A stretch of 64,000 nt of DNA, taken from positions 62,001-126,000 of the forward strand of contig JAFQCT010000010.1 of NCBI GenBank assembly GCA_017399405.1, written 5' to 3'. The notes beneath the pieces were generated by a model. The model searched no databases, was not told the origin of the DNA, and saw only the letters and a program-made list of their open reading frames with translations. Positions within the stretch are counted from its first letter, which is position 1. Each line of letters starts with the position of its first letter. Both the position numbers and the translations under genes were made by a program. Shown piece by piece: positions 1 through 64,000 of this stretch. Origin of the DNA: Clostridia bacterium (lineage in GTDB: Bacteria > Bacillota > Clostridia > Oscillospirales > Acutalibacteraceae).

Positions 1-780
1 TTGCCTACAAATACAGAAAAAGACAGCTTTGGGGCAGACTATCGTGTTGTTAACCGTGCTTACAATGCACTTTCACCAGACCCATTCCTTGATAGGTATC
101 GTTATGATTACAGATGGTTATCAAAAGTGTATGAGTCAATCAGACCTGTTGATACAAGAGGACCATTGATTTGGGCATCGGTAGGCGCGAAAACACTTGA
201 ACTTGTCCATGAAAATATTGATGTTGAAGGTGTAAAAGAAGCAACTGAAGCTGATATTCTTGAGCTTGATGCAGACTTAATTGAAGGATTTATTGAAGGT
301 GCTGAAGGAGCAAAGAAAAAAGCAAAAAAGATAGAAATTGACCTTGTTGCAAAAATTCTCTCACATACTAAGGATGAACGCTTCATAAAACTCGGTGAAC
401 GCCTTGAGGAACTCCGTGAAAAGCATGCACAAGGCTTGATTACAAGCATCGAATTTCTCAAGCACTTGCTTGAACTTGCAAAAGAAGCCGCACAGGCAGA
501 GCGTGAAGTGGTTCCTGTTGCAGAAGTTGACAAAGGCAAGGCGGCTCTTACAGAATTGTTTAATGGAGTGAAAAATTCAAATACTCCCGTTATTGTTGAA
601 CGTATTGTAACAGATATTGATGATATTGTAAGAATTATTCGCTTCGATGGTTGGCAAGATACAAACGCAGGTAAACGTGAAGTCAAGAAAGCTTTGAGAA
701 GTGTTGTATCAGTAAAATACAAAATTAAAGATAAAGATGTTTTTGATAAAGCGTACAACTATATTGAAATGTACTATTAA
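1..780 (+). CDS. hsdR: Type I restriction enzyme R subunit, C-terminal part
   Basis: This is the end of a type I restriction-modification R (motor and cleavage) subunit; the gene is cut by the left window edge, so the TTG at position 1 is not taken as a real start. The 259 residues carry the helical C-terminal region typical of HsdR, with a long charged coil (about residues 95-165) followed by the ending that reads REVKKALRSVVSVKYK and FDKAYNYIEMYY, which matches the end of HsdR proteins that anchors the motor to the methylase core. The helicase and nuclease domains lie outside the window. The stop is 15 bases from mcrB, so the two are probably cotranscribed in a restriction island. hsdM and hsdS are not visible and should lie further left. 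Confidence 0.8.
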   Translation: MPTNTEKDSFGADYRVVNRAYNALSPDPFLDRYRYDYRWLSKVYESIRPVDTRGPLIWASVGAKTLELVHENIDVEGVKEATEADILELDADLIEGFIEGAEGAKKKAKKIEIDLVAKILSHTKDERFIKLGERLEELREKHAQGLITSIEFLKHLLELAKEAAQAEREVVPVAEVDKGKAALTELFNGVKNSNTPVIVERIVTDIDDIVRIIRFDGWQDTNAGKREVKKALRSVVSVKYKIKDKDVFDKAYNYIEMYY

Positions 781-795
781 GGAGGATGTATCTGT

Positions 796-3021
796 ATGAT
801 TGATAAAACCAGATTACACCTTATATTAAAAGAATATAAAAAAGATTTTCCTAAACTTTTCTGGACCAATAAAACTCAAAACGAAAAGTACAAGTGGGTG
901 GCGGTAAAGCACTTTCAGGATAACTGGGATATAGATGCACCAGATTTCTTGGAGATGTTTACTCGTGCAACAGCAAAAACAGAAAATCTTCTTGCAGCTA
1001 CGAATTACTTTCCCAGAGGAATGATTATGGCTTTTTGTAAGGTGGCGCCTGAAGAAGTGCGCAATATGTTCAGAGATTTGTTCGATGAAAGTAAAAGTGT
1101 GGTTACTCGTGTTGAAACTTTTATAAAAGAATCTGAAAGACTTCGAGTTAAATATAAACCAGAAGATGATTGGAAAGCACACTATCAAAATACCAATTCC
1201 GTTACAACATATTTATGGCTTCGTTATCCTGATAAATATTACATTTATAAATATTCGGAATGTAAAGCTGTAGCAAGTGAACTTGATAATTCATACAAAC
1301 CAACCAAAGGAGCAAAACCCGAAACGTTGCTTGGCTCAATTAAGCTTTATGACGAAATTTCGGAATATCTTGCAACAGATTCTGAATTGGTTAATCTTAT
1401 GAGAAACTCATTGGATGATACTTGTTATCCTGATGCAAATTTTAGAACACTTGCTATTGACGTAGGTTTTTATATAAGTAGATATTATTCTAAAGGAGAA
1501 AAGCCTTTTATGACAAAAGTTGACCACGCATGGTATGTTGGCGCTGTAATTGATGATGTTGATATGCTTGATACATTTATTGCTGAGGGTAGATGGGAAA
1601 ATGGTTACGAAGATAAACATTTAGATGATGTTTTGAATATGAAACCTGGCGATAAAATTGCAATAAAATCATCATACACAAAGAAAAAAGTTCCATTTAA
1701 AACAAATGGTGCATATGTTTCCGTTATGGGTATTAAAGCAATTGGCATGGTGCTTGAAAATAAGGGTGACGGAAGAAATGTAAAAGTTAAATGGGAAAAA
1801 GTTTTTGACCCTGTTAAAGAATGGTACTTCTTTACAATGCGAAGTGTATTGTGGTACGTTGACCGTAAAGAAGAATTTTGGGGTTATGGGGCTCTTTTGG
1901 ATTTCACTTTTGCAGATGTTGAACAAGATTATGAAAAGTTCTTATCAATGCCAGGATGGAAAGAACAATATGGTTTTGAGTTAACCGATGAGAGTTCTGA
2001 AATCATGACAGATGTTGCTAAAAATACAATTTTATACGGCCCTCCCGGTACCGGTAAAACTTATAATACAGTTTGTTATGCAGTTGCTGTTGTAGAAAAC
2101 AAACTCTTGGAAGATGTAATAAGTGAAGCATCTATAGGTGATGGTTATGAGGCTGTGTTCAGTAGATACAACATATATAAAGAACATGGGCTTATTGCAT
2201 TTACAACGTTCCATCAGTCATATGGTTATGAAGAATTTATCGAAGGAATCAAACCAGTTATAAATGACGCGGAAAATTCAGATATTAAATATGCTGTAAC
2301 AAATGGTGTGTTCAAAGATTTCTGTGAACAGGCAGAGACGATTAATCCACAAAACCGTGTATTTATAATCGACGAAATCAACCGTGGTAATATTTCAAAA
2401 ATTTTTGGTGAACTCATCACTCTTGTTGAACCATCAAAACGCGTTGGCGCAGATGAAGGTATAAAAGCAGTATTGCCATATTCAAAGAAACTATTTGGTA
2501 TTCCTGAAAACGTTTACATACTTGGCACAATGAACACTGCAGACCGTTCAATCGCAACACTTGATACCGCTCTCCGCAGAAGATTTGATTTTGTTGAAAT
2601 GATGCCCGACACAAAGGTGTTGGAAGGTATTGAAGTTGATGGTATTAATATCAGTGCAATGCTTGAAAAAATTAATGAAAGAATATCTGTACTTTTTGAT
2701 AGAGAGCACACAATTGGACATGCTTATTTCATTGGCTTGAAAGATAGTCCTTATATGGAAACTCTTGCTAATATTTTTAAAAATAAAGTAATTCCTTTAT
2801 TACAAGAGTATTTTTATGAAGACTATGAAAGAATTCGCCTTGTGCTCGCTGATAATCAAGTTTCAGAAACTGAAAAGCAATTTATTATAGCTGAGGATGT
2901 TAAAGTAACAGAATTGTTCGGTAATAGTGAAATTGATATTATTGATGATACAAAACGATATATAATTAATGATAATGCATTTGAAAACGCTGATGCTTAT
3001 ATGAAAATTTATAGCATCTAA
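796..3021 (+). CDS. mcrB: McrB-type AAA+ GTPase of a modification-dependent restriction system
   Basis: This 741-residue protein is the motor subunit of a McrBC-type system, which cleaves DNA carrying modified cytosine. The AAA+ module is complete: Walker A GPPGTGKT near residue 416, Walker B IIDEINRG near 523, and the McrB signature MNTADRS near 579 followed by the RRRFD finger. The long N-terminal region (residues 1-400) should read the modified base; its part at about 243-370 (AWYVGAV, WENGY, MKPGDKIAIKSSY) looks like an EVE/PUA-type base-reading domain, which is my inference. The start is the ATG at 796; an in-frame-looking ATG at 786 leads to an early stop. A GGAGG lies at 781-785. mcrC follows after 24 bases. 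Confidence 0.9.
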   Translation: MIDKTRLHLILKEYKKDFPKLFWTNKTQNEKYKWVAVKHFQDNWDIDAPDFLEMFTRATAKTENLLAATNYFPRGMIMAFCKVAPEEVRNMFRDLFDESKSVVTRVETFIKESERLRVKYKPEDDWKAHYQNTNSVTTYLWLRYPDKYYIYKYSECKAVASELDNSYKPTKGAKPETLLGSIKLYDEISEYLATDSELVNLMRNSLDDTCYPDANFRTLAIDVGFYISRYYSKGEKPFMTKVDHAWYVGAVIDDVDMLDTFIAEGRWENGYEDKHLDDVLNMKPGDKIAIKSSYTKKKVPFKTNGAYVSVMGIKAIGMVLENKGDGRNVKVKWEKVFDPVKEWYFFTMRSVLWYVDRKEEFWGYGALLDFTFADVEQDYEKFLSMPGWKEQYGFELTDESSEIMTDVAKNTILYGPPGTGKTYNTVCYAVAVVENKLLEDVISEASIGDGYEAVFSRYNIYKEHGLIAFTTFHQSYGYEEFIEGIKPVINDAENSDIKYAVTNGVFKDFCEQAETINPQNRVFIIDEINRGNISKIFGELITLVEPSKRVGADEGIKAVLPYSKKLFGIPENVYILGTMNTADRSIATLDTALRRRFDFVEMMPDTKVLEGIEVDGINISAMLEKINERISVLFDREHTIGHAYFIGLKDSPYMETLANIFKNKVIPLLQEYFYEDYERIRLVLADNQVSETEKQFIIAEDVKVTELFGNSEIDIIDDTKRYIINDNAFENADAYMKIYSI

Positions 3022-3045
3022 TTTTAACGAAAGGAGCCGTAAATA

Positions 3046-4341
3046 ATGGCTAAAAAAACTTATACCATAACTGAATACGGCTCTTTTATTAGAAAGAATG
3101 AAGTAATGGGTTATAAAACATTACCTTCAAAAGTTTTTGATGCACTTGAAACATTTATTCTTGAGAATGCTGAAAAGGGTAATGAAACAACTGACTTAAT
3201 GGGAGTTTCTGTAAGAAAGAATATAGGCAAAGTAATTACGGCAAAAAACTATGTTGGTGTAATTGCACTTAATGATGGTAGCATTATCGAAATCCTTCCT
3301 AAAATCTGTGGCGAAGATAATGAAAATGAAGTGAAAAAACTGCTTATAAAAATGTTGAGAACAGTTCAAAATTCACCATTCAAGTCAATGCAATCAACTA
3401 ATGTGAATGTTGATAAACTACCTATTTTTGAAATCTTTATTCGTATGTTTATAGCAGAAACATTTGCTGTTGTAAAAAGAGGATTAAAAAGTGGATATGA
3501 AACAGTTGATGATAATCTCACTGTGTGTAAAGGTAAAATCGATTTTAATAATCAAATAAAATATAACCTTATACATAAAGAAAAGTTCTTTGTGAGCTAT
3601 GACGAGTTCAATAACAATCGTCCGGAAAATCGGCTTGTAAAATCAACTTTGAAATATTTGTTTAAGTACAGTACTTCTTCAAAGAACAAAACCGATTTAA
3701 AAACATTGTTGAATGTGTTTGAAAATATTGATGAATCATCAAATGTTGATGCTGATTTTGAAAAATGTGTTAGTGACCGCAACTCAAAATATTACGAAAC
3801 ACTTTTAATATGGTGTAAAGTTTTCTTAAAAGGGAAAAGTTTTACTTCGTTCGCAGGTTCTGAAGTAGCTTATGCATTATTATTCCCTATGGAAACGATA
3901 TTTGAAAGTTATGTTGCAAAACAATTAAAGAAACAGTTCAATCCAAATGAATACATAGTATCAGCACAACATTCCGCAAAATATCTTTTTGATACACCTC
4001 GCAAATTCTCATTGCGTCCAGACATTGTGATAACAAGAAAATCTGACGGTACATTTTTCATTATGGACACAAAATGGAAACAATTGAATAGCAATCCATC
4101 TTCAAATTATGGCATTTCGCAATCGGATATGTATCAGATGTATGCTTACCAGAAAAAGTATGGTAGCAATGCAAAAAGCGTAACATTGTTATATCCATTA
4201 ACAGAAAACGCACCACAACAAGAAGTAAAATTCGTGTCGGACGATGGCGTTACAGTAAATGTTGTTTTCGTGGATTTAAAAAGAATAGACAATTTATCAC
4301 AAAATTTACAACAGAAGGTTGTAGGTAGCATAAATGGTTAA
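3046..4341 (+). CDS. mcrC: McrC nuclease subunit of the McrBC restriction system
   Basis: McrC is the endonuclease partner of McrB and stimulates its GTPase. The 431-residue length fits the family. The C-terminal half shows the PD-(D/E)xK fold core: RPDIVI near residue 323 and FFIMDTKWK near 337-345, the D...D-x-K arrangement seen in McrC. A good ribosome-binding site (GAAAGGAG) precedes the ATG. Its stop overlaps by eight bases the ATG of a truncated def gene (4334), which shows that def was once translationally coupled to this operon. Together with hsdR and mcrB this forms a restriction island. The N-terminal half, by family knowledge, contacts McrB; I see no motif there. Confidence 0.88.
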   Translation: MAKKTYTITEYGSFIRKNEVMGYKTLPSKVFDALETFILENAEKGNETTDLMGVSVRKNIGKVITAKNYVGVIALNDGSIIEILPKICGEDNENEVKKLLIKMLRTVQNSPFKSMQSTNVNVDKLPIFEIFIRMFIAETFAVVKRGLKSGYETVDDNLTVCKGKIDFNNQIKYNLIHKEKFFVSYDEFNNNRPENRLVKSTLKYLFKYSTSSKNKTDLKTLLNVFENIDESSNVDADFEKCVSDRNSKYYETLLIWCKVFLKGKSFTSFAGSEVAYALLFPMETIFESYVAKQLKKQFNPNEYIVSAQHSAKYLFDTPRKFSLRPDIVITRKSDGTFFIMDTKWKQLNSNPSSNYGISQSDMYQMYAYQKKYGSNAKSVTLLYPLTENAPQQEVKFVSDDGVTVNVVFVDLKRIDNLSQNLQQKVVGSING

Positions 4342-4426
4342 AGAAGTAATTCATGACCCGATTTTGTTGGCAATGAAATCGGAAAAGGCTACAATTGAAG
4401 ATTTGCATATAACGGAGTATTCGTAG
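4334..4426 (+). pseudogene. def: 5' fragment of peptide deformylase gene (duplicated)
   Basis: The ATG at 4334 overlaps the mcrC stop. The first 24 codons read the same as the intact def at 7935 apart from Ile2 to Val, and 72 of the first 74 bases are identical. After base 4407 the match stops abruptly and the frame ends at a TAG six codons later (4424-4426). Only about a sixth of the enzyme remains and all three metal-site motifs are missing, so it cannot function. It is best explained as the residue left when the helicase gene was inserted beside def. Confidence 0.9.
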
Positions 4427-4542
4427 GCCATGGTGTTACGAACTAAAGTCAATGAGATAAAGTGGTAATTAATACATAAAAATATATAATAAACACCTTA
4501 TTTTCTTTTAAAATTTTGTAAACGCTATTTGGAGATGAAAGT

Positions 4543-7500
4543 ATGATAAATCAATCAAAAAATATTGTTGAAAAACATGTTAAAACACATACCGAAAGAG
4601 CGGCGGAGGATGTAGCTGCCGTTAATACGTTGTCATCTTTCCTTGACTCCGATGGAAGAATTAATTGTGATTTCTCAAAAAATGACAAATGGCCCAATAT
4701 AGACGGCACTTTTGAGTTTGTACCTAATCCTGATTTGAACAGAAGACCTTCCCAAAACTTTTTTGTTCAAATTAAGGGCACACATAATTACACTGAAACA
4801 AATAATGAAATCAAGTATTCTTTGCGCAGTCTGGCTTTCCCTGCTTTTATTGCATCTGACGTTACTTTGGACCCTGGTATTCTATTTGTAGTTTTAAATC
4901 CTGACGATAGAGAAACTAAGCGAGTGTTTTGGAAGTATATATCTGTAGATTTTATCAATTCGATAGATTTTACAAAAGAAAGTGCTACAATAACTTTTTC
5001 CGCTGATGAAGAATTGTTTAATTCAGACGATAGCATTACTATATTTTGTAAGAAACTTGAATCTATTATTTCTAGACATTCTTTTGTTAGTAAATTAAGT
5101 GACAGAGAACTTTGTAAAGTGGAAATTGATAGAATTATTAAGGCATGTGACCAATATATTACAAAATGTATTGATTTATTAGATTCTCCTGATTTTACAC
5201 GAGATGATATTTCTCATATGATTTTACCTCGTCTGTATGATTTGTGCAGAGCAGCTTTGTTACTTAATTCATTGAAATTAGGTAGTACGCACACAAATCT
5301 TCAATTAGCTTGGGAGCAAGCGATGCTTAAAATTGAAACTAAGTATCTTGCTACCTTCCTTAGGGGATTAAAATATATTGAGGATAAAGAACCTGATGAT
5401 GGACAATCAGAAAGATTGATGCTAAAGTATTACAATTTTTTATGGCAAATAAGAGATTTTTTAAACAAGGAATATGAAATATCAATACTTCACAACTTGG
5501 AAAAAATCCCACTTAACACGGATAAACTCGATGACAAATACTATGAACTTATAGCAAATGCTATAAATTCTGTAAACATAACGCCACAAAATTTGAGTGG
5601 TTCAAGATTTAATATTATAAAAAAAGTTCCTTTCTTTGTTGGAAAAGAAAGATACTATGAAATTACGCTTCAGTTGGCAGGCGTATATGCAACAAAGTAT
5701 AATCGCATAACTGCATATACAAAAGAAAATCTTACAACCAATTATTCTGTACAAATTGCCTATATTGAGACTGAAATAAATTTATGGGGAATTGATTCCA
5801 AAATTAAAGTAATAACTAATTGGAGTGTATCTATAGAACCCGCTTCTCTAAATAAACTAGCAAAAATATTAAAAATTCAAACACGTATTTCCGCCAACTA
5901 TAATGAATATAGTGCACTTATGGCATTTCTGACACAATCTGGTATCAGTTTGCTCGATTTAATTGATTTGAAAGAAGTATCTTTTTATAAGATTATCGAC
6001 TTGATATACAATGGATTAAGCAAATCGCATTTCAAAGATGTTTTGCTTGTATTGCAATCGTTATATTCAAAAGGGTCAACAGAATTTGGTCGAAATACTG
6101 TTAGATATCTATTAATAAATCTTCGAGAAGAAACATTGGAAAATGTTCTGCCTTGGCATGGTGCTAAAAAAACGCTTACACCTAATTTGTATTTATCAAC
6201 AAAATGTTATCCTTTTGAAAAAAATCCTTTTATATCTAATTTATTTGGTAGTAACACAAGTAACGAAAATAATTTTAGCAATATCATAAATGCAGTTGAA
6301 GAGTCTGACTTAAATATAGTACGTCCTTACCTTAAAATCCAAAATAAAATTAATCGAACTGGTGAAATATTTTTTGATATTACAACAATTGCAAGTCAAG
6401 AAGAAATTGATAATTATAATGCTCATTTGGATAATTGGGAACGTTACAATGGTTATAAAATAAATGTATCAAAAGGTCTTGTTTCTATTGATTCATATGA
6501 AAAAACGACAATTACAATTTTAAAGAAATTGAGCGAACTTTCAAAAATTGGGAATAAAGGGCAAAAAGAATTTAACCAAGCTTATTTAAAGAACTGCGGC
6601 ATTGTGTTTGAAGATGAACTTAAAAGAGTTGCTTTACAGAATGTATTTGTTAATTCACATATTCTTTTAATCTATGGTGCTGCAGGGACAGGAAAAACAC
6701 TGCTCATAAATTACATATCGAATTTGATGTCTGACCAAAAGAAATTATTCTTAACTAAAACACATACTGCAAAACAAAATCTGCAGAGACGTATTGATAA
6801 TCCTGGAGCAGATTCCGACTTTGTAAGTATTGATAGTTTCAAAAAAAGGGTCAATCTGCCTGATTATGATATTATTTTCGTAGATGAATGTAGTACTATT
6901 GACAATCGTACTATGTGTGAATTCCTTGGTAAAATTTCTCCTAATACTTTTTTGGTGTTAGCTGGAGATATACATCAAATTGAATCTATTGATTTTGGAA
7001 ACTGGTTTTTCTATGCTAAAGAGTTAATTAATACGCATGGTTCTAATGTTGAGCTGTTAAATACTTGGCGAACACAAGATGCAGAAATCATCAGTTTGTG
7101 GGATGAAGTGAGATGCAAGGAGGGTTTAATTACTGAAAAATTGGCCATCGATGGACCTTTTTCAGATAATATTGGAGAACAAATTTTTGCTGAAAAAGAA
7201 GATGATGAAGTTGTTCTTTGTTTAAACTATGATGGTAAATTTGGCTTAAATAATATGAATAACTATTTTCAAAACAACAATTCAAGTGGCGATGCAATTG
7301 TATGGCAAGAATGGACCTACAAAGTTGGAGACCACATATTGTTTAATGATTCATCGCGTTTTACAGTTTTATACAATAACCTAAAAGGTACAATAGTGGA
7401 AATCGATAAATCGGATGGTAAAATATCGTTTACCATAGATGTTGATACAAACTTGACAGAAGCTCGATGTGAGAAAGATGGGATTGAGTTCATTTCAGCA

Positions 7501-7857
7501 CAGGAAGATTCAACTCGTATCAGGTTTAGTGTTTTTGCATATAAAGAAACTGACAATGAAGACGAGAATGAAAATGCACGAAAGCTATCGGTTATTCCAT
7601 TCCAACTTGGATATGCTGTTTCCATTCATAAAGCTCAGGGTTTAGAATATGACTCAGTAAAAGTTATTATTCCTAAAAGTAATGCTGAAAAAATTACTCA
7701 TGGTATTTTCTATACTGCTATTACTCGAGCAAAGAAGAAACTTAAAATATACTGGAGTACAGAAATAATGACAGATATAGTTAAGAACTTTGAAGCAGAA
7801 GAGAATGAGCAACGCAGTTTAAGTATAATACGTAATAAACTCATTTCTGAAGATTAA
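4543..7857 (+). CDS. DUF4365 domain fused to superfamily 1 helicase; candidate defence protein
   Basis: A 1104-residue protein with a DUF4365-like N-terminus and a C-terminal SF1 helicase. The N-terminal part has IDG near residue 51 and VQIKG near 76, resembling the D...QxK core of PD-(D/E)xK-type nucleases. The helicase has Walker A GAAGTGKT (about 711-718), Walker B VDECS (about 779), GDIHQ motif III (about 807), a TWRTQ motif, and the C-terminal UvrD-type motifs SIHKAQGLEYDSV (about 1026) and YTAITRAKKKL (about 1056). The middle (200-700) has no motif I recognise. The gene stands alone with its own GGAG site and is bracketed by copies of the def 5' end, so it arrived as a unit. A nuclease-helicase role against foreign DNA is inference from architecture and location. 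Confidence 0.75.
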   Translation: MINQSKNIVEKHVKTHTERAAEDVAAVNTLSSFLDSDGRINCDFSKNDKWPNIDGTFEFVPNPDLNRRPSQNFFVQIKGTHNYTETNNEIKYSLRSLAFPAFIASDVTLDPGILFVVLNPDDRETKRVFWKYISVDFINSIDFTKESATITFSADEELFNSDDSITIFCKKLESIISRHSFVSKLSDRELCKVEIDRIIKACDQYITKCIDLLDSPDFTRDDISHMILPRLYDLCRAALLLNSLKLGSTHTNLQLAWEQAMLKIETKYLATFLRGLKYIEDKEPDDGQSERLMLKYYNFLWQIRDFLNKEYEISILHNLEKIPLNTDKLDDKYYELIANAINSVNITPQNLSGSRFNIIKKVPFFVGKERYYEITLQLAGVYATKYNRITAYTKENLTTNYSVQIAYIETEINLWGIDSKIKVITNWSVSIEPASLNKLAKILKIQTRISANYNEYSALMAFLTQSGISLLDLIDLKEVSFYKIIDLIYNGLSKSHFKDVLLVLQSLYSKGSTEFGRNTVRYLLINLREETLENVLPWHGAKKTLTPNLYLSTKCYPFEKNPFISNLFGSNTSNENNFSNIINAVEESDLNIVRPYLKIQNKINRTGEIFFDITTIASQEEIDNYNAHLDNWERYNGYKINVSKGLVSIDSYEKTTITILKKLSELSKIGNKGQKEFNQAYLKNCGIVFEDELKRVALQNVFVNSHILLIYGAAGTGKTLLINYISNLMSDQKKLFLTKTHTAKQNLQRRIDNPGADSDFVSIDSFKKRVNLPDYDIIFVDECSTIDNRTMCEFLGKISPNTFLVLAGDIHQIESIDFGNWFFYAKELINTHGSNVELLNTWRTQDAEIISLWDEVRCKEGLITEKLAIDGPFSDNIGEQIFAEKEDDEVVLCLNYDGKFGLNNMNNYFQNNNSSGDAIVWQEWTYKVGDHILFNDSSRFTVLYNNLKGTIVEIDKSDGKISFTIDVDTNLTEARCEKDGIEFISAQEDSTRIRFSVFAYKETDNEDENENARKLSVIPFQLGYAVSIHKAQGLEYDSVKVIIPKSNAEKITHGIFYTAITRAKKKLKIYWSTEIMTDIVKNFEAEENEQRSLSIIRNKLISED

Positions 7858-7934
7858 GGTGTTGTTTTATATGCTTAGGGACAATGAGAGCGTAATAACA
7901 AACTTTAAGTTAATGTTATTTGGATGATAATTTT

Positions 7935-8008
7935 ATGATTAAAGAAGTAATTCATGACCCGATTTTGTTGGCGATGAAATCGGAAAAGGCTACAATTGAA
8001 GATTTGCA
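7935..8008 (+). repeat. Direct repeat of def 5' end, second copy
   Basis: These 74 bases repeat 4334-4407 with only two mismatches (codon 2 and the third base of codon 13). The two copies bracket the helicase gene and lie 3.6 kb apart in direct orientation. The copy here is the one that continues into an intact def gene. Confidence 0.93.
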
Positions 8009-8348
8009 GGTGGCACAGGATTTGCTTGACACTCTCACTGCCAATGCTGATGGTTGCGTTGGTGTGGCTGCCAACATGATTGGTGTACATAAGCATATCA
8101 TTTGCTTTGATGATAACGGTAAGTATATGACTATGTTTAATCCTGAAATCATTAAAAAGTCAGAGCCATATGAAACTGAAGAGGGATGCCTTTCGCTGCT
8201 CGGTGGTCCTCGTAAGTGTAAGCGTTACAAAAACATAAAAGTGCAGTGGCAAACAGCTGAATTCCAAACCCGAATCAAAACTTTCACTGGCTGGACAGCA
8301 CAAATCATTCAGCATGAAATCGACCACTGTGATGGTATCTTGATTTAA
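7935..8348 (+). CDS. def: Peptide deformylase
   Basis: Peptide deformylase removes the formyl group from the initiator methionine of new proteins in the cytoplasm. The 137-residue protein has motif II EGCLS (metal Cys) and motif III QHEIDH (two metal His and the catalytic Glu). Motif I reads GVAANMIG, so the usual glutamine of GxGLAAxQ is replaced by Met. The start at ATG 7935 is chosen because the duplicated copy at 4334 starts at the same codon and overlaps mcrC; a TTG at 7920 is possible but has no Shine-Dalgarno. The present upstream sequence is weak in ribosome-binding signal, consistent with loss of its original coupling to mcrC. It could be an accessory copy rather than the housekeeping enzyme. 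Confidence 0.87.
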   Translation: MIKEVIHDPILLAMKSEKATIEDLQVAQDLLDTLTANADGCVGVAANMIGVHKHIICFDDNGKYMTMFNPEIIKKSEPYETEEGCLSLLGGPRKCKRYKNIKVQWQTAEFQTRIKTFTGWTAQIIQHEIDHCDGILI

Positions 8349-8358
8349 TGGTGATGTT

Positions 8359-8808
8359 ATGAAAATAATAATTGATGCTGATGCGTGTCCAGTTGTAGAT
8401 ATTACTGTCAATACAGCTAAGGCACGGAGACTTGAATGTATCATTGTATGCGATAATGCACACACCATTGAAAGGGACGGTGCTGTAACTATTGTTGTTG
8501 ATAAGGGTGCAGATTCTGCCGATTGTCGCATTGCGAATATCACCGAAAAAGGTGATGTGGTTGTTACGCAGGATTATGGACTTGCTGCACTCGTGCTTGG
8601 CAAGGGCGGTAAGGCACTTAATCAGAATGGACTCATTTACACCGATAGCAACATAGAAAATCTCCTTTTCACCCGTTATATAGGCAAAAAGGAGCATATG
8701 GCAGGCAATAGGATAAAGGGTCCGAAAAAGAGAACATCACAAAATGATGTGGATTTTTTTAAGGCATTGCTAATATGCCTTGACCATTGTGATGGGATAT
8801 TGATATAA
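8359..8808 (+). CDS. UPF0178 (YaiI/YqxD, DUF188) family protein with def-like tail
   Basis: The 149-residue protein has the UPF0178 pattern: IIIDADACPV at the N-terminus, VDKGADSADCRIA in the middle, VVVTQDYGLA and the closing GPKKRTSQND. Members have a PIN-like fold; no reaction is firmly established. It starts ten bases after def and is likely cotranscribed. The last eight residues, DHCDGILI, are not typical of this family and are identical to the last eight residues of the deformylase just upstream; the two 27-base ends match at 23 positions. The normal C-terminus has therefore been replaced by a piece of another def copy. The catalytic-looking acidic residues at the N-terminus remain. Confidence 0.85.
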   Translation: MKIIIDADACPVVDITVNTAKARRLECIIVCDNAHTIERDGAVTIVVDKGADSADCRIANITEKGDVVVTQDYGLAALVLGKGGKALNQNGLIYTDSNIENLLFTRYIGKKEHMAGNRIKGPKKRTSQNDVDFFKALLICLDHCDGILI

Positions 8809-8825
8809 AATAGAGGTGTTTTATT

Positions 8826-9731
8826 TTGAATAGAGAACCTATCAGACATCACTATATTCCGCAGTTTATATTAAGAAATTTCTGCTTTAATGATAACAAT
8901 GACTTGTATTATTATGACAAAGAAAGCCAAGAAACAACCATTAGAAATACTCGGGATGTTTTTATGGAGAAAAATCTTTATCGTGATGAAACAAATCATT
9001 CAGATAATCCAACTAAAATTGAAAGTGATTTATCAAGATTTGAAAATGAAATTTCACAAATCATAAATGGCAAATTTCTCAAAGGTAGAGAAATAACATT
9101 GACCTTTTCTGAAGAAGAAGGATTGAAAATCTTTTTTGCAATTATGGGATTTAGGTCTAAAAATGCTAGTAATTTCTTTGGTAAAGATGCCGATAAACAT
9201 ACGAAGGCTTTTTACTCGAATTGCCAAAGTGATGGCAATTTAACAGACTTGTGGAAAAGAAATCTTGGACACATAGTTAATTGTAGAACGATTGAGGAAA
9301 TATTGACTCACGAAAAAATTGATAATCAGATAAAAATATTTTTTCATAGAGATACCGTTGGAATAACGGGTATGTATTTTGTAGTTGTTGAAAGAAAAGA
9401 AAACGAGGATTTTGTTATCGGTGATTCATATCCAGTTATTGTAAATGGTCTGCTTGATAATGGGGTTCAGTTGCAAATCTATTCAATATTTCCAATTTCA
9501 CCAAGCAGGGTAATATTACTGGTGAGCAATGGAGCAGAAGCAACACCAAGAGATGTAGTCTATTTACGTAGATGTGTTTTTACAAAACCCAAAATTGATT
9601 ATGATAACATGTCAATTACAATACGAGTAAAGGGACTTTACAATGAAGAAGTAAGGCACTTGAATAGTATGGTAGTAAAGAATGCTCAAGAAGGAATAGC
9701 TTTTCAAAAAAAGATTAATTCTGAAAATTGA
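8826..9731 (+). CDS. DUF4238 domain protein
   Basis: The 301-residue protein begins with HHYIPQFILRNF, the signature of DUF4238, a family of unknown biochemical function often found in defence and mobile islands. A second block, FFAIMGFRS, is also usual in the family, and the C-terminal half (about 185-260) contains FPISPSRVILL. I see no signal peptide or membrane segment. The start is TTG 8826, preceded by GAGGTG at the right distance; there is no nearby ATG alternative. It follows the UPF0178 gene by 17 bases and ends in a strong hairpin terminator, so it probably closes that transcription unit. A defence role is suggested only by its neighbours. Confidence 0.75.
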   Translation: MNREPIRHHYIPQFILRNFCFNDNNDLYYYDKESQETTIRNTRDVFMEKNLYRDETNHSDNPTKIESDLSRFENEISQIINGKFLKGREITLTFSEEEGLKIFFAIMGFRSKNASNFFGKDADKHTKAFYSNCQSDGNLTDLWKRNLGHIVNCRTIEEILTHEKIDNQIKIFFHRDTVGITGMYFVVVERKENEDFVIGDSYPVIVNGLLDNGVQLQIYSIFPISPSRVILLVSNGAEATPRDVVYLRRCVFTKPKIDYDNMSITIRVKGLYNEEVRHLNSMVVKNAQEGIAFQKKINSEN

Positions 9732-9747
9732 AGCATAAAAACAAATT

Positions 9748-9784
9748 AACACCTATGAGGTTAAATACTTCATAGGTGTTTTTA
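9748..9784 (+). terminator. Intrinsic terminator, CCTATGAGG family copy 1
   Basis: An 11-bp stem (AACACCTATGA with TCATAGGTGTT) is followed by a run of T. It lies 17 bases after the DUF4238 stop. Closely related hairpins end the genes before 11579 and 20072. Confidence 0.85.
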
Positions 9785-9937
9785 TATATCATTTTAAAAG
9801 GGAAAAAGTCAAGCGATTTTTATTTTCTATAAAAATAGAACAAAATGAAGAAATTTATAGATTTTTGTCACAAAATTGCGAATTATTACGATTTATGTAC
9901 TAGGAAAGGTGTAATAAAAGGAAAGGAAGTATTAAAT

Positions 9938-11515
9938 ATGAAAAGTATAGGCGAACTTAATCTTGGTTTTTCAGATGCACAAAATTATATGCAAAGAGGA
10001 AACAAACAGATGTTTTCAGATGTGTTTGTGAAAAATTCATACTTAGATGATATGCTAGAACCTAACATTTATTTCTTAGTAGGTGAAAAAGGAACGGGTA
10101 AAACAGCATATGCGACATATTTGAATAATAGCAATTATCATGGAAACAAATCTGTACTAAAATTTATAAATGGTACCGACTATGAAAAATTTTACGATTT
10201 AAAAAAATCTGGTAAAATTGACATAAGTGGTTATGTTGATATATGGAAGACAATTATTCTATTGCTTTTTGCAAAAAGCATAACAAAAGATGATATTACA
10301 ATATCTATTTTTGATAAAAGCAACTTAAATGAATTATTAAAAGCTATTGATGAGTATTACAATAAAGCCTTTTCTCCTGAGATAATAAATGCATTAAAAA
10401 TTGTTGACAAAAGTGATATAGCGGCAAAACTTGTTTGCCAGTATGCTGAAGCAGGTGCAAGTAGTGAATCGACAGTAGAGTTTAATGAGCAACGTCTACA
10501 AATGAACTTGTATTATATTTGTAAAAAGTTTTGTGATTGTTTAGGAAAGTTAAAATTAGAAAAAAATATAACACTCTATATTGATGGCATTGATGTTAGA
10601 CCAAGTCAAATCCCTTATGAAGAGTATTTAGAATGTATTAGAGGATTGGCAAACGCTAGTTGGACATTAAATACAGAATTGTTTGCAAATGTACGTGATT
10701 CAAAGGGGCAATTTAAAGTTGTGCTTTTGTTACGACCAGATATTTTTAATTCATTGAATTTGCAAAATGCCACAAATAAATTGGTTGATAATTCGGTTTA
10801 TTTGGAATGGAGAACTACATATACTGATTATGAGACATCCACTTTATATAGAATGGCTAATAAACTTTTGTCTTATGATCAATTATATGATGCAAACAAA
10901 GATATATGGGATGATTATTTTGATTGGAAAATTAAAACGCCAAACAAATTCAGAGTATATGATACTGCATTTATGGAATTTCTAAAAATATCTTTAAGTA
11001 GACCAAGAGATATTCAAAGAATATTAAAATTGATGCAAGACCTTATGAAACAAAGAAGTATGGGGAAATATCAAAAATTCAGTTGGGATGTTTATTCAAG
11101 TGATGAATTTCAAAACGCATATTCGGAGTATTTTTTAAGTTCGTTAAAAGATCAGTTGTCATTTTACTATTCGGAGGAAGATTATAAACATTTTAGGAAA
11201 TTTTTCGATTTTTTCCCAAATCCAGAGTTTACATATGATGAATATCTAACGAATTATTCTAAGTTTGAAGATTATATTTTAGAAAACGCAAAAGAAGTTC
11301 CTAAGTTTGTGGAAAAGCCAAATATATTTTTGCAATTATTATATGACAGTAATATTATAGCAGCAATTGAAAATGGCAATGGGAGATTTTTTCATTTTTC
11401 ATACAGAGAAAAAAGTCCCACCAATATTGCACCTGAGGTGCCTTGTGACAAAAACATTTCATATATATTCCATTATGGTTTATACAAAAAGACGCGAATG
11501 GGTAGATATGACTAA
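9938..11515 (+). CDS. P-loop ATPase, FunZ/Sll1717-like
   Basis: A 525-residue protein with an early Walker A motif, GEKGTGKT, near residue 49 and a likely Walker B, LYIDGID, near residue 210. The opening LNLGFSDAQNY resembles P-loop proteins annotated as FunZ or Sll1717-family ATPases, common in defence islands; this assignment is from memory of the pattern and not certain. The C-terminal half is rich in aromatic and acidic residues with no recognised domain. I chose ATG 9938 because GGAAAGGAAG lies just before it; an upstream ATG at 9845 has no such site. It stands alone between two terminators of the same family. No partner gene is adjacent. Confidence 0.65.
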   Translation: MKSIGELNLGFSDAQNYMQRGNKQMFSDVFVKNSYLDDMLEPNIYFLVGEKGTGKTAYATYLNNSNYHGNKSVLKFINGTDYEKFYDLKKSGKIDISGYVDIWKTIILLLFAKSITKDDITISIFDKSNLNELLKAIDEYYNKAFSPEIINALKIVDKSDIAAKLVCQYAEAGASSESTVEFNEQRLQMNLYYICKKFCDCLGKLKLEKNITLYIDGIDVRPSQIPYEEYLECIRGLANASWTLNTELFANVRDSKGQFKVVLLLRPDIFNSLNLQNATNKLVDNSVYLEWRTTYTDYETSTLYRMANKLLSYDQLYDANKDIWDDYFDWKIKTPNKFRVYDTAFMEFLKISLSRPRDIQRILKLMQDLMKQRSMGKYQKFSWDVYSSDEFQNAYSEYFLSSLKDQLSFYYSEEDYKHFRKFFDFFPNPEFTYDEYLTNYSKFEDYILENAKEVPKFVEKPNIFLQLLYDSNIIAAIENGNGRFFHFSYREKSPTNIAPEVPCDKNISYIFHYGLYKKTRMGRYD

Positions 11516-11578
11516 ACTGATTCCATAATAAGTCATTAGATAATGCACAAATGGACTACATTTTAATGTGCAAAATAT

Positions 11579-11612
11579 GCCTATGAGGTTAATGCTAACT
11601 TCATAGGCTTTT
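11579..11612 (+). terminator. Intrinsic terminator, CCTATGAGG family copy 2
   Basis: A 13-bp stem from GCCTATGAGGTTA with TAACTTCATAGGC and a TTTTAT tail. It ends the P-loop ATPase gene and is also convergent with the cupin gene, so may act in both directions. The remainder of 11516-11651 holds only a weaker TGCACA/TGTGCA inverted repeat. Confidence 0.8.
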
Positions 11613-11651
11613 ATCATTCAATATACTTAAAAATCCATTAATTGTAGTATA

Positions 11652-12017
11652 TTACTTCTCATTTTCATAAGCATATCCAAAACGAATTGGTGGGGCAGTT
11701 ACTGAGATATATACAAACTCATCATTGCTATCATTCAACAAGCCATGAATATCGTTTTCTTCGAATCGGACGACATCACCAGTTTTGAAGTTTTTTTCTT
11801 TATTATCAGCAAGCAATAACTTTCCATGACCTTTTATAGCATACCAAATCTGTTCAGATGTATTATGGGTGTGTCTAGGTTGAATAGCACCAGCTTCAAG
11901 ATGCACTTCTGTGATGGTTACTCTCTCACTTGATGAATTATCAGGATTTAATAACTGCCTTGATACTACACCTGGATTTGATAATTCTTTTATATTCTCT
12001 CTGTTAATAAATTCCAT
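11652..12017 (-). CDS. Single-domain cupin protein
   Basis: A 121-residue small beta-barrel cupin. Cupin motif 1 reads PRHTHNTSEQIWYAIKGHGKL (His, His, Glu metal ligands) and motif 2 is GDVVRFEENDIHGLLN. Such proteins bind a metal and either act as small enzymes (isomerases, dioxygenases) or as sugar-type sensors; the substrate cannot be told. It is the only leftward gene in this part of the island, has its own promoter region, and is monocistronic. TAGGAG lies upstream of the ATG. No signal peptide. Confidence 0.85.
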   Translation of the reverse strand: MEFINRENIKELSNPGVVSRQLLNPDNSSSERVTITEVHLEAGAIQPRHTHNTSEQIWYAIKGHGKLLLADNKEKNFKTGDVVRFEENDIHGLLNDSNDEFVYISVTAPPIRFGYAYENEK

Positions 12018-12116
12018 ATATTAAACTCCTATAAAATATACTTTGCATTAAAATAAGTATATCATAGAAGGCACCCAAATTCAACGATTGAGCAAATACA
12101 TAATATTTTATTCTTT

Positions 12117-12144
12117 CAACCCACATTTGTGGGTTGTTTTTTTG
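12117..12144 (+). terminator. Intrinsic terminator without an evident upstream gene
   Basis: CAACCCAC and GTGGGTTG form an 8-bp stem followed by seven T. No rightward gene lies between the cupin and this hairpin, so it is either a relic of a lost gene or an insulating terminator. Confidence 0.65.
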
Positions 12145-12258
12145 TTTGTGTGTTTATTTTAAACTACATACTTCTTTTGTAAATAATCACAAAAGGAGGG
12201 TAGAGGCAATTTAATAAAACAATTAAACCAAACATTTATTTTTATAAGGAGTGATTTT

Positions 12259-12597
12259 TTGATAAACATTGAAGACCTTAAGCAAATGATGGATAAGAAT
12301 GAGAATTTATATTACGGTTGTAATTATATCAATATTCATGACCACAGTCATAAGTTTGCTGTAATAGACGATGCATACCAAGTGCCAATAGTATTTGTTC
12401 ACTGCTACAACTATACTGATGATGAAATAGAAAAGTTAATTCGTCTTTTCGATAGTTTCTTCTATTATAAGTTGCATGAATTTCACACGAAGAACAAAAT
12501 TGTTCTTATGTTCATCGACACGGCTCAAATGTTAGTTTTTATAAACAGAACAGAGCAGGAATGCAATGCTAAACAAGAAAACGACAAATACTTATGA
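12259..12597 (+). CDS. Small protein of unknown function
   Basis: A 112-residue protein I do not recognise. It starts with TTG at 12259, eight bases after AAGGAG. It is rich in aromatic residues and has a hydrophobic stretch around residues 85-97 (KIVLMFIDTAQMLVFI), too short and mixed to be a clear membrane helix. It is followed by a perfect terminator at 12653, so it is a single-gene unit. A similar AAATAATCACAAAAGGAG stretch occurs both upstream of this gene (12175) and upstream of the excisionase-like gene (17720), hinting at common origin with the integrative element. Confidence 0.55.
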   Translation: MINIEDLKQMMDKNENLYYGCNYINIHDHSHKFAVIDDAYQVPIVFVHCYNYTDDEIEKLIRLFDSFFYYKLHEFHTKNKIVLMFIDTAQMLVFINRTEQECNAKQENDKYL

Positions 12598-12652
12598 TTC
12601 TCAAAATTACAAAAGTGCTTTCAATGGTTAAAATACAAAAGCAACTAAAGTT

Positions 12653-12684
12653 AACGCCACTCAAATCTTTTGAGTGGCGTTTCT
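12653..12684 (+). terminator. Intrinsic terminator, GCCACTC family copy 1
   Basis: AACGCCACTCAAA pairs with TTTGAGTGGCGTT, followed by TTC. The preceding AAAGTTAACGCCACTC is shared with the terminator at 17154, which ends the cassette that begins just after this one. Confidence 0.85.
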
Positions 12685-12756
12685 TAAATAGTTACATACT
12701 TATAATTTAATTTTGTTGAAGATTATTGTTTATATTGATATAATTATCTCAATATG

Positions 12757-12771
12757 GGACAAAAATTGTCC
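12757..12771 (+). promoter_or_regulatory. Palindromic operator overlapping a promoter, copy 1
   Basis: GGACAAAAATTGTCC is a perfect palindrome around three central A. TTGTCC can serve as a -35, with TATGTT 18 bases on as the -10, in front of the gene at 12830. The same palindrome followed by TACCAAT occurs at 14182. The XRE protein encoded between the two sites is the obvious candidate ligand (inference). Confidence 0.65.
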
Positions 12772-12829
12772 TACCAATGAAATAGTGATTATGTTAAGAT
12801 ATAGTCATAAAAAAGAAAAGGTGGTACAT

Positions 12830-13948
12830 ATGAGCAATATAAAAGATGTAACGATGTTCGTTAATGAAGTATTCGATTTATATGGATTAAGCAAATTCGA
12901 ATTCTTTTATGACTATGATGAAGGAGAGTATTTCGAAATTCCGTTGTTCCCATACAACAAAATGGATGATGATACTCTTAATAGAATTTCAATTAGACTT
13001 GGTTTAACAAAAGATGAAATCTTGAACAAAGATATGGATGCAGCAAAAAAATATTGGAATAAATATCAGTTTTTTAGTTTGTATTCGGAATACTTGTCAC
13101 AATGGCATTGGGATTCTCGTTATAACCAGAAGAAACCATCAGCAGAAGAGATAGTATTTAATAAGATTTTTGGCGATGGAAAAGGAATTCCTGTAAAAGA
13201 AAGATATGACTACCAAGATATTAAAAATAGAATGATAGAGCAACTTATAGAGTTTGATAAGCACATGCCTGGTATATACCATAATAATGCCTCTATTTCA
13301 AAAGTAACTATTAATACAGAGGTTTTTATTTCTTTTCCTAAAATTGATGAAATGCTAAAGTCTTTTATCAGTATGGTTGAGTACGTAAAAAAACAGTTCT
13401 TTAAAGCTGTTAAAGTAGGGTTAGAAGAGGAGGAAATTAACGAGTATAATTTTTTGGTAAATTGCTTGCATGCAACAGATGCAGTTATGTCTAGCGTATT
13501 AATTACATATGATAATGTTTGCACTTATAGGGATGCTTATTTAGAAGAAAAATATGAAGATTTTTATTCATATGTAAGAATTAAAAAGTTCGTTGGTACA
13601 GACCCTTGGCGTTGTAAAGAATTCTTTGATGATATGGAATTGGTATATGAATTTGTTGATATTTTCCCAGAATCTAAAGCAAAAATGCGTGAATTTGCTA
13701 TGAGCGTATCTCAGTTCTATTGTTGCTTTTTATGGACAGATTCTGAAGAGTATAAGAGAATTTATGTTCCTAAAAAGAAAAAAGAAATGTTTGATTGGGC
13801 ACCTTATGTAGAAAAACTGAATAAATTAACAAAGCCTGTTACTAAAGGTGGATTGAAAATTCGAGAGAGAAGTTCATGCACACTTCCACCAGAGAGTTTT
13901 ACACGTATACAGAGACGTGTCGAAGTAAAATATGGAGGTAACAAGTAA
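12830..13948 (+). CDS. Unknown protein, first gene of an XRE-controlled cassette
   Basis: A 372-residue cytoplasmic protein with no domain I recognise. It is acidic and aromatic in the first 60 residues, has a stretch LNRISIRLGLTKDEI that could form a helix-turn-helix-like unit, and ends with a basic tail (RIQRRVEVKYGGNK). I chose ATG 12830, with AAAGGTGG before it, over an upstream ATG/TTG because the promoter and palindrome lie in between. Its stop overlaps the start of the XRE gene (TAATG), the arrangement expected of an autoregulated pair such as toxin-antitoxin or effector-repressor; that reading is inference. Confidence 0.65.
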   Translation: MSNIKDVTMFVNEVFDLYGLSKFEFFYDYDEGEYFEIPLFPYNKMDDDTLNRISIRLGLTKDEILNKDMDAAKKYWNKYQFFSLYSEYLSQWHWDSRYNQKKPSAEEIVFNKIFGDGKGIPVKERYDYQDIKNRMIEQLIEFDKHMPGIYHNNASISKVTINTEVFISFPKIDEMLKSFISMVEYVKKQFFKAVKVGLEEEEINEYNFLVNCLHATDAVMSSVLITYDNVCTYRDAYLEEKYEDFYSYVRIKKFVGTDPWRCKEFFDDMELVYEFVDIFPESKAKMREFAMSVSQFYCCFLWTDSEEYKRIYVPKKKKEMFDWAPYVEKLNKLTKPVTKGGLKIRERSSCTLPPESFTRIQRRVEVKYGGNK

Positions 13949-14175
13949 TGACAGAATTATCTCCAAAAAAAATTGCAGGTGAAAACCTTAGACTATTAAT
14001 TAACCAAAATTATCCTAATCAAGCAGAATTTGCATATGAGTTTGGTGCGGTTGAAAAAACAATAAGTAGATACGTTAATGATGGTATCAATAAATTAGAT
14101 ACTATTCAGGAATTAGCACACTTTTTTGGCGTTGAATATATAGATTTTTTTAAACCCATAGAAAAAGAACTTTAA
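13948..14175 (+). CDS. XRE-family helix-turn-helix regulator
   Basis: A 75-residue protein made almost entirely of one HTH_3/Cro-like domain: NLRLLINQNYPNQAEFAYEF, AVEKTISRYVNDG and ELAHFFGVEYIDFF. It begins at the ATG overlapping the stop of the preceding gene, with a GGAGG seven bases upstream. Matching 15-bp palindromes lie before its operon (12757) and just after its own stop (14182), so it probably represses both promoters. No ligand or dimerisation domain is present beyond the HTH. Confidence 0.85.
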   Translation: MTELSPKKIAGENLRLLINQNYPNQAEFAYEFGAVEKTISRYVNDGINKLDTIQELAHFFGVEYIDFFKPIEKEL

Positions 14176-14181
14176 TAATAT

Positions 14182-14196
14182 GGACAAAAACTGTCC
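14182..14196 (+). promoter_or_regulatory. Palindromic operator overlapping a promoter, copy 2
   Basis: GGACAAAAACTGTCC repeats the site at 12757 with one change. As there, TACCAAT follows, and a TATTGT-type -10 lies 18 bases after CTGTCC. It stands between the XRE gene and the Cys-rich gene, so it would control the downstream half of the cassette. Confidence 0.65.
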
Positions 14197-14249
14197 TACC
14201 AATATTGAGTGCGGTATTGTATTATATATTCATAAAAGGAGTGTATGAT

Positions 14250-14507
14250 ATGAATGCTTGTACATATGAAATCGAGATTGTTTATTCTAGTGAAGTCAAC
14301 TTGTATGCTAGGTTGGAAAAACAAAATTATTCAAAGTATAACCGAAAATGCATTGATGGACGAATAACAGGTTGTGGCAATTGTGTAGGATATTGTCAAT
14401 ATTCAGAACATCCAGGTTATTTAACTAAAGAATTACGCAAACAACATAATTGTATAAATAAAAATTGCTTTTATTATGTTGCCAAGCCTAAACGAAGGAG
14501 TGTTTGA
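14250..14507 (+). CDS. Small cysteine-rich protein
   Basis: An 85-residue protein with a probable zinc-binding core: GCGNCVGYCQY (C-x2-C-x3-C), HPGYLTKELRKQHNC and NKNCFYY. The combination of HPG-LT-RKQHNC after a Cys cluster recurs in small proteins of Firmicutes mobile elements, but I know no function. The start is ATG 14250 with AAAGGAG ahead; an ATG five bases earlier gives an immediate stop. The stop is two bases before the TTG start of the next gene, whose ribosome-binding site lies inside this gene, so the two are probably translationally coupled. Confidence 0.7.
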   Translation: MNACTYEIEIVYSSEVNLYARLEKQNYSKYNRKCIDGRITGCGNCVGYCQYSEHPGYLTKELRKQHNCINKNCFYYVAKPKRRSV

Positions 14508-14508
14508 T

Positions 14509-15525
14509 TTGGAAGAAAAGATATTAACAAAAAGAGCATTAGCTTTGATAGGCGTATGTGATGAGTTTTACGATTTGTACTTTTCTATTGATTCCATTCT
14601 TGAAAAATCTTACAAAGATTTAAAGAATCATTCACATAGTGGATGTGTAAGTTTATCACAAATTGAAAAGTATTCTAAACCGCAGATTAGAATGCTATTA
14701 AATAATTTTATGAATAAATATACGCATTTGTTTACTAATGATTTTGACAAACTTCATCCTAATTCAAAGGCAATAAATTCGCTTAAATTACTTGAAGCGA
14801 ATAAAGTCGGTGCATTGACTCTCGAATATAAAATGGTTTCATTTGATGCTTTTTTACACGAATTTGAAGAATTTATTGTGCAAATTATTGTTCAAAGAAA
14901 ACGTTATGATGATGTAACTGTAAACTATCATTCTGTAAAAAGGGAAATATTAAAGCATTTCACTCTAATTGTGAATTCGTGCTTTGACAATATTAGAGTG
15001 ACTGAATCTCATAAAAAGATTAATTTTGAAGAATTAATTATTTTTAAAAATCTTTCGGCTACTACATGTAATAGAAATCATCATCAAGTGAATTCAGATA
15101 TTGTCATTGTTCCACTACTTAATTTGAATGAATTTGTAAGGTTGCCAGTTCACAAGTGTGATACTTGTGGCAAAAAGTTTATAGGAAATGAAACGTTGCA
15201 TGTATATGAGGAAGTTTTTGGGAAGATGATTATTTCTGTTCGCAAAGATGTTGTAAGCGATGATAGATATACAAGATTTACTAGAGAATCTGAACTTCAT
15301 AAAACAGGATACAATGTTGTTGAAGGTAATATGTCGCAAAGTGAACGAAGGACACTATTAATTAAATTATTAGAGATGGAAATACTTACTACTTTTCAAA
15401 TTTGTAGAGATATTGAAAATGCAATACGAATTTTTAAAGGCGAAGAGCGATATGAGAGAGCTGTTGAAAAATGGCGGTCTGATTTGTTTTTTATTTCCGA
15501 ATATGTGAAAGAGAATTTGCAATAG
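14509..15525 (+). CDS. Unknown protein with a CxxC zinc-knuckle-like motif
   Basis: A 338-residue protein. A CDTCGKKFIG motif near residue 220 looks like half of a zinc site, followed by a conserved-looking region with RFTRESELHKTGYNV and MSQSERRTLLIKLL. I do not know a function for this family; similar proteins are carried by mobile elements. I chose TTG 14509 because GAAGGAG sits eight bases before it and it directly follows the previous stop; an ATG at 14476 would overlap that gene by 32 bases. No signal peptide or membrane segment. Confidence 0.65.
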   Translation: MEEKILTKRALALIGVCDEFYDLYFSIDSILEKSYKDLKNHSHSGCVSLSQIEKYSKPQIRMLLNNFMNKYTHLFTNDFDKLHPNSKAINSLKLLEANKVGALTLEYKMVSFDAFLHEFEEFIVQIIVQRKRYDDVTVNYHSVKREILKHFTLIVNSCFDNIRVTESHKKINFEELIIFKNLSATTCNRNHHQVNSDIVIVPLLNLNEFVRLPVHKCDTCGKKFIGNETLHVYEEVFGKMIISVRKDVVSDDRYTRFTRESELHKTGYNVVEGNMSQSERRTLLIKLLEMEILTTFQICRDIENAIRIFKGEERYERAVEKWRSDLFFISEYVKENLQ

Positions 15526-15570
15526 TGTTCTACAAGTTTATGAAGAAAATATTGAAAATGAGGTATAATT

Positions 15571-16155
15571 ATGGCAAATAAAGGACACAGCGAACGTGGT
15601 TTGTTCGGTGATATTTATCACTATGATTCTAACGGTAAAAAAATAGGCACAAGTAGTCCGGGGATATTTGGTGGGTATACAAACTATGATTCAAAAGGTC
15701 ATAAAGTTGGTCACAGTGACCCAGGAATTTTCGGAGGATATAGTCATTACGATAACCACGGTAAGAAAATTGGTTCGAGTGACCCGGGTGTTTTTGGTAG
15801 TTACAATCACTATGACTCAAATCACAAAAGCAGTGGTTCTAGCAGTCCTAATTTGACAGGCGGATACAGTCATAGCTCGTCTCAGGGTTGTTATGTAGCT
15901 ACTTGTGTTTATGGGTCTTATGATTGTCCAGAAGTGTGGACATTGAGAAGATTTAGGGACAGTAAATTGGCATCTACACCCTTTGGACGTACTTTCATAA
16001 AGGCTTATTACGCAATAAGTCCAACAATTGTTAAATGGTTTGGTGAAACAAAAACTTTTAAGGTGTTTTGGAAAAAACGACTTGATAAATTCATAGAGAA
16101 TCTTCAAAATAAAGGGTATGAGTCTACTCCATATCGAGATAGAAACTATAAATAA
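15571..16155 (+). CDS. CFI-box C-terminal domain protein with four 21-residue repeats
   Basis: A 194-residue protein of two parts. Residues 15-98 are four tandem 21-residue repeats with the pattern Y-x-H-Y-D-x-x-G-K-K-x-G-x-S-x-PG-x-FGG. Residues 107-160 match the CFI-box C-terminal domain: CYVATCVYGSYDCPEVWTL, then LRRFRD, GRTFIKAYYAISP. Family knowledge says only that this domain recurs at the C-terminus of diverse bacterial proteins; its role is unknown. There is no signal peptide. The next gene, a membrane protein, follows after 12 bases, so the pair may act together at the membrane (inference). Confidence 0.75.
   Translation: MANKGHSERGLFGDIYHYDSNGKKIGTSSPGIFGGYTNYDSKGHKVGHSDPGIFGGYSHYDNHGKKIGSSDPGVFGSYNHYDSNHKSSGSSSPNLTGGYSHSSSQGCYVATCVYGSYDCPEVWTLRRFRDSKLASTPFGRTFIKAYYAISPTIVKWFGETKTFKVFWKKRLDKFIENLQNKGYESTPYRDRNYK
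15613..15864 (+). repeat. Four in-frame 63-bp tandem repeats
   Basis: The units start at 15613, 15676, 15739 and 15802, each exactly 63 bases (21 codons). The TATGAT/TACGAT core recurs at 15622, 15685, 15748 and 15811. The last unit is the most diverged at protein level. Confidence 0.9.
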
Positions 16156-16167
16156 GAGGCATTATTT

Positions 16168-17115
16168 ATGACGAATAAATCCAATTATCAAACTCTTATA
16201 ACAAGTTTGCTTGAGTCAGAAAAAGTCACAAAAGAGGATTATAAAAAAGTAAAAAGTGATTTAATTGCATGCGTTGTGATTCTCGGTATATGTGCTCTTC
16301 TGTTATGCACACCAGCTTTTATTTTTATAGCCGCGGCACTTATGACAATGGATGAAAATAGTGCTAGTGCACTTGTTACATTAGTAATTCTATTTTTAGG
16401 AATTGGTTGGTGCATATTTGTATGTGTATCGATTTTCAGAGATACGATGAAGGATTTCGATAAGTTATATTTGCTTAAAGAAAAATATCTGAAAAACCGA
16501 ACAAAAGATGAAGTTACACAGGATATAAAAATCAAGTGTATCAAAGTTTCAATGTTTGTGTTAATTATCACTACTGTGTTTGCGATTCCTATTGTAAAAG
16601 GGAAAATAGCAGAGTCCAAAGCAGATGAAATATATGTACAGGCAGAAAATTTGATTTGGAATGAACGAGATTACGAAGGTGCAATACAACTTCTGGAGAA
16701 CATTGAAATTGATTATAAAGATAAAGAGCCACTTATTGTTTATTGCCAAGCGAGGATTGATTATTTGAATGGAGATATTGAAACTGCATTCTTAAGCCAG
16801 GATGATATGATTTTTGGATATCAGACAGACGAACATCTCAACAGACTACGTAGTTTTAAGGAAGTCCTTGATTGTGAATACGATAAATATTTAGACGAAA
16901 AATATCAAAGTAAAAATGATAATATAGTTGTTTATGAGCCAACTACAAAATATGTTCCATCCTACAATTATAGACCGAGTTACAAACCTGATGATGACCC
17001 GTACGATATAGATAGGTATAGTAATGAAGAAGACTTTTATTATGACAACTATGATAATTTTATAGATTATTACGAAGCTGAAAAGTATTTTAAGGAACAT
17101 AAAGATGATGATTAA
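16168..17115 (+). CDS. Membrane protein with acidic cytoplasmic or external tail
   Basis: A 315-residue protein with three likely transmembrane helices (about residues 31-60, 68-90 and 124-145). The part after the third helix (about 150-240) has helix-turn-helix pairs with A/L/Y spacing (EGAIQLLENIE, EPLIVYCQARIDYLNGDIETAF) that resemble TPR-type repeats. The last 60 residues are very rich in Asp, Tyr, Asn and Pro. I do not recognise the family. It closes the cassette and is followed by a strong terminator. Confidence 0.65.
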   Translation: MTNKSNYQTLITSLLESEKVTKEDYKKVKSDLIACVVILGICALLLCTPAFIFIAAALMTMDENSASALVTLVILFLGIGWCIFVCVSIFRDTMKDFDKLYLLKEKYLKNRTKDEVTQDIKIKCIKVSMFVLIITTVFAIPIVKGKIAESKADEIYVQAENLIWNERDYEGAIQLLENIEIDYKDKEPLIVYCQARIDYLNGDIETAFLSQDDMIFGYQTDEHLNRLRSFKEVLDCEYDKYLDEKYQSKNDNIVVYEPTTKYVPSYNYRPSYKPDDDPYDIDRYSNEEDFYYDNYDNFIDYYEAEKYFKEHKDDD

Positions 17116-17153
17116 ATAGTCAGTTTATGATGACCTATGTTTTCCATAAAGTT

Positions 17154-17181
17154 AACGCCACTCGTATAGAGTGGCGTTTTT
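17154..17181 (+). terminator. Intrinsic terminator, GCCACTC family copy 2
   Basis: AACGCCACTC pairs with GAGTGGCGTT and ends in five T. The lead-in AAAGTTAACGCCACTC is the same as at 12653. The two copies frame the whole 12.7-17.15 kb cassette. Confidence 0.85.
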
Positions 17182-17371
17182 AATCCATAAATACACACAT
17201 ATAACTACAGATGGCATTGGCGTCGGGCCAGATTAGTCCGATGTAGTTATCTTCTGTATTTATAAAACAATCAAAATTTTTATTTTTTCGTAAAATTTTC
17301 AAAACTTCGTTGAAATCGTTGGGGTTTAGTTCGTGCTCAATACCATTAACGGTGATAAAAATTCTATTCAT
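17180..17371 (-). CDS. Small protein of unknown function
   Basis: A 63-residue protein starting MNRIFITVNGIEHEL. The start is fixed by AAGGAGCG eight bases upstream on the reverse strand; longer readings have no such signal. The sequence alternates hydrophobic and polar residues as in a small alpha/beta fold (ITVNGIEHEL, FDCFINTEDNYIGLIWPDA). It is antisense to its neighbours and lies between the cassette terminator and the excisionase gene. I do not recognise it. Confidence 0.5.
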   Translation of the reverse strand: MNRIFITVNGIEHELNPNDFNEVLKILRKNKNFDCFINTEDNYIGLIWPDANAICSYMCVFMD

Positions 17372-17847
17372 ATCATCACGCTCCTTATACAAGAAGTATG
17401 AAATAATAACACACCTACCAAAAGAAATGTTATCTAATAAGGATAATGTTTCTTTTTTCGTTTGTGTGTTGATTATAAAAATCATAATAATATTGCAATC
17501 AACACACGAGAGGAGATGGCGTTTTAAATGAAGCGGTATTAATTAAATAACCTTGTTTAGGTTGTTGTTTTCTTACCTTACCTTTCTTTTTTTTACACCG
17601 AGGGGAGAGGCGTTGTATTTTTTACAACGTCTCTTTTCTTTTTATAAAATTTTTTAATTTTTCACGTTTTTTCTATATTTGAAAAAAACACGCATAAGTA
17701 ATCTTTCATATTAATTGTAAATAATTACAAAAGGAGTGTTACTTATGCGTTATCAATAACAAGATTTTTAAATTTTTATATTTGAAAAATTAATTTCAAA
17801 AAATAATTCATATTTAAAACAAATAATTATTTAGGAGTGAATTCTTT
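17372..17847. other. Intergenic region with two very short ORFs
   Basis: This stretch lacks a normal gene. It holds two strong ribosome-binding sites that each lead into a four-codon ORF: GAGGAG then MKRY-stop at 17528-17542, and AAAGGAG then MRYQ-stop at 17745-17759. A terminator lies between them (17605). The rest is very AT-rich. The short ORFs could be leader peptides in front of the excisionase gene or relics of deleted genes. Confidence 0.45.
17605..17638 (+). terminator. Intrinsic terminator
   Basis: GAGAGGCGTTGTA pairs with TACAACGTCTC across a five-T loop and is followed by TTTTCTTTTT. It lies between the two four-codon ORFs, so it could be an attenuator acting on the excisionase gene. 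Confidence 0.75.
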
Positions 17848-18066
17848 ATGAAAATTAGTAATAACTATTCATTTGAAAATCTTGAAAACGAGCTTCTTAC
17901 AGCTAAAGAGTTAAAACAGGTGATGCGTTGTGGCATCAATAGGGCATATGACCTTTTAAAATCAACAGCTTTTCCTTCAACAAAAATAGGAGGCCGTTAC
18001 TACGTAACGACCTCGGCATTAAAAGAATGGCTTGTTATGTATGAGAACAAAGTGTTTTATATTTAA
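17848..18066 (+). CDS. Excisionase-like DNA-binding protein
   Basis: A 72-residue protein with a winged-helix/AlpA-type fold: LLTAKELKQVMRCGINRAYDL, then STKIGGRYYVTTSALKEWL. This pattern (recognition helix, short wing with GGR-Y) is that of small excisionases and HTH_17 proteins. It has a TTAGGAG site. It converges on the integrase gene, sharing its last four bases with that gene's end, which fits a role in directing the integrase to excise the element. Confidence 0.75.
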   Translation: MKISNNYSFENLENELLTAKELKQVMRCGINRAYDLLKSTAFPSTKIGGRYYVTTSALKEWLVMYENKVFYI

Positions 18067-19223
18067 TCCAACAATTTGATTGTATTCACTTTATCTTCAT
18101 CTTTAGTGTGTACATATTTATTAATCGTAACACTTACATCCGCATGACCAAGCAGTTTGGAAACAATAGCAATATTCGCATCTTTTTTGTTGATGAGATT
18201 TGTAGCAAATGAATGACGCATTGAGTGAGGGCCGTAAATTTTATTTACGGTCTTTCCTTTTTCGTCGACTGCCTTATCCATTTCCGCTGCATAAAGAATA
18301 TTTTCAAACATTCTTGCAAAGTTTCTTACAGTGATAGGCGTGCCTTCTGATGTGGAAGAAACATATTCAAAATCTCCGTTGAGATTATAAAGTCGTTCAA
18401 ATGCTTCTTTACACTTTTTACTCATAGGGATTGTTCTTATACTTGATTTAGTTTTTGGTTTATTTATAACATCCACGTAATTAGGGTCCGTGGGTGCTTT
18501 TTTATTACGATTTTTTACATGTTGTCTTGTTTTTGTTATAGAAATTGTGTTGTTTTTGAAGTCAATATCATCCCATGTCAGAGCTAGAAATTCACCTGAA
18601 CGCATACCAGTTTGACCAAGCACGATGACAGCATCGCCAAGTCGATATACATTTTCTTTTTTACCTGATACGGTGTGCATTTTGGTAGCTGCTTCATAAA
18701 TTTTGTTTAATTCTTTTTCAGTGTAAAAAACGATATCGTCAGAGTCTTTGGATGAGGCACTTTCAGGGATTTTAACATCTTCAAACGGATTGTCTTCATA
18801 TTTTTTGAGAACTTTGTGGAACCTTAAGGCAGCTTTTAAGGTTTCTTTTGCTTTCTTAATTGTCGACTTGCTGAAACCATCATTTGAAAGGTCATTTAAC
18901 CACTTTTGAACTTTTGTTGATGTTAAAGTTATAACTTGAACTTTACCAATATATGGAATAATTTGATGATTAACTATCTGTTCTTTGCGGTCGAATGTTG
19001 ATGCTTTGTTAGCAATACCTCTTTGAATCTCTAACCAATCAGTGACAAGTGTTTCAATATTAGTTTTGCCATAGTCTTCAACTAATTTCCGTTGTTTTAC
19101 ATTGTTTTTAAGTTCGGTATAATATTGTTCAGCAGCTTTTCGTGTTGCTTTGACATATTTTTTACCATTAAGATTAAAATAATAATTACCATCTTTTCTT
19201 TGATGTACGCGTGGATTAGACAT
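18063..19223 (-). CDS. int: Tyrosine-type site-specific integrase
   Basis: A 386-residue phage/ICE-type integrase. The N-terminal part holds an arm-binding region (RKDGNYYFNLNGKKYVK) and a SAM-like core-binding domain (about 60-165). The catalytic domain shows GMRSGE (first Arg), the KTKSSIRTIPM beta-hairpin, HSMRHSFATNL (His-x-x-Arg) and LLGHADVSVTINKY (His, nucleophile Tyr). Start at the ATG with AGGAGG upstream (19223); a longer reading to 19298 lacks a ribosome-binding site. Upstream lie repeated TGTACCAA and AGTGAA sites and a broken tRNA-Trp, so this is the recombinase of the element on its left. Confidence 0.93.
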   Translation of the reverse strand: MSNPRVHQRKDGNYYFNLNGKKYVKATRKAAEQYYTELKNNVKQRKLVEDYGKTNIETLVTDWLEIQRGIANKASTFDRKEQIVNHQIIPYIGKVQVITLTSTKVQKWLNDLSNDGFSKSTIKKAKETLKAALRFHKVLKKYEDNPFEDVKIPESASSKDSDDIVFYTEKELNKIYEAATKMHTVSGKKENVYRLGDAVIVLGQTGMRSGEFLALTWDDIDFKNNTISITKTRQHVKNRNKKAPTDPNYVDVINKPKTKSSIRTIPMSKKCKEAFERLYNLNGDFEYVSSTSEGTPITVRNFARMFENILYAAEMDKAVDEKGKTVNKIYGPHSMRHSFATNLINKKDANIAIVSKLLGHADVSVTINKYVHTKDEDKVNTIKLLD

Positions 19224-19286
19224 AATAAAACCTCCTATCAGTTTTACTATACCACATAAATTCATATAAATCAATGCTTTTAAGCA

Positions 19287-19375
19287 AAAATGTACCAAAA
19301 ATGTACCAATTTAAGCGTTAAAGGTAGTGAATTCAAGTGAAGATAAGTGAAAAATAGTGAAAATCAAAAAGTGCG
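19287..19375. repeat. Arm-type integrase sites (direct repeats)
   Basis: Two copies of AAAATGTACCAA, 11 bases apart, lie at 19287-19310, and four copies of AGTGAA start at 19326, 19336, 19346 and 19356, exactly one helical turn apart; a partial fifth (AGTGCG) is at 19370. Between these and the tRNA piece is an inverted repeat around AAAACCCTTG (from 19377). The layout resembles an attP arm. Confidence 0.6.
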
Positions 19376-19448
19376 AAAACCCTTGATAAATAAGGAGTTT
19401 TGCAATTTCAAGCCATTTTGAATAGATGGAAACAAAATATGCTTCACA

Positions 19449-19489
19449 GGTTTTGGAGACCGCTGCTCTACCAACTGAGCTATACCCCT
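19449..19489 (-). pseudogene. 5' half of tRNA-Trp(CCA), probable attachment-site junction
   Basis: Read on the minus strand, this starts AGGGGTATAGCTCAGTTGG, has a complete D arm (GCTC/GAGC), the GCGGT anticodon stem and the anticodon CCA in loop CTCCAAA, then ACC. After that the tRNA stops matching: no variable loop, T arm or 3' acceptor follows. The break is in the anticodon stem on the side facing the integrase, 0.23 kb from the int start. This is what integration into a tRNA gene leaves when the element does not restore it at this end. Confidence 0.8.
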
Positions 19490-19779
19490 ATATTGTTGTG
19501 CTTCAACACACTATTATGTTATACACATTTTTAGTGGTTTTTCAATGTGTTTTTAATATATTTCATATCTATTTTATGTCAAGGTTTTTTCATCGTATGT
19601 ACGAACAACAGTTTTGTATGATATTAAATTTTGATTTTTTGCATAATATTGACTCATTTTTATTGAGATTTTGTTTTTGCTAAGTTTTTAGCTCTTTGCT
19701 TGCAGTATCACATTGTATTCGCCTCTTTTCGTCATGAGTTTAATACAAATATGACAGATTTTGATTAATATAAATTTTT

Positions 19780-20067
19780 ATGACAACTTTGGAAGACCTA
19801 TATTACGGGAACATTGTTCCCGCGGATAGGAAAATCGAGAGAGGGAGTGAGTATTCACAACTTTTGCACCTTGCTGCACGGAACGAAGAAAAGTTATCCG
19901 CAACACTAACAAAGGAGCAGAAAATTCTGTTTGAAAAGTACAAGGAGTGTTGTGTGGATATGTACGGCATTGCAGAGCTTGAAGCGTTTGTGTCAGGAGT
20001 GAAATTAGGTGTGAACATCATTGTTGAAACTTACACCGATAGTTCACAAAATTTCAAAGAGATATAA
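19780..20067 (+). CDS. DUF6809 family protein
   Basis: A 95-residue protein of the DUF6809 type: LEDLYYGNIVPADR at the N-terminus and ELEAFVSGVKLGVNIIVETY at the C-terminus, which is the typical two-block pattern of these short helical proteins. Function unknown. No clear ribosome-binding site precedes the ATG, so expression is uncertain. It is followed five bases later by a third copy of the CCTATGAGG terminator. Confidence 0.65.
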   Translation: MTTLEDLYYGNIVPADRKIERGSEYSQLLHLAARNEEKLSATLTKEQKILFEKYKECCVDMYGIAELEAFVSGVKLGVNIIVETYTDSSQNFKEI

Positions 20068-20071
20068 AAAT

Positions 20072-20109
20072 ACGCCTATGAGGTTAAATGATAACTTCAT
20101 AGGCGTTTG
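20072..20109. terminator. Bidirectional terminator, CCTATGAGG family copy 3
   Basis: ACGCCTATGAGGTTA pairs with TAACTTCATAGGCGT, a 15-bp stem. It lies between the DUF6809 gene and the convergent MATE gene and would serve both. Confidence 0.85.
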
Positions 20110-20130
20110 TCATTATCTTGAACAACATAT

Positions 20131-21474
20131 TTAATTTTTTAACAATTTGAATTTATGTTGTTTTTTTATATAAATTATTATAAGTGGGATGTCAGCAAGA
20201 AGCCACGCAGCAGGACCTGCGTAACAAATAGCATCAAAGCCGAGAAGTGGCGTGAGAACAAATGCTACTGATAATCTTCCGAAAAGTTCTCCGATACCGG
20301 CAATAGAATTTGCATATGTAAAGCCCATACCCTGAAGAGAATTTCGCATAACAAAAAGTATTGCAACAAGACTATAACACTGTGCGATTGCAAGAATATA
20401 TCTTTTTGCAGCAACCATTATTTCTCCGGTCATATTATTTCCGAACAGAGCTATCACAGGCTCAGCCGCAAAATAAAGAATCAGGCTCATAGCAACGGAT
20501 ACAAGCAAATCGAGAAGCAATATCTGTTTAACACCTTTTTTTATCCTGTTGTAATTTTCTGCTCCGTAATTTTGTCCCACAAAGGTTTGTGTTGCCACGC
20601 CAAGTCCGGACATAGGAATATTGGTGATTCCTTCTACTCTTGCTGCGGCTGTGAATCCTGCGATTACGTTTGTACCAAAAGAATTAACCACGCTTTGCAG
20701 ACACATTGAACCGATAGAGGTTACAGTAAACTGAAGAGAAACAGGAATACCCATTCGGATTTGATAAAATGCCGTACGCTTGTTAAGCTTTAAATCAGAT
20801 TTTTTCAGCTTAACATTTTTGTTGAAACGGAAAACATAAATTCCGTTGAGAAGGCATGCGGTAAAATGAGAAATCAGAGTTGCAACAGCAGCACCTTCAA
20901 CGCCAAGTGATAAATATTTTACAAAAATTATATCCAATATAAAATTGACAACTACACTGACACAGAAAAAATACAAAGGCTTTTTGCTTTCACCTGTGCT
21001 TCGGGAAATTGCTGTGAAATTATTTGAAAGCATCTGTATAGGAACACCATAATAAAGAATGTTGATATAAGACGATGCAATATCTTTTATATCATCAGGC
21101 GTGCCTACAAGCTCAAGTAAAAATGGTGAGATTATATGAGATGTTACCATAATCACACAACCGATAATAAAGGCAAGCGCAATACTGTTTCCTGCATAAT
21201 GGCAAAGCTTATGTCTGTCACCTTCACCAAAAGCGTGAGCAACCGGTATAGTAAAGCCTGTGGTAAGCCCCAAAGCAGCACCTATTATAAATGAATTTAT
21301 GGGACCTATACAGCCAACTGCTGCCAACGCCTGTTCGTTTACATATCTGCCCACAATAATGTTATCAACAAGTGAATAATTGTATTGCAACAGAGAGGAT
21401 GCCATAATCGGCAATGCAAAAAGTATTATACTTTTCAATGGACTGTCCGTAAGCATTGAATACTGTTTTTTCAT
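20131..21474 (-). CDS. MATE family efflux transporter
   Basis: A 447-residue membrane protein with about twelve transmembrane helices in two repeats. The N-terminus (SPLKSIILFALPIMASSLLQ, YSLVDNIIVGRYVNEQALAAVG) is characteristic of multidrug and toxin extrusion proteins, which export cationic compounds in exchange for Na+ or H+. AVATLISHFTACLLNGIYVF and GQNYGAEN in the second half also fit. It has its own promoter fused to the terminator of the preceding gene. The substrate is unknown. Confidence 0.92.
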   Translation of the reverse strand: MKKQYSMLTDSPLKSIILFALPIMASSLLQYNYSLVDNIIVGRYVNEQALAAVGCIGPINSFIIGAALGLTTGFTIPVAHAFGEGDRHKLCHYAGNSIALAFIIGCVIMVTSHIISPFLLELVGTPDDIKDIASSYINILYYGVPIQMLSNNFTAISRSTGESKKPLYFFCVSVVVNFILDIIFVKYLSLGVEGAAVATLISHFTACLLNGIYVFRFNKNVKLKKSDLKLNKRTAFYQIRMGIPVSLQFTVTSIGSMCLQSVVNSFGTNVIAGFTAAARVEGITNIPMSGLGVATQTFVGQNYGAENYNRIKKGVKQILLLDLLVSVAMSLILYFAAEPVIALFGNNMTGEIMVAAKRYILAIAQCYSLVAILFVMRNSLQGMGFTYANSIAGIGELFGRLSVAFVLTPLLGFDAICYAGPAAWLLADIPLIIIYIKKQHKFKLLKN

Positions 21475-21535
21475 TATAGCTCCTTTATTGCTTGTTATGA
21501 TGAATAGCTTTATATTTCAAAAAATGCATGAAATA

Positions 21536-21582
21536 ATTATACCACCAACAAAAATAAAAGCAACAGCAAAAATACTGTTGCT
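21536..21582 (-). promoter_or_regulatory. Fused terminator-promoter for the MATE gene
   Basis: On the minus strand, the hairpin AGCAACAG/CTGTTGCT with a T-rich tail ends the XRE/zinc-ribbon gene. TTGCTT in its 3' arm lies 16 bases from TATAAT (21536-21541) within GGTGGTATAAT, forming the promoter of the MATE gene. Confidence 0.7.
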
Positions 21583-21592
21583 CGTGTAGTTG

Positions 21593-22357
21593 TTATCTTT
21601 TTTTATATACAACCAATTCAGGATTTTCGCCATTTTCTTCATAGGTGCAGACAAGGATAAAGTCCATATTTGCCACGATACCGAAGCATCTGTCACCACC
21701 GAATTCGCACTCCAGCTGATTGCCGAGATAGGTTGCGTTATCATCAAGGAATTTTACTGTCTGACCATTCGGAAGACGGTATTCGAGATTAATGTATCCA
21801 CCCACAAGGGCGTTAAGCTTTTCAACCTTGGGCATTCCGTCGATATGTAAATCATTAAATTCGCTGATGAGTTGTTGCTTAAATTCTTCAAACTTTTCTG
21901 CACCGTCGAGGTATTTATACTTCTTCCAATAATCAAGTTTCGGTAGCATATCCTTCATATATGCTCGTACTTGCTCGGGTGTAAACTGCTCATTTGCCAT
22001 ATGTCCGACACAGACATCAATTAAATCGTCCATATCGTGATACATATATTCACCGTCAGCATAACACCATTTGCAATATTCTTCATTGAAAATACCGTCT
22101 GTCTCTTTGCTGATGTTTCCGTCTTCAAGTGGCATACCGCAACATTGACAGATAAGCTGTCTTGGAGAGCCTAAAAGTGTATTGATAGACACATCAAATA
22201 GTTTTGACAATAGTTTCAAGGTTTCTGTATTAGGTGTGGTTTCACCATTCTCCCAACGGGATACTGCCTGACGGGTAACAAAAATCTTTTCAGCAAGTTC
22301 ATCTTGCGATAAACCTTTTTTAGTTCTCAATTCAAGAATAATATCTTTAGTTTCCAT
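21593..22357 (-). CDS. XRE regulator fused to a zinc-ribbon domain
   Basis: A 254-residue protein. Residues 1-60 are an HTH_3 domain (KGLSQDELAEKIFVTRQAVSRWENGE). Residues about 68-100 form a zinc ribbon (CQCCGMPLEDG, EEYCKWCYADG), the pattern of the putative zinc-ribbon domain found in clostridial regulators, followed by an all-helical segment to about 165. The last 85 residues (GGYINLEYRLPNGQTVKFL, CEFGGDRCFGIVANMDFILV) are a beta-rich domain I do not recognise. It starts with GTGATAAC before the ATG. A metal- or redox-responsive regulator is plausible but unproven. Confidence 0.78.
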   Translation of the reverse strand: METKDIILELRTKKGLSQDELAEKIFVTRQAVSRWENGETTPNTETLKLLSKLFDVSINTLLGSPRQLICQCCGMPLEDGNISKETDGIFNEEYCKWCYADGEYMYHDMDDLIDVCVGHMANEQFTPEQVRAYMKDMLPKLDYWKKYKYLDGAEKFEEFKQQLISEFNDLHIDGMPKVEKLNALVGGYINLEYRLPNGQTVKFLDDNATYLGNQLECEFGGDRCFGIVANMDFILVCTYEENGENPELVVYKKR

Positions 22358-22449
22358 ATTGTTATCACCTCAGTGTTATTCTATCACTGAATGTTATATT
22401 GAACAAGCAACTATCAGTTGCTGTCAGTTCGATAAATTAGAATTTGTCG

Positions 22450-22962
22450 TTATAAATCAATATTGATTTCGTAATTATCATCAATGAGTATATAGTTTAC
22501 ATTATACTCTCGTGCAAGGACTAACACTTCTAAATTGTCTGCTAAAACACTTTCTAAAGTACAATCTGTATCATCTCCACGACTTTCAATGACACTTGCA
22601 TATTTCTTGATGTCAGCGAAATGATTTCTTATATAGTTCTCACTCATCACCAAACAATAGTATTTAATATGTTCAAGATATTCCTGCTCGAAGTCTTTTT
22701 GCCAATCGAAAGGAATATAGCAACCTTCGACAATTAAGTTTTGCTTGTTCTCAATGGCGGTTTTAATCATTTCACGAACAATCGGCCACAGATATTCGAC
22801 TAAATCCGCATCGTCCATAGGGGTAAGTTCTGTATTACCACTACGGATTAAGCCCATCTTTAGATGGTCTATTGACAGGTATGGAAATTTATATTTTTCG
22901 AGCAATTTTTGGGCAAATGCAGTTTTGCCTGTATGCGATGCTCCGGTAATCAAAATAATCAT
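22450..22962 (-). CDS. Small P-loop kinase-like protein
   Basis: A 170-residue protein with Walker A GASHTGKT at residues 7-14, a DHLKMGL segment and NLIVEGCYIP, which is the layout of small nucleoside or sugar kinases and zeta-toxin-like P-loop proteins. It lacks the lid typical of adenylate kinase. No partner gene is adjacent, and it has its own promoter. The phosphorylated substrate is unknown. Confidence 0.75.
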   Translation of the reverse strand: MIILITGASHTGKTAFAQKLLEKYKFPYLSIDHLKMGLIRSGNTELTPMDDADLVEYLWPIVREMIKTAIENKQNLIVEGCYIPFDWQKDFEQEYLEHIKYYCLVMSENYIRNHFADIKKYASVIESRGDDTDCTLESVLADNLEVLVLAREYNVNYILIDDNYEINIDL

Positions 22963-22973
22963 TATCTCACCTA

Positions 22974-23051
22974 CAAATTCTTATTTGTCGAGATGATTAT
23001 ACCACCAATACAAAACAAAAAGCAACAGTTCATTTTCAGGCTGTTGCTTTT
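22974..23051 (-). promoter_or_regulatory. Terminator-promoter-leader module of the P-loop kinase gene
   Basis: Reading leftward: hairpin AAAAGCAACAG/CTGTTGCTTTT (terminating the GH43-like gene), TTGCTT -35 in the hairpin arm, 18 bases, TATAAT (22996-23001), then the leader palindrome CAAATAAGAATTTG (22974-22987) and GGTGAG before the ATG. The same order is seen at 25997-26048 and 29154-29203. Confidence 0.7.
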
Positions 23052-23097
23052 GAAGTTTTGTTTGATAAATTGGAATTTGAAGAGTTTATTATTCAGC

Positions 23098-23994
23098 TCA
23101 GAATTTTGAAATTTCCAAAAACTTGTATTCCTGTTCGGTAATATAAAGAACAGAGCCGTGGCGAGGGTTCAGATGATTAAGGGAAAATCTGCTTTCATTG
23201 ACTTTACTGAAATTCATCAAATCTATTGTTTCTTGCATAAAATATCCACCCTTTTGGAATTGGTCAGCAATCATAACAAATTTATCTGTACCAAGTATTC
23301 TGTAAATACAGTTGCCCTCCAGTGCGGTATCAGCAACCGAAACCTTGTTAGAATCGGGCTCATAATACGGACCATCAGGTCTGTCTGCCACACAACAGCA
23401 AATTGCTTCTTTTTCGCCGTCTGCCTCATACAGATAATACTTTCCATTATGCTCTATTATATCGGCATCAATGGCACACATTCCACTTTTTGGCTTGAAA
23501 AGCACTTGTGGTGGAGTGGTAAAGGTATGAAAATCTTTTGTGTATGCATACCACGTAATTGTATCAAGGTCATCGTCCGCGTTGTTGTGAGTCCAATAAA
23601 CCATATATTCATTTTTGAATTTATCAAATATGACTTGTGGTGCCCACACTCTATTAGCATTTTTTGTTTCTTCAAAGTTTGAAAAATCAATTATTCTTTC
23701 GTTTGTCCAATGTACAAGGTCAACACTATCCCACACAACCATTGAGTTGTTGTTTGCCCAACCCTCTTCACTTTTCATATCTGTTGCGATTATATGAAAA
23801 ACGCCATCATTATCACGAAAGATAAAAGGGTCTCGGCAACATTTTTTCCCTTTAGTCTGAATTATTATGGGCTTGTTTTCATTAACTGCAGTAAAGTTGT
23901 ATCCGTCCTTTGAAATAGCAAAATGAACACGCTCTTCATGAGGATGATTACCAACAAAATAGCAGAAAAGATATTTTGAAAATTCTTTAACCAT
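23098..23994 (-). CDS. Glycoside hydrolase family 43-like protein
   Basis: A 298-residue five-bladed beta-propeller-type glycosidase. Typical GH43 landmarks are KCCRDPFIFRDNDGVFHIIA (Asp general base region), RVWAPQVIFD, AIDADIIEHNGKYYLYEADG and DTALEGNCIY (Glu acid). Family members release arabinose, xylose or related sugars. There is no signal peptide, so it would act on imported oligosaccharides. Start is ATG 23994, eight bases after GAGGTG. It lies just downstream of the GH31 gene, in the same direction, 36 bases away, and is probably cotranscribed with it. Confidence 0.82.
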   Translation of the reverse strand: MVKEFSKYLFCYFVGNHPHEERVHFAISKDGYNFTAVNENKPIIIQTKGKKCCRDPFIFRDNDGVFHIIATDMKSEEGWANNNSMVVWDSVDLVHWTNERIIDFSNFEETKNANRVWAPQVIFDKFKNEYMVYWTHNNADDDLDTITWYAYTKDFHTFTTPPQVLFKPKSGMCAIDADIIEHNGKYYLYEADGEKEAICCCVADRPDGPYYEPDSNKVSVADTALEGNCIYRILGTDKFVMIADQFQKGGYFMQETIDLMNFSKVNESRFSLNHLNPRHGSVLYITEQEYKFLEISKF

Positions 23995-24030
23995 AATAAT
24001 CACCTCTTTAAATATAAATTTACATTATTT

Positions 24031-25983
24031 TTACTCGAAACATTCAATTACATCTGAGCCTAATTTTACAAATGCTATAAACTCGTCAATCTCTGCCGTT
24101 ATTTCATAAGTACCTTTTGTATAAACCTTTTTATCCTTTGTGAGAATCCATTCTCCGTCAGGAATATACACGGTTTTTATTGTTTGTCCTTGTTCTACGA
24201 TTGGTGCGAAGATAATATCATCACCGAACATATACTGTGTTTCAAGTGTGTAGCACATTTCATCATCAGGATACTCAAAAAACATTGGTCTCATTACGGG
24301 ATAACCTTTTTTACTTGCAATATCCATTTGATTTTGAATGTATGGTCTTAGCTTTTCACGAATGAAAATCAGATTTTTAAGAATTTCAAAATTTTCTTCA
24401 CCAAAGCTCCAAATTTCGTTAGGGTCGCCACTTGGCTCTTTAAGTCCCGGAGTTGGCTCGAAATGACGATTTCGTGAGCCGTGAAGTCGCATAATGGGGC
24501 TGAAAAGTCCAAACTGGAACCAACGGACAATAAGCTCTTTAAAGTAATCACTTGTAATATCGGCACCGTAAAAACCGCCAATATCAGTATTCCACCAAGG
24601 GATTCCGCACATTGCCATATTAAGCCCTGCTTTAACCTGACAAGCGAGGCTTTCAAATGTAGATTCAATATCACCCGACCACACAAGAGAACCAAATTTC
24701 TGGCTACCTAAATATGCACAACGAGTAAGAGTGATTATGTCATCTCTGCCAATGGATTTAAAGCCGTCATATGCCATTTTTGAGTAGTAATATGGGTACA
24801 AAAGTGCCACCATATCGGCTCTGCCTTTATACCAGATAAGGTTATCAAAATGTTCGGGGTGGATTTCAGGCTCTGCCTCGTCAAACCAAAGAGCATCTAC
24901 ACCATTATCAATGTAATTTTCTTTGAGTTTGCTCCACACATAGTCTCTTGTAGCGGGGTTTGTAACATCAATTTCACCTTGCCAACCATAAAAATCAAAA
25001 ACTCTGTCCGCTCCACGAGCAGTACGCATAAGCATATTGTTACTTCTCATATAGTGGTAGTTTTCACTGTGCTCATTTATTGTGGGCCACATAGACACAA
25101 TGAGTTTTGTGTTCATACTGTGAAGCTCGTCTGCCATTTCTTTTACATTCGGCCAATATTTTGGGTCAAATTTATAGTCCCCTTGCTCTGTCCAATGAAA
25201 ATAGTCAGCAATAATTGCAGAAAGTGGTATGCCTAACTCCTTATATTTCCGAGCAACAGAAAGCAATTCTTCCTGAGTTTCATAACGGAGTCTGCTCTGC
25301 CAGAAACCTGTTGCCCATTCAGGCATTTTGGGAGCGTAGCCTGTCAAATCGGAAAGTGTGGTGCAGACTTCTTTAGGTGTTCCTGCCATAACAACAAAGT
25401 CCATAAATTTACAACAATCACAGCTCCAGCGGGTACGGTTGTTTGAAAGCTCACAAAGTCCTGTTGATGGGTTATTCCACAAAAATCCGTAACCTAATGA
25501 AGAATACACATAAGGGATTGTGCATTTTGCATTCACATTACGAATATCAATTGAGGAGCCTTTAAGGTCAAATTCATTGTCCCAACTATGACCAAGACCG
25601 AAGAAATGCTCGTTTTTATTTGGCTCAAATGTTACTCGTGCAGACCAAAGTCCACTACCCTTGTTATCAAAATGACGGAAATTGCTATTGAATGTGAGTT
25701 CAGGTTTTTCTTCAAGGATTTTCTTTTCATTCACAAAGAAAGTGAGCTTTCCATTACCCTCAAGTTTAACTTTTAATGTGCCACAAGTAAGGGTTACATA
25801 ATGCTCAAACTCCTCGATTTTCGCATCTGCCTTTTGTGGCATAAGAGTATAGTTTTCATCAATTACCTGACAATCAGGAAAAGATTGAAAACGAATTGCA
25901 TTCTTGCCACAGGGAGTGATGCGTATAAGCTCTGTATATCGCATTAATAACAGCTCGTTGTTGTTTATAACAAGATTATCCAT
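24031..25983 (-). CDS. Glycoside hydrolase family 31 (alpha-glucosidase/alpha-xylosidase)
   Basis: A 650-residue cytoplasmic GH31 enzyme. The nucleophile region DALWFDEAEPE is near residue 366 and the acid/base SGDIEST near residue 435; WWNTDIGGF and RPMFFEYPDD are standard GH31 blocks. The wording of the active site (WFDEAEP) is nearer to alpha-xylosidase and related subfamilies than to classical maltases, but substrate cannot be fixed from motifs. Together with the GH43-like protein it suggests breakdown of xylose- or arabinose-decorated oligosaccharides. Confidence 0.9.
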   Translation of the reverse strand: MDNLVINNNELLLMRYTELIRITPCGKNAIRFQSFPDCQVIDENYTLMPQKADAKIEEFEHYVTLTCGTLKVKLEGNGKLTFFVNEKKILEEKPELTFNSNFRHFDNKGSGLWSARVTFEPNKNEHFFGLGHSWDNEFDLKGSSIDIRNVNAKCTIPYVYSSLGYGFLWNNPSTGLCELSNNRTRWSCDCCKFMDFVVMAGTPKEVCTTLSDLTGYAPKMPEWATGFWQSRLRYETQEELLSVARKYKELGIPLSAIIADYFHWTEQGDYKFDPKYWPNVKEMADELHSMNTKLIVSMWPTINEHSENYHYMRSNNMLMRTARGADRVFDFYGWQGEIDVTNPATRDYVWSKLKENYIDNGVDALWFDEAEPEIHPEHFDNLIWYKGRADMVALLYPYYYSKMAYDGFKSIGRDDIITLTRCAYLGSQKFGSLVWSGDIESTFESLACQVKAGLNMAMCGIPWWNTDIGGFYGADITSDYFKELIVRWFQFGLFSPIMRLHGSRNRHFEPTPGLKEPSGDPNEIWSFGEENFEILKNLIFIREKLRPYIQNQMDIASKKGYPVMRPMFFEYPDDEMCYTLETQYMFGDDIIFAPIVEQGQTIKTVYIPDGEWILTKDKKVYTKGTYEITAEIDEFIAFVKLGSDVIECFE

Positions 25984-25996
25984 TGAATCATCTCCG

Positions 25997-26048
25997 CAAA
26001 TTCTTATTTATCAAACCAATTATACCACCCATACCAAGAGAAGTGCAA
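25997..26048 (-). promoter_or_regulatory. Promoter and leader of the GH31 gene
   Basis: TTGCAC (26043-26048), 18 bases, GGTGG-TATAAT (26019-26024), then TAAATAAGAATTTG in the leader and CGGAGATG before the ATG. The upstream hairpin is degenerate here compared with the other modules of this type. Confidence 0.6.
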
Positions 26049-26090
26049 TAGTTTTTAGTGTTGTTGCAGGTTGTCATGGGTGGTGATTTT

Positions 26091-26195
26091 TATACTCCGT
26101 ACACCTTTTATTTATACTCCGTAAACGATTACCCGTACTCCGTGTAACGATTATAAACTCCGAGTAACGATTACTATACCCCGAGTAACGATTAC
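26091..26195. repeat. Five degenerate 21-bp direct repeats
   Basis: The core ACTCCG recurs at 26094, 26116, 26137 and 26157, with ACCCCG at 26178, spaced 20-22 bases. The last four units follow ACTCCGAGTAACGATTA. The array sits 70 bases upstream of the GH31 promoter. Confidence 0.8.
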
Positions 26196-26221
26196 AATTT
26201 CACCGGTGGTCTTAAAAATGC

Positions 26222-26317
26222 AAAAAGCACTCATTTTCAGAGTGCTTTAAGGTACAAAAAAGACCGAAACCCCTATATTTCAAGGGATTTCGGTTGTATT
26301 ACCTAAGTTGTACTTAG
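26222..26317 (-). terminator. Tandem hairpins, intrinsic terminators
   Basis: Three inverted repeats follow each other: AAAGCACTC/GAGTGCTTT (26222-26246), ACCGAAACCCCT/AGGGATTTCGGT (26264-26294) and ACCTAAGT/ACTTAGGT (26301-26318). On the minus strand the middle one ends in six T and would terminate the oxidoreductase operon. Confidence 0.7.
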
Positions 26318-26318
26318 G

Positions 26319-26342
26319 TGGTGGTCGTGACAGGAGTCAAAA
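26319..26342 (-). pseudogene. 3' end of a tRNA-Val-like gene
   Basis: On the minus strand TTTGACT (T loop) is followed by CCTGT, the acceptor strand CACGACC, discriminator A and CCA. This is the 3' quarter of a tRNA whose 5' acceptor would read GGTCGTG, as in some clostridial tRNA-Val. The rest of the tRNA is missing and the T loop has T for the conserved C56. It is best read as an old integration scar. Confidence 0.5.
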
Positions 26343-26357
26343 TATAGATTCAACTCA

Positions 26358-27527
26358 CTAATTGATTCTTACAACAAGGTCGCTTTCGGGGTAGCAACAG
26401 CAAGGGTGTATAAAATTGAACTGCATATCTGCTATACGACGCTTATCTTCGCCCTCGGGGATATAAACCTTACCGCTAACAAGTTTACTTCTGCAAAAAC
26501 CACATTCGCCTGTATGACACCTTGCAGGGACTTCTATGCCTGCTCGTTCAAATGCACAAAGCACAGTTTCGTTACTGCTTGCTTTAATTACTGTTTCATT
26601 TCCACGGTTAATAACTGTGATGTTGTATTCGTTTGGCTCTTCATCAACTTTTTTACCGGAAGAGAAAACTTCAAATCGAATATATTTTCTTTCTATCTGG
26701 AGTTTTGGAAGTTCTGTTTCAAGGAATTTATACATACCACCGGGTCCACAAACAAAAACGCTGTAAATTTCATCCGGGGCATATTTCTTTATAATGTCTG
26801 CACCTACAAAGCCTTTTTCATAGCCATCTTCATCGCTATGGCTTAGCACATAAACTACATTGATTTTCTCATTTCTCTCAGAAAGTGAGTCAAGTTCTGA
26901 TTTGAAAAGGATTTCATCAGATGTTCTGCAACCATAAAGTAAAGTAAGGGTGCAATCCTCATCACCTTGGTCTATTGCTCTCGCAAGAGATAAGAAAGGA
27001 GTAATACCACTACCGCCTGCAATAGCGACGATATTTTGGGCATCTCTTAATGGACAATATGTCATATTACCCTCAGGGGCATAAGCGATAACTTCATCGC
27101 CCACATTCCAGTTGTCGAGAATATAATCAGAAACAAAGCCATCAGCAATACGCTTAACTGTAATCTGATATTCACCATTTAATGCACTTGCAGGGGAGGA
27201 GGCAATTGAATATGAACGAGTAACAACTGAGTTGCCGATTTCAAGCTTAAAGGTAAGGTATTGACCTGCTTTGAAATATGCAAGTTCGGTGTCACTTTTG
27301 AAATAATAGCTTTTTGCAATATTTCCATGCTCTTCAATTCTGCTGATTACGAGCTTTTGCTCTTTAGGATGAAGACTTTTTGCAACCTTGTTCACGCCAA
27401 AGTCATCAGAACGAGTTGGTAAAACTGCTGGGGCACTATCAATAAACTGTTTTCTCTCTGTTAAAAACTTTATAGTATTCACACTATCCTTGAAAGTGCC
27501 ATTTACAGAAAACTTTTTCTTGCTCAT
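26358..27527 (-). CDS. Flavin reductase with C-terminal 2Fe-2S ferredoxin domain
   Basis: A 389-residue electron-transfer protein: about 60 N-terminal residues of unclear role, an FAD-binding beta-barrel (TRSYSIASSP near 110), an NAD(P)H-binding domain (CGPGGMY near 255) and a plant-type 2Fe-2S domain with CHTGECGFC and a final Cys in HPCCC. It resembles the reductase components of oxygenases and flavohaemoprotein-like reductases. Its ATG directly follows the stop of the CrtI-like oxidoreductase gene and the GGAGG lies inside that gene, so they are coupled and probably form one electron-transfer unit. Confidence 0.88.
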   Translation of the reverse strand: MSKKKFSVNGTFKDSVNTIKFLTERKQFIDSAPAVLPTRSDDFGVNKVAKSLHPKEQKLVISRIEEHGNIAKSYYFKSDTELAYFKAGQYLTFKLEIGNSVVTRSYSIASSPASALNGEYQITVKRIADGFVSDYILDNWNVGDEVIAYAPEGNMTYCPLRDAQNIVAIAGGSGITPFLSLARAIDQGDEDCTLTLLYGCRTSDEILFKSELDSLSERNEKINVVYVLSHSDEDGYEKGFVGADIIKKYAPDEIYSVFVCGPGGMYKFLETELPKLQIERKYIRFEVFSSGKKVDEEPNEYNITVINRGNETVIKASSNETVLCAFERAGIEVPARCHTGECGFCRSKLVSGKVYIPEGEDKRRIADMQFNFIHPCCCYPESDLVVRIN

Positions 27528-29072
27528 TTACTTTACCTCCTTTTCCATAGCGAGTATTGCTTTCTTTGCTGCCATATCGCCGGTTGTATAGCTTGGAGAA
27601 TAACCCATATGTCTTGTAGTATAGCCACCTGCAAAGTAAAGTCCCGGTATACCTTTATCTATCAAATCAAAAACGATTCTTTTAACAATACCGTCTTCCT
27701 TACTTGCTTCATAACCATAGATAGTTCCCGCAGGAGCATCTGTATAACGAGCATAGGTCATTGGTGTTGCAATTTCAATTTCTTCTATATAATCTTTAAT
27801 TTTAACACCTGTTGCTTTTTCAAAATTATCTATCATTTTTTCTGCAAAGGCATGCTTTGTTTTATGGTAATCCTTAACAGAAACCTTGCTCCATTCGTCG
27901 CCTGCAAAAATAGAGGTCATATAAAGAATGCTTGTACCTTCTGGTGAGCAATCGTCAAATGCTCTGTTAAGACAAACTGTTGCCTGAACATCATTTGTCT
28001 CAAGATTTTTACTGAGTTCGTAGCATTTTCTGTTGTCGTTTGTAGGATAAATGAAATAAGTGTGGTTGTTAAGTCCCAACTCATCTGCAGAACGGTTAAG
28101 TCCCAAGAATACTGCAAAGCCTTTTGCACTCAAAGTCTTAGCATTTACTTCCTTTTTAAGTTTTTCAGGAATAGAATTTTCATCTATAAGTTTTGTAAAT
28201 GCATTATACGGTGAAGCGTTACAAATAACCACTTTAGCATTTATTTGAGTACCATCATCAAGTACAACACCTGTTGCTACGCCATTTTCAACATTTATTT
28301 TCTTAACGCTTGTGTTAAACCAAGCCTCACCGCCATTTTCAGTAAATGCCTCAAGCAAAGCAGTGCTTATCTGATGGCTTCTGCCTCTTGGAATAACAGC
28401 ACCATCAATAATATATGAGTGGAGCATTGTGAAATAGTGAATAGCATTAAGTTCGTCAGTAGGTTGACCAAGATAACACCAATATCCGTTAAGTATGTCC
28501 CTTGTTTTTTGACTTGCACCGAATGATTTGAGCACTTCGTCAACAGAATAGTTTGCAACTTTAAGAAAATCTGTATGTTCAGAAAAGATTTCTTTAATCA
28601 TTGAGGGCTTGAAATCTTCAATGTTACTTACGAAGTCAAGAGTTTTTTCAATGCTTTCAATAAGGTCAAAAATCTTTGTAACTACAGTTGCAGAACCCGG
28701 GTCATATTCCTCAAGTTTGTTTATAAAGGCATCTTTACCCAAAGGCATTAAATAGTCGCACTTTTCGTTTTCATCCAATGTGAGCAATCTGTATGCTTCA
28801 TCAAGTGCAACCCACTCCATTTTATCTGCTGCACCGACTTCTTGGAAAATCTTCAACAATGGTGATTTTCCTGTAATTGAGCCGATACCACAAAGCTCAT
28901 GAAGAGATGCCTCAAATTCAAATCTGCCTCTTACAAAGCTTGTAGCAAATCCACCAGGTAAATTATGACGCTCAATAAGTAGCGTCTTTTTTCCCTCTTT
29001 GGCAAGACGAGCTGATGCTACAAGTCCACCGTTACCTGCACCGATAACAACTGCATCATAGTTTTTTACCAT
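27528..29072 (-). CDS. CrtI-like FAD-dependent oxidoreductase (phytoene desaturase family)
   Basis: A 514-residue protein with the dinucleotide-binding N-terminus DAVVIGAGNGGLVASARLA and GGFATS, and the C-terminal FAD block GLYFAGGYTTRHMGYSPSYTTG. This is the amine-oxidase/phytoene-desaturase-like family that includes carotenoid desaturases and retinol saturases. No phytoene synthase or prenyl transferase is in the window, so carotenoid synthesis is unlikely; in anaerobes these proteins are often of unknown substrate. ATG 29072 is used because it is near a GAAGTGG site; a TTG at 29105 is less likely. Confidence 0.82.
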   Translation of the reverse strand: MVKNYDAVVIGAGNGGLVASARLAKEGKKTLLIERHNLPGGFATSFVRGRFEFEASLHELCGIGSITGKSPLLKIFQEVGAADKMEWVALDEAYRLLTLDENEKCDYLMPLGKDAFINKLEEYDPGSATVVTKIFDLIESIEKTLDFVSNIEDFKPSMIKEIFSEHTDFLKVANYSVDEVLKSFGASQKTRDILNGYWCYLGQPTDELNAIHYFTMLHSYIIDGAVIPRGRSHQISTALLEAFTENGGEAWFNTSVKKINVENGVATGVVLDDGTQINAKVVICNASPYNAFTKLIDENSIPEKLKKEVNAKTLSAKGFAVFLGLNRSADELGLNNHTYFIYPTNDNRKCYELSKNLETNDVQATVCLNRAFDDCSPEGTSILYMTSIFAGDEWSKVSVKDYHKTKHAFAEKMIDNFEKATGVKIKDYIEEIEIATPMTYARYTDAPAGTIYGYEASKEDGIVKRIVFDLIDKGIPGLYFAGGYTTRHMGYSPSYTTGDMAAKKAILAMEKEVK

Positions 29073-29111
29073 ATTTCCACTTCTTTCATAATAGTAATTG
29101 AACATAAAAAA

Positions 29112-29203
29112 ATTATACCACTCGCAAAGAAAAAAGCAACAGTTTTTAAGATGTTGATTTTTATTGTTTGGGTGGTATAATTATTTTAACAAATAAGGAT
29201 TTG
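29112..29203. promoter_or_regulatory. Divergent promoters around a shared hairpin
   Basis: Rightward: TTGATT (29154), 16 bases, GGTGG-TATAAT (29176), then CAAATAAGGATTTG (29190-29203) and ACGGAG before the nitroreductase gene. Leftward: TTGCTT (29134-29139), 16 bases, TATAAT (29112-29117) for the CrtI-like gene. The -35 boxes lie in the arms of an imperfect AAGCAACAG hairpin. Confidence 0.7.
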
Positions 29204-29216
29204 ACGGAGAGTATAT

Positions 29217-29966
29217 ATGGATTATTATAAGCAAATTTTCAAACGCAAATCATTTCATATTTTCAAAGATACGGATACACTTACGGGTGATGAAATCAAA
29301 AAATTAAAAGATTTTATTAAAACCGTAAAACCGCTCAATGGTGAAATTAAGACAGAAATTTGCATTGTGCCCGAAACTGAAACCACCTGCAAGCGTGGTG
29401 GACAATACTGCATTTTGTTTTACAGCGAAACAAAGGATGAATATTTGCGAAATATCGGGTATATGGGCGAACAGATAGATTTGTATCTTGCATCACAGGA
29501 TATTGGGGCTTTGTGGTTTGGTATCGGTAAACCAAAAAATATGCAAGTGAACGGTCTTGATTATGTTATTATGATTTCCATTGCCAAAATGCCCGTAGAC
29601 AAGTTCCGAAAGGATATGTTCAAGTCAAAAAGAAAGCCTTTGAGTGAAATATGGAATGGTAATACATTAGGAATTGCAGAGATTGTTCGTTTCACACCAA
29701 GTGCTTGTAATACACAACCGTGGATTGTTGAAAATTCTGGTTGCGATTTAACGGTATACCGATTTAAGAAACCTGGCAAAAGAGGTATCATGCCTGCTGA
29801 TAAGGTTCGGTATTACAATAAGATTGATATGGGGATTTTTCTTTTTATGCTCGAAACTTGTCTGGAACACGAAAATTATAAATATGATAGAACCTTGTTT
29901 GCTGATACATCAGATGATAGTATCGAGCAAACTCTAATCGCAAAATATAACCATTTAAGTAAGTAA
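29217..29966 (+). CDS. Nitroreductase-like flavoprotein
   Basis: A 249-residue protein resembling the nitroreductase fold subfamily TM1586: the N-terminal half has KQIFKRKSFHIF and a GYMGEQIDLYLASQDIGALWFGIGKP block, the second half has EIVRFTPSACNTQPWIVE, the usual FMN-contact segment (SACNTQPW). Such proteins reduce nitro- or quinone-like compounds with NAD(P)H; the true substrate is unknown. It is divergent from the CrtI-like/reductase pair and shares the intergenic promoter hairpin with it. Confidence 0.78.
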   Translation: MDYYKQIFKRKSFHIFKDTDTLTGDEIKKLKDFIKTVKPLNGEIKTEICIVPETETTCKRGGQYCILFYSETKDEYLRNIGYMGEQIDLYLASQDIGALWFGIGKPKNMQVNGLDYVIMISIAKMPVDKFRKDMFKSKRKPLSEIWNGNTLGIAEIVRFTPSACNTQPWIVENSGCDLTVYRFKKPGKRGIMPADKVRYYNKIDMGIFLFMLETCLEHENYKYDRTLFADTSDDSIEQTLIAKYNHLSK

Positions 29967-29996
29967 TCAAATTCCATTTTATAGAAAGGAATAGTT

Positions 29997-30395
29997 ATGA
30001 AAATCAAAGGACTTTTAATTATGCTTATAATTTCATTAACACTTTTTAGTTTAACTGCTTGTGGTGATAACGAAACACCAACTCCACAATACGAGCAAAT
30101 CACAGCAGAACAAGCAAAAGAACTTATGGATACCAAGACAGATTATATTATTCTCGATGCTCGTACCCAAGAAGAATTTGACGAAGGACACATTGACGGT
30201 GCAATCTTAATTCCTGAATACGAAGTATCAACCCGTGCAGAAAAAGAGTTGCTCGATAAAGATGGGCTTATTCTTGTGTATTGTCGAAGTGGTCGCCGAA
30301 GCAAAATCGCAGCTCAGGCCCTTGTGGATTTAGGATACACCAATGTTAAAGAATTCGGTGGTATCATAGATTGGCAATATGAAATCGTAAAATAA
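29997..30395 (+). CDS. Rhodanese-domain lipoprotein
   Basis: A 132-residue exported protein. The N-terminus is a lipoprotein signal with lipobox LTAC (Cys22). The remainder is a single rhodanese domain: IILDARTQEEFDEGHIDGAI and active-site loop VYCRSGRRS, containing the catalytic Cys. It would transfer sulfur or sense thiols outside the membrane. AGAAAGGA precedes the ATG, 30 bases after the nitroreductase stop, so the two may be cotranscribed. Confidence 0.9.
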   Translation: MKIKGLLIMLIISLTLFSLTACGDNETPTPQYEQITAEQAKELMDTKTDYIILDARTQEEFDEGHIDGAILIPEYEVSTRAEKELLDKDGLILVYCRSGRRSKIAAQALVDLGYTNVKEFGGIIDWQYEIVK

Positions 30396-30402
30396 ACCGA
30401 AT

Positions 30403-30433
30403 GCCTTGAAAGTCTGCAACTCTCAAGGCTTAA
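30403..30433 (+). terminator. Probable terminator hairpin
   Basis: GCCTTGA with an inner AGT/ACT extension pairs with TCAAGGC. The following TTAATATG has few T, so termination may be weak. Confidence 0.45.
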
Positions 30434-30476
30434 TATGTTTATTATCTCATAATCCCCAAGATAGAATTATTTCATA

Positions 30477-30504
30477 TTGAGATTGTTATTTTTTATGATA
30501 TAAT
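30477..30504 (+). promoter_or_regulatory. Promoter of the CPBP protease gene
   Basis: TTGAGA (30477-30482), 16 bases, TATAAT (30499-30504), followed 26 bases later by GGTGAG and the start. Confidence 0.6.
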
Positions 30505-30536
30505 AAATTTACAAATTAAACTTTGGTGAGATGTTT

Positions 30537-31238
30537 ATGAAAAAGTTTTTTGAAAAGCACGAGACTTTCGTGTGTATATTACTCATTGTGCTATACATAG
30601 TTATAAACTCGTTCTGCTTGCAGAGTTTCGGGGTAGAGGACTATCGTAGCACCATTATCAATACAATCTTCTCACTTGGATTGATTGCATTGATGATTGC
30701 CCTTAAACAGACAAAATACTATGGCTTAACAAAAGTAACCGATGCAAAAAAATACTTGTATTTCATACCGTTAGCGTTGATTATATCGGTTAATGTATGG
30801 AACGGAATCAACATAAATAATACATATAGCGAGATTGTTTTTCACATTCTCACAATGTTCAATATCGGTTTTATTGAAGAGGTTATCTTTCGTGGATTTC
30901 TATTCAAAATGATGGCGAAAGATAATGTGAAACTTGCAATCGCAGTTAGTTCAATTACATTTGGAATCGGTCATATTGTCAATCTACTGAATGGTGCAGA
31001 TTTAGTACCAACCCTTATGCAAATTGGCTATGCTACTGCAATCGGCTATCTTTTTGTAGTCATATTCTATAAGAGTAAATCCCTTATTCCTTGCATAGTT
31101 GCACACTCACTTAACAATGCACTTTCAATATTCAATGTGGATAATAATGTGTCGCTGTATGTGGCACCAATTTTCTTAATGATTGTACCTGTAATATACG
31201 CAATCTATATCAATAAAACAGTAAAAGCAGAAACATAA
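30537..31238 (+). CDS. CPBP family intramembrane glutamic protease
   Basis: A 233-residue membrane protein with six to seven helices. The CPBP/CAAX protease motifs are present: EEVIFRGFLF (Glu-Glu-x3-Arg), FGIGHIVN (His) and the closing HSLNN. Members process or degrade membrane-embedded peptides and, in Firmicutes, often give immunity to bacteriocins. ATG 30537 is preferred to 30531 because GGTGAG ends directly before 30531, leaving too little space. Confidence 0.88.
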   Translation: MKKFFEKHETFVCILLIVLYIVINSFCLQSFGVEDYRSTIINTIFSLGLIALMIALKQTKYYGLTKVTDAKKYLYFIPLALIISVNVWNGININNTYSEIVFHILTMFNIGFIEEVIFRGFLFKMMAKDNVKLAIAVSSITFGIGHIVNLLNGADLVPTLMQIGYATAIGYLFVVIFYKSKSLIPCIVAHSLNNALSIFNVDNNVSLYVAPIFLMIVPVIYAIYINKTVKAET

Positions 31239-31254
31239 AATTGGAGATGGGACA

Positions 31255-32505
31255 ATGAAAAAACGAATTATAATAATTTCATTGGCATTGGTGATTGTTA
31301 TGGCATTAGGATATTTATCACTTTCAATAAGACCTGAGTATAGTGGGGTAAATTATAATCCTGCAAAAAGTCAGAATGAAACGGATAAAACAATTAAATT
31401 TGATGCAAAGGGAAAATTGAAAATTTTACATATTACTGACACTCATCTTGAACTTAATCATAATTTTGACCCAACAATCTGGTTAGTTGAGAGAGCTTGT
31501 GACACTGAAAAACCTGATATTGTTATGATAACAGGTGACAATGTGGTGAACTGCGACGATGCAGAAGAGACAAAGAAAGTGATAAATGCATTGATGAATA
31601 TTTTTGATGAGAGAAATATTCCTGTTGCAGTAACCTTTGGTAATCACGATTCAGAGCAGGGTGCAATGTCACGCGAAGAACTTATGGCATATTACAACAC
31701 ATTCTCTTGTTCAGTTTCAGTTGACGATGGTGAAGCACTTTCAGGTTGTGGTACATATAATATTCCTGTGTATTCATCTAACGGTGAAAAAGTGAAATTC
31801 AACCTTTGGGTATTCGACTCAGGCGATTACGACGAAGAGGGAAGATACAGTTGCGTTAAACCTGACCAGATTGAGTGGTATAAACAAACATCTGATAAAC
31901 TAAAGGCAGAAAATAACGGCGAAGTAGTTAATTCCCTTGTTTTTCAGCATATAATTGTTGGCGAAATCTATGATGTGCTTCAAAAGTCAGATTCTTGGAA
32001 ACCGTATGCTTTCAAGCACCTATATAACAAAGAAGAATACTATATGTTCGACCCTGACCGTGTGAATTACGGTACAATAAGGGAATATCCTTGCCCAGGA
32101 TATGAAAACTACGGTCAGTTTGAGGCTATGGTAGAAAAGGGTGATGTACTTGCAATGTTTACAGGTCATGACCACACTAATGCCTTTGCAGTTGAGCATA
32201 AAGGAATTGATATTGTCAATTCATTAAGCACTCGTTACATAGGACTTTGTCATTCAACACAATGTGGTTATCGTGTAATTGAAATTGATGAAAATGACAC
32301 ATCAACCTACAAAACACGAGTAGCCCGTATATATGATATGTTTGATTCTGAAGTTGTAAAAGAAGAAAAGCAAAATGGTGACAAATTCACATATAAAGTG
32401 GCTCGTGAATTTGCAGTTAAAGGTAAAATTCAAAAAACTGCAAGTAACATTTACCGTAAAGTTGTAGAAACATTTACAGGCAGACAAGTAACTTATCCAG
32501 ATTAA
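31255..32505 (+). CDS. Membrane-anchored metallophosphoesterase
   Basis: A 416-residue protein with an N-terminal membrane anchor (residues 4-24) and a calcineurin-like phosphoesterase domain: ILHITDTHLELNHN, VMITGDNVV, TFGNHDSEQG and FTGHDHTNAF contain the dimetal ligands. The substrate is unknown; such enzymes hydrolyse phosphodiesters outside the cell. GGAGATGG lies before the ATG, 16 bases after the CPBP gene, so it may be transcribed with it. The following gene encodes a second, diverged copy. Confidence 0.88.
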   Translation: MKKRIIIISLALVIVMALGYLSLSIRPEYSGVNYNPAKSQNETDKTIKFDAKGKLKILHITDTHLELNHNFDPTIWLVERACDTEKPDIVMITGDNVVNCDDAEETKKVINALMNIFDERNIPVAVTFGNHDSEQGAMSREELMAYYNTFSCSVSVDDGEALSGCGTYNIPVYSSNGEKVKFNLWVFDSGDYDEEGRYSCVKPDQIEWYKQTSDKLKAENNGEVVNSLVFQHIIVGEIYDVLQKSDSWKPYAFKHLYNKEEYYMFDPDRVNYGTIREYPCPGYENYGQFEAMVEKGDVLAMFTGHDHTNAFAVEHKGIDIVNSLSTRYIGLCHSTQCGYRVIEIDENDTSTYKTRVARIYDMFDSEVVKEEKQNGDKFTYKVAREFAVKGKIQKTASNIYRKVVETFTGRQVTYPD

Positions 32506-32615
32506 GAAATCTTAAATCAACTGAAAAAATTATATTAGAAAAACAGGTGAAAACTATTTGCCAATGATGCAAATTATGGTATTATAATAGTGTAAATCGA
32601 AAGGAGTGTCGTTTT

Positions 32616-33875
32616 GTGACAAAGGGAAAATGTAAAAAAGGAAAAAAAGTTTTAATCACAGTTGTTTCTGTGGTTATAGTTCTTGCAATCATCATTACAG
32701 GTGCTAATTTATTAGCAGTTCAAAATCTTTTGAAAAAGGGTAATTCATACAACAAAATTGAAATAGAAAATCAACTTGTGCCAGAAAAAGATGAAAACGG
32801 AAACTGGTATTTTACAACTGACGGTGATTTTAAGGTGATGCACCTTACTGATATTCATATCGGTGGCGGTTTTATGTCAAAAACTATTGATGAAAAAGCA
32901 CTCAACGCAGTTGCAACTATGATTACAAAAGAAAAACCTGACCTTGTTATTGCAACGGGTGATATTGCTTTCCCCGTACCATACAGTGCAGGTACATTCA
33001 ATAACTACAGTGGTGCAAAGGCGTTTGCAAATCTTATGGAAAGCCTTGGGGTTTATTGGGATGTTACTTTTGGTAATCACGATGCTGAATGTTACTCATA
33101 TTTTGACAGAGAAGCAGTTGCAGAATTCTACTCAAATGAGGAATATAAGTATTGCTTATTCCAGGCAGGACCTGAAGATGTTGACGGTTTTGGAAACCAC
33201 ACTATTGAAGTTAAAAATTCAGAGGGGCTAATTACTCAAGCCTTTGTTTTAATAGATTCTCAGGCTTATGTTAAGAATAATCTAATTGAAAGCATTAAAG
33301 GTACATATGATAATATTCACCCTAATCAGGTAGAGTGGTATGAGTCCGAAATCAAGAGAATGAATGCTGAAAATCAGAAAATCAATTCTGATGCAGAAAC
33401 TGTTAAATCACTGGCGTTTTTCCATATTCCACTCGTTGAAATGATGGATGCTTGGACAGAATTTGAGAAGAACAATTTCAAAGATACAGACAACTTCAAA
33501 TACATTGAAGGTATAATTGGTGAAGGTGGCAGAAGAGTTTATTGCGGATTTGGTGAAGATGACCTCTTTGAAAAAATGCTTGAACTCCAGTCAACAAAGG
33601 CTATGTTCAATGGTCACGACCATATTAACAACACAACTTTTGAATATAAAGGTATTCAGTTCAGCTATGGTTACAGTATTGACTATTTCGCATATTCAGG
33701 TATTGATAAAGTCGGCTCTCAAAGAGGCTGTACTATGATTACATGTAAACCTGACAGCACATTTGCCATTGATAAATACAATTATTATTCTGATAGATAT
33801 GAACTTGATGGCTTTACTCGCGAAGAAGTTACAATGCAATATGAAGATGTAACATATCAAACTCCGTTAGAATAA
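32616..33875 (+). CDS. Membrane-anchored metallophosphoesterase, second copy
   Basis: A 419-residue paralogue of the preceding protein: membrane anchor at residues 10-32, then VMHLTDIHIGGG, VIATGDIAF, TFGNHDAEC and FNGHDHINN for metal binding. The start is GTG 32616 with AAGGAG nine bases before it. It has its own TATAAT (near 32582) and is followed after 19 bases by a GPH permease and then GH127, so it may be part of an oligosaccharide-processing operon. Confidence 0.88.
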   Translation: MTKGKCKKGKKVLITVVSVVIVLAIIITGANLLAVQNLLKKGNSYNKIEIENQLVPEKDENGNWYFTTDGDFKVMHLTDIHIGGGFMSKTIDEKALNAVATMITKEKPDLVIATGDIAFPVPYSAGTFNNYSGAKAFANLMESLGVYWDVTFGNHDAECYSYFDREAVAEFYSNEEYKYCLFQAGPEDVDGFGNHTIEVKNSEGLITQAFVLIDSQAYVKNNLIESIKGTYDNIHPNQVEWYESEIKRMNAENQKINSDAETVKSLAFFHIPLVEMMDAWTEFEKNNFKDTDNFKYIEGIIGEGGRRVYCGFGEDDLFEKMLELQSTKAMFNGHDHINNTTFEYKGIQFSYGYSIDYFAYSGIDKVGSQRGCTMITCKPDSTFAIDKYNYYSDRYELDGFTREEVTMQYEDVTYQTPLE

Positions 33876-33894
33876 ATTTAAGGACTCAAAAAAT

Positions 33895-35295
33895 ATGCTT
33901 AAAGAAAAACTTAGCAAAAAAAATTGGTTTATAATCACCCTGTTTTGTTTTATGGGTGGTATCGCTTGGAATACAGAAAATATGTATTTCAACACCTTTA
34001 TTACAAATGAGATATATGCTGATGTATCACAATCAGCTATTTTAGGCTCAATGGAAGCAACAACTGCAGTAGCTCGTATGGTAGCTCTTTCAGCAATTGC
34101 AGCAGTGCTTACAACATTTGTTATGGGTGCATTAAGTGATAAACTTAAAAATCGAAAAATGTTTATTTCTGTAGGCTATATTCTTTGGGGTATTGTTACT
34201 GCTATGTTTGGTTTCATTACAAAAGAAAATGTAGCAAATCTTTTTAATCTTACTGATGAGGCAAAAATTCTTGGCACAACAGTATGGTTTGTTATTCTTA
34301 TGGATATTGTAATGACCTTTATGGGCTCAACAAGTAATGACGCTGCCTTTCAGGCTTGGGTAACTGATGTTACTGTGCCTCGCCAAAGACCGATTGTTGA
34401 GACTGTGTTGTCCGTTGTGGGTACAATATCTTCATTTGCAGTTACAGGTGTGGGTAGTTTTGCTCAGGCAGGCACTATTACATACAAAGCATTTTTCGTA
34501 GGACTTGGTCTTATTGTTACTTTATGTGGTGTGGTAGGATTATTCCTCATTAAAGACCCACCTCGCACACAACAAATTAAAACATCTTCTAATTATTGGG
34601 CTGACCTTGTATATGGTTTCAGACCATCAGTTATTAAAGAAAATGCAAGACTTTACCTTGCACTCTTGTCATTCTGTTTTGCAATTATTGCATTCCAAGT
34701 TTTCTATCCTTATCTTCTTACATATATTCAGTATGTTGTTATTCCTGATAACGGTGGTGTAGAAAACCTCTTAAGAGCACCCGTAATAATAACTGCAGTA
34801 GTTGTTGTGGCTATTCTTCTTGCTTGTATTGTAATACTTCTAAAGCTTTCTACAAAGAAAAGAGGCTTATGTCTTGCAATTGGCGTTATTGTTCTTACCG
34901 TTGGCTTTTTACTTCTTTCAACAAGCACAAGCATTTATGTTATTCTCATTAGTATTGTGCCAGTTGTGCTTGGCAACGCTCTTGTCAACATACTTTTCAG
35001 TGCTACGGTTAAGGACTTTATACCTGAGGGCAAAACCGGTATGTTCCAAGGTATAAGAATGATATTTGCCGTTATGCTTCCAATGGTTATAGGTCCTGTT
35101 ATTGGTGACAAGGCGTGTCAAAGTGCTGCACAGACCATTATAAACGAAGTGGGGGCAGAAGTTATTGTACCTGCAAAAAATATGTTCTTGTGGGCAGGTA
35201 TTGTGTGTATTTTTGCTATAATTCCGTTATATTTCCTTATTAAAAAAGGATTTGATATAACAGAAAGCAAAAAAGAGGTTGCAGAAGATGAATAA
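33895..35295 (+). CDS. MFS transporter (GPH-like sugar permease)
   Basis: A 466-residue membrane protein with about twelve helices. ENMYFNTFITNEIY and GALSDKLKNRKMFI (the MFS loop 2-3 motif) and the pattern of PRQRPIVETVLS in the 4-5 loop fit the MFS/GPH group of sugar symporters. It overlaps by eight bases with GH127, so its substrate is probably the arabinose-containing oligosaccharide the enzyme cuts (inference). Confidence 0.85.
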   Translation: MLKEKLSKKNWFIITLFCFMGGIAWNTENMYFNTFITNEIYADVSQSAILGSMEATTAVARMVALSAIAAVLTTFVMGALSDKLKNRKMFISVGYILWGIVTAMFGFITKENVANLFNLTDEAKILGTTVWFVILMDIVMTFMGSTSNDAAFQAWVTDVTVPRQRPIVETVLSVVGTISSFAVTGVGSFAQAGTITYKAFFVGLGLIVTLCGVVGLFLIKDPPRTQQIKTSSNYWADLVYGFRPSVIKENARLYLALLSFCFAIIAFQVFYPYLLTYIQYVVIPDNGGVENLLRAPVIITAVVVVAILLACIVILLKLSTKKRGLCLAIGVIVLTVGFLLLSTSTSIYVILISIVPVVLGNALVNILFSATVKDFIPEGKTGMFQGIRMIFAVMLPMVIGPVIGDKACQSAAQTIINEVGAEVIVPAKNMFLWAGIVCIFAIIPLYFLIKKGFDITESKKEVAEDE

Positions 35296-37096
35296 ATGGA
35301 ATTTTTATACATCAAAAGAAATAAAACCACAAGGTTGGCTCAAGCGTCAGCTGGAAATTCAGGCAGAGGGTTTAAGTGGTAATCTTCACAAAATCTGGCC
35401 CGATATTCGTGATAGTGCGTGGATTGGTGGCGACCGTGAGGGTTGGGAAAGAGTACCCTATTGGCTTGATGGGTTTATTCCATTAGCATATCTGCTCCAA
35501 AACGAAGAAATGATTGCAACTGTAAAAAAATACATAGATGCAATCCTTTCAGCACAAGAAGATGACGGTTGGATTTGCCCTTGTAAGAAAGAAAAAAGAG
35601 CAAAATATGACACTTGGGCAATACAACTTATCTGTAAAGTTCTTAAAGTATATTATGATTGCTCAGGTGATGAGAGAATACCACAAGTTATTTACAGGGT
35701 TCTTAAAAACTATTATGAGCTCCTTAAAAGTGGCGAAATCAAGCTCTTTACTTGGGGAAAATACAGATGGTTTGAGTCTTTCATTTCAATCAATTTCTTG
35801 TATGAAAAATACCGCGAAGATTGGATTAAAGATTTAGCAAAAATAATAAAAGAACAAGGCTTTGACTATAACACAGCAACAGAAAAATGGAAAAAGCCAA
35901 GTCATATGTGGGTGTTGAATACTCACATAGTAAATATGGCTATGATGCTTAAAAGTGAAGCCGTTTCTCACGATTTACTCGGTGAGGAATATACCGATAA
36001 TGCAGAAAAACTTCGCGAAATCCTTGATGAGTACAATGGTACTGCATTTGAGGGCTTTACAGGTGACGAGGTACTTTCAGGACTTGACCCAACAAGAGGT
36101 ACTGAATGTTGTGCAGTTGTTGAGCAGATGTATTCTTATGAAGAGATTTTTGCCCATACGGGTGATAATAAATGGGCAGAGCGTCTTGAAGTGCTTGCAC
36201 TTAATGCACTTCCCGCCACACTCAGCGAAGATATGTGGACACATCAATATGTTCAGCAGGTGAATCAGATTGCTTGTCAGAAAACAATGATTATGGCTCC
36301 GTGGAGTACAAACGGTCCCTATGCGCATACATTTGGACTTGAGCCAAACTTTGGCTGTTGTACTGCAAACTTTAATCAGGGGTGGCCTAAATTTGCCCTT
36401 TCACCATTTATGCATAAGGATAATAAAATAATCAATTCAGTTATGCTGCCATCAATATTAAATGATAATGGTGTTACAATTAAGCTTGAAACTAACTATC
36501 CGTTTGAGAATAAAATGCACTATTATATTGATGCAGAAAAGGATTTTGATTTTGCAATTCGTATTCCATCATTTGCAAAAAAACTTAAATTAAATGGTGC
36601 AAGTGTTGAAACAAAAGACCTTGAAATTGCAATAAAGTCAGGTAAAACTGAAATTGAAATTGAATTCAACGCAACGCCATATCTTAAAGAAAGACCAAAT
36701 AATCTTTATGCTTTGCAAATGGGCTCTTTACTTTTCTCTGTTCCAATTGAATACGAAAAGGAAATGCGAGAATACACTAAAAAAGGTGTTGAGCGTAAAT
36801 TCCCATATTGTGATTATCAGTTTATACCAAAAACACCTTGGAATTATGGGTTTGCAAACAAGGCATTTTCTGTAGAATTTAATGGAATAGGTGATGTCCC
36901 GTTTTCACAGAAAAATCCGCCTATAACTATTAAGGCAAATATGCAACAAATCAACTGGGGACTTAAATTCCCATATAGAAGTGTTGCAAGAAAAACTCCA
37001 AAATCTGCAAAGCCAATTTCAAGCGTTCAAGGAATTTCACTTTGCCCATACGGTTGTGCAAGACTTCGTATGACAGAAATGCCAATGTTGAAATAA
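35288..37096 (+). CDS. Glycoside hydrolase family 127 (beta-L-arabinofuranosidase-like)
   Basis: A 602-residue (alpha/alpha)6-barrel protein of the DUF1680/GH127 type: IKPQGWLKRQLEIQAEGLSG, the conserved DREGWERVPYWLDG, TRGTECCAVVEQMYS and FGCCTANFNQGWPKF, where the paired Cys and Glu would form the zinc-thiolate site. Family members release beta-L-arabinofuranose from plant glycans; other specificities exist. No signal peptide, so action is intracellular on imported sugar. The start ATG 35288 lies inside the end of the permease gene (ATGAATAA overlap). Confidence 0.88.
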   Translation: MNKWNFYTSKEIKPQGWLKRQLEIQAEGLSGNLHKIWPDIRDSAWIGGDREGWERVPYWLDGFIPLAYLLQNEEMIATVKKYIDAILSAQEDDGWICPCKKEKRAKYDTWAIQLICKVLKVYYDCSGDERIPQVIYRVLKNYYELLKSGEIKLFTWGKYRWFESFISINFLYEKYREDWIKDLAKIIKEQGFDYNTATEKWKKPSHMWVLNTHIVNMAMMLKSEAVSHDLLGEEYTDNAEKLREILDEYNGTAFEGFTGDEVLSGLDPTRGTECCAVVEQMYSYEEIFAHTGDNKWAERLEVLALNALPATLSEDMWTHQYVQQVNQIACQKTMIMAPWSTNGPYAHTFGLEPNFGCCTANFNQGWPKFALSPFMHKDNKIINSVMLPSILNDNGVTIKLETNYPFENKMHYYIDAEKDFDFAIRIPSFAKKLKLNGASVETKDLEIAIKSGKTEIEIEFNATPYLKERPNNLYALQMGSLLFSVPIEYEKEMREYTKKGVERKFPYCDYQFIPKTPWNYGFANKAFSVEFNGIGDVPFSQKNPPITIKANMQQINWGLKFPYRSVARKTPKSAKPISSVQGISLCPYGCARLRMTEMPMLK

Positions 37097-37157
37097 TAAC
37101 AACTTTGAGTTTGTCTGACAAATCAATTTGACAAATTCAAAATTAACGAGGTAAATT

Positions 37158-37490
37158 ATGGCAATAACAATAAATATTTACTATTCGGGCACAAACGGAA
37201 ATGCAAGAAAGTTTGCAGAAGAAATGATTTCAAGTGGAATTGTAGATGAAATCCGTGCTGAAAAAGGCAATCTAAAATATGAATACTTTTTACCAATAAA
37301 TGATAATGAAACTGTTCTCTTAATTGACAGTTGGGAAAGTCAACACGCAATCGATACACATCATAATTCCCTTATGATGCAACGCATCATTGACTTGCGT
37401 GAAAAGTATGATTTAAGTATGAAAGTGGAACGATACATTACGGATGAATCAGGTATCCCCGAAAAAGACAAAGCATTTATAAAAGAATAA
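37158..37490 (+). CDS. Antibiotic biosynthesis monooxygenase (ABM)-type small protein
   Basis: A 110-residue ferredoxin-like fold protein: ITINIYYSGTNGNARKFAEEM, LKYEYFLPINDNETVLLIDSW and the HHNSLMMQRIIDLREKYDL helix typical of ABM/quinol monooxygenase-like proteins. Biological role is unknown; such proteins act on quinones or haem-like substrates. GAGGT lies before the ATG. It ends in a terminator whose arm feeds the next promoter. Confidence 0.8.
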   Translation: MAITINIYYSGTNGNARKFAEEMISSGIVDEIRAEKGNLKYEYFLPINDNETVLLIDSWESQHAIDTHHNSLMMQRIIDLREKYDLSMKVERYITDESGIPEKDKAFIKE

Positions 37491-37506
37491 ATTGTTATTC
37501 AACCCC

Positions 37507-37554
37507 AAAAGCAACAGTTTTTGCTGTTGCTTTTATTTTTGTAAATGGTATAAT
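37507..37554 (+). promoter_or_regulatory. Fused terminator-promoter for the GH78 gene
   Basis: AAAAGCAACAG pairs with CTGTTGCTTTT (37507-37534) to terminate the ABM gene. TTGCTT (37527-37532) in the second arm, 16 bases, and TATAAT (37549-37554) make the promoter of the rhamnosidase gene. Confidence 0.75.
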
Positions 37555-37577
37555 TATCTTGTAAAGGAGATGTTACC

Positions 37578-39929
37578 ATGAAAAAAATACTGTTATTAAT
37601 CATTCCCGCTGTTTTAATAGTGGCAAGTCTTATTTTTTCGTATTATTCACCACTTTTATTTTGGGGGAATATGACGAACACACCTTATACAAATGATTAC
37701 CAGATTCCCGAAAGTATTCCCGAATACCAAGTGATTTCTACGGGCGAAAAAACTGATTGGAAGGCTCATTGGATTTGGGATAAGGAAAACCTTACGGAAG
37801 AAAATGTCTGGATGTGCTTTAATAAAAAGATAAATCTTGAAAACAAACCTGAAGAACTTATTGCTCACATCTCTGCCGACTCAAAATATTGGCTTTACAT
37901 AAACGGAGAAACTGTTGTTTTTGAGGGAAGCGTAAAACGAGGTCCCTCTGAAAACAGTTGTTATTATGACAGTATAGATGTTGCCCCATACTTACAAGAG
38001 GGTGAAAACTCAATTTGTGCTTTAGTGTGGTATTGGGATGATGAAACAAGCTATTCATATAACAGCAGTGGTCAGGGCGGATTTCTTTTTGAAGCCATAA
38101 ACAATGACATCACCATAATTTCTGACAACAGTTGGAAGGTAAAAAAGAATGATGCTTATGGTGACAGCATTCTTTATAAGCCAAATTATAGACTCCCTGA
38201 ACACAGTATTTATTTCGATGCAAGAAAAGATATAGGCGATTGGCTCAATGCAACTTTTGATTTTTCGTCTTGGGAAAATGCAACCGAATATGGTGTCGGT
38301 GGCGAAGGTGCTTATGGCAAGCTTCACCCCAGAGGAATACCATTCGTGAAGGATTACGGTCTCAAAGATTATGAGAATTCAAAGGATTACGAAAACTATA
38401 CTGTAAAAAATCTTTTCGGCGAAAAAATCACAGTTGATATTCCTTACAATGCACAAATTACTACATATCTTAAAGTTATAGCACCTGCTGGCAAAAAGAT
38501 TCGCATAATAACAGAGAACACTCCAATCGGTGCAGTTTCAACTACATATATAACCAAAGAGGGCGAACAGGAGTTTGAGGCATTAGGTTGGGTTAACGGT
38601 GAGCATATTACTTATGACATACCTCACGGCGTTACAGTTGTTGCTCTCAAATACCGTGAAACAGGATATGACAGTTCATTTGCCGGTAACTTTAAGTGCG
38701 ATGATGAATTTTTGAATTCTTTGTGGCAAAAGTCCTTGCGTACACTCTATGTCAATATGCGTGATAATCATATGGATTGTCCCGACAGAGAAAGAGCACA
38801 GTGGTGGGGCGATGTCACAATAGAAATGAATATGACAATGTACTCTATGGATAGCAATTCTTACTTACTCTATCAAAAAGGCGTAGATGCTATGCTTTCC
38901 CATGTTGACGAGTCAAAGGTGTTACAGACGGTTGTACCTATTAGTGGTGACTATTTTGAACTCCCTGTTCAGCAGCTTGCAGGTATTGTCGGCTTTTATA
39001 CTTACTATGAGTATACAGGTGACAAGGCGTTTATTGAAAAGGTTTATTCGGCATCTATTGACTACCTGAAGCTTTGGGAAATGGGAGAAAATAATCTTGT
39101 TGTTCATCGTGAGGGCTCATGGGATTGGGTTGATTGGGGCTACAAAGCAGATGTGACCGCCATTGAGAATGCATGGGTTTATTATGCTCTTTCTGCCACA
39201 GAAAAAATGGCAGAAACTTTAGGAAAAGATGAAGATATCTCGTTTATTACCGAAAGAAAAGAAATAATTGCAAAAGGATATAAAAATCTTTGGACAGAAA
39301 ATGGCTTTAAAAGTGATGATACGAAAAAGCCTGATGACAGAGCCAATGCTCTTGCAGTTTTGTCAGGACTTGCAGACAAAGAGCAGTATGACACTATCAA
39401 GAATGTACTCGCAACTACTCAAAATTCAGGTCCGTACATGGAATATTATGTTCTTGAAGCTCTTTGCAAAATGGGAGAATATGAACTTGCCAAAGACAGA
39501 ATAAAAGACAGATATGAAAAAATGGTAGGCAAGGATTATTCAACCTTATGGGAGTTTTGGCCCGCTTGGCAAGGCTCTAAAAATCACGCGTCGACTGGTG
39601 GACCTCTTGTTATAATGAGTAAGCATTTTGCAGGTATCACTCCCATTTCAGCAGGTTACGAAAAGGTTAAAATCAACCCTCAATACACTCTGTCCGACAG
39701 TATGAACTGTACTGTTCCAAGTGTAAAAGGCTTAATCACTCTGGATTATGAAAAGACTGACGGAGAATATGTTATCAACCTTACTCTCCCACAAGATATG
39801 AACGCTGTTTTATATGTACCTACCGGTGCTGTTGTAAATATCAATTCATCACCATATTACCAAAACGGTGAATACACAAATAACGAAGTCGGTAATGTTG
39901 AGATTGTGGAAAAAGCACTCGATAACTAA
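37578..39929 (+). CDS. Glycoside hydrolase family 78 (alpha-L-rhamnosidase-like)
   Basis: A 783-residue protein with an N-terminal membrane anchor (residues 3-22). The first 330 residues hold beta-sandwich modules (KAHWIWDKENL, ISADSKYWLYINGE). The catalytic (alpha/alpha)6 barrel has NHMDCPDRERAQWWGD, the rhamnosidase signature with the general acid, GSWDWVDWGY and SKNHASTGGP. It would act at the cell surface and release rhamnose or related deoxysugars from glycans, which suits the deoxysugar (fucose/rhamnose) catabolic genes at the right of the window. Confidence 0.88.
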   Translation: MKKILLLIIPAVLIVASLIFSYYSPLLFWGNMTNTPYTNDYQIPESIPEYQVISTGEKTDWKAHWIWDKENLTEENVWMCFNKKINLENKPEELIAHISADSKYWLYINGETVVFEGSVKRGPSENSCYYDSIDVAPYLQEGENSICALVWYWDDETSYSYNSSGQGGFLFEAINNDITIISDNSWKVKKNDAYGDSILYKPNYRLPEHSIYFDARKDIGDWLNATFDFSSWENATEYGVGGEGAYGKLHPRGIPFVKDYGLKDYENSKDYENYTVKNLFGEKITVDIPYNAQITTYLKVIAPAGKKIRIITENTPIGAVSTTYITKEGEQEFEALGWVNGEHITYDIPHGVTVVALKYRETGYDSSFAGNFKCDDEFLNSLWQKSLRTLYVNMRDNHMDCPDRERAQWWGDVTIEMNMTMYSMDSNSYLLYQKGVDAMLSHVDESKVLQTVVPISGDYFELPVQQLAGIVGFYTYYEYTGDKAFIEKVYSASIDYLKLWEMGENNLVVHREGSWDWVDWGYKADVTAIENAWVYYALSATEKMAETLGKDEDISFITERKEIIAKGYKNLWTENGFKSDDTKKPDDRANALAVLSGLADKEQYDTIKNVLATTQNSGPYMEYYVLEALCKMGEYELAKDRIKDRYEKMVGKDYSTLWEFWPAWQGSKNHASTGGPLVIMSKHFAGITPISAGYEKVKINPQYTLSDSMNCTVPSVKGLITLDYEKTDGEYVINLTLPQDMNAVLYVPTGAVVNINSSPYYQNGEYTNNEVGNVEIVEKALDN

Positions 39930-39950
39930 TAAATTAAATTTTACAAATAA

Positions 39951-39989
39951 AAAAATCCTTATGGTTCAAATGAGCCATAAGGATTTTTT
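39951..39989. terminator. Bidirectional intrinsic terminator
   Basis: AAAAATCCTTATGG pairs with CCATAAGGATTTTT. It separates the convergent rhamnosidase and permease genes and has A/T runs on both sides. Confidence 0.88.
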
Positions 39990-40000
39990 CATAGATGTTA

Positions 40001-42163
40001 TTATGCTTTTAATGAAAGGTATTCTCGTTCAAGTTCTTCGTAATGTGTATAATTTTCGGCTTGAGTAAGAAGAAGTTTTGCTTCGGTATATGGCTTAATA
40101 ACTCTTGCATAAACAGAAGCATATTTAAGATAAGCACGAAGTTCTTGCTTAACTTTTAAGCTTTCAATAAATCCGTGAGTTTCACGGTTAAGAAGTTCTT
40201 CTTTTACAGATTCGTCAGGAACTTTAATGTTATCAATACCATATTTTCTTATAAGAGCTGCAGATTCTTTCTTAATTCGTACATTTTTAATTGCGTCAGC
40301 ACGAATTGCTTTTTCTGTTGCAGTATTTTTAGGAAGATTTTTAGCAATGCTCATTTGCACTGCAACATCTTCGTAATAGTGAAGCATATCTTTTTCTATG
40401 TCTTTTTGAGCTTGTAAGACTTTTGCCTTACCCGCTTCACCTGAGAACTTGTTAACATCTTCCATAATGATAGCAGAGCGTTCAATAGCAAGATTAGTTT
40501 CTTTGACTTTTTGAATTTCTGCTTTAGCTTTTTTGATTGCCTCTTTACGGATTTGCTTTTCATCACGAGTTTTGCTTGGTAACTTTTTAGCCTCTTTCAG
40601 GGCAGATTTATCAACAACAATTTTTTCTTTTCCCAAAAGTTCTTGAGCTTCGTGAATAATTTCCATAACTTCTTCAAGCTCTCCGTCTTCAAGAACACCT
40701 AATGCGTGATTTTCAAACATAGCACGAATTTTCAAAACATGAATATATGCTTTGTGCTTGTTTTCTGTCAGGTCATAGAAAATGAACGGAATAAGATTTA
40801 ATAAAGCACCAAAAGCAGAGCAGAGAATGAGAACCTCGAAAAGATTATTTCTCATATTGTCATCATAAAGAATGTTGTAGTCACTTTTAAGTCCCATTTT
40901 TTCGTAAATTGCGGGATAAACCATACCTGTGAAAAGACCAATTACAGTACCAATCATTCCTAAAGGACCAAAAAGCCCGTCAACTCTAACACCTGTTTTC
41001 CATTGGTGATAGTCTCTCATATCGGCACTTATGTTATGCTGAACAATATTCCAGAAGGTATTTATGAATGTGTTGAAATACCAGAGAACACAAATAAGTA
41101 AAATGTTCTTATAGACAAAATATAAAACTAAAAGAACAGCAATGTTGATTGAGTTTGCAGTAATGAGAAGATTTCTCTTACCCATCTTCTTTATTGCAAG
41201 AGGAGCCAATAACATTGACCATAATGATGCATTGCCTATAATGGTGGTAGCAAGACCATAGAACTTTTCGTAATCACCGCCGTTTGCATAAACGAAAGAC
41301 CAGCCAAGAACAACACCATAGCCGGATTCAAGGAAAACAACCCAACCAGCAGCCTGAATAATCCAATAATATTTATTCTTTGCAACTTCGCGGATTGCAT
41401 CAAGCATTCTTACGGGTTCGGGTTTTCTTCGCGGAAGAACAAGACGCTCTTTTACCTTGCGGAAGAAAATAGTGCTGATAATAAGACCCACAATTGTGAA
41501 AATAGGATAAATTATTCTGTAAGTCCAGATATTATTATTACCCCAAGTAAATGCGGCAAGTGTGGGCAGAAGGAAGCCTGTAATTGTAGGTGCAAGAGAA
41601 TAAACAACCTGAGAAATACTCATAACTGTCGCTCGTTCTTGTGCATCAGGACTTATAATCTGTTGGAAGTATGTATAACTTTCGCTGTAAAAGCCTGAGA
41701 AGAAACTCAAGAAGAAATACATAAACCAGACAACAATGACTTTTGTTGAGTACTCAAAATGCTCGTACGGAAGCCATACAAAAAGAAGTGAAATAAGAAC
41801 AATAGGAAAACTTGTCAGTCTTATGAAAGGTAAGAATTTTCCACCCTTTAAGTTGTGGTTGTCGTAATACCATGCACGGAAAATACCAATAGGAATACCT
41901 ATAATGTTTGCAATATTAAGCATAATTTGCAAATCCATAGGTTCAAGGCCTATACTTGCACCAACAAGAAAGTTACCTGCATTAAGACCAATTGTAGATG
42001 AAAGAAGAGTTGTCCAGTGAACACCAAATCCGGCACCACTTAAACTTGCTACTTCTTTATATGGAATGTAATTTCCCTTTGGGGGAGTATGCCAATAGGT
42101 TTTTGCAGTATTTATTAAATTTTTTGCTTTTGATATAATATTTGAATTGCTTTCATTTTCCAT
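40001..42163 (-). CDS. GPH-family permease with long charged C-terminal tail
   Basis: A 720-residue protein: a twelve-helix GPH/MFS permease (about residues 35-485) followed by some 230 residues of highly charged, helical sequence rich in Lys, Glu and Ala, probably coiled coil. The start of the tail (YDLTENKHKAYIHVLKIRAM) recurs in the permease at 54649 and partly in that at 57156, and all three share an N-terminal motif of NW/TPP-G-Y-KE type. The tail is much longer here. Sodium- or proton-coupled sugar uptake is likely; the substrate is unknown. GGAGG precedes ATG 42163. Confidence 0.83.
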   Translation of the reverse strand: MENESNSNIISKAKNLINTAKTYWHTPPKGNYIPYKEVASLSGAGFGVHWTTLLSSTIGLNAGNFLVGASIGLEPMDLQIMLNIANIIGIPIGIFRAWYYDNHNLKGGKFLPFIRLTSFPIVLISLLFVWLPYEHFEYSTKVIVVWFMYFFLSFFSGFYSESYTYFQQIISPDAQERATVMSISQVVYSLAPTITGFLLPTLAAFTWGNNNIWTYRIIYPIFTIVGLIISTIFFRKVKERLVLPRRKPEPVRMLDAIREVAKNKYYWIIQAAGWVVFLESGYGVVLGWSFVYANGGDYEKFYGLATTIIGNASLWSMLLAPLAIKKMGKRNLLITANSINIAVLLVLYFVYKNILLICVLWYFNTFINTFWNIVQHNISADMRDYHQWKTGVRVDGLFGPLGMIGTVIGLFTGMVYPAIYEKMGLKSDYNILYDDNMRNNLFEVLILCSAFGALLNLIPFIFYDLTENKHKAYIHVLKIRAMFENHALGVLEDGELEEVMEIIHEAQELLGKEKIVVDKSALKEAKKLPSKTRDEKQIRKEAIKKAKAEIQKVKETNLAIERSAIIMEDVNKFSGEAGKAKVLQAQKDIEKDMLHYYEDVAVQMSIAKNLPKNTATEKAIRADAIKNVRIKKESAALIRKYGIDNIKVPDESVKEELLNRETHGFIESLKVKQELRAYLKYASVYARVIKPYTEAKLLLTQAENYTHYEELEREYLSLKA

Positions 42164-42323
42164 AAAATTACCTCCGTGCAAAATTTTAACACAAATTATT
42201 CACAAATGAAATAGTTTTTGCATTTTTTGTTATTCAGTAAAAAAATAATCTACCGAATTGTTTTCTCAATGTATGAATCTGTGGTATCTTGCTCCACAAT
42301 AAAGTATAATTTTATTATGTTGT

Positions 42324-43244
42324 TTAGTATCTTGCCATTGCTTTCTTTAGACGGCTATTATTTTGTATTTCCCAAACCGGTACTATAAGTCCGCCTTTAA
42401 GTCGCATTGAATTTTCGTGTAATGCACCATAAAATGCAACCTTAAAATCGCAATGCTCACTCATTTCGCACTTTGATTTGTAAGTGTCATAAAGTTTGAA
42501 AGCATTTCCCCACATATTGAGGAATTGGAATAAATCATATTCACGGTCAGCCCACATTGAACCACAAGGGTCAATAAATCCCGTCAGTTTCATAGTCTTT
42601 GGGTCTGCCATAATGTTCATAATATTCAGGTCACCGTGAATAAGTACAGGACTTTCAGGCTCGTTTGCAACTTCTTTGAAAATTTCAAGTCCTCGGCAAA
42701 GCAAATCGTAATTTTTCTTGCTGTATTTACCCTCGTCCATCAGCTTTTTTAACCCTGCAAGGTCGCGAGAAACCTTGTTTTCTATGTAAAACTCTTTCCA
42801 ACTGTCATAAGTTGCATTTTCAAGGTAGCCGAATTTTTCGCCTTTCACATTATGCCATTGTAACATTCCGTCAACAACATCATTGGCAAATGCTTCTTTT
42901 TGAGTTTTGCTTTTCAAGAGGAATGATGGGTCAAGTGCGTTTTTACCATCAATAAAACTCATACACAAAACTGCGATTTCATCATCGTTGTGAGTAAAAT
43001 AAACTTGTGGCATTTTAACACTTGTGTTAGCACCAAGAATTTCAAGTTGTTGTGCTTCGGTCTTTTCCATTCCGCTCACATGGTACGCCTTAAGAATGAT
43101 TGCCTCACCGTCAACTTTTGTGCATCTGTAAACTTTACCGAAACTGCCACCACCAATAAATTTTAGACCATCAATGCGTTCGCTCAAGTGTTTTTCTGCG
43201 ATTTTCGGTAATTTTTCAAGTAAAAATTTATTATCTAAGTTCAT
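42324..43244 (-). CDS. Aminoglycoside phosphotransferase-like kinase
   Basis: A 306-residue protein-kinase-fold enzyme of the APH/fructosamine-kinase type: GGGSFGKVYRCTKVDGEAII (phosphate loop and Lys), LIHGDLNIMNIMADPK (catalytic Asp, Asn) and GFIDPCGSMWADREYDLF (metal-binding Asp). The GSFGKVY loop is kinase-like. It would phosphorylate a small molecule, possibly a sugar or antibiotic; no resistance claim can be made. It overlaps the upstream hydrolase gene by 14 bases and is cotranscribed with it. Confidence 0.82.
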   Translation of the reverse strand: MNLDNKFLLEKLPKIAEKHLSERIDGLKFIGGGSFGKVYRCTKVDGEAIILKAYHVSGMEKTEAQQLEILGANTSVKMPQVYFTHNDDEIAVLCMSFIDGKNALDPSFLLKSKTQKEAFANDVVDGMLQWHNVKGEKFGYLENATYDSWKEFYIENKVSRDLAGLKKLMDEGKYSKKNYDLLCRGLEIFKEVANEPESPVLIHGDLNIMNIMADPKTMKLTGFIDPCGSMWADREYDLFQFLNMWGNAFKLYDTYKSKCEMSEHCDFKVAFYGALHENSMRLKGGLIVPVWEIQNNSRLKKAMARY

Positions 43245-44178
43245 CTTTTATACTCCTTATCCGATTAAAGATTTTCTTGTATGCGTCACGACTTTCAGGT
43301 AAAAAGGACATTAGCTGAAAACAATGAAACATACCGTCATATTTATAAAGTTCAACATTAACACCAGATGCTTTCATGTTCTCAAAAACTCGGTCATTGT
43401 CACTTTCGTCCATTTCTGCACCGCCACAAACTAATGTAGTTGGCGGAAAATCCTTAAAATCTGCAAAAACAGGGGACACATAAGGATTTGTTCTGTCAAG
43501 ATTTTGGGCATAAGCTGAAATCCTATGTAGATAATCCCAATTTTCTTCAATAGATTTGTGTTTTGCAATTCCACCGAATGGGTCCAGATAAGCATTTTTT
43601 ACTCTTGATTCACCGCTTGATGTCATATCAGCCCAAAGCGAAAAGCAGGCAATCTGTGAGGGTAGAGGAAGACCGTTGTCACGCAACCAAAGTGTCGTTG
43701 TAACCGCAAGGTTTGCACCGGCACTGTCACCAATTACGATAATGTTTTTAGGATTTATTCCTTGATTTAACAACTCAAGGTAAACATCTTTTACATCAAG
43801 TAATTGTGTAGGGTGTTCGTATTGCGGAAAAGTTCTGTAATCAACGCTAACCACTGTCGTACCGTCTAACAAATTACTGTATTTCTCGGCAAGTCGGCGG
43901 TACATATCAACAAGTTTTACCTTGAAACTTCCACCGTGTAGCATAAGAATTACTTTGTCACTATTGCAATTTTTGTTTTTTAGAATTTCGTAATAACAAC
44001 TATTACATTTGTGTCGTGAATATGTAAAATTCTTTGACGGTTTATAATGAGATTTGACATTTTTGGTTTTCTTACCTGCTTTATTTGACATATTTGAATT
44101 ATCAATAAGAGGCGAATGAAAAATCACCCGTAAACAAGCACAGAAAATCCGCGATGTGACAGATTGCATATTTTCCAC
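43231..44178 (-). CDS. Alpha/beta hydrolase (hormone-sensitive-lipase-like esterase)
   Basis: A 315-residue esterase with MLHGGSFKVK (oxyanion hole HGG), GDSAGANLAV (nucleophile Ser) and GMFHCFQLM (His) plus the acidic residue in VCGGAEMDESDNDRVF. This matches the HSL/alpha-beta hydrolase_3 family that cleaves short acyl esters, for instance acetyl groups on sugars. The N-terminus has a hydrophobic start but no clear signal. It overlaps the kinase-like gene. Confidence 0.88.
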   Translation of the reverse strand: MENMQSVTSRIFCACLRVIFHSPLIDNSNMSNKAGKKTKNVKSHYKPSKNFTYSRHKCNSCYYEILKNKNCNSDKVILMLHGGSFKVKLVDMYRRLAEKYSNLLDGTTVVSVDYRTFPQYEHPTQLLDVKDVYLELLNQGINPKNIIVIGDSAGANLAVTTTLWLRDNGLPLPSQIACFSLWADMTSSGESRVKNAYLDPFGGIAKHKSIEENWDYLHRISAYAQNLDRTNPYVSPVFADFKDFPPTTLVCGGAEMDESDNDRVFENMKASGVNVELYKYDGMFHCFQLMSFLPESRDAYKKIFNRIRSIKDELR

Positions 44179-44237
44179 CCCGTTTCAAATCTATTTTAAC
44201 ATATTATAACATAAAACTAAATTCAATGTAAATATAT

Positions 44238-44265
44238 AGGGAACAACCGAGTTGCTCCCTTTTAT
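44238..44265. terminator. Intrinsic terminator
   Basis: AGGGAACAAC pairs (one mismatch) with GTTGCTCCCT, and TTTTATTTATT follows on the plus strand; on the minus strand it would end the DUF3892 gene. Confidence 0.6.
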
Positions 44266-44568
44266 TTATTCAACCGTTACTGCCGGCAGATTAGATAAAT
44301 TGTCATTTTCTTTATCGTTGGGGATTGATTTAAGATACTCGTTATCTCCACGGTGTGCAATACCTACGCCCATAATCTCACCTTGTTTTGCCATTTGTAC
44401 TGCTTGTGGCTTTTCTACAATTGAATTGTCAGAAAGTTGATAACCCGTAACGCGTCCGTTTTCTTTTACAAGCCCCGTAATGCGTTTGGCGTTAGATTTT
44501 GCCTGTGGAATCTGGTCAAGTGTATTTTTAACAAGTTCATTATTTATATTGTTTGAATTATTATTCAT
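44266..44568 (-). CDS. DUF3892 domain protein
   Basis: A 100-residue protein. Its middle, KRITGLVKENGRVTGYQLSDN with VEKPQAVQMAKQGEIMGVGIAHR, matches DUF3892, a small beta-rich domain of unknown function. The Asn-rich N-terminal tail is probably disordered. ATG 44568 has AGGAGTGG before it. It is monocistronic and divergent from the EamA gene. Confidence 0.75.
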   Translation of the reverse strand: MNNNSNNINNELVKNTLDQIPQAKSNAKRITGLVKENGRVTGYQLSDNSIVEKPQAVQMAKQGEIMGVGIAHRGDNEYLKSIPNDKENDNLSNLPAVTVE

Positions 44569-44627
44569 AATACCACTCCTTTTAGGGTAGTTTGTGCAAT
44601 AACACAACAGTTATTCTCAAAAAAATA

Positions 44628-44656
44628 TTGATTGGAAAAATAAGGAATGATATAAT
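44628..44656 (+). promoter_or_regulatory. Promoter of the sulfatase operon
   Basis: TTGATT (44628-44633), 17 bases, TATAAT (44651-44656), 38 bases before the EamA start. Confidence 0.7.
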
Positions 44657-44693
44657 CATACTATATTCGACAATTTTTATTGGATGTGGTTAT

Positions 44694-45107
44694 ATGTGGT
44701 TTATTCTTGCGTTATTATCAGCAGTTTTTGCAGCACTTACATCAATCCTTGCTAAAGTAGGTATTGACGGTGTTAATTCCAATCTTGCAACTGCAATCAG
44801 AACAGTTGTAGTAGTTATAATGTCATGGGGAATGGTATTTCTTACCAATGCACAAGGTGGAATTAGTGAAATCAGTCGTAAAAGTTGGGTGTTCTTGATT
44901 TTGTCAGGACTTGCAACAGGTGCGTCATGGCTTTGCTATTATAAAGCTTTGCAACTTGGTGATGCATCAAAAGTTGTTCCTATTGATAAATTAAGTGTAG
45001 TTATAACACTTGTTCTTGCATTTGTTTTCTTGCACGAACAGTTTACAATCAAATCTTTAATCGGATGCGTTTTAATAGGAATTGGCACATTGATTATGGT
45101 GTTATAA
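44694..45107 (+). CDS. EamA-family single-domain permease
   Basis: A 137-residue membrane protein with five helices, the size of half a DMT transporter: MWFILALLSAVFAALTSILAK, GVNSNLATAIRTVVVVI, and the EamA ending LSVVITLVLAFVFLHEQFTIK. Single-domain members are thought to pair as dimers. ATG 44694 is chosen; longer upstream readings run through the promoter. It is the first gene of the operon with the sulfatase. Confidence 0.82.
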   Translation: MWFILALLSAVFAALTSILAKVGIDGVNSNLATAIRTVVVVIMSWGMVFLTNAQGGISEISRKSWVFLILSGLATGASWLCYYKALQLGDASKVVPIDKLSVVITLVLAFVFLHEQFTIKSLIGCVLIGIGTLIMVL

Positions 45108-45131
45108 TTTATCGAAAAGGGTGGGATTTTA

Positions 45132-46538
45132 ATGGCAAAAAAACCAAATATTCTTTTTATTGTTACTGATGACCAACGATTTGATACAATTCACGCTTTG
45201 GGTAATAACGAAATCATTACACCAAATCTTGATAAGCTTGTGGCTCGTGGCACGTCCTTTGTCCGTGCCCATATAGCAGGTGGCACTTGTGGTGCGGTTT
45301 GTATGCCAAGTCGTGCAATGATTATGTCTGGCCGAAATCCATTCCACCTTGAAGAGTTGGGTGGCAATATTCCTGAATCTCATAAAACTCTTGCAGAAAC
45401 TTTTAAGAATAATGGTTATGAAACTATCGGTATGGGTAAATGGCATAACGGTTGCCCTGCTTATGCACGAAGTTTCACTCAGGGTGCTAAAATCTTTTTC
45501 GGTGGTATGTGGGACCATTGGAATGTGCCAACTTGTCGTTATGACCCAACAGGCGAATATGATAATGTAATCAATTTTGTAGTAGATTTTTATAACGATA
45601 ATCACCCTCAACAGCAACATTGTGACGAGTTTGTGCCAGGGGTACATTCAAGTACATTACTAACTGATACTGCTATTGAAATGCTTAATAAAAATGCAAA
45701 TAAAGATAAACCATTCTTTATGTATCTTGCGTTTTTAGCACCACACGACCCTCGTACAATGCCTGACGAATTTCGTCAGATGTATGACCCTGAAAAAATA
45801 ACATTACCTGTGAATTTTCAAGAAATTATTGATACAAATTATCCTTTGATGGTGCATCGTGATGAGCATCTTGCATCTTATCCGAGAGATGAAAAAGAAA
45901 TAAAACGCCATATTGCCGAATATTTTGCAATGATAACGCATCTTGACTTCGAAATTGGCAGATTACTTGACGCTTTACACGAATCAGGTGAAGAAGATAA
46001 CACAATAATTGTGTTTACAGGTGACAATGGTCTTGCAGTTGGTCAACACGGTTGGCTCGGCAAAGAAGATATTTACGAACACGGTGTCCGTATTCCGCTT
46101 ATTATGGCAGGTCCGGGAATTGCAGAAAACACCCGTAATGATGCGTATGTTTATCTTTATGATGTTTTCCCTACACTTTGCGAAAAAGTAGGTATAGAAA
46201 TTCCTGATTCTGTTGACGGTAAAAGTTTTGCACATCTTCTTGACGGTGAACACGGAGAAACTTTCCGTGACGAATTGTATCTTATTTTTGATAAATTTGT
46301 CCGTGGTGTGAAAGACGAAACCTATAAACTTATTGAATATCGTAACGGGGACAAGGAAGAAGATAAATGGACATTCCTTTATGATATTAAAAATGACCCG
46401 TGGGAAACTCAAAACCTTGCAAATCTCCAAGAGTATGAAGAAAAAGTCAATGAGATGAGAGAGAAAATAATTAAGCATCGTGACGCTTGGGAAGAACAAT
46501 CTCACCCTTGGGGTGTTGATTTCTGGGGCAGATTCTGA
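45132..46538 (+). CDS. Sulfatase (formylglycine type)
   Basis: A 468-residue alkaline-phosphatase-fold sulfatase. The N-terminus NILFIVTDDQRFD supplies metal ligands; CMPSR at Cys57 is the C-x-P-S-R signature where Cys becomes formylglycine; FTGDNGLAVGQHGWLGK gives further ligands. It has no signal peptide, so it would desulfate sugars in the cytoplasm. In anaerobes the Cys is matured by a radical-SAM enzyme that is not in this window. It sits between a permease and sugar dehydrogenase genes, suggesting catabolism of a sulfated sugar (inference). Confidence 0.93.
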   Translation: MAKKPNILFIVTDDQRFDTIHALGNNEIITPNLDKLVARGTSFVRAHIAGGTCGAVCMPSRAMIMSGRNPFHLEELGGNIPESHKTLAETFKNNGYETIGMGKWHNGCPAYARSFTQGAKIFFGGMWDHWNVPTCRYDPTGEYDNVINFVVDFYNDNHPQQQHCDEFVPGVHSSTLLTDTAIEMLNKNANKDKPFFMYLAFLAPHDPRTMPDEFRQMYDPEKITLPVNFQEIIDTNYPLMVHRDEHLASYPRDEKEIKRHIAEYFAMITHLDFEIGRLLDALHESGEEDNTIIVFTGDNGLAVGQHGWLGKEDIYEHGVRIPLIMAGPGIAENTRNDAYVYLYDVFPTLCEKVGIEIPDSVDGKSFAHLLDGEHGETFRDELYLIFDKFVRGVKDETYKLIEYRNGDKEEDKWTFLYDIKNDPWETQNLANLQEYEEKVNEMREKIIKHRDAWEEQSHPWGVDFWGRF

Positions 46539-46551
46539 AAGGAGAAAACTT

Positions 46552-47463
46552 ATGTATAAAATAGAACTTGGTAAAACAAGCTTACAAGTACCAACGATTG
46601 CAGTTGGTTGTATGCGTATAAGCGATATGAGTGAAAAACAGGTGTCAGCCTTTGTGGATACAGCATTAGAGAATGGTGCAAATTTCTTTGACCATGCTGA
46701 TATTTACGGTGGGGGAAAGAGTGAAGAGGTTTTCGGCAAAGCAATTACACCAATAATCCGTGAAAATATTATTATTCAGACAAAATGTGGTATTCGTCAA
46801 GGTCAGTTTGACTTTTCTTATGACCATATTGTAAATTCAGTTGACGGTAGCCTTAAAAGACTCCAGACAGATTATATTGATGTTTTGCTTCTTCACAGAC
46901 CTGATGCACTTATGGAACCTGAAGAAGTTGCAAAAGCATTTGATTATCTTAAAACTTCGGGTAAAGTTCGTCATTTTGGCGTTTCAAATCAAAATCCTTA
47001 TCAGATTGAACTTTTACAGAATTCTTTAGATATGCCAATCTGTGCAAACCAGTTGCAGTTTTCAATTATGCACGCACCAATGATTCAATCAGGAATCAAT
47101 GTTAATATGTATAATGAGTCAGGTGTAAATCGTGACGGTAGTGTGCTTGATTATTGCCGACTCAATAAGATTACCATACAACCTTGGTCACCAATGCAAT
47201 ACGGTTTTTTCGAAGGTTGTTTTGTTGATAACCCTAAATTTCCTGAACTTAATAATGTTCTTGAAAAGATTGGTAATAAATATGGTGTTTCAAAAACAAC
47301 AATAGCTTTTGCGTGGATTCTTCGTCACCCTGCGAAAATGCAACCTGTAACGGGTACTACAAATCTTACCCGCCTTGCAGATTGCTTAAAGTCAAGTAAA
47401 ATCACTATTACCCGTGAAGAATGGTATGAGATTTATCGTGCCGCAGGTAATAAACTTCCATAA
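46552..47463 (+). CDS. Aldo-keto reductase
   Basis: A 303-residue NAD(P)H-dependent TIM-barrel reductase: GANFFDHADIYGGGKSEEVF (catalytic Asp/Tyr), KCGIRQG (Lys), DVLLLHRPDAL (His), and the NADP-binding end PVTGTTNLTRL. It is close to the YdhF-type aldo-keto reductases. ATG 46552 has GAAAGGAG upstream; a longer reading overlaps the sulfatase. It would reduce or oxidise a sugar released by the sulfatase pathway. Confidence 0.92.
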   Translation: MYKIELGKTSLQVPTIAVGCMRISDMSEKQVSAFVDTALENGANFFDHADIYGGGKSEEVFGKAITPIIRENIIIQTKCGIRQGQFDFSYDHIVNSVDGSLKRLQTDYIDVLLLHRPDALMEPEEVAKAFDYLKTSGKVRHFGVSNQNPYQIELLQNSLDMPICANQLQFSIMHAPMIQSGINVNMYNESGVNRDGSVLDYCRLNKITIQPWSPMQYGFFEGCFVDNPKFPELNNVLEKIGNKYGVSKTTIAFAWILRHPAKMQPVTGTTNLTRLADCLKSSKITITREEWYEIYRAAGNKLP

Positions 47464-47475
47464 AGGAGTATTGTT

Positions 47476-48450
47476 ATGAATAAATTCAGATGGTGTTTTA
47501 TAGGTGCAGGTAGTCTTGCAAAAACTGTTGCATTTCAGCTTAACAGAAGTGGTCGCCACGAAATTGTGTCTTGCTATACGCGAAACTATGAAAAAGGCGT
47601 TGCATTCGCAAAAAAATACGGTGGCAAAGCATATAAAACAGCCGAAGAGGCAATCACAGCCGAGGGAGTTGACGGTGTTTATATTGTTACACCTCATAAT
47701 GCTCATTATCGTTATGTTAAACAAGCATTAGAACTTGGGAAACCCGTATTCTGTGAAAAATCTTTTACAGTAACAGCACAAGAAACTGACGAGCTTATTG
47801 CCTTAGCACGAGAAAAAGATTTATATCTTTGCGAAGCTATGTGGACTTGGTTTTCACCATCTGCAAATCAGACTAAAAAATGGATTGATGAAAAGAAACT
47901 CGGTAAAATTCATTCTGCCGATTTCACATATCATGTGAATATTATAAATGGTGCAGAGCGTGTAAGAGACCCTAAAAGAGCAGGGGGTGCATTACTTGAT
48001 ATTACAATTTACCCTGTAACTTATGCTTATAGACTTTGGGGAATCCCTCAAAAAATAGAAAGTAAGGGCAATATTCAAAACGGTATTGATATAAGCGAAG
48101 AAATTGTGTTTACTTATCCTGACTTCAAGGTGAATATAAGTGCGTCTATTGCCGACTTCAAGGGCTTTGAAAAAATGTCAATCAAAGGCGAAAATGGTGA
48201 AATTAAAGCAACCCTTTACCACGCTATGAATGGTGTTACATTCAAAAAGTCTATGTTTAAGAAAGAAACATTCAAGGGTAATGGCCCTAAAATGAATTCT
48301 TATCTTGACGAGTTTGATACAGTAGCAAAAGAAATCCGTGAAGGGCTAAAAGAAAGCCGAATGGTGCCACTTAAAGCCACATCCGATGTTATGCATCTTC
48401 TTGATGAAATCCGTGAGCAAATAGGACTTAATTACGATAATCTCGAGTAA
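47476..48450 (+). CDS. Gfo/Idh/MocA-family oxidoreductase
   Basis: A 324-residue sugar dehydrogenase. The Rossmann start reads WCFIGAGSLAKTV, followed by VYIVTPHNAHYRYVKQAL and the family motif GKPVFCEKSFTVT (EK-P type, catalytic Lys). It acts on pyranose or inositol-like substrates using NAD(P). Twelve bases separate it from the aldo-keto reductase gene and AAAGGAG precedes the ATG, so they form one transcript. Confidence 0.9.
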   Translation: MNKFRWCFIGAGSLAKTVAFQLNRSGRHEIVSCYTRNYEKGVAFAKKYGGKAYKTAEEAITAEGVDGVYIVTPHNAHYRYVKQALELGKPVFCEKSFTVTAQETDELIALAREKDLYLCEAMWTWFSPSANQTKKWIDEKKLGKIHSADFTYHVNIINGAERVRDPKRAGGALLDITIYPVTYAYRLWGIPQKIESKGNIQNGIDISEEIVFTYPDFKVNISASIADFKGFEKMSIKGENGEIKATLYHAMNGVTFKKSMFKKETFKGNGPKMNSYLDEFDTVAKEIREGLKESRMVPLKATSDVMHLLDEIREQIGLNYDNLE

Positions 48451-48466
48451 ACTGTGAGGTGAGCAA

Positions 48467-49411
48467 ATGAACAGAAAACTTGACGGAACATTCTTTGAGT
48501 TCCATCATCATAACACCCTTGAGGGAAAATATTGGAACCCACAAATTGACCAATTTACAGCAGAAAACTGGCGTGAAAAAGTGAGAGGAATCTCATCTTT
48601 GGGTATGGAATATATAGTCTTAATGGCAACTGCTCTTTATGATAAATGTTATTTCAAATCATCAGTTTTTCCCTTTGCAGATATTCCTTGCATTGACCCT
48701 ATTGAAGAACTTTTGCAAGAAGCCGATAACTGTAATATAAAAGTGTTTTTAGGCAACGGATTTTATGGCGATTGGACAAAGGCAAACCAAAATATTACAA
48801 GCAAAGAGGTAATTAACCGTTCATTCAAGGCTATGGAAGAATTAGCAACTCTTTATGCTCATCACAAGAGTTTTTATGGTTGGTATTTTCCCGATGAAAC
48901 TTGTATAATTTTAAGATATTCTAAAGAATTTATGAATTATGTGAATCTTTGTTCTGCCCGTTGTCATTTACTTACTCCTGACAAAAAGACACTTATTGCT
49001 CCTTATGGCACAAATCTTGTAATGGCAAATAGTAAATTTATAAGACAACTTACAGAACTTGATGTAGATTTTATTGCTTATCAGGACGAAGTGGGAGTTC
49101 GCAAAACTAAAGTTGACAGAACAAAACGACTTTTTGAGAAACTCCGCAAAGCCCACGACAAAGCAGGTCGTTCAGAATTGTGGGCAGATATTGAACTGTT
49201 TGATTTTGAAGGAATGGTGTATAAAAGTGCATTACTTCCTACATCATTTCAACGAATACAGAAACAAATTGAAAATGTAGCCCCTTATGCTGACAAAATT
49301 CTCGGTTATCAGTATTTAGGACTTATGAATCCACCCGATTCAAAATCTTTTGCAGGGCATAATGATTCAACTATACTTTATGAAGATTATAAAAACTATA
49401 TTGAGAAATAA
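48467..49411 (+). CDS. DUF4434 domain protein
   Basis: A 314-residue TIM-barrel-like protein: FFEFHHHNTLEGKYWNPQ, WREKVRGISSLGMEYIVLMAT and KSFYGWYFPDETCI match DUF4434, a putative glycosidase-like family; the acidic residues in the last block could be catalytic. No signal peptide. It follows the Gfo/Idh/MocA gene after 16 bases, so it probably works on the same sugar. Confidence 0.78.
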   Translation: MNRKLDGTFFEFHHHNTLEGKYWNPQIDQFTAENWREKVRGISSLGMEYIVLMATALYDKCYFKSSVFPFADIPCIDPIEELLQEADNCNIKVFLGNGFYGDWTKANQNITSKEVINRSFKAMEELATLYAHHKSFYGWYFPDETCIILRYSKEFMNYVNLCSARCHLLTPDKKTLIAPYGTNLVMANSKFIRQLTELDVDFIAYQDEVGVRKTKVDRTKRLFEKLRKAHDKAGRSELWADIELFDFEGMVYKSALLPTSFQRIQKQIENVAPYADKILGYQYLGLMNPPDSKSFAGHNDSTILYEDYKNYIEK

Positions 49412-49423
49412 GTTGGTGAAAAT

Positions 49424-50170
49424 ATGATTTTATATTTCAGCGGTACAGGTAACAGCAAATATGTAGCCGAGCAAATCGCAAAAATCACAGGCGACGAGTT
49501 AATAAGTATCAACGAAAAACTAAAAAATAACGATACAAGCAAAATAACTGTACAAGACAGACTCATTTTTGTAGTCCCTACTTACGCTTGGCGAATTCCA
49601 AAACTTGTTCGTGATTGGATACGCAAAACAGATTTTTGGTATGACGAAAACACTTGGTTTGTAATGACTTGTGGTAGCGAAATCGGTAACGCAGAAAAGT
49701 ATAATAAACAACTCTGTAATGAGAAAGGCTTTTTATATATGGGGTCGGCACAGGTTGTAATGCCTGAAAACTATATTGCTATGTTCGATTCACCAACACC
49801 TGATGAAATCGAAAAAATCTTTAATAAAGCAGATACCCAAATCGAAAATATTGCAAATCAAATCAAAGAAAATAAGCCGTTTGCAACTCCACGCAATAAT
49901 ATTCAAGATAAGTTTATGAGTGGTGCTGTTAATATGCTTTTTTACCCAATGTTTGTGAGTGCAAAGTGCTTTTATGCTGATGATAAATGCACAAACTGTG
50001 GTAAGTGCGTAAAAGTCTGCCCACTTAATAATATAGAAATTAAGAACAACAAACCCGTATGGAATAAAAACTGTACTCATTGTATGGCATGTATTTCATA
50101 TTGCCCAGTAAGTGCCATTGAGTATGGTAAGAAAACCCTAGGCAAACAAAGATATAAATGTGAAAAATGA
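49424..50170 (+). CDS. EFR1-family ferredoxin-flavodoxin protein
   Basis: A 248-residue fusion: a flavodoxin-like N-terminus (MILYFSGTGNSKYVAEQIA) and two C-terminal 4Fe-4S clusters, CTNCGKCVKVCPLNNIEI and CTHCMACISYCPVSAIEY. This EFR1 architecture is common in gut Clostridia and Methanogens for electron transfer; the partner enzyme is unknown. It follows in the same operon by 12 bases and overlaps the stretch before the methyltransferase gene. Confidence 0.93.
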   Translation: MILYFSGTGNSKYVAEQIAKITGDELISINEKLKNNDTSKITVQDRLIFVVPTYAWRIPKLVRDWIRKTDFWYDENTWFVMTCGSEIGNAEKYNKQLCNEKGFLYMGSAQVVMPENYIAMFDSPTPDEIEKIFNKADTQIENIANQIKENKPFATPRNNIQDKFMSGAVNMLFYPMFVSAKCFYADDKCTNCGKCVKVCPLNNIEIKNNKPVWNKNCTHCMACISYCPVSAIEYGKKTLGKQRYKCEK

Positions 50171-50183
50171 AAAGGGGAAAACT

Positions 50184-50855
50184 ATGACCGTAAAATTATT
50201 TATAAGTGCAATCCTTAAATTTTCATTAGGTGCTGTTTTGGTAGGGCTTTTAATCTTTTTACCTGCAGGCACATTTGCATATTTCAATGGTTGGCTGTTT
50301 ATGGGTATTCTATTTGTCCCAATGTTTTTAGCAGGACTTGTAATGATGGCGAAAAATCCGAGATTATTGGAATCTCGCCTTGACGCAAAAGAAAAAGAAA
50401 CCGAACAATCTCTCGTTGTAAAACTCAGCGGTCTTATGTTTCTTGCAGGGTTTATAGTTGCAGGTCTTGGTGTGCGTTATGGTTGGTACACATTACCAAA
50501 ACCTGTTGTAATTGTATCTGCAGTAGTATTCTTAATCGCATATATCCTTTATGCTGAGGTGTTGCGAGAAAACACATATCTCTCACGCACAATTGAGGTG
50601 CAAGAAGGACAAAAGGTTATTGATACAGGACTTTATGGCATTGTAAGACACCCAATGTATAGCGTTACTCTGCTTTTGTTTTTATCAATGCCCCTTGTGT
50701 TAGGCTCAATATATTCCTTTGTGATTTTTCTTGCGTATCCTTTTATAATCGCAAAAAGAATTAAGCATGAAGAAGAATTTCTCGAAAGAGAATTGAATGG
50801 ATACACAGAATACAAGAAAAAAGTAAAATATCGTTTAATTCCATTTATATGGTAA
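50184..50855 (+). CDS. Isoprenylcysteine carboxyl methyltransferase-like membrane protein
   Basis: A 223-residue protein with about five helices. The C-terminal block GLYGIVRHPMYSVTLLLFLSMPLV, then EEEFLERELNGYTEYKKKVKYRLIP, is the PEMT/ICMT-type AdoMet-binding motif (RHP...Y, EE). Bacterial members methylate lipids or unknown substrates. ATG 50184 has AAGGGG nine bases ahead; a longer reading overlaps the EFR1 gene. Confidence 0.85.
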   Translation: MTVKLFISAILKFSLGAVLVGLLIFLPAGTFAYFNGWLFMGILFVPMFLAGLVMMAKNPRLLESRLDAKEKETEQSLVVKLSGLMFLAGFIVAGLGVRYGWYTLPKPVVIVSAVVFLIAYILYAEVLRENTYLSRTIEVQEGQKVIDTGLYGIVRHPMYSVTLLLFLSMPLVLGSIYSFVIFLAYPFIIAKRIKHEEEFLERELNGYTEYKKKVKYRLIPFIW

Positions 50856-50865
50856 AGGGCAAAAT

Positions 50866-51348
50866 ATGAGTATTGAATTAGTAAAGGCATACACACATAA
50901 AGATGAAGTTAAAGAATTGTTTAACGAATATACAGAAATGTTAATAGAGGGTGACAGTAATTTCAAAAAATATTTGGGAATACAAAACTACGACTATGAA
51001 ATAGAAAATTTAGAAGAAAAATACGGTTTGCCCTATGGCAGACTTTATTTAGCGTATTTTGACGGAACTTTAGCAGGGTGTATAGGACTTCGAAAAATTG
51101 ATAAAGATAATTGTGAGCTTAAACGACTTTATGTTAAGCCACAGTTTCGTGGAAAGAAGATAGCAAGTTTTCTTGTAAAAAGTATTATTGCAGAGGCAAA
51201 AGAAATTGGTTATAAATATATTTTGTTAGATACTTTACCATTTCTTGAAACTGCAATAAATATGTATAAAAAATACGGATTTTACGAAATTGAAAGTTAC
51301 AACAATAGCCCTATGGAAAATCTTGTGTATCTTAGATACGATTTATAG
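50866..51348 (+). CDS. GNAT-family N-acetyltransferase
   Basis: A 160-residue acetyltransferase with ELKRLYVKPQFRGKKIASFLV (Arg-Gly-x-x-Ile acetyl-CoA loop) and the closing MYKKYGFYEIESY. The substrate is unknown. It follows the methyltransferase gene by ten bases and probably ends this long rightward operon; no strong terminator follows, only a TTGGTTGA inverted repeat at 51357. Confidence 0.92.
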   Translation: MSIELVKAYTHKDEVKELFNEYTEMLIEGDSNFKKYLGIQNYDYEIENLEEKYGLPYGRLYLAYFDGTLAGCIGLRKIDKDNCELKRLYVKPQFRGKKIASFLVKSIIAEAKEIGYKYILLDTLPFLETAINMYKKYGFYEIESYNNSPMENLVYLRYDL

Positions 51349-51356
51349 GACTACTT

Positions 51357-51382
51357 TTGGTTGAAACTCCTCACTCAACCAA
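51357..51382. promoter_or_regulatory. Inverted repeat before the XRE gene
   Basis: TTGGTTGA and TCAACCAA form an 8-bp inverted repeat with a ten-base spacer. It could be an operator of the following XRE regulator or a weak terminator of the GNAT gene; no T-run follows. Confidence 0.4.
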
Positions 51383-51440
51383 CGGTTTGTAGACTTTAAG
51401 GGCAAAAAATCCTATACTGAAGATGAAAGGAGGCAATAGT

Positions 51441-52049
51441 ATGGACCAACTCAAAATCGGTAAGTTTATAGCAGAATGCAGAAAACAAAATGGACTTACT
51501 CAAATGCAGTTAGCCGAAAAACTTAACATTACCGACAGAGCCATATCAAAATGGGAAAACGGAAAGTCGTTGCCCGATTCATCAATAATGCTTGAACTTT
51601 GTGAAGTGTTAGGCATTACAGTAAACGATTTATTAAGTGGGGAGGTAGTCACAATGAATGACAACAAAAATTCAGAAAAACTCTTATTAGAAATGGTAAA
51701 AGAAAAAGAAAAAGCCGATGAAAGATTATTGACTATTGAAATAGTTATAGGAACAATCAGTACAATATTATCTTTAGCACTTATATTTGTAGCGGCTTAT
51801 GCACCAATGGAAACTTGGTTAAGAGTAGTGTTATTTGTTACCGGTTTTGTATTCCTTTTTGTAATAGCATTTTGTATGTTGAAAATCGAACAGGTTGCAG
51901 GGTATTATGAGTGTAAGCATTGTCATAATAAGTATATTCCGTCATACAATAGCGTATTATGGGCGATGCATATAAACCGAACAAGATATATGAAATGCCC
52001 TGAATGTCATAAATGGTCATGGCAGAAAAAAGTAATAAGTAAAGAATAA
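51441..52049 (+). CDS. Membrane-associated XRE regulator with zinc-ribbon tail
   Basis: A 202-residue protein: HTH_3 domain (QNGLTQMQLAEKLNITDRAIS, about 10-65), two transmembrane helices (about 100-150) and a C-terminal zinc ribbon (CKHCHNKY...CPECHKW). HTH proteins of this layout are common in Clostridia and are thought to respond to membrane or metal signals. AAAGGAGG precedes ATG 51441. A terminator follows at once. Confidence 0.85.
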   Translation: MDQLKIGKFIAECRKQNGLTQMQLAEKLNITDRAISKWENGKSLPDSSIMLELCEVLGITVNDLLSGEVVTMNDNKNSEKLLLEMVKEKEKADERLLTIEIVIGTISTILSLALIFVAAYAPMETWLRVVLFVTGFVFLFVIAFCMLKIEQVAGYYECKHCHNKYIPSYNSVLWAMHINRTRYMKCPECHKWSWQKKVISKE

Positions 52050-52055
52050 TAAAAA

Positions 52056-52085
52056 ACACCTAACTTTTTGTTAGGTGTCTTTTAT
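52056..52085 (+). terminator. Intrinsic terminator
   Basis: ACACCTAAC pairs with GTTAGGTGT around five T, followed by CTTTTATT. It ends the XRE gene and abuts the 3' end of the opposing tRNA. Confidence 0.88.
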
Positions 52086-52162
52086 TGGTGGACCACATAG
52101 GACTCGAACCTATGACCGTCCGGTTATGAGCCGGATGCTCTAACCAACTGAGCTAGTGGTCC
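52086..52162 (-). tRNA. tRNA with CAU anticodon (tRNA-Met or tRNA-Ile2)
   Basis: A complete 77-base tRNA on the minus strand with encoded CCA: acceptor GGACCAC/GTGGTCC, D arm with AGTTGGT, anticodon stem CCGGC/GCCGG type around CTCATAA, and T loop TTCGAGT. The CAU anticodon means elongator tRNA-Met unless the C is modified to lysidine (tRNA-Ile2); sequence alone does not settle it. Confidence 0.95.
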
Positions 52163-52220
52163 TTTTCAGTTGCTCAAATATTATATATTTTTTAACTGAT
52201 AATGTCAATACAAAATAGAA

Positions 52221-53822
52221 TTATTTTTTTATATGGGTTTCTACAATATTCTCACTTATCTCCTTGAAAACAGGAGCACAGTCAACACCACCTGATGTTC
52301 CATCTTCCTTAAATATTACAATTACATAAGTTTTATCGTTATGAGTGAAATACCCACAAAACCAAGTGTGTGTAATTTCTTTACCATCGCGGAACCAACC
52401 ACTTTGTGCAGTGGCAGTTTTTCCGTGATTTGTGACTATTTCCGAATATGCCTTACTTGCATTTCCATTACTAACAACGCTTTCAAGAATATTATCTATT
52501 TTGTTTATTGTGGAGTCGTTTAGTACCCGATATTTTTGTGGCAACTGTACCTTTTGGATTACTTCACCATTTTTGTCAATAATCCCTTTCATAAGTGTAG
52601 GTTCACGGTAATAACCTCCATTTGCAAAACAAGCGTAGGCAGTTGCCATCTGCACAGGGCTTACAAGCAACTCACCTTGACCAAAGCATAAATTAGCAAG
52701 TGCTTGGGGTGAAGTAATACTCTCACTTAATGGTAAAATACCCGATTTCAAATTAAAATTATCAGCTAACTCCACACTTTTGCCCATTCCTAAAGAGGAA
52801 CAAAGAGTAAGCAACTTTTCTGTACCAACTTTTTGCCCTAATGCAATAAAATATGTGTTGCAAGATTGTTCCATAGCAGTTTTAAGATTAAGAAAACCGT
52901 GTGCAGTACTGTTGTTACACCTAAAAACTGTACCGTTTATATCAATACTACCCGTACAGTTGTAAGAAAAATCAATATTGCTTTCAATTGCCGAAACTGC
53001 TACAAATGGTTTGAATACCGAACCAACAGTATAAGGCGTCAAGGCACGATTTATAAAAGGGGAGTTAGCGTTGCCAATATCAGCAGATAAATTCAGCGGA
53101 TTAAATTCAGGAATTGACGCACTTGCCAGAATTTCACAAGTATCAGCATTAAGCACAACACACGCACCTTTGTCAATGTTATGATGTAATAACGCATTTT
53201 CCGCAATCCTTTGAATATTAAGGTCAATAGTCAATTGAATACCGGCGGGGGAGAGATAACCGTTTTTTTCAAATTCTATACTCTCACCTAAAAGTATATG
53301 CCCTAATGCATCAACATTCCATTTTGCCTTGATTTCACCGCTTTGCTGTGACAAATAACTGTCGTATGCCTTTTCAAGCCCCATAGCACCCTTACCGTTT
53401 TCGTCAAGATGCCCTATTAAATGTATGCAAGGCTGATTTTGAGAATATCTGCAAACTATGTCTGTTGAGCGTATATGATTTTCATCAAATACATGTAAAG
53501 AGTTAAAAACGCTGACTTTTCCATTTGACATATTTTCATAAATTTTAGTTCTTTCATCATCTGTGACAAACTCTGTTATAGTATTAAAAGCATTTGCAGT
53601 GGGCAGACAAACCGTTATATTATTCGATTCGCTATTTACAAGTTTTTGCATATTACAATCATAAATCATACCCCTTGAAGTACCAAGTAGTACACTTTTT
53701 GTGTTTGAGCCTTGTGATGTAGTTGATGTATCCAGATTAAGTCCTATGACTCCAAGATTTACGATTAAAAGACCGAATACAACCATAAGTCCAAAAAAAG
53801 ATATAGCAACTCTTTTGTGCAT
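52221..53822 (-). CDS. Penicillin-binding protein, class B transpeptidase
   Basis: A 533-residue cell-wall transpeptidase with one N-terminal membrane anchor. The active-site serine motif is SVFK (in TVGSVFKPFVAVSA), the second motif SCN (QSCNTYF), and the third is KTATAQSG where KTG is usual. The N-terminal half lacks a glycosyltransferase, so it is a class B PBP close to PbpA/FtsI-like clostridial enzymes. Its Shine-Dalgarno GGGTGA lies inside the terminator hairpin of the upstream PAP2 gene. Confidence 0.9.
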   Translation of the reverse strand: MHKRVAISFFGLMVVFGLLIVNLGVIGLNLDTSTTSQGSNTKSVLLGTSRGMIYDCNMQKLVNSESNNITVCLPTANAFNTITEFVTDDERTKIYENMSNGKVSVFNSLHVFDENHIRSTDIVCRYSQNQPCIHLIGHLDENGKGAMGLEKAYDSYLSQQSGEIKAKWNVDALGHILLGESIEFEKNGYLSPAGIQLTIDLNIQRIAENALLHHNIDKGACVVLNADTCEILASASIPEFNPLNLSADIGNANSPFINRALTPYTVGSVFKPFVAVSAIESNIDFSYNCTGSIDINGTVFRCNNSTAHGFLNLKTAMEQSCNTYFIALGQKVGTEKLLTLCSSLGMGKSVELADNFNLKSGILPLSESITSPQALANLCFGQGELLVSPVQMATAYACFANGGYYREPTLMKGIIDKNGEVIQKVQLPQKYRVLNDSTINKIDNILESVVSNGNASKAYSEIVTNHGKTATAQSGWFRDGKEITHTWFCGYFTHNDKTYVIVIFKEDGTSGGVDCAPVFKEISENIVETHIKK

Positions 53823-53859
53823 AAAAAATCACCCGTGTAAAGTTTTGACACGAGTGATT
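53822..53859 (-). terminator. Terminator hairpin carrying the next gene's ribosome-binding site
   Basis: On the minus strand AATCACTCGTGT pairs with ACACGGGTGATT, followed by TTTT directly before the PBP start codon. It terminates the PAP2 gene, while GGGTGA in its second arm is the PBP ribosome-binding site. Confidence 0.75.
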
Positions 53860-53873
53860 ATTTTTATAAGTAT

Positions 53874-54506
53874 TTACGCTTTTTTCTTTTTAAGTTTTTC
53901 AGCTAAATCGAATTCAGCAAACTTTGTATTTGCGGTTTTCTTAATGATTGCGTTCATAATAATGTAACCCATAATACCTGCAAATACACCAACAAATACG
54001 CCACCAATAACATCTGTTACATAGTGTACCATAAGGTAAATTCTTGAAAGACCAATAAGTGCAGAGAACACAGGGAAAATCCAAGCGATTTTCTTGTTTT
54101 TCATAACAAGGAATATTGCAACACCTAATTCAAATGCAGCAGTTGTGTGACCTGATGGGAATGACTTTTCACTTTCAATGTGTCCGCCTGCGAACTCGTG
54201 CCAAGCCATAAATATAGGATTGTCAGCGTAATAGATGTATGGGCGAGGACGGTCAAAAAGCGGTTTCATAATAAGGTTAGTACAAATAGTTCCAACAAGA
54301 ACTGCAAAAAGTACAGCCATACCAAATTTGCGAGTTTTCTTAAATGGAATTAAAAGAGCACCAACAATTGCCATAGGTGTAACAAAAGCCCCACCGCCAA
54401 AGAATGTAATAAACTCTGCCACAACATTCATAAAAGCACTCTGAATGTATTCACCAAAGAATGTGAAAACGCTCATATCAAATGAGTCAAAAATTGAAAA
54501 ATCCAT
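53874..54506 (-). CDS. PAP2-family membrane phosphatase
   Basis: A 210-residue membrane protein with the three PAP2 motifs: KPLFDRPRP, PSGHTTAA and SRIYLMVHYVTDV. Such enzymes dephosphorylate lipid pyrophosphates such as undecaprenyl pyrophosphate or phosphatidate. It lies next to a penicillin-binding protein in the same direction, which suits a role in recycling the cell-wall lipid carrier (inference). Confidence 0.93.
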   Translation of the reverse strand: MDFSIFDSFDMSVFTFFGEYIQSAFMNVVAEFITFFGGGAFVTPMAIVGALLIPFKKTRKFGMAVLFAVLVGTICTNLIMKPLFDRPRPYIYYADNPIFMAWHEFAGGHIESEKSFPSGHTTAAFELGVAIFLVMKNKKIAWIFPVFSALIGLSRIYLMVHYVTDVIGGVFVGVFAGIMGYIIMNAIIKKTANTKFAEFDLAEKLKKKKA

Positions 54507-54648
54507 ATTCCAATCTCCTTTATGTATTTTTATGACATTATTTTACAATAATTTTCAGCCTTTTTCAAGAGTTATAAAAGTATATAATTGATTTTAGGTT
54601 AAAAAAGCATTATAATTTTTTTATAGAATAATTTGGCGGGGGATTAGT

Positions 54649-56304
54649 ATGAAAAAATCAACTAACCTTGTTGGGAAAATAACTAACGGAATAAAGACCG
54701 TTAAATCCAATTGGAAAACTGCACCTGAAGGCAGTTATGTTCCTTATAAGGAAATCGCAGCATATTCAGTTGGCGGAGCAGGTGTATATTTTATTACTGC
54801 AATTGTTGGTATGATAGGCCTCAGTGCAGGTAGTATGATTGTAGGTGCATCAATCGGTATTACTGCAATGGATTTGCAGACAATGAATGTTATTACAACA
54901 CTCATTATGTTGCTTATTGCCCCAACACGAGCAATGCTTTTTGACAATACAAAAAGTAAAATGGGTAAATTCAGGCCATATATTTTAACTCTTGGATTGC
55001 CCACAGCAGTTATAGGTACGGTGTTTGTGTATCTGCCTTATGAGACAATGGAATATAGCCAAAAACTCATTGCAGTTTTTGTGTGCTATACATTGTTGCA
55101 GTTTTTTTCACCGTTTTATAGTTCAGCGTATGCAGGGCTTGTTCAGGTTATGTCAGCAAACTCAAAAGAACGCTCATGGATTATCGAAATCAGTTCAATT
55201 ATTTATTCTTTTGCACCAACGGTTATAAATCCCGTTATGCCACTTATTGGACCGCTTGACGATATTAAAACATATCGTATAGGTTTTCCTGTATTCTGCA
55301 CAATCGGTATAATTGTAAGTATGCTTTGCGTTTTCGGTACTAAAGAACGCGTTATTGTGCCAAAACAGTATGTTCAGAAAATGAATTTCTTTGAGGGACT
55401 TAAAAAGGTTTCTCATAATAAATATTTTTGGATTATCAATGTTTCTCAATGGCTTAGTTTCTTAAATCAGGGCTACGGATATATTTTTCAATGGATATTC
55501 TATTACGGAATGAACAATCCTGCAGTTTATTCAATTATGACAGTAATTAAAGGTGAAGCATATACACCGGGTATGGTTGCCGCAGCACCTCTTACCAACA
55601 AACTTGGCAAAAAACGAATTTGCTTGATTTCGCTTTCAATTCAAGTAATTTGCCTTGTGCTTATGATATTCCTTTATAAAAATTATGTGTTGTTGTTTAT
55701 CTGTATTTTTATAAAAGAAATGGTTGGTGCGGTTTCAATTATCTATCTTCCTGCAATGAAAGCAGATATGATGGATTATCAGCAGTATAAAACAGGAGAT
55801 AGACTTGAAGGGTTTATCGACCAAAGCGGTGTGCTTATAGGCAGTATTGTAGCATTGGCTACAGGCTATGTTTTCCCGCTTATCTTCAAGGCTTACGGTT
55901 TTACAAATAACTATGATGATTTGTATATGGCAGATTTCAGAAATCCACTTGTAAGAATTGTTATTATCTGTGCAATTGTGGGTACAATTCTTTCAATAAT
56001 CCCATTCCTTTTCTATGATTTAAGTGAAGAAAAGAGAAAGAATATGATTACCGCACTTAAAATCAGAGCAATGTTTGCAGATTTTGACCGTGAAGATTTT
56101 GATAATTCAAAACTTTGTGAAAACCTTGAACTTGTTTATAAGGCAGAAAAAGTGCTGAAAGAATATGAGCATTACTCAACAAAGCAAGAAAAAGAAAAGT
56201 ATTTGTCAGCAAAAATTGTATGCGATGAGGTTGAAAAACTTAAAGCAGAGAATACTGCTAAGTGGAACAGAATAACAGAACAATATCAAAACCTTAAAGT
56301 ATAA
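54649..56304 (+). CDS. GPH-family sugar permease
   Basis: A 551-residue permease with about twelve helices (GLSAGSMIVGASIGITAMDLQ, GKFRPYILTLGLPTA, KADMMDYQQYKTGDRLEGF). It shares the N-terminal NWKTAPEGSYVPYKE motif with the permeases at 40001 and 57156 and the FYDLSEEKRKN/LKIRAM start of a charged C-terminal tail with the one at 40001. Family members import sugars or glycosides with Na+ or H+. GGGGGA precedes the ATG. Confidence 0.88.
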   Translation: MKKSTNLVGKITNGIKTVKSNWKTAPEGSYVPYKEIAAYSVGGAGVYFITAIVGMIGLSAGSMIVGASIGITAMDLQTMNVITTLIMLLIAPTRAMLFDNTKSKMGKFRPYILTLGLPTAVIGTVFVYLPYETMEYSQKLIAVFVCYTLLQFFSPFYSSAYAGLVQVMSANSKERSWIIEISSIIYSFAPTVINPVMPLIGPLDDIKTYRIGFPVFCTIGIIVSMLCVFGTKERVIVPKQYVQKMNFFEGLKKVSHNKYFWIINVSQWLSFLNQGYGYIFQWIFYYGMNNPAVYSIMTVIKGEAYTPGMVAAAPLTNKLGKKRICLISLSIQVICLVLMIFLYKNYVLLFICIFIKEMVGAVSIIYLPAMKADMMDYQQYKTGDRLEGFIDQSGVLIGSIVALATGYVFPLIFKAYGFTNNYDDLYMADFRNPLVRIVIICAIVGTILSIIPFLFYDLSEEKRKNMITALKIRAMFADFDREDFDNSKLCENLELVYKAEKVLKEYEHYSTKQEKEKYLSAKIVCDEVEKLKAENTAKWNRITEQYQNLKV

Positions 56305-56308
56305 AAAT

Positions 56309-56340
56309 AAGAGCAGTCGTAAGACTGCTCTTAATTTTTA
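56309..56340. terminator. Bidirectional intrinsic terminator
   Basis: AAGAGCAGTC pairs with GACTGCTCTT around GTAA. It sits between the convergent permease and leucine-rich-repeat genes. Confidence 0.88.
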
Positions 56341-56341
56341 C

Positions 56342-57154
56342 TTATTTTTGCCAATTGATTTTAAGTTCTGTAATATCAAGTCCGTTGTTTGTAGGATACC
56401 ATTTCTCACGAAGTAATATATTACTTTCATTTGCGTCAATATTTACTTCTAAAAGATTGGTGCAATTATAGAATGCATATTCCTGAATTTCCTGAATAGA
56501 TTCAGGGAGTGTTACTTTTGTTAGTGCAGTGCAATATGCAAAGGCATCTTTTCCGATTTGTTCTAATCCGTTTGGGAAATTGATGTCTTCAAGTGAACCA
56601 CAACGGAAAAAGGCTTTTTCATTAATAAACTTAATACTGTCAGGTAAGATTACTTTTGTAATCTTACCACACTTATAAAATGCTTTTGTACGGATTTGTT
56701 CCACTCCGTCAGCTACAACATATTCGCCCTCTTTAGCAGGTGGGAAGAATACAACAGTTTTCATATCTTTAGTGTAAATTACGCCGTCGATGTCACAATA
56801 ATATTCATTTGCTTCGTCAACTTTATATTCTTTGATATGCTGATTATTCTCAAGTGCCCAAACACCGATTTCTTCAACATTTTTACCGATATGAAACTCA
56901 GTAACATATTCAAGATTTGTAGCGGCAAAGTCAGCAATTTTTGTAACGGGAACGCCTTCATATTTATCAGGAATAACAATTTTTGTAACAGTCGATTTGT
57001 TAGGAACTCCTGTAACTATTGCCTCGCCATTTTCAATTTTGTAATCAATTGTTTCGTTTTCACCACTTAAAAGCGAGGTTACTGAACTGCAACCTGAAAA
57101 CAGTAAGCAGATGCAGATTAAAAGTGCTGAAACTTTAAGTATTCTTTTCTTCAT
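56342..57154 (-). CDS. Leucine-rich-repeat (BspA-like) lipoprotein
   Basis: A 270-residue surface lipoprotein: signal with lipobox FSGC (near residue 23), a spacer, then about five LRR_5/BspA-type repeats of roughly 23 residues (VTKIADFAATNLEYVTEFHIG, IRTKAFYKCGKITKVILPDSI, INEKAFFRCGSLEDINFPNGL). Such proteins bind host or bacterial surfaces. Start ATG 57154 (a GTG at 57169 is less likely). It lies between two GPH permeases and may be cotranscribed with the upstream one. Confidence 0.88.
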   Translation of the reverse strand: MKKRILKVSALLICICLLFSGCSSVTSLLSGENETIDYKIENGEAIVTGVPNKSTVTKIVIPDKYEGVPVTKIADFAATNLEYVTEFHIGKNVEEIGVWALENNQHIKEYKVDEANEYYCDIDGVIYTKDMKTVVFFPPAKEGEYVVADGVEQIRTKAFYKCGKITKVILPDSIKFINEKAFFRCGSLEDINFPNGLEQIGKDAFAYCTALTKVTLPESIQEIQEYAFYNCTNLLEVNIDANESNILLREKWYPTNNGLDITELKINWQK

Positions 57155-57155
57155 A

Positions 57156-58832
57156 TTAAACTGTCTCACTTTCTACTTTGTTTTCGTTCTCAATTGCACG
57201 AACTCTCTCTTGCAACTCTCTAACACACATATCGTGTTTTTCGCGTGTCAAGTCGTAGAAGATAAATGGTGCTGTCAAAAGTACAAGACCAATTACTGAA
57301 CCCCAAGTATAAAGGTTGAATACATTGTTAAGGATTTGTGAATCAAAAAGTACATCCCAGTCAGATGTAAAGCCAACTCTTGAAAGTAACCAAGGCATAA
57401 TATAACCGATAGCCACAGTAACAGGGTTCAAGAACCAACCGAAAACACCAGACATAGCATCTGCGCGTTCGCCATATTTCCATTGGTGATATGTAAGGAT
57501 ATCAGCATTAAGACCAACATTAACACCGTCCACAACAGGGGCAATGGCGTTTTTTAGGAAGAGTGCAAATAAGAATATGAAAATATTTTCCATCTTAACA
57601 GCAAGGGCAATACCTAAAACAGTAAGAAGTGTAATACCTCGGAAAGAAATAAGAATATTTCTCTTTTGGAATCGCTTTGTAAGGATTGGGCAAAGAATGT
57701 TGCCAAAAGTCATACCCATAACAACAATGTTACCTGCAATACCTGAGAACCATTCCATACGAAGTGAATATACAAACCACCAGCTAAGAAGATTACCAAC
57801 AAGACCGTGCCATTGTCCTAGTACATTTGAAATATTTGTAATCCAAAAGTATTTGTTTTTTAGAACATTTTTAGCACCCTTGAAGAATGTAACTTTTGCG
57901 CGTTTTTCCATTGGTGGCTCAATAACTCTTTCTTTACAAAATACTGCAAGTAAAGACATAGCAGCACCGACAAATGTAAAAATAGGAATAAACACTTTAT
58001 ATGTTTTAATATTTAAGTAACCGCCGGTTGATGCAATAAGCATTGGCCAGATAGCAGAAACAATTGATGAGAAAAGACCAGATAAAATAGGTGTAATTGA
58101 ATGTAGCTTCTGTCTTTCCTGTGAGTTAGGTGTCATAAAGGTAACAAGAGTGTTAACACCGATATAGTTGTTGTAGAAATATGACATTAAAGTAAATGCA
58201 AAGTGAAGAATAATGAGTTTGTTTGTGTAAGTCATATTCTGCACAGGAAGATAAGGAATGGCAGAAACCATAAATGCACTTGGAATTGCACAAAGAAGCA
58301 CAAATGGCTTGAATCTACCGTATTTTGCACAGAACTTTCTACGAATAAACCAATGAAGATAATCCCAGATAGCACCTGCAACGAGTATGTTGCCAACTAA
58401 CTGTGGAAGTCCGTTGATAACTGACTCAAACATTCCTTGTGGCAAGAAATAACAACCAATACCAATTATGAGCTTACCACTATAACAAAGATGAGCAAAA
58501 ATCTTTGTTTTCTTTTCAAGTCTACCATGATTTTCATAAATCAATACATTTATTGGATTCATAAACATAAGCACATATCCAAGTACCGTGCTTATAATAT
58601 TGATAACTGAAAAGTCAATGGTTGCAATTCCCATAACCGCTCCACAAAAGTAACTTGCAGAAAAGGTAACATACATTGCCACAGCTCCAAAAACATAAGC
58701 TCCACCTTGTGCAAGGGTGTAAGCTAACATTTCTTTAAGAGTTAAATATTCCCCTTCGTTAGGAGTGTTCCAGTTATTTTTAACATAAGAGGGGAGACTC
58801 TTAACTTTTTCTATAATTTCAGTTTTGTTCAT
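57156..58832 (-). CDS. GPH-family permease
   Basis: A 558-residue permease with about twelve helices, sharing the NNWNTPNEGEYLTLKEMLAY motif with the permeases at 40001 and 54649 and ending in a short YDLTREKHD tail. MYVTFSASYFCGAVMGIATID and LTYHQWKYGERADAMSGVFGW are typical of the group. The substrate is unknown. AAGGGATG precedes ATG 58832. The lipoprotein gene follows after the stop with no gap, so they are likely one operon. Confidence 0.85.
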   Translation of the reverse strand: MNKTEIIEKVKSLPSYVKNNWNTPNEGEYLTLKEMLAYTLAQGGAYVFGAVAMYVTFSASYFCGAVMGIATIDFSVINIISTVLGYVLMFMNPINVLIYENHGRLEKKTKIFAHLCYSGKLIIGIGCYFLPQGMFESVINGLPQLVGNILVAGAIWDYLHWFIRRKFCAKYGRFKPFVLLCAIPSAFMVSAIPYLPVQNMTYTNKLIILHFAFTLMSYFYNNYIGVNTLVTFMTPNSQERQKLHSITPILSGLFSSIVSAIWPMLIASTGGYLNIKTYKVFIPIFTFVGAAMSLLAVFCKERVIEPPMEKRAKVTFFKGAKNVLKNKYFWITNISNVLGQWHGLVGNLLSWWFVYSLRMEWFSGIAGNIVVMGMTFGNILCPILTKRFQKRNILISFRGITLLTVLGIALAVKMENIFIFLFALFLKNAIAPVVDGVNVGLNADILTYHQWKYGERADAMSGVFGWFLNPVTVAIGYIMPWLLSRVGFTSDWDVLFDSQILNNVFNLYTWGSVIGLVLLTAPFIFYDLTREKHDMCVRELQERVRAIENENKVESETV

Positions 58833-58960
58833 TTCTTCATCCCTTTCCAAAACCTATAAAAATTATACTATAAATAAGTAATAAAATAAAGGGAAGAATT
58901 ATAAAACAATATTTTTCGTCAAAGTGATTATAATCAAAGCAGTTTGTCTGTTATAAATGA

Positions 58961-58989
58961 CGAAAAAAGGTGGTCATTATGACCACCTT
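58961..58989 (-). terminator. Intrinsic terminator
   Basis: AAGGTGGTCAT/ATGACCACCTT, an 11-bp perfect palindrome, with a T-run on the minus strand. It ends the exchanger gene. Confidence 0.88.
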
Positions 58990-59009
58990 AGATAAGTTTA
59001 AGAGAAAAA

Positions 59010-60062
59010 TTAAATAATGAACAGTAATACTGTATATGCTACATATATTCCAAGAAGTAAAACACCTTGCCAACGCGAAAGCTTCTGTTTGATAAGTGTA
59101 GGAACAGTAAGAATAAGCATAACTCCAAGCATAACAGGAATGTCAAGTACCAAAGATGAGTTAATACCGGCAATATAACCCGAAACAGGAACATCAAAAG
59201 GATTAAGTGTAACTGAAACACCGCTAACAAGTACAAGGTTGAAAAGGTTTGCACCGATAATGTTACCGAGAGAAAGTGAACCGTGACCTTTGATAAGAGA
59301 TGTAATTGCAGTTACAAGTTCAGGAAGTGATGTGCCGAGAGCAACTATTGTAAGACCAATAACTTTTTCAGAAACACCACATTCGCGAGCAATTGTCTGT
59401 GCGTTTTCGTTAAGTAGACTTGCGCCGATTGCAATAAATACAGCACCAATAATAAGCAAAACAATATCTTTTAATAAACTGTCTTTAGTGCCTGCTTCCT
59501 TTGACTCAACCGTATGGTCTTCACCACTGCGTGCTTCAAGTTCAGCTTCACTAGTCAAAGCACCAATTTGTTCTTCTAATTGAACAGTTTCAATACTTGC
59601 AGCAGTTTTTTTCATTCTCACAACGGTTGTTACCATATAAACAACAAATATTGCAAGTAATATAAGACCAATTGTTCGTGAGAATGTACCAAGTACATAA
59701 GATGAGAAACAGTAAACCGCTGCTGAACCAAAGAAAAATGAAACAGGAACAATCATACTTTTTCTTGCCGCAGGACCAGGGCTTATTGCAATAGTAATAG
59801 CAGAAATCAAAGCAGTGTTACAAATAATTGAACCGAGTGCATTACCGTAAGCAATGTCACCAACGCCTTTAACTGCAGCTCCTGCTGAAACCATAACTTC
59901 AGGAAGTGTTGTACCGATTGAAACAACCGTTGCACCAATCAAAATTTCTGGTAAGTGGAAGCGTCTTGCAATACCTGAAGCACCGTCAACAAACCAGTCA
60001 CCGCCCTTAATGAGCAGTATAAGTCCAATAATCAACCAAAAAATAGGCACTAACAAATTCAT
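59010..60062 (-). CDS. Sodium/calcium-type cation exchanger (CaCA family, YrbG-like)
   Basis: A 350-residue membrane protein with ten helices in two inverted repeats. Each repeat carries the alpha motif: GATVVSIGTTLPEVMVSAGA with GNALGSIICNTALI, and GLTIVALGTSLPELVTAITS with GNIIGANLFNLVLV. The linker (about 150-205) is acidic and cytoplasmic. It would exchange Ca2+ or Na+ for H+ or Na+. It is expressed from a strong promoter through a long structured leader ending in a terminator, so ion- or metabolite-dependent attenuation is likely. Confidence 0.92.
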   Translation of the reverse strand: MNLLVPIFWLIIGLILLIKGGDWFVDGASGIARRFHLPEILIGATVVSIGTTLPEVMVSAGAAVKGVGDIAYGNALGSIICNTALISAITIAISPGPAARKSMIVPVSFFFGSAAVYCFSSYVLGTFSRTIGLILLAIFVVYMVTTVVRMKKTAASIETVQLEEQIGALTSEAELEARSGEDHTVESKEAGTKDSLLKDIVLLIIGAVFIAIGASLLNENAQTIARECGVSEKVIGLTIVALGTSLPELVTAITSLIKGHGSLSLGNIIGANLFNLVLVSGVSVTLNPFDVPVSGYIAGINSSLVLDIPVMLGVMLILTVPTLIKQKLSRWQGVLLLGIYVAYTVLLFII

Positions 60063-60081
60063 TCTTACATTCTCCTTAAAT

Positions 60082-60195
60082 AAAAAACGGAACTCATAAA
60101 ACGAGCCCCGTCATAGTTGCTTAAAAACTACATTTCAAAGCAAATAGAAACTTTAAGTTTCTATGACAGACTCCACCCTTGCTTCAAGTACACAG
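60082..60195 (-). promoter_or_regulatory. Structured 5' leader with intrinsic terminator (candidate riboswitch)
   Basis: The transcript would start near 60191. Going 5' to 3' on the minus strand: a GGGTGGAGTC segment, the GTCATAG strand (60161-60167), a TAGAAAC/GTTTCTA hairpin (60145-60163), a TTGCTT/AAGCAA hairpin (60117-60143), CTATGAC (60110-60116) able to close a three-way junction with GTCATAG, and then CGGGGCTC/GAGTTCCG plus six U, an intrinsic terminator just before the Shine-Dalgarno. The TAGAAAC hairpin and the closing stem overlap by three bases. I cannot assign it to a known riboswitch class. Confidence 0.55.
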
Positions 60196-60197
60196 AG

Positions 60198-60250
60198 ATT
60201 ATATACCACATTGTTAAAAAAGTCAACAAGTTATCCTCAACTCGTTGACT
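60198..60250 (-). promoter_or_regulatory. Terminator of the kinase gene fused to the exchanger promoter
   Basis: On the minus strand AGTCAACGAGTT pairs with AACTTGTTGACT followed by six T, terminating the rhaB-type gene. TTGACT (60221-60226) in its 3' arm, 17 bases, and TATAAT (60198-60203) form a near-consensus promoter for the exchanger gene. Confidence 0.82.
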
Positions 60251-60262
60251 TTTTCTAATTAT

Positions 60263-61627
60263 TTAGTTTTTGCTGAAAGAGTTTTTAATCAACTCTCTTG
60301 CAGATGTAAGGTTAAGTTCTTTATCAAGATACATAAGTTGTACCATAAGGTTGCCTGCGGCAGTTGCCTCAACAGGACCTGCAATAACCTTTTTGCCTGT
60401 GTACTTTTCAGTAAGAGAGTTAAGATAACTGTCTTTGCATCCACCACCCACAATGTTAATAACATCAATCTGCTTGTTACTGATTTCTTCAATAACTTTC
60501 ACAGCATCATTATAAGTTTTTGCAAGTGAGTGATAAACAGAGTTAAGCACATCACCAATTGGTAATTCAGGTTTACCTAAATAATTTTGGATTGCCTCAA
60601 TCATATTGTCAGGTGCTAAAAAGTCAGGAGCATTAGGATTTATGTACTCTACAAAATCACTATCCATAGCCATTTGCATCATTTCATCATAAGTATATTT
60701 CTTGTCAAGATTTTTACGGATATTCTGTAAAAGCCACAAACCCATAATATTCTCAAGAAAACGATAACGATGAAGAATGCCACCCTCGTTAGTAAAGCCG
60801 GAATTCATAGCGATATCACAAGTAACAGGGTAAGCATTTTCTGTGCCAATAAGACTCCAAGTACCTGACGAAATATAAATTCCGTTATCACCAACAGAGC
60901 AAGCGGCCACTGCAGATGCAGTATCGTGAGAAGCACAAAGAATAACAGTAGTGTCAAAACCTACTTCAGCTTTCACATCTTCACTTAAATTACCTACAAC
61001 TGTACCGGGTAATGAAAGGGGAGTGAAGATTTTTTTATTGATACCTAACTTATCAAGTATTTCTTCATCTCTTTCAAAAGTGTTTACATTAACAAGACCA
61101 CCTGTTGTTGTGAGAGTGTACTCGTTTCTGATTTCACCTGTAAGTTTGAAAGAGAAATATTCAGGCATCATTAAAAAGTATTCTGCTTTGTCGAGTTTAC
61201 CACTCTTTTTATCACAGTATAATTGATAAATAGAGTTGTAATTTGTTGCTTGGATACCTGTGCGTTCATACAACTCTTTTCGTGGAATAATTTTATCAAT
61301 TTCTTCAGGAATTCCCGAAGTTCTTGCGTCTCGATATGACACTGCAGGTAAAATCTCTTTTTTGTCCTTGTCAAGAAGAACATAGTCAACACCCCAAGTG
61401 TCAATAGCAACAGTATCAGGGGTAATGCCACGATTTTTACACTCTTTAAGCCCATTTTTAATTTCTGTAAAGAGTTTTTCAATGTCCCAACAAAGTGTAC
61501 CGTCAATATCTACTATTCCGTTTTCAAAACGATATATTTCTTCAAGTTGTAATTTGTCATTTTCAATGTAACCGAGAATATGACGACCACTTGAAGCACC
61601 CATATCAATAGCTAAACAGTATTTCAT
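60263..61627 (-). CDS. rhaB: Rhamnulokinase-type (FGGY) sugar kinase, likely fuculokinase role
   Basis: A 454-residue FGGY carbohydrate kinase. CLAIDMGASSGRHILG and TVAIDTWGVDYVLLD (catalytic Asp), CASHDTASAV and YISSGTWSLIG are characteristic of RhaB. RhaB phosphorylates L-rhamnulose. Here it is in an operon with fucI, fucA and fucU, and the first residue overlaps the fucU stop by one base, so it may phosphorylate L-fuculose instead or both. The last gene of the operon; a terminator follows. Confidence 0.9.
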   Translation of the reverse strand: MKYCLAIDMGASSGRHILGYIENDKLQLEEIYRFENGIVDIDGTLCWDIEKLFTEIKNGLKECKNRGITPDTVAIDTWGVDYVLLDKDKKEILPAVSYRDARTSGIPEEIDKIIPRKELYERTGIQATNYNSIYQLYCDKKSGKLDKAEYFLMMPEYFSFKLTGEIRNEYTLTTTGGLVNVNTFERDEEILDKLGINKKIFTPLSLPGTVVGNLSEDVKAEVGFDTTVILCASHDTASAVAACSVGDNGIYISSGTWSLIGTENAYPVTCDIAMNSGFTNEGGILHRYRFLENIMGLWLLQNIRKNLDKKYTYDEMMQMAMDSDFVEYINPNAPDFLAPDNMIEAIQNYLGKPELPIGDVLNSVYHSLAKTYNDAVKVIEEISNKQIDVINIVGGGCKDSYLNSLTEKYTGKKVIAGPVEATAAGNLMVQLMYLDKELNLTSARELIKNSFSKN

Positions 61628-62061
61628 TAAATGACACCCTTTTGAAGAATAAGATTAGCATAAAGTGCAGATTCACCTGTTGCAATAATTGCATAGCACT
61701 TTTTAGCCTCTTCGTAAAATGCAAAACGCTCAATTTCTCCGAAAGCATCAGCACCGCGGTCATCGTGCTTTTTAACGATTTCTTTGTATTCGTCCCAGAT
61801 TGGAGTTTCTACATTGTCACCAGCCATAACCTGCATAAGTGATACAGGATTTTCTACATAAGTGTCAAGTGGGAATACTGTAAGAATAGCGTCAAGAAGT
61901 TCTGTAGCAGAGTGTCCGTCAGCACGAAGTACTATTGCGTTCTTGCCCATACTTTCAGCAGGAAAGTTACCGTCAGCAATAACTATTCTGTCGCTGTGTC
62001 CCATTTCACAAAGAACTTTAAGCATTTCGGGAGAAAGGATTTTTGGAATATTTTTAAGCAT
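61627..62061 (-). CDS. fucU: L-fucose mutarotase
   Basis: A 144-residue RbsD/FucU-family protein that interconverts alpha- and beta-L-fucose. Signature blocks are LSPEMLKVLCEMGHSDRIVIADGNFP (catalytic His and Asp) and VMAGDNVETPIWDEY, with the Tyr-containing FAFYEEAKKCYAIIATGE ending. It lies between fucA and the kinase gene, with one-base overlap to the latter and its ATG just after the fucA stop. Start ATG 62061, AAGGA nine bases before. Confidence 0.93.
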   Translation of the reverse strand: MLKNIPKILSPEMLKVLCEMGHSDRIVIADGNFPAESMGKNAIVLRADGHSATELLDAILTVFPLDTYVENPVSLMQVMAGDNVETPIWDEYKEIVKKHDDRGADAFGEIERFAFYEEAKKCYAIIATGESALYANLILQKGVI

Positions 62062-62063
62062 AA

Positions 62064-62759
62064 TCAATCTTCCTTATTATAATGTTTGTAACCAGGGTGT
62101 TTACCTGTAACACCATAGTAGTTATCTCTTAAATATAAGAGTTTGTCAATGTTTTCTTTAGAAATTTCTTTAGCACCGCCAAGAAGGTGAGCAGTAAGAG
62201 AAATTTTAGCAAACAACTCGAGTGTTTCCATTCTGTAATATGCAGTAATAAGGTCACAACCAACAGCAAGTGCACCGTGATTTTGAAGAAGCATAACATC
62301 ATGCTCTTTAAGATAAGGTGCAATAGCCTCAGGCACTTCGTTTGTACTTGGTGTACCATAAGGTGTAAGTGGAATTGAACCGATTGCAACAACAGTTTCA
62401 ATCATTGAATATTCATCAAGGCTCTTACCTGCAACTGCATAACCTGTGGCTGTTGGTGGGTGAGCGTGCACAACTGCACCAACATCTTCACGCTCTTTGT
62501 AGCAACGAAGATGCATTTTAATCTCACTTGATGGTCTGTAAGGAGCACCCTCAAGTACTTCACCGTTTTCGTTGATTACAACAAGTTTTTCAGGTGTAAT
62601 AAAACTTTTGCTTATACCGGTTGGTGTTGCCATATATTTTCCGTCAGGAAGTTTTACTGAAACATTACCGTCATTTGCAGCAACCCAACCAAGTTGCCAC
62701 ATTTTATGGCAGACATCACAAACCTGCTCACGAATCTCCATATATGATAAGTTTTCCAT
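62064..62759 (-). CDS. fucA: L-fuculose-1-phosphate aldolase (class II, AraD-like)
   Basis: A 231-residue zinc-dependent aldolase/epimerase family protein. WVAANDGNVSVKL gives the substrate-binding Asn-Gly-Asn region; VGAVVHAHPPTATGYA supplies two zinc His; VMLLQNHGALAVG supplies the third. It splits L-fuculose-1-phosphate to dihydroxyacetone phosphate and lactaldehyde. Members acting on rhamnulose-1-phosphate are close, but the operon with fucI and fucU favours fuculose. Confidence 0.9.
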   Translation of the reverse strand: MENLSYMEIREQVCDVCHKMWQLGWVAANDGNVSVKLPDGKYMATPTGISKSFITPEKLVVINENGEVLEGAPYRPSSEIKMHLRCYKEREDVGAVVHAHPPTATGYAVAGKSLDEYSMIETVVAIGSIPLTPYGTPSTNEVPEAIAPYLKEHDVMLLQNHGALAVGCDLITAYYRMETLELFAKISLTAHLLGGAKEISKENIDKLLYLRDNYYGVTGKHPGYKHYNKED

Positions 62760-62778
62760 TATGTGTATTACCCCTTAA

Positions 62779-64000
62779 TTACTTTTTGAAAAGTGGACCA
62801 AAGTTTGCACAAGCACGATAATCAGCACTTTCCTTATCCATACCAAACGCATTCCATGCTGCAGGACGGAAAATCTTTTCGTCAGGAACATTGTGCATAC
62901 AAACAGGGATACGAAGCATTGAACAAAGTGTGATAAGGTCTGCACCGATATGACCATAAGAAATTGCACCGTGGTTAGCACCCCAGTTATTCATAACTTC
63001 ATAAGCAGTCTTGAATGCACCTTCGCCTGTTGTTCTTGGAGCAAACCAAGTGCAAGGCCATGTGTAGTCAGTTCTTTTCCAGAGTGTGTCAGATACGTCT
63101 TCAGGGAGTTCAACTGTCCAGCCTTCAGCAATCTGAAGAACAGGACCAAGACCTTTAACAAGATTAAGTCTAATCATAGTAGCAGGCATTTCTGCACGAG
63201 TTTCAAATCTTGAAGAATATCCACCACCACGGAAGTAGCCAAGGTCTGCATAGTTCCAAGTTGCATTTTCCATAATTGCTTTTTGGTCAGCTTCTGTTAC
63301 TTCGTACCAAGGCTTGATTACTGCGTTACCGTTTTCGTCTTTAGCAGCACCATTAGCATCAAGACAACAAGCACCTGAGTTGATAAGGTGAATAATACCA
63401 TCGCTGTCTTTTGCCTTGCCCTCAATATCATAGCCTGTAACTCTCTTGATTGAATCACCACTCCAATATGTACGAACATCAGCAAACATCTGTGCACGGT
63501 TTGTAAGGAGTTTCATAAATAGCATACCAAGACCGTTAAGAACATCGTTTTCAGTAGCAAGGATATATGGTTCTCTTGCACCATTCCAGTCAAATGATGT
63601 GTTAAGCATTGATTCAGGGAAGTCACAGTTAGGATAGAAGTCTGTCCATTGTCTCTGCCCCTGGAAACCAGCTGCAATAGCGTTGTGACCAACCATTTCT
63701 TCTTCACAACCCTTTGGAAGATTGTCGTTACCATTCATAAGGTCTTTAATAATAACCATCATCTTAACAACAAATTCCCAGTCCGCATCTTTTTCTTCGC
63801 GTGTTTTCTGAAGATTTTCAGGGTTTTTGTCAAAACCTTCAATGCAGTTTTCTTTTGCCCACTTGAGTGCCTTCTGGAATTCTGCTTCGTCATAAACACC
63901 TTCTGTCATTCGGCGGATAATTTCAACCTCGTCAACAGACTCAACACGCATGCCAAGGTAATCTTCAATAAAGTCGCAATCAATAATTGAACCGCCAATA
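62779..64000 (-). CDS. fucI: L-fucose isomerase, C-terminal part
   Basis: The gene runs off the right edge; about 407 C-terminal residues are visible. IGGSIIDCDFIEDYLGMRVE and GFQGQRQWTDFYPNCDF are FucI blocks, and the end FRPAAWNAFGMDKESADYRACANFGPLFKK is diagnostic. It isomerises L-fucose to L-fuculose in a manganese-dependent cytoplasmic reaction. Twenty bases separate it from fucA. Being first in the leftward operon, its promoter and any transporter lie outside the window. Confidence 0.95.
   Translation of the reverse strand, partial: IGGSIIDCDFIEDYLGMRVESVDEVEIIRRMTEGVYDEAEFQKALKWAKENCIEGFDKNPENLQKTREEKDADWEFVVKMMVIIKDLMNGNDNLPKGCEEEMVGHNAIAAGFQGQRQWTDFYPNCDFPESMLNTSFDWNGAREPYILATENDVLNGLGMLFMKLLTNRAQMFADVRTYWSGDSIKRVTGYDIEGKAKDSDGIIHLINSGACCLDANGAAKDENGNAVIKPWYEVTEADQKAIMENATWNYADLGYFRGGGYSSRFETRAEMPATMIRLNLVKGLGPVLQIAEGWTVELPEDVSDTLWKRTDYTWPCTWFAPRTTGEGAFKTAYEVMNNWGANHGAISYGHIGADLITLCSMLRIPVCMHNVPDEKIFRPAAWNAFGMDKESADYRACANFGPLFKK

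What the first reader, a model, noticed from the sequence alone, without database searches (positions are those of the whole stretch)
4334..8008. Helicase gene inserted at the mcrC-def junction, leaving a 74-bp def duplication
Seen directly: bases 4334-4407 and 7935-8008 match at 72 of 74 positions, and only the second copy continues as an intact def. The first ATG overlaps the mcrC stop by eight bases, so mcrC-def was the original arrangement. Between the copies lies exactly one gene, the 1104-residue DUF4365-helicase. This is a recent insertion whose target-site-like duplication is far longer than any IS target repeat, and no transposase is present; homologous or microhomology recombination with another island seems likelier.
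Basis: partly seen in the sequence, partly recalled or inferred. Interest (0 to 1): 0.72.

Follow-up and report, generated by a model that had tools for sequence, protein, structure and literature searches.

The report
Deformylase-gene scars in a defence island
A bacterial defence island carries one intact copy and two broken ends of an accessory peptide-deformylase gene around its helicase and a yaiI gene, which looks like scars of repeated DNA exchange through a gene that otherwise different islands have in common.

Summary
In detail: 4334-4407 and 7935-8008 match at 72 of 74 positions, only the second continues as intact def, and one 1104-aa helicase gene lies between. The reading changes. 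(1) A third def piece was missed: yaiI, behind def, ends in a 27-nt def 3' end fused in frame (8782-8808), so the anatomy is def5'-helicase-def-yaiI-def3'. (2) "Recent" is not shown: the def 5' end is 73/74 identical in another species. (3) The island is cargo of a 75-kb integrative element with a tyrosine recombinase and a tRNA-Trp repeat in the window. (4) A congener's element at tRNA-Trp also has def, before a 36-38% relative of this helicase; between the shared end genes def is the only blastn match (E<=1e-6). (5) No mcrC-def empty site (0 of 13 mcrC loci) and no donor was found. I favour several steps of recombination through def copies with decay of the outer ones (0.45) over one replacement event (0.25) and over insertion with long target duplication, known for restriction genes (0.2).

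The parts
796..3021 (+). mcrB-like AAA+ gene, 741 aa
3046..4341 (+). mcrC, 431 aa; its stop codon lies inside the def 5' remnant (8-nt overlap)
   Evidence: (McrBC E 1.8e-98)
4334..4407 (+). def 5' remnant, 72/74 identical to the intact def; as read it gives a 30-codon ORF
4408..4430 (+). possible strongly decayed continuation of the def remnant (15/23 to the def of G012); tentative
   Evidence: none of 259 other registers reaches 15/23
4543..7857 (+). 1104-aa SF1 helicase with N-terminal DUF4365; PADLOC candidate defence family PDC-S53 over residues 195-1099
   Evidence: E 1.2e-286
7935..8348 (+). intact accessory def, 137 aa, NCBIfam PRK09218 peptide deformylase; EGCLS and HExxH present, motif-1 Gln of the housekeeping copy aligned with Met (motif roles recalled)
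8359..8808 (+). yaiI (DUF188) gene whose last codons and stop are a def 3' end
   Evidence: NF001095 matches residues 1-140 of 149
8782..8808 (+). def 3' remnant, 27 nt: 26/27 to the def of L021, 23/27 to the intact def of the window
8826..9731 (+). DUF4238 gene, next behind the scar
9783..9813 (+). 31-nt intergenic stretch found elsewhere next to DUF6809 genes, here without the gene; also between helicase and NACHT gene in G012
9845..11515 (+). P-loop ATPase, Sll1717 family
17848..18066 (+). 72-aa HTH_17 protein, excisionase-like by position (inference)
18063..19298 (-). tyrosine recombinase (integrase) of the element that carries the island
   Evidence: PF00589 E 9.6e-26
19449..19489 (.). 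att-like repeat: 41-nt exact copy of the 5' half of tRNA-Trp; intact tRNA-Trp at C8:6076-6151, about 75 kb away

Best explanation
The region is defence cargo of an integrative element at tRNA-Trp, and the three def pieces are scars of exchange through the accessory def gene. In this genus all five full copies found lie inside defence islands, and between two related elements def is the only cargo sequence alike enough to show in blastn. Most likely, blocks of cargo entered next to resident def copies by recombination in def, giving an array def-helicase-def-yaiI-def; the outer, redundant copies then lost their inner parts by deletion, leaving a 5' end behind mcrC and a 3' end that now supplies the last codons and stop of yaiI. 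SHOWN: the pieces, their identities, the in-frame fusion, the integrase and tRNA repeats, the shared def. INFERRED: recombination in def as the cause, the order of events, that the outer pieces were once full-length copies, that more than one event was needed, and that the element moves.
For: Three def pieces in one array, the retained ends facing outward. The yaiI tail is a def end: 26/27 to L021 def; apart from the def end itself the next place in the window scores 20/27. The motif HC[DNEG]G.[LIV][IVF]* (and its variants scanned) away from a def occurs only here in the window plus 213 loci (1.85 Mb, partly overlapping); four yaiI relatives at 80-86% show no such tail, one of them cut by its contig end. 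Sister element G012: between the GDSL gene and the g12259 gene (31 and 19 kb) def is the only blastn match at E<=1e-6 (own 69925-70351, and own 66334-66430 against the same def). Second island type, own C16 against G013 C3: inside, def plus a 92-bp methyltransferase match. The five full defs in the genus (4 of 40 genomes) lie among restriction or other defence genes with different neighbours. Mosaic signal in def: window against G013, 1 of 40 mismatches in the first 90 nt, 9.3 expected, P = 3.5e-4 for that pair. Another scar of the same sort, the DUF6809-linked 31-nt stretch, in both elements.
Against: No second def piece at E<=1e-3 in any of the 80 other def loci and only a 20-nt match at E 0.001 (L213) in 34 further loci, not all of which hold def, so such arrays are rare. 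No full def-cargo-def array was seen. In the wider set of close def loci the neighbours are mostly not defence genes by the Pfam families shown (37 upstream and 39 downstream neighbours; 25 of 39 and 25 of 50 families shown). The def tree does not decide: it puts the window with G013 of the other island type (96/88), but groupings by island site are not rejected (AU p 0.58 and 0.20). The mosaic P value is for a pair picked after inspection; five other pairs gave P 0.011 to 0.69.
Confidence: 0.45

Rival explanations
1. One replacement event: a block helicase-def-yaiI was inserted into a resident mcrC-def, replacing its middle (about nt 75 to 387) and leaving the resident gene's two ends outside; the block brought its own intact def.
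For: Explains both remnants as the two ends of one gene with one event. At the yaiI/def joint the bases TTGA occur both in the end of the yaiI relative L140 and in defs such as those of L015 and L016, as expected of microhomology joining. The left remnant beyond nt 74 and the right tail are both less like the intact def (tail 23/27; nt 75-97 nearest G012's def at 15/23) than the first 74 nt.
Against: Needs two illegitimate joints in one 414-bp gene. The first 74 nt are nearest the intact def itself (72/74), which then needs gene conversion or a shared tract as well. No locus with the block helicase-def-yaiI was found; yaiI stands near def, one gene apart, only in G046 and G179, and there it is a 50-51% relative.
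Confidence: 0.25
2. One reading: only the helicase was inserted at mcrC-def, duplicating 74 bp of target, as in insertion with long target duplication described for restriction-modification genes; the def tail on yaiI is a separate event.
For: Direct repeats of 74 bp flank exactly one gene. The pattern is described for restriction-modification genes in H. pylori and said to hold for all types of RM systems (passages in PMC1643837; PMC3031569). An 8-nt overlap like mcrC-def is an ordinary join: 4 of 31 same-strand upstream neighbours of def in other loci show it.
Against: No mcrC-def without insert: 0 of 13 other mcrC loci have def in the fetched flanks. The right-hand repeat starts exactly at the def start codon, a coincidence under free target duplication. 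It leaves the second scar unexplained. In the sister element def stands before the helicase, so def-helicase may be the older order.
Confidence: 0.2
3. Assembly artefact: the contig joins two places through the def repeat.
For: The genome is a draft of 21 contigs with a second def of this kind at 87% identity.
Against: The left piece is bounded by unique sequence on both sides, differs from both full copies, and a mis-join through a repeat would not make a truncated copy (inference).
Confidence: 0.03

Closest known systems
Insertion with long target duplication (Nobusato et al. 2000; seen only as described in passages of PMC1643837 and PMC3031569)
   Same: An insert with a defence-type gene flanked by direct repeats far longer than IS target repeats, no transposase between them.
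   Different: No empty target site found; a second remnant lies outside the repeat pair; one repeat starts exactly at a start codon; the insert is a candidate defence helicase, not an RM pair.
Exchange of cargo between related integrative elements or defence hotspots through shared sequence (general idea, recalled)
   Same: Two elements at tRNA-Trp share end genes and differ in nearly all cargo.
   Different: The shared sequence here is a small accessory gene in the middle of the cargo, and broken ends of it remain on both sides.
PDC-S53 (PADLOC phage-defence candidate)
   Same: The helicase matches over residues 195-1099, E 1.2e-286; the G012 helicase matches over nearly its full length.
   Different: The window protein has DUF4365 in an extra N-terminal region, which its 59% relative in G172 shares in the alignment and those of G012 and G049 lack.

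Membership tests
Insertion with long target duplication | insert flanked by long direct repeats of the target | tested here: met
   74 nt, 72 identical, around 4408-7934
Insertion with long target duplication | related genome with the single, uninterrupted target | tested here: not met
   mcrC found in 3 more of 300 family genomes (E<=1e-40) and 10 more of 394 order genomes (E<=1e-60); no def in the flanks of those 13 loci; both searches are samples of larger groups
Insertion with long target duplication | repeat ends not tied to gene boundaries | tested here: inconclusive
   left end of the right copy is at the def start codon; a single case
Peptide deformylase PRK09218 (NF006670) | score above the curated cut-off over the full length | tested here: met
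   186 bits, cut-off 162, residues 1-137
Peptide deformylase PRK09218 (NF006670) | deformylase activity | not testable with these tools
   EGCLS and HExxH kept, motif-1 Gln of the housekeeping copy aligned with Met
PDC-S53 helicase | match to the PADLOC profile over the helicase part | tested here: met
tRNA-integrating element | tyrosine recombinase beside a direct repeat of a tRNA gene segment | tested here: met
   integrase 18063-19298, repeat 19449-19489, intact tRNA-Trp C8:6076-6151; G012 has tRNA-Trp and a 25-bp repeat by its integrase
tRNA-integrating element | empty tRNA site in a relative | not tested
   no relative without the element was examined at tRNA-Trp; the flanks of the two elements do not line up simply
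tRNA-integrating element | excision and integration activity | not testable with these tools
   no read data

The most novel reading that the evidence does not exclude
A small accessory peptide-deformylase gene is a reused homology handle of defence islands: cargo on either side is swapped by crossovers in def, within and between integrative elements, so that the gene persists while nearly everything around it turns over, and broken def ends mark past exchanges.
Probability: 0.3. Interest if true: 0.62.

Novelty: new variant of a known kind. Interest (0 to 1): 0.4.

Why it matters
How defence genes are gathered and swapped inside islands without a dedicated recombinase is an open question. A gene that is the only shared cargo sequence of two otherwise different elements, with broken ends on both sides of new neighbours, is a concrete and testable candidate for a recombination handle. 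If these are only chance scars, the case is still a caution: near-identity of a short duplicate did not show a recent event here, because that end of the gene is equally alike in another species.

Tried and rejected
Not kept: def as a general insertion target (no def remnant at E<=1e-3 in the 80 other def loci). Rejected: the yaiI tail as a natural yaiI end (relatives end before it). Not kept: constraint on the def 5' end as the cause of the 72/74 identity; among distant pairs the first 90 columns hold 23% of mismatches against 22% of columns, so that end is not specially conserved. Led nowhere: the helicase in viral contigs (16 pattern matches, none a relative); the helicase on plasmids (9 records, all under 60% identity); def on plasmids (753 records) and phages (109 records), nearly all under 60% identity, neighbours not analysed; eight viral-contig def loci fetched but their neighbours not analysed; the 135-bp and 77-bp stretches beside the helicase match nothing else held at E<=0.01. 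one search found 582 def relatives and kept the best 80, so the def survey is a part. Literature: peptide deformylase with defense island gave one listing, on a new Paenarthrobacter species; PDC-S53 gave none; searches gave nothing on def as a handle (search listings and starts of abstracts only). Nobusato 2000 itself was not read. The def tree was built twice, with and without the first 90 columns, and site groupings were not rejected.

In my notes the GDSL, g12259 and integrase genes were first called anchors of a chromosomal hotspot; some searches showed an integrase and tRNA repeats, so the report treats them as parts of an integrative element. The odds did not change.

Full report
OBSERVATION. 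The repeat is real and as stated: 4334-4407 against 7935-8008, 72 of 74 identical, the best repeat of the window (E 1.2e-30); the longest exact repeat is 35 nt against 15-18 in 20 codon-block shuffles. mcrC (3046-4341) overlaps the left def start by 8 nt, and 4543-7857 is the only long gene between the copies. The window is C8:62001-126000 of a 1.96-Mb draft genome in 21 contigs.

WHAT ELSE IS THERE. The genome has three def genes by profile: a housekeeping one on C5, the window's, and one on C16; the C16 gene is 87% identical to the window's over 423 nt. The window also holds a third piece of def. The yaiI (DUF188) gene just behind def ends in DHCDGILI and a stop, the end of def in the same frame; the 27 nt at 8782-8808 are 26/27 identical to the def end of L021 and 23/27 to the window's own def, and apart from the true def end the next place in the window scores 20/27. 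Four yaiI relatives at 80-86% identity show no such tail (one is cut by its contig end), and the NCBI yaiI profile stops at residue 140 of 149. A scan of the window and 213 held loci (1.85 Mb, partly overlapping) for the def C-terminal motif away from a def gave eight hits, all of them this one place seen in overlapping loci. The anatomy is therefore mcrC - def 5' end - helicase - def - yaiI - def 3' end - DUF4238.

THE LEFT PIECE. Its first 74 nt are nearest the window's def (72), then the def of G013 (71), C16 (68) and G012 (65). But the window's def is itself 73/74 to that of G013, another species, and only 90% over the whole gene. So the 72/74 match does not date the duplication. Between window and G013 only 1 of 40 mismatches lies in the first 90 nt (9.3 expected from distant pairs, P = 3.5e-4); for window-C16 it is 5 of 52 (P = 0.011), C16-G013 6 of 54 (P = 0.021), and three other pairs show nothing (P 0.15 to 0.69). 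Since distant pairs show no special conservation there, I read this as a possible recombination tract; the pair was picked after inspection. Past nt 74 the piece still matches the def of G012 at 15 of 23 positions, which none of 259 other registers reaches for any def in the set: a hint, no more, that an older, decayed def lies under the near-identical part.

THE VEHICLE. In the congener G012 (a sheep-colon Clostridia MAG by its contig) the island has the same ends: a GDSL-lipase gene at 88.6% nt and the g12259 gene at 73%, then a small gene and an integrase at 71%. The window's integrase gene is a tyrosine recombinase and the small gene an HTH_17 protein. Beside it, window 19449-19489 repeats exactly 41 nt of the 5' half of tRNA-Trp, whose intact gene is at C8:6076-6151; G012 has tRNA-Trp at C1:77715-77790 and a 25-nt copy next to its integrase at 109463-109487. 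I read both islands as cargo of integrative elements at tRNA-Trp, about 75 and 32 kb long. The flanks of the two do not line up simply, which I leave open, and no empty tRNA-Trp site was examined.

DEF IN OTHER ISLANDS. In 4 of 40 genus genomes a def of this kind is found at DNA level, five full copies in all, all among restriction or other defence genes: behind HsdR and before a PDC-S53 helicase (G012), behind C5 methyltransferases and a gene without a Pfam match (G013), behind a DUF4365 gene (G011), behind an SF1 helicase with DUF2726 and before an M78 gene (C16), and the window's. In the family, def is in 60 of 300 genomes at E<=1e-30. Some close ones follow a PDC-S41 helicase (G171), an Mrr nuclease (G328), a GHKL-type ATPase behind methyltransferases (G228) or a C5 methyltransferase (G288); others do not (for example the second copy of G171, L203). 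Over the 40 best def loci the immediate neighbours are mixed: of 37 upstream neighbours two match type I restriction R domains, with single hits such as DndB and DUF4268, while NUDIX, dehydrogenase, PEP-utilising and permease families make up much of the rest of the 25 of 39 families shown; of 39 downstream neighbours the 25 of 50 families shown are transporters, HTH regulators, glycosidases and others. Between the two tRNA-Trp elements def is the only blastn match at E<=1e-6 inside the cargo. Below that threshold a 31-nt stretch that elsewhere stands beside DUF6809 genes lies, without the gene, at window 9783-9813 and between helicase and NACHT gene in G012: a second kind of scar in both.

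Empty site: mcrC relatives were found in 3 more of 300 family genomes and 10 more of 394 order genomes, both samples of larger groups; none of the 13 loci has def in its fetched flanks, which are about 1.5 kb a side and in two loci (L123, L233) shorter on one side; the wider stretches fetched for the three family loci hold none either. Among 80 def loci, two have mcrC in the neighbourhood but in another arrangement (L069, L092). Donor: strong helicase relatives are in 10 of 300 family genomes including this one and in G012. Of these 11 genomes four have a def within 7 kb (this one, G012, G172, G288), but only this one and G012 have it next door. The nearest helicase, in G172 at 59%, is the last gene of another operon without def beside it.

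MECHANISM. Shown: three def pieces, the in-frame fusion, the integrase and tRNA repeats, def as the shared cargo sequence. Inferred: that the outer pieces were once full copies, that cargo came in through recombination in def, and that inner parts were then deleted. A single replacement explains both ends in one step but needs two illegitimate joints in one small gene; target duplication explains the left piece alone. I put 0.45, 0.25 and 0.2 on these. What def does in an island is not known; the protein scores above the cut-off of the PRK09218 deformylase family, with Met at the place of the motif-1 glutamine of the housekeeping copy (the role of that glutamine is recalled).

KNOWN OR NEW. 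Long direct repeats around inserted restriction genes are in print as insertion with long target duplication (passages read in PMC1643837, and PMC3031569; the original was not read). McrBC systems are described as mobile and often linked with methyltransferase or RM genes (passages in PMC2614495). I found no paper on an accessory deformylase as a handle of defence islands in the listings, which cover open PMC papers only. I rate it a new variant of a known kind, of moderate interest.

Noticed in passing
18063-19489: Tyrosine recombinase and a 41-bp tRNA-Trp 5'-half repeat: one end of a 75-kb integrative element whose other end is the intact tRNA-Trp at C8:6076-6151.
   Followed up: partly
9783-9813: 31-nt stretch that stands beside DUF6809 genes in C16 and G171, here without the gene; the same scar lies between helicase and NACHT gene in G012 (L097).
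   Followed up: partly
19775-20067: A stretch 86.7% identical to the DUF6809 gene of C16 (2458-2750); a relative of the next C16 gene is at C8:46383-47221, close to a stretch (47505-47610) like the sequence before the rve transposase gene at the border of the G013 island.
   Followed up: no
4543-7857: Fusion of a DUF4365 region to a PDC-S53 helicase; of the four helicases aligned only this one and the 59% relative in G172 have the N-terminal region.
   Followed up: partly
7935-8348: Accessory deformylase with Met in place of the motif-1 Gln of the housekeeping copy; whether it is active is open.
   Followed up: no
L225 4230-4233: In G015 the GDSL gene overlaps the next gene by 4 nt, while in the window's genome about 3 kb with other ORFs lie between their relatives.
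   Followed up: no
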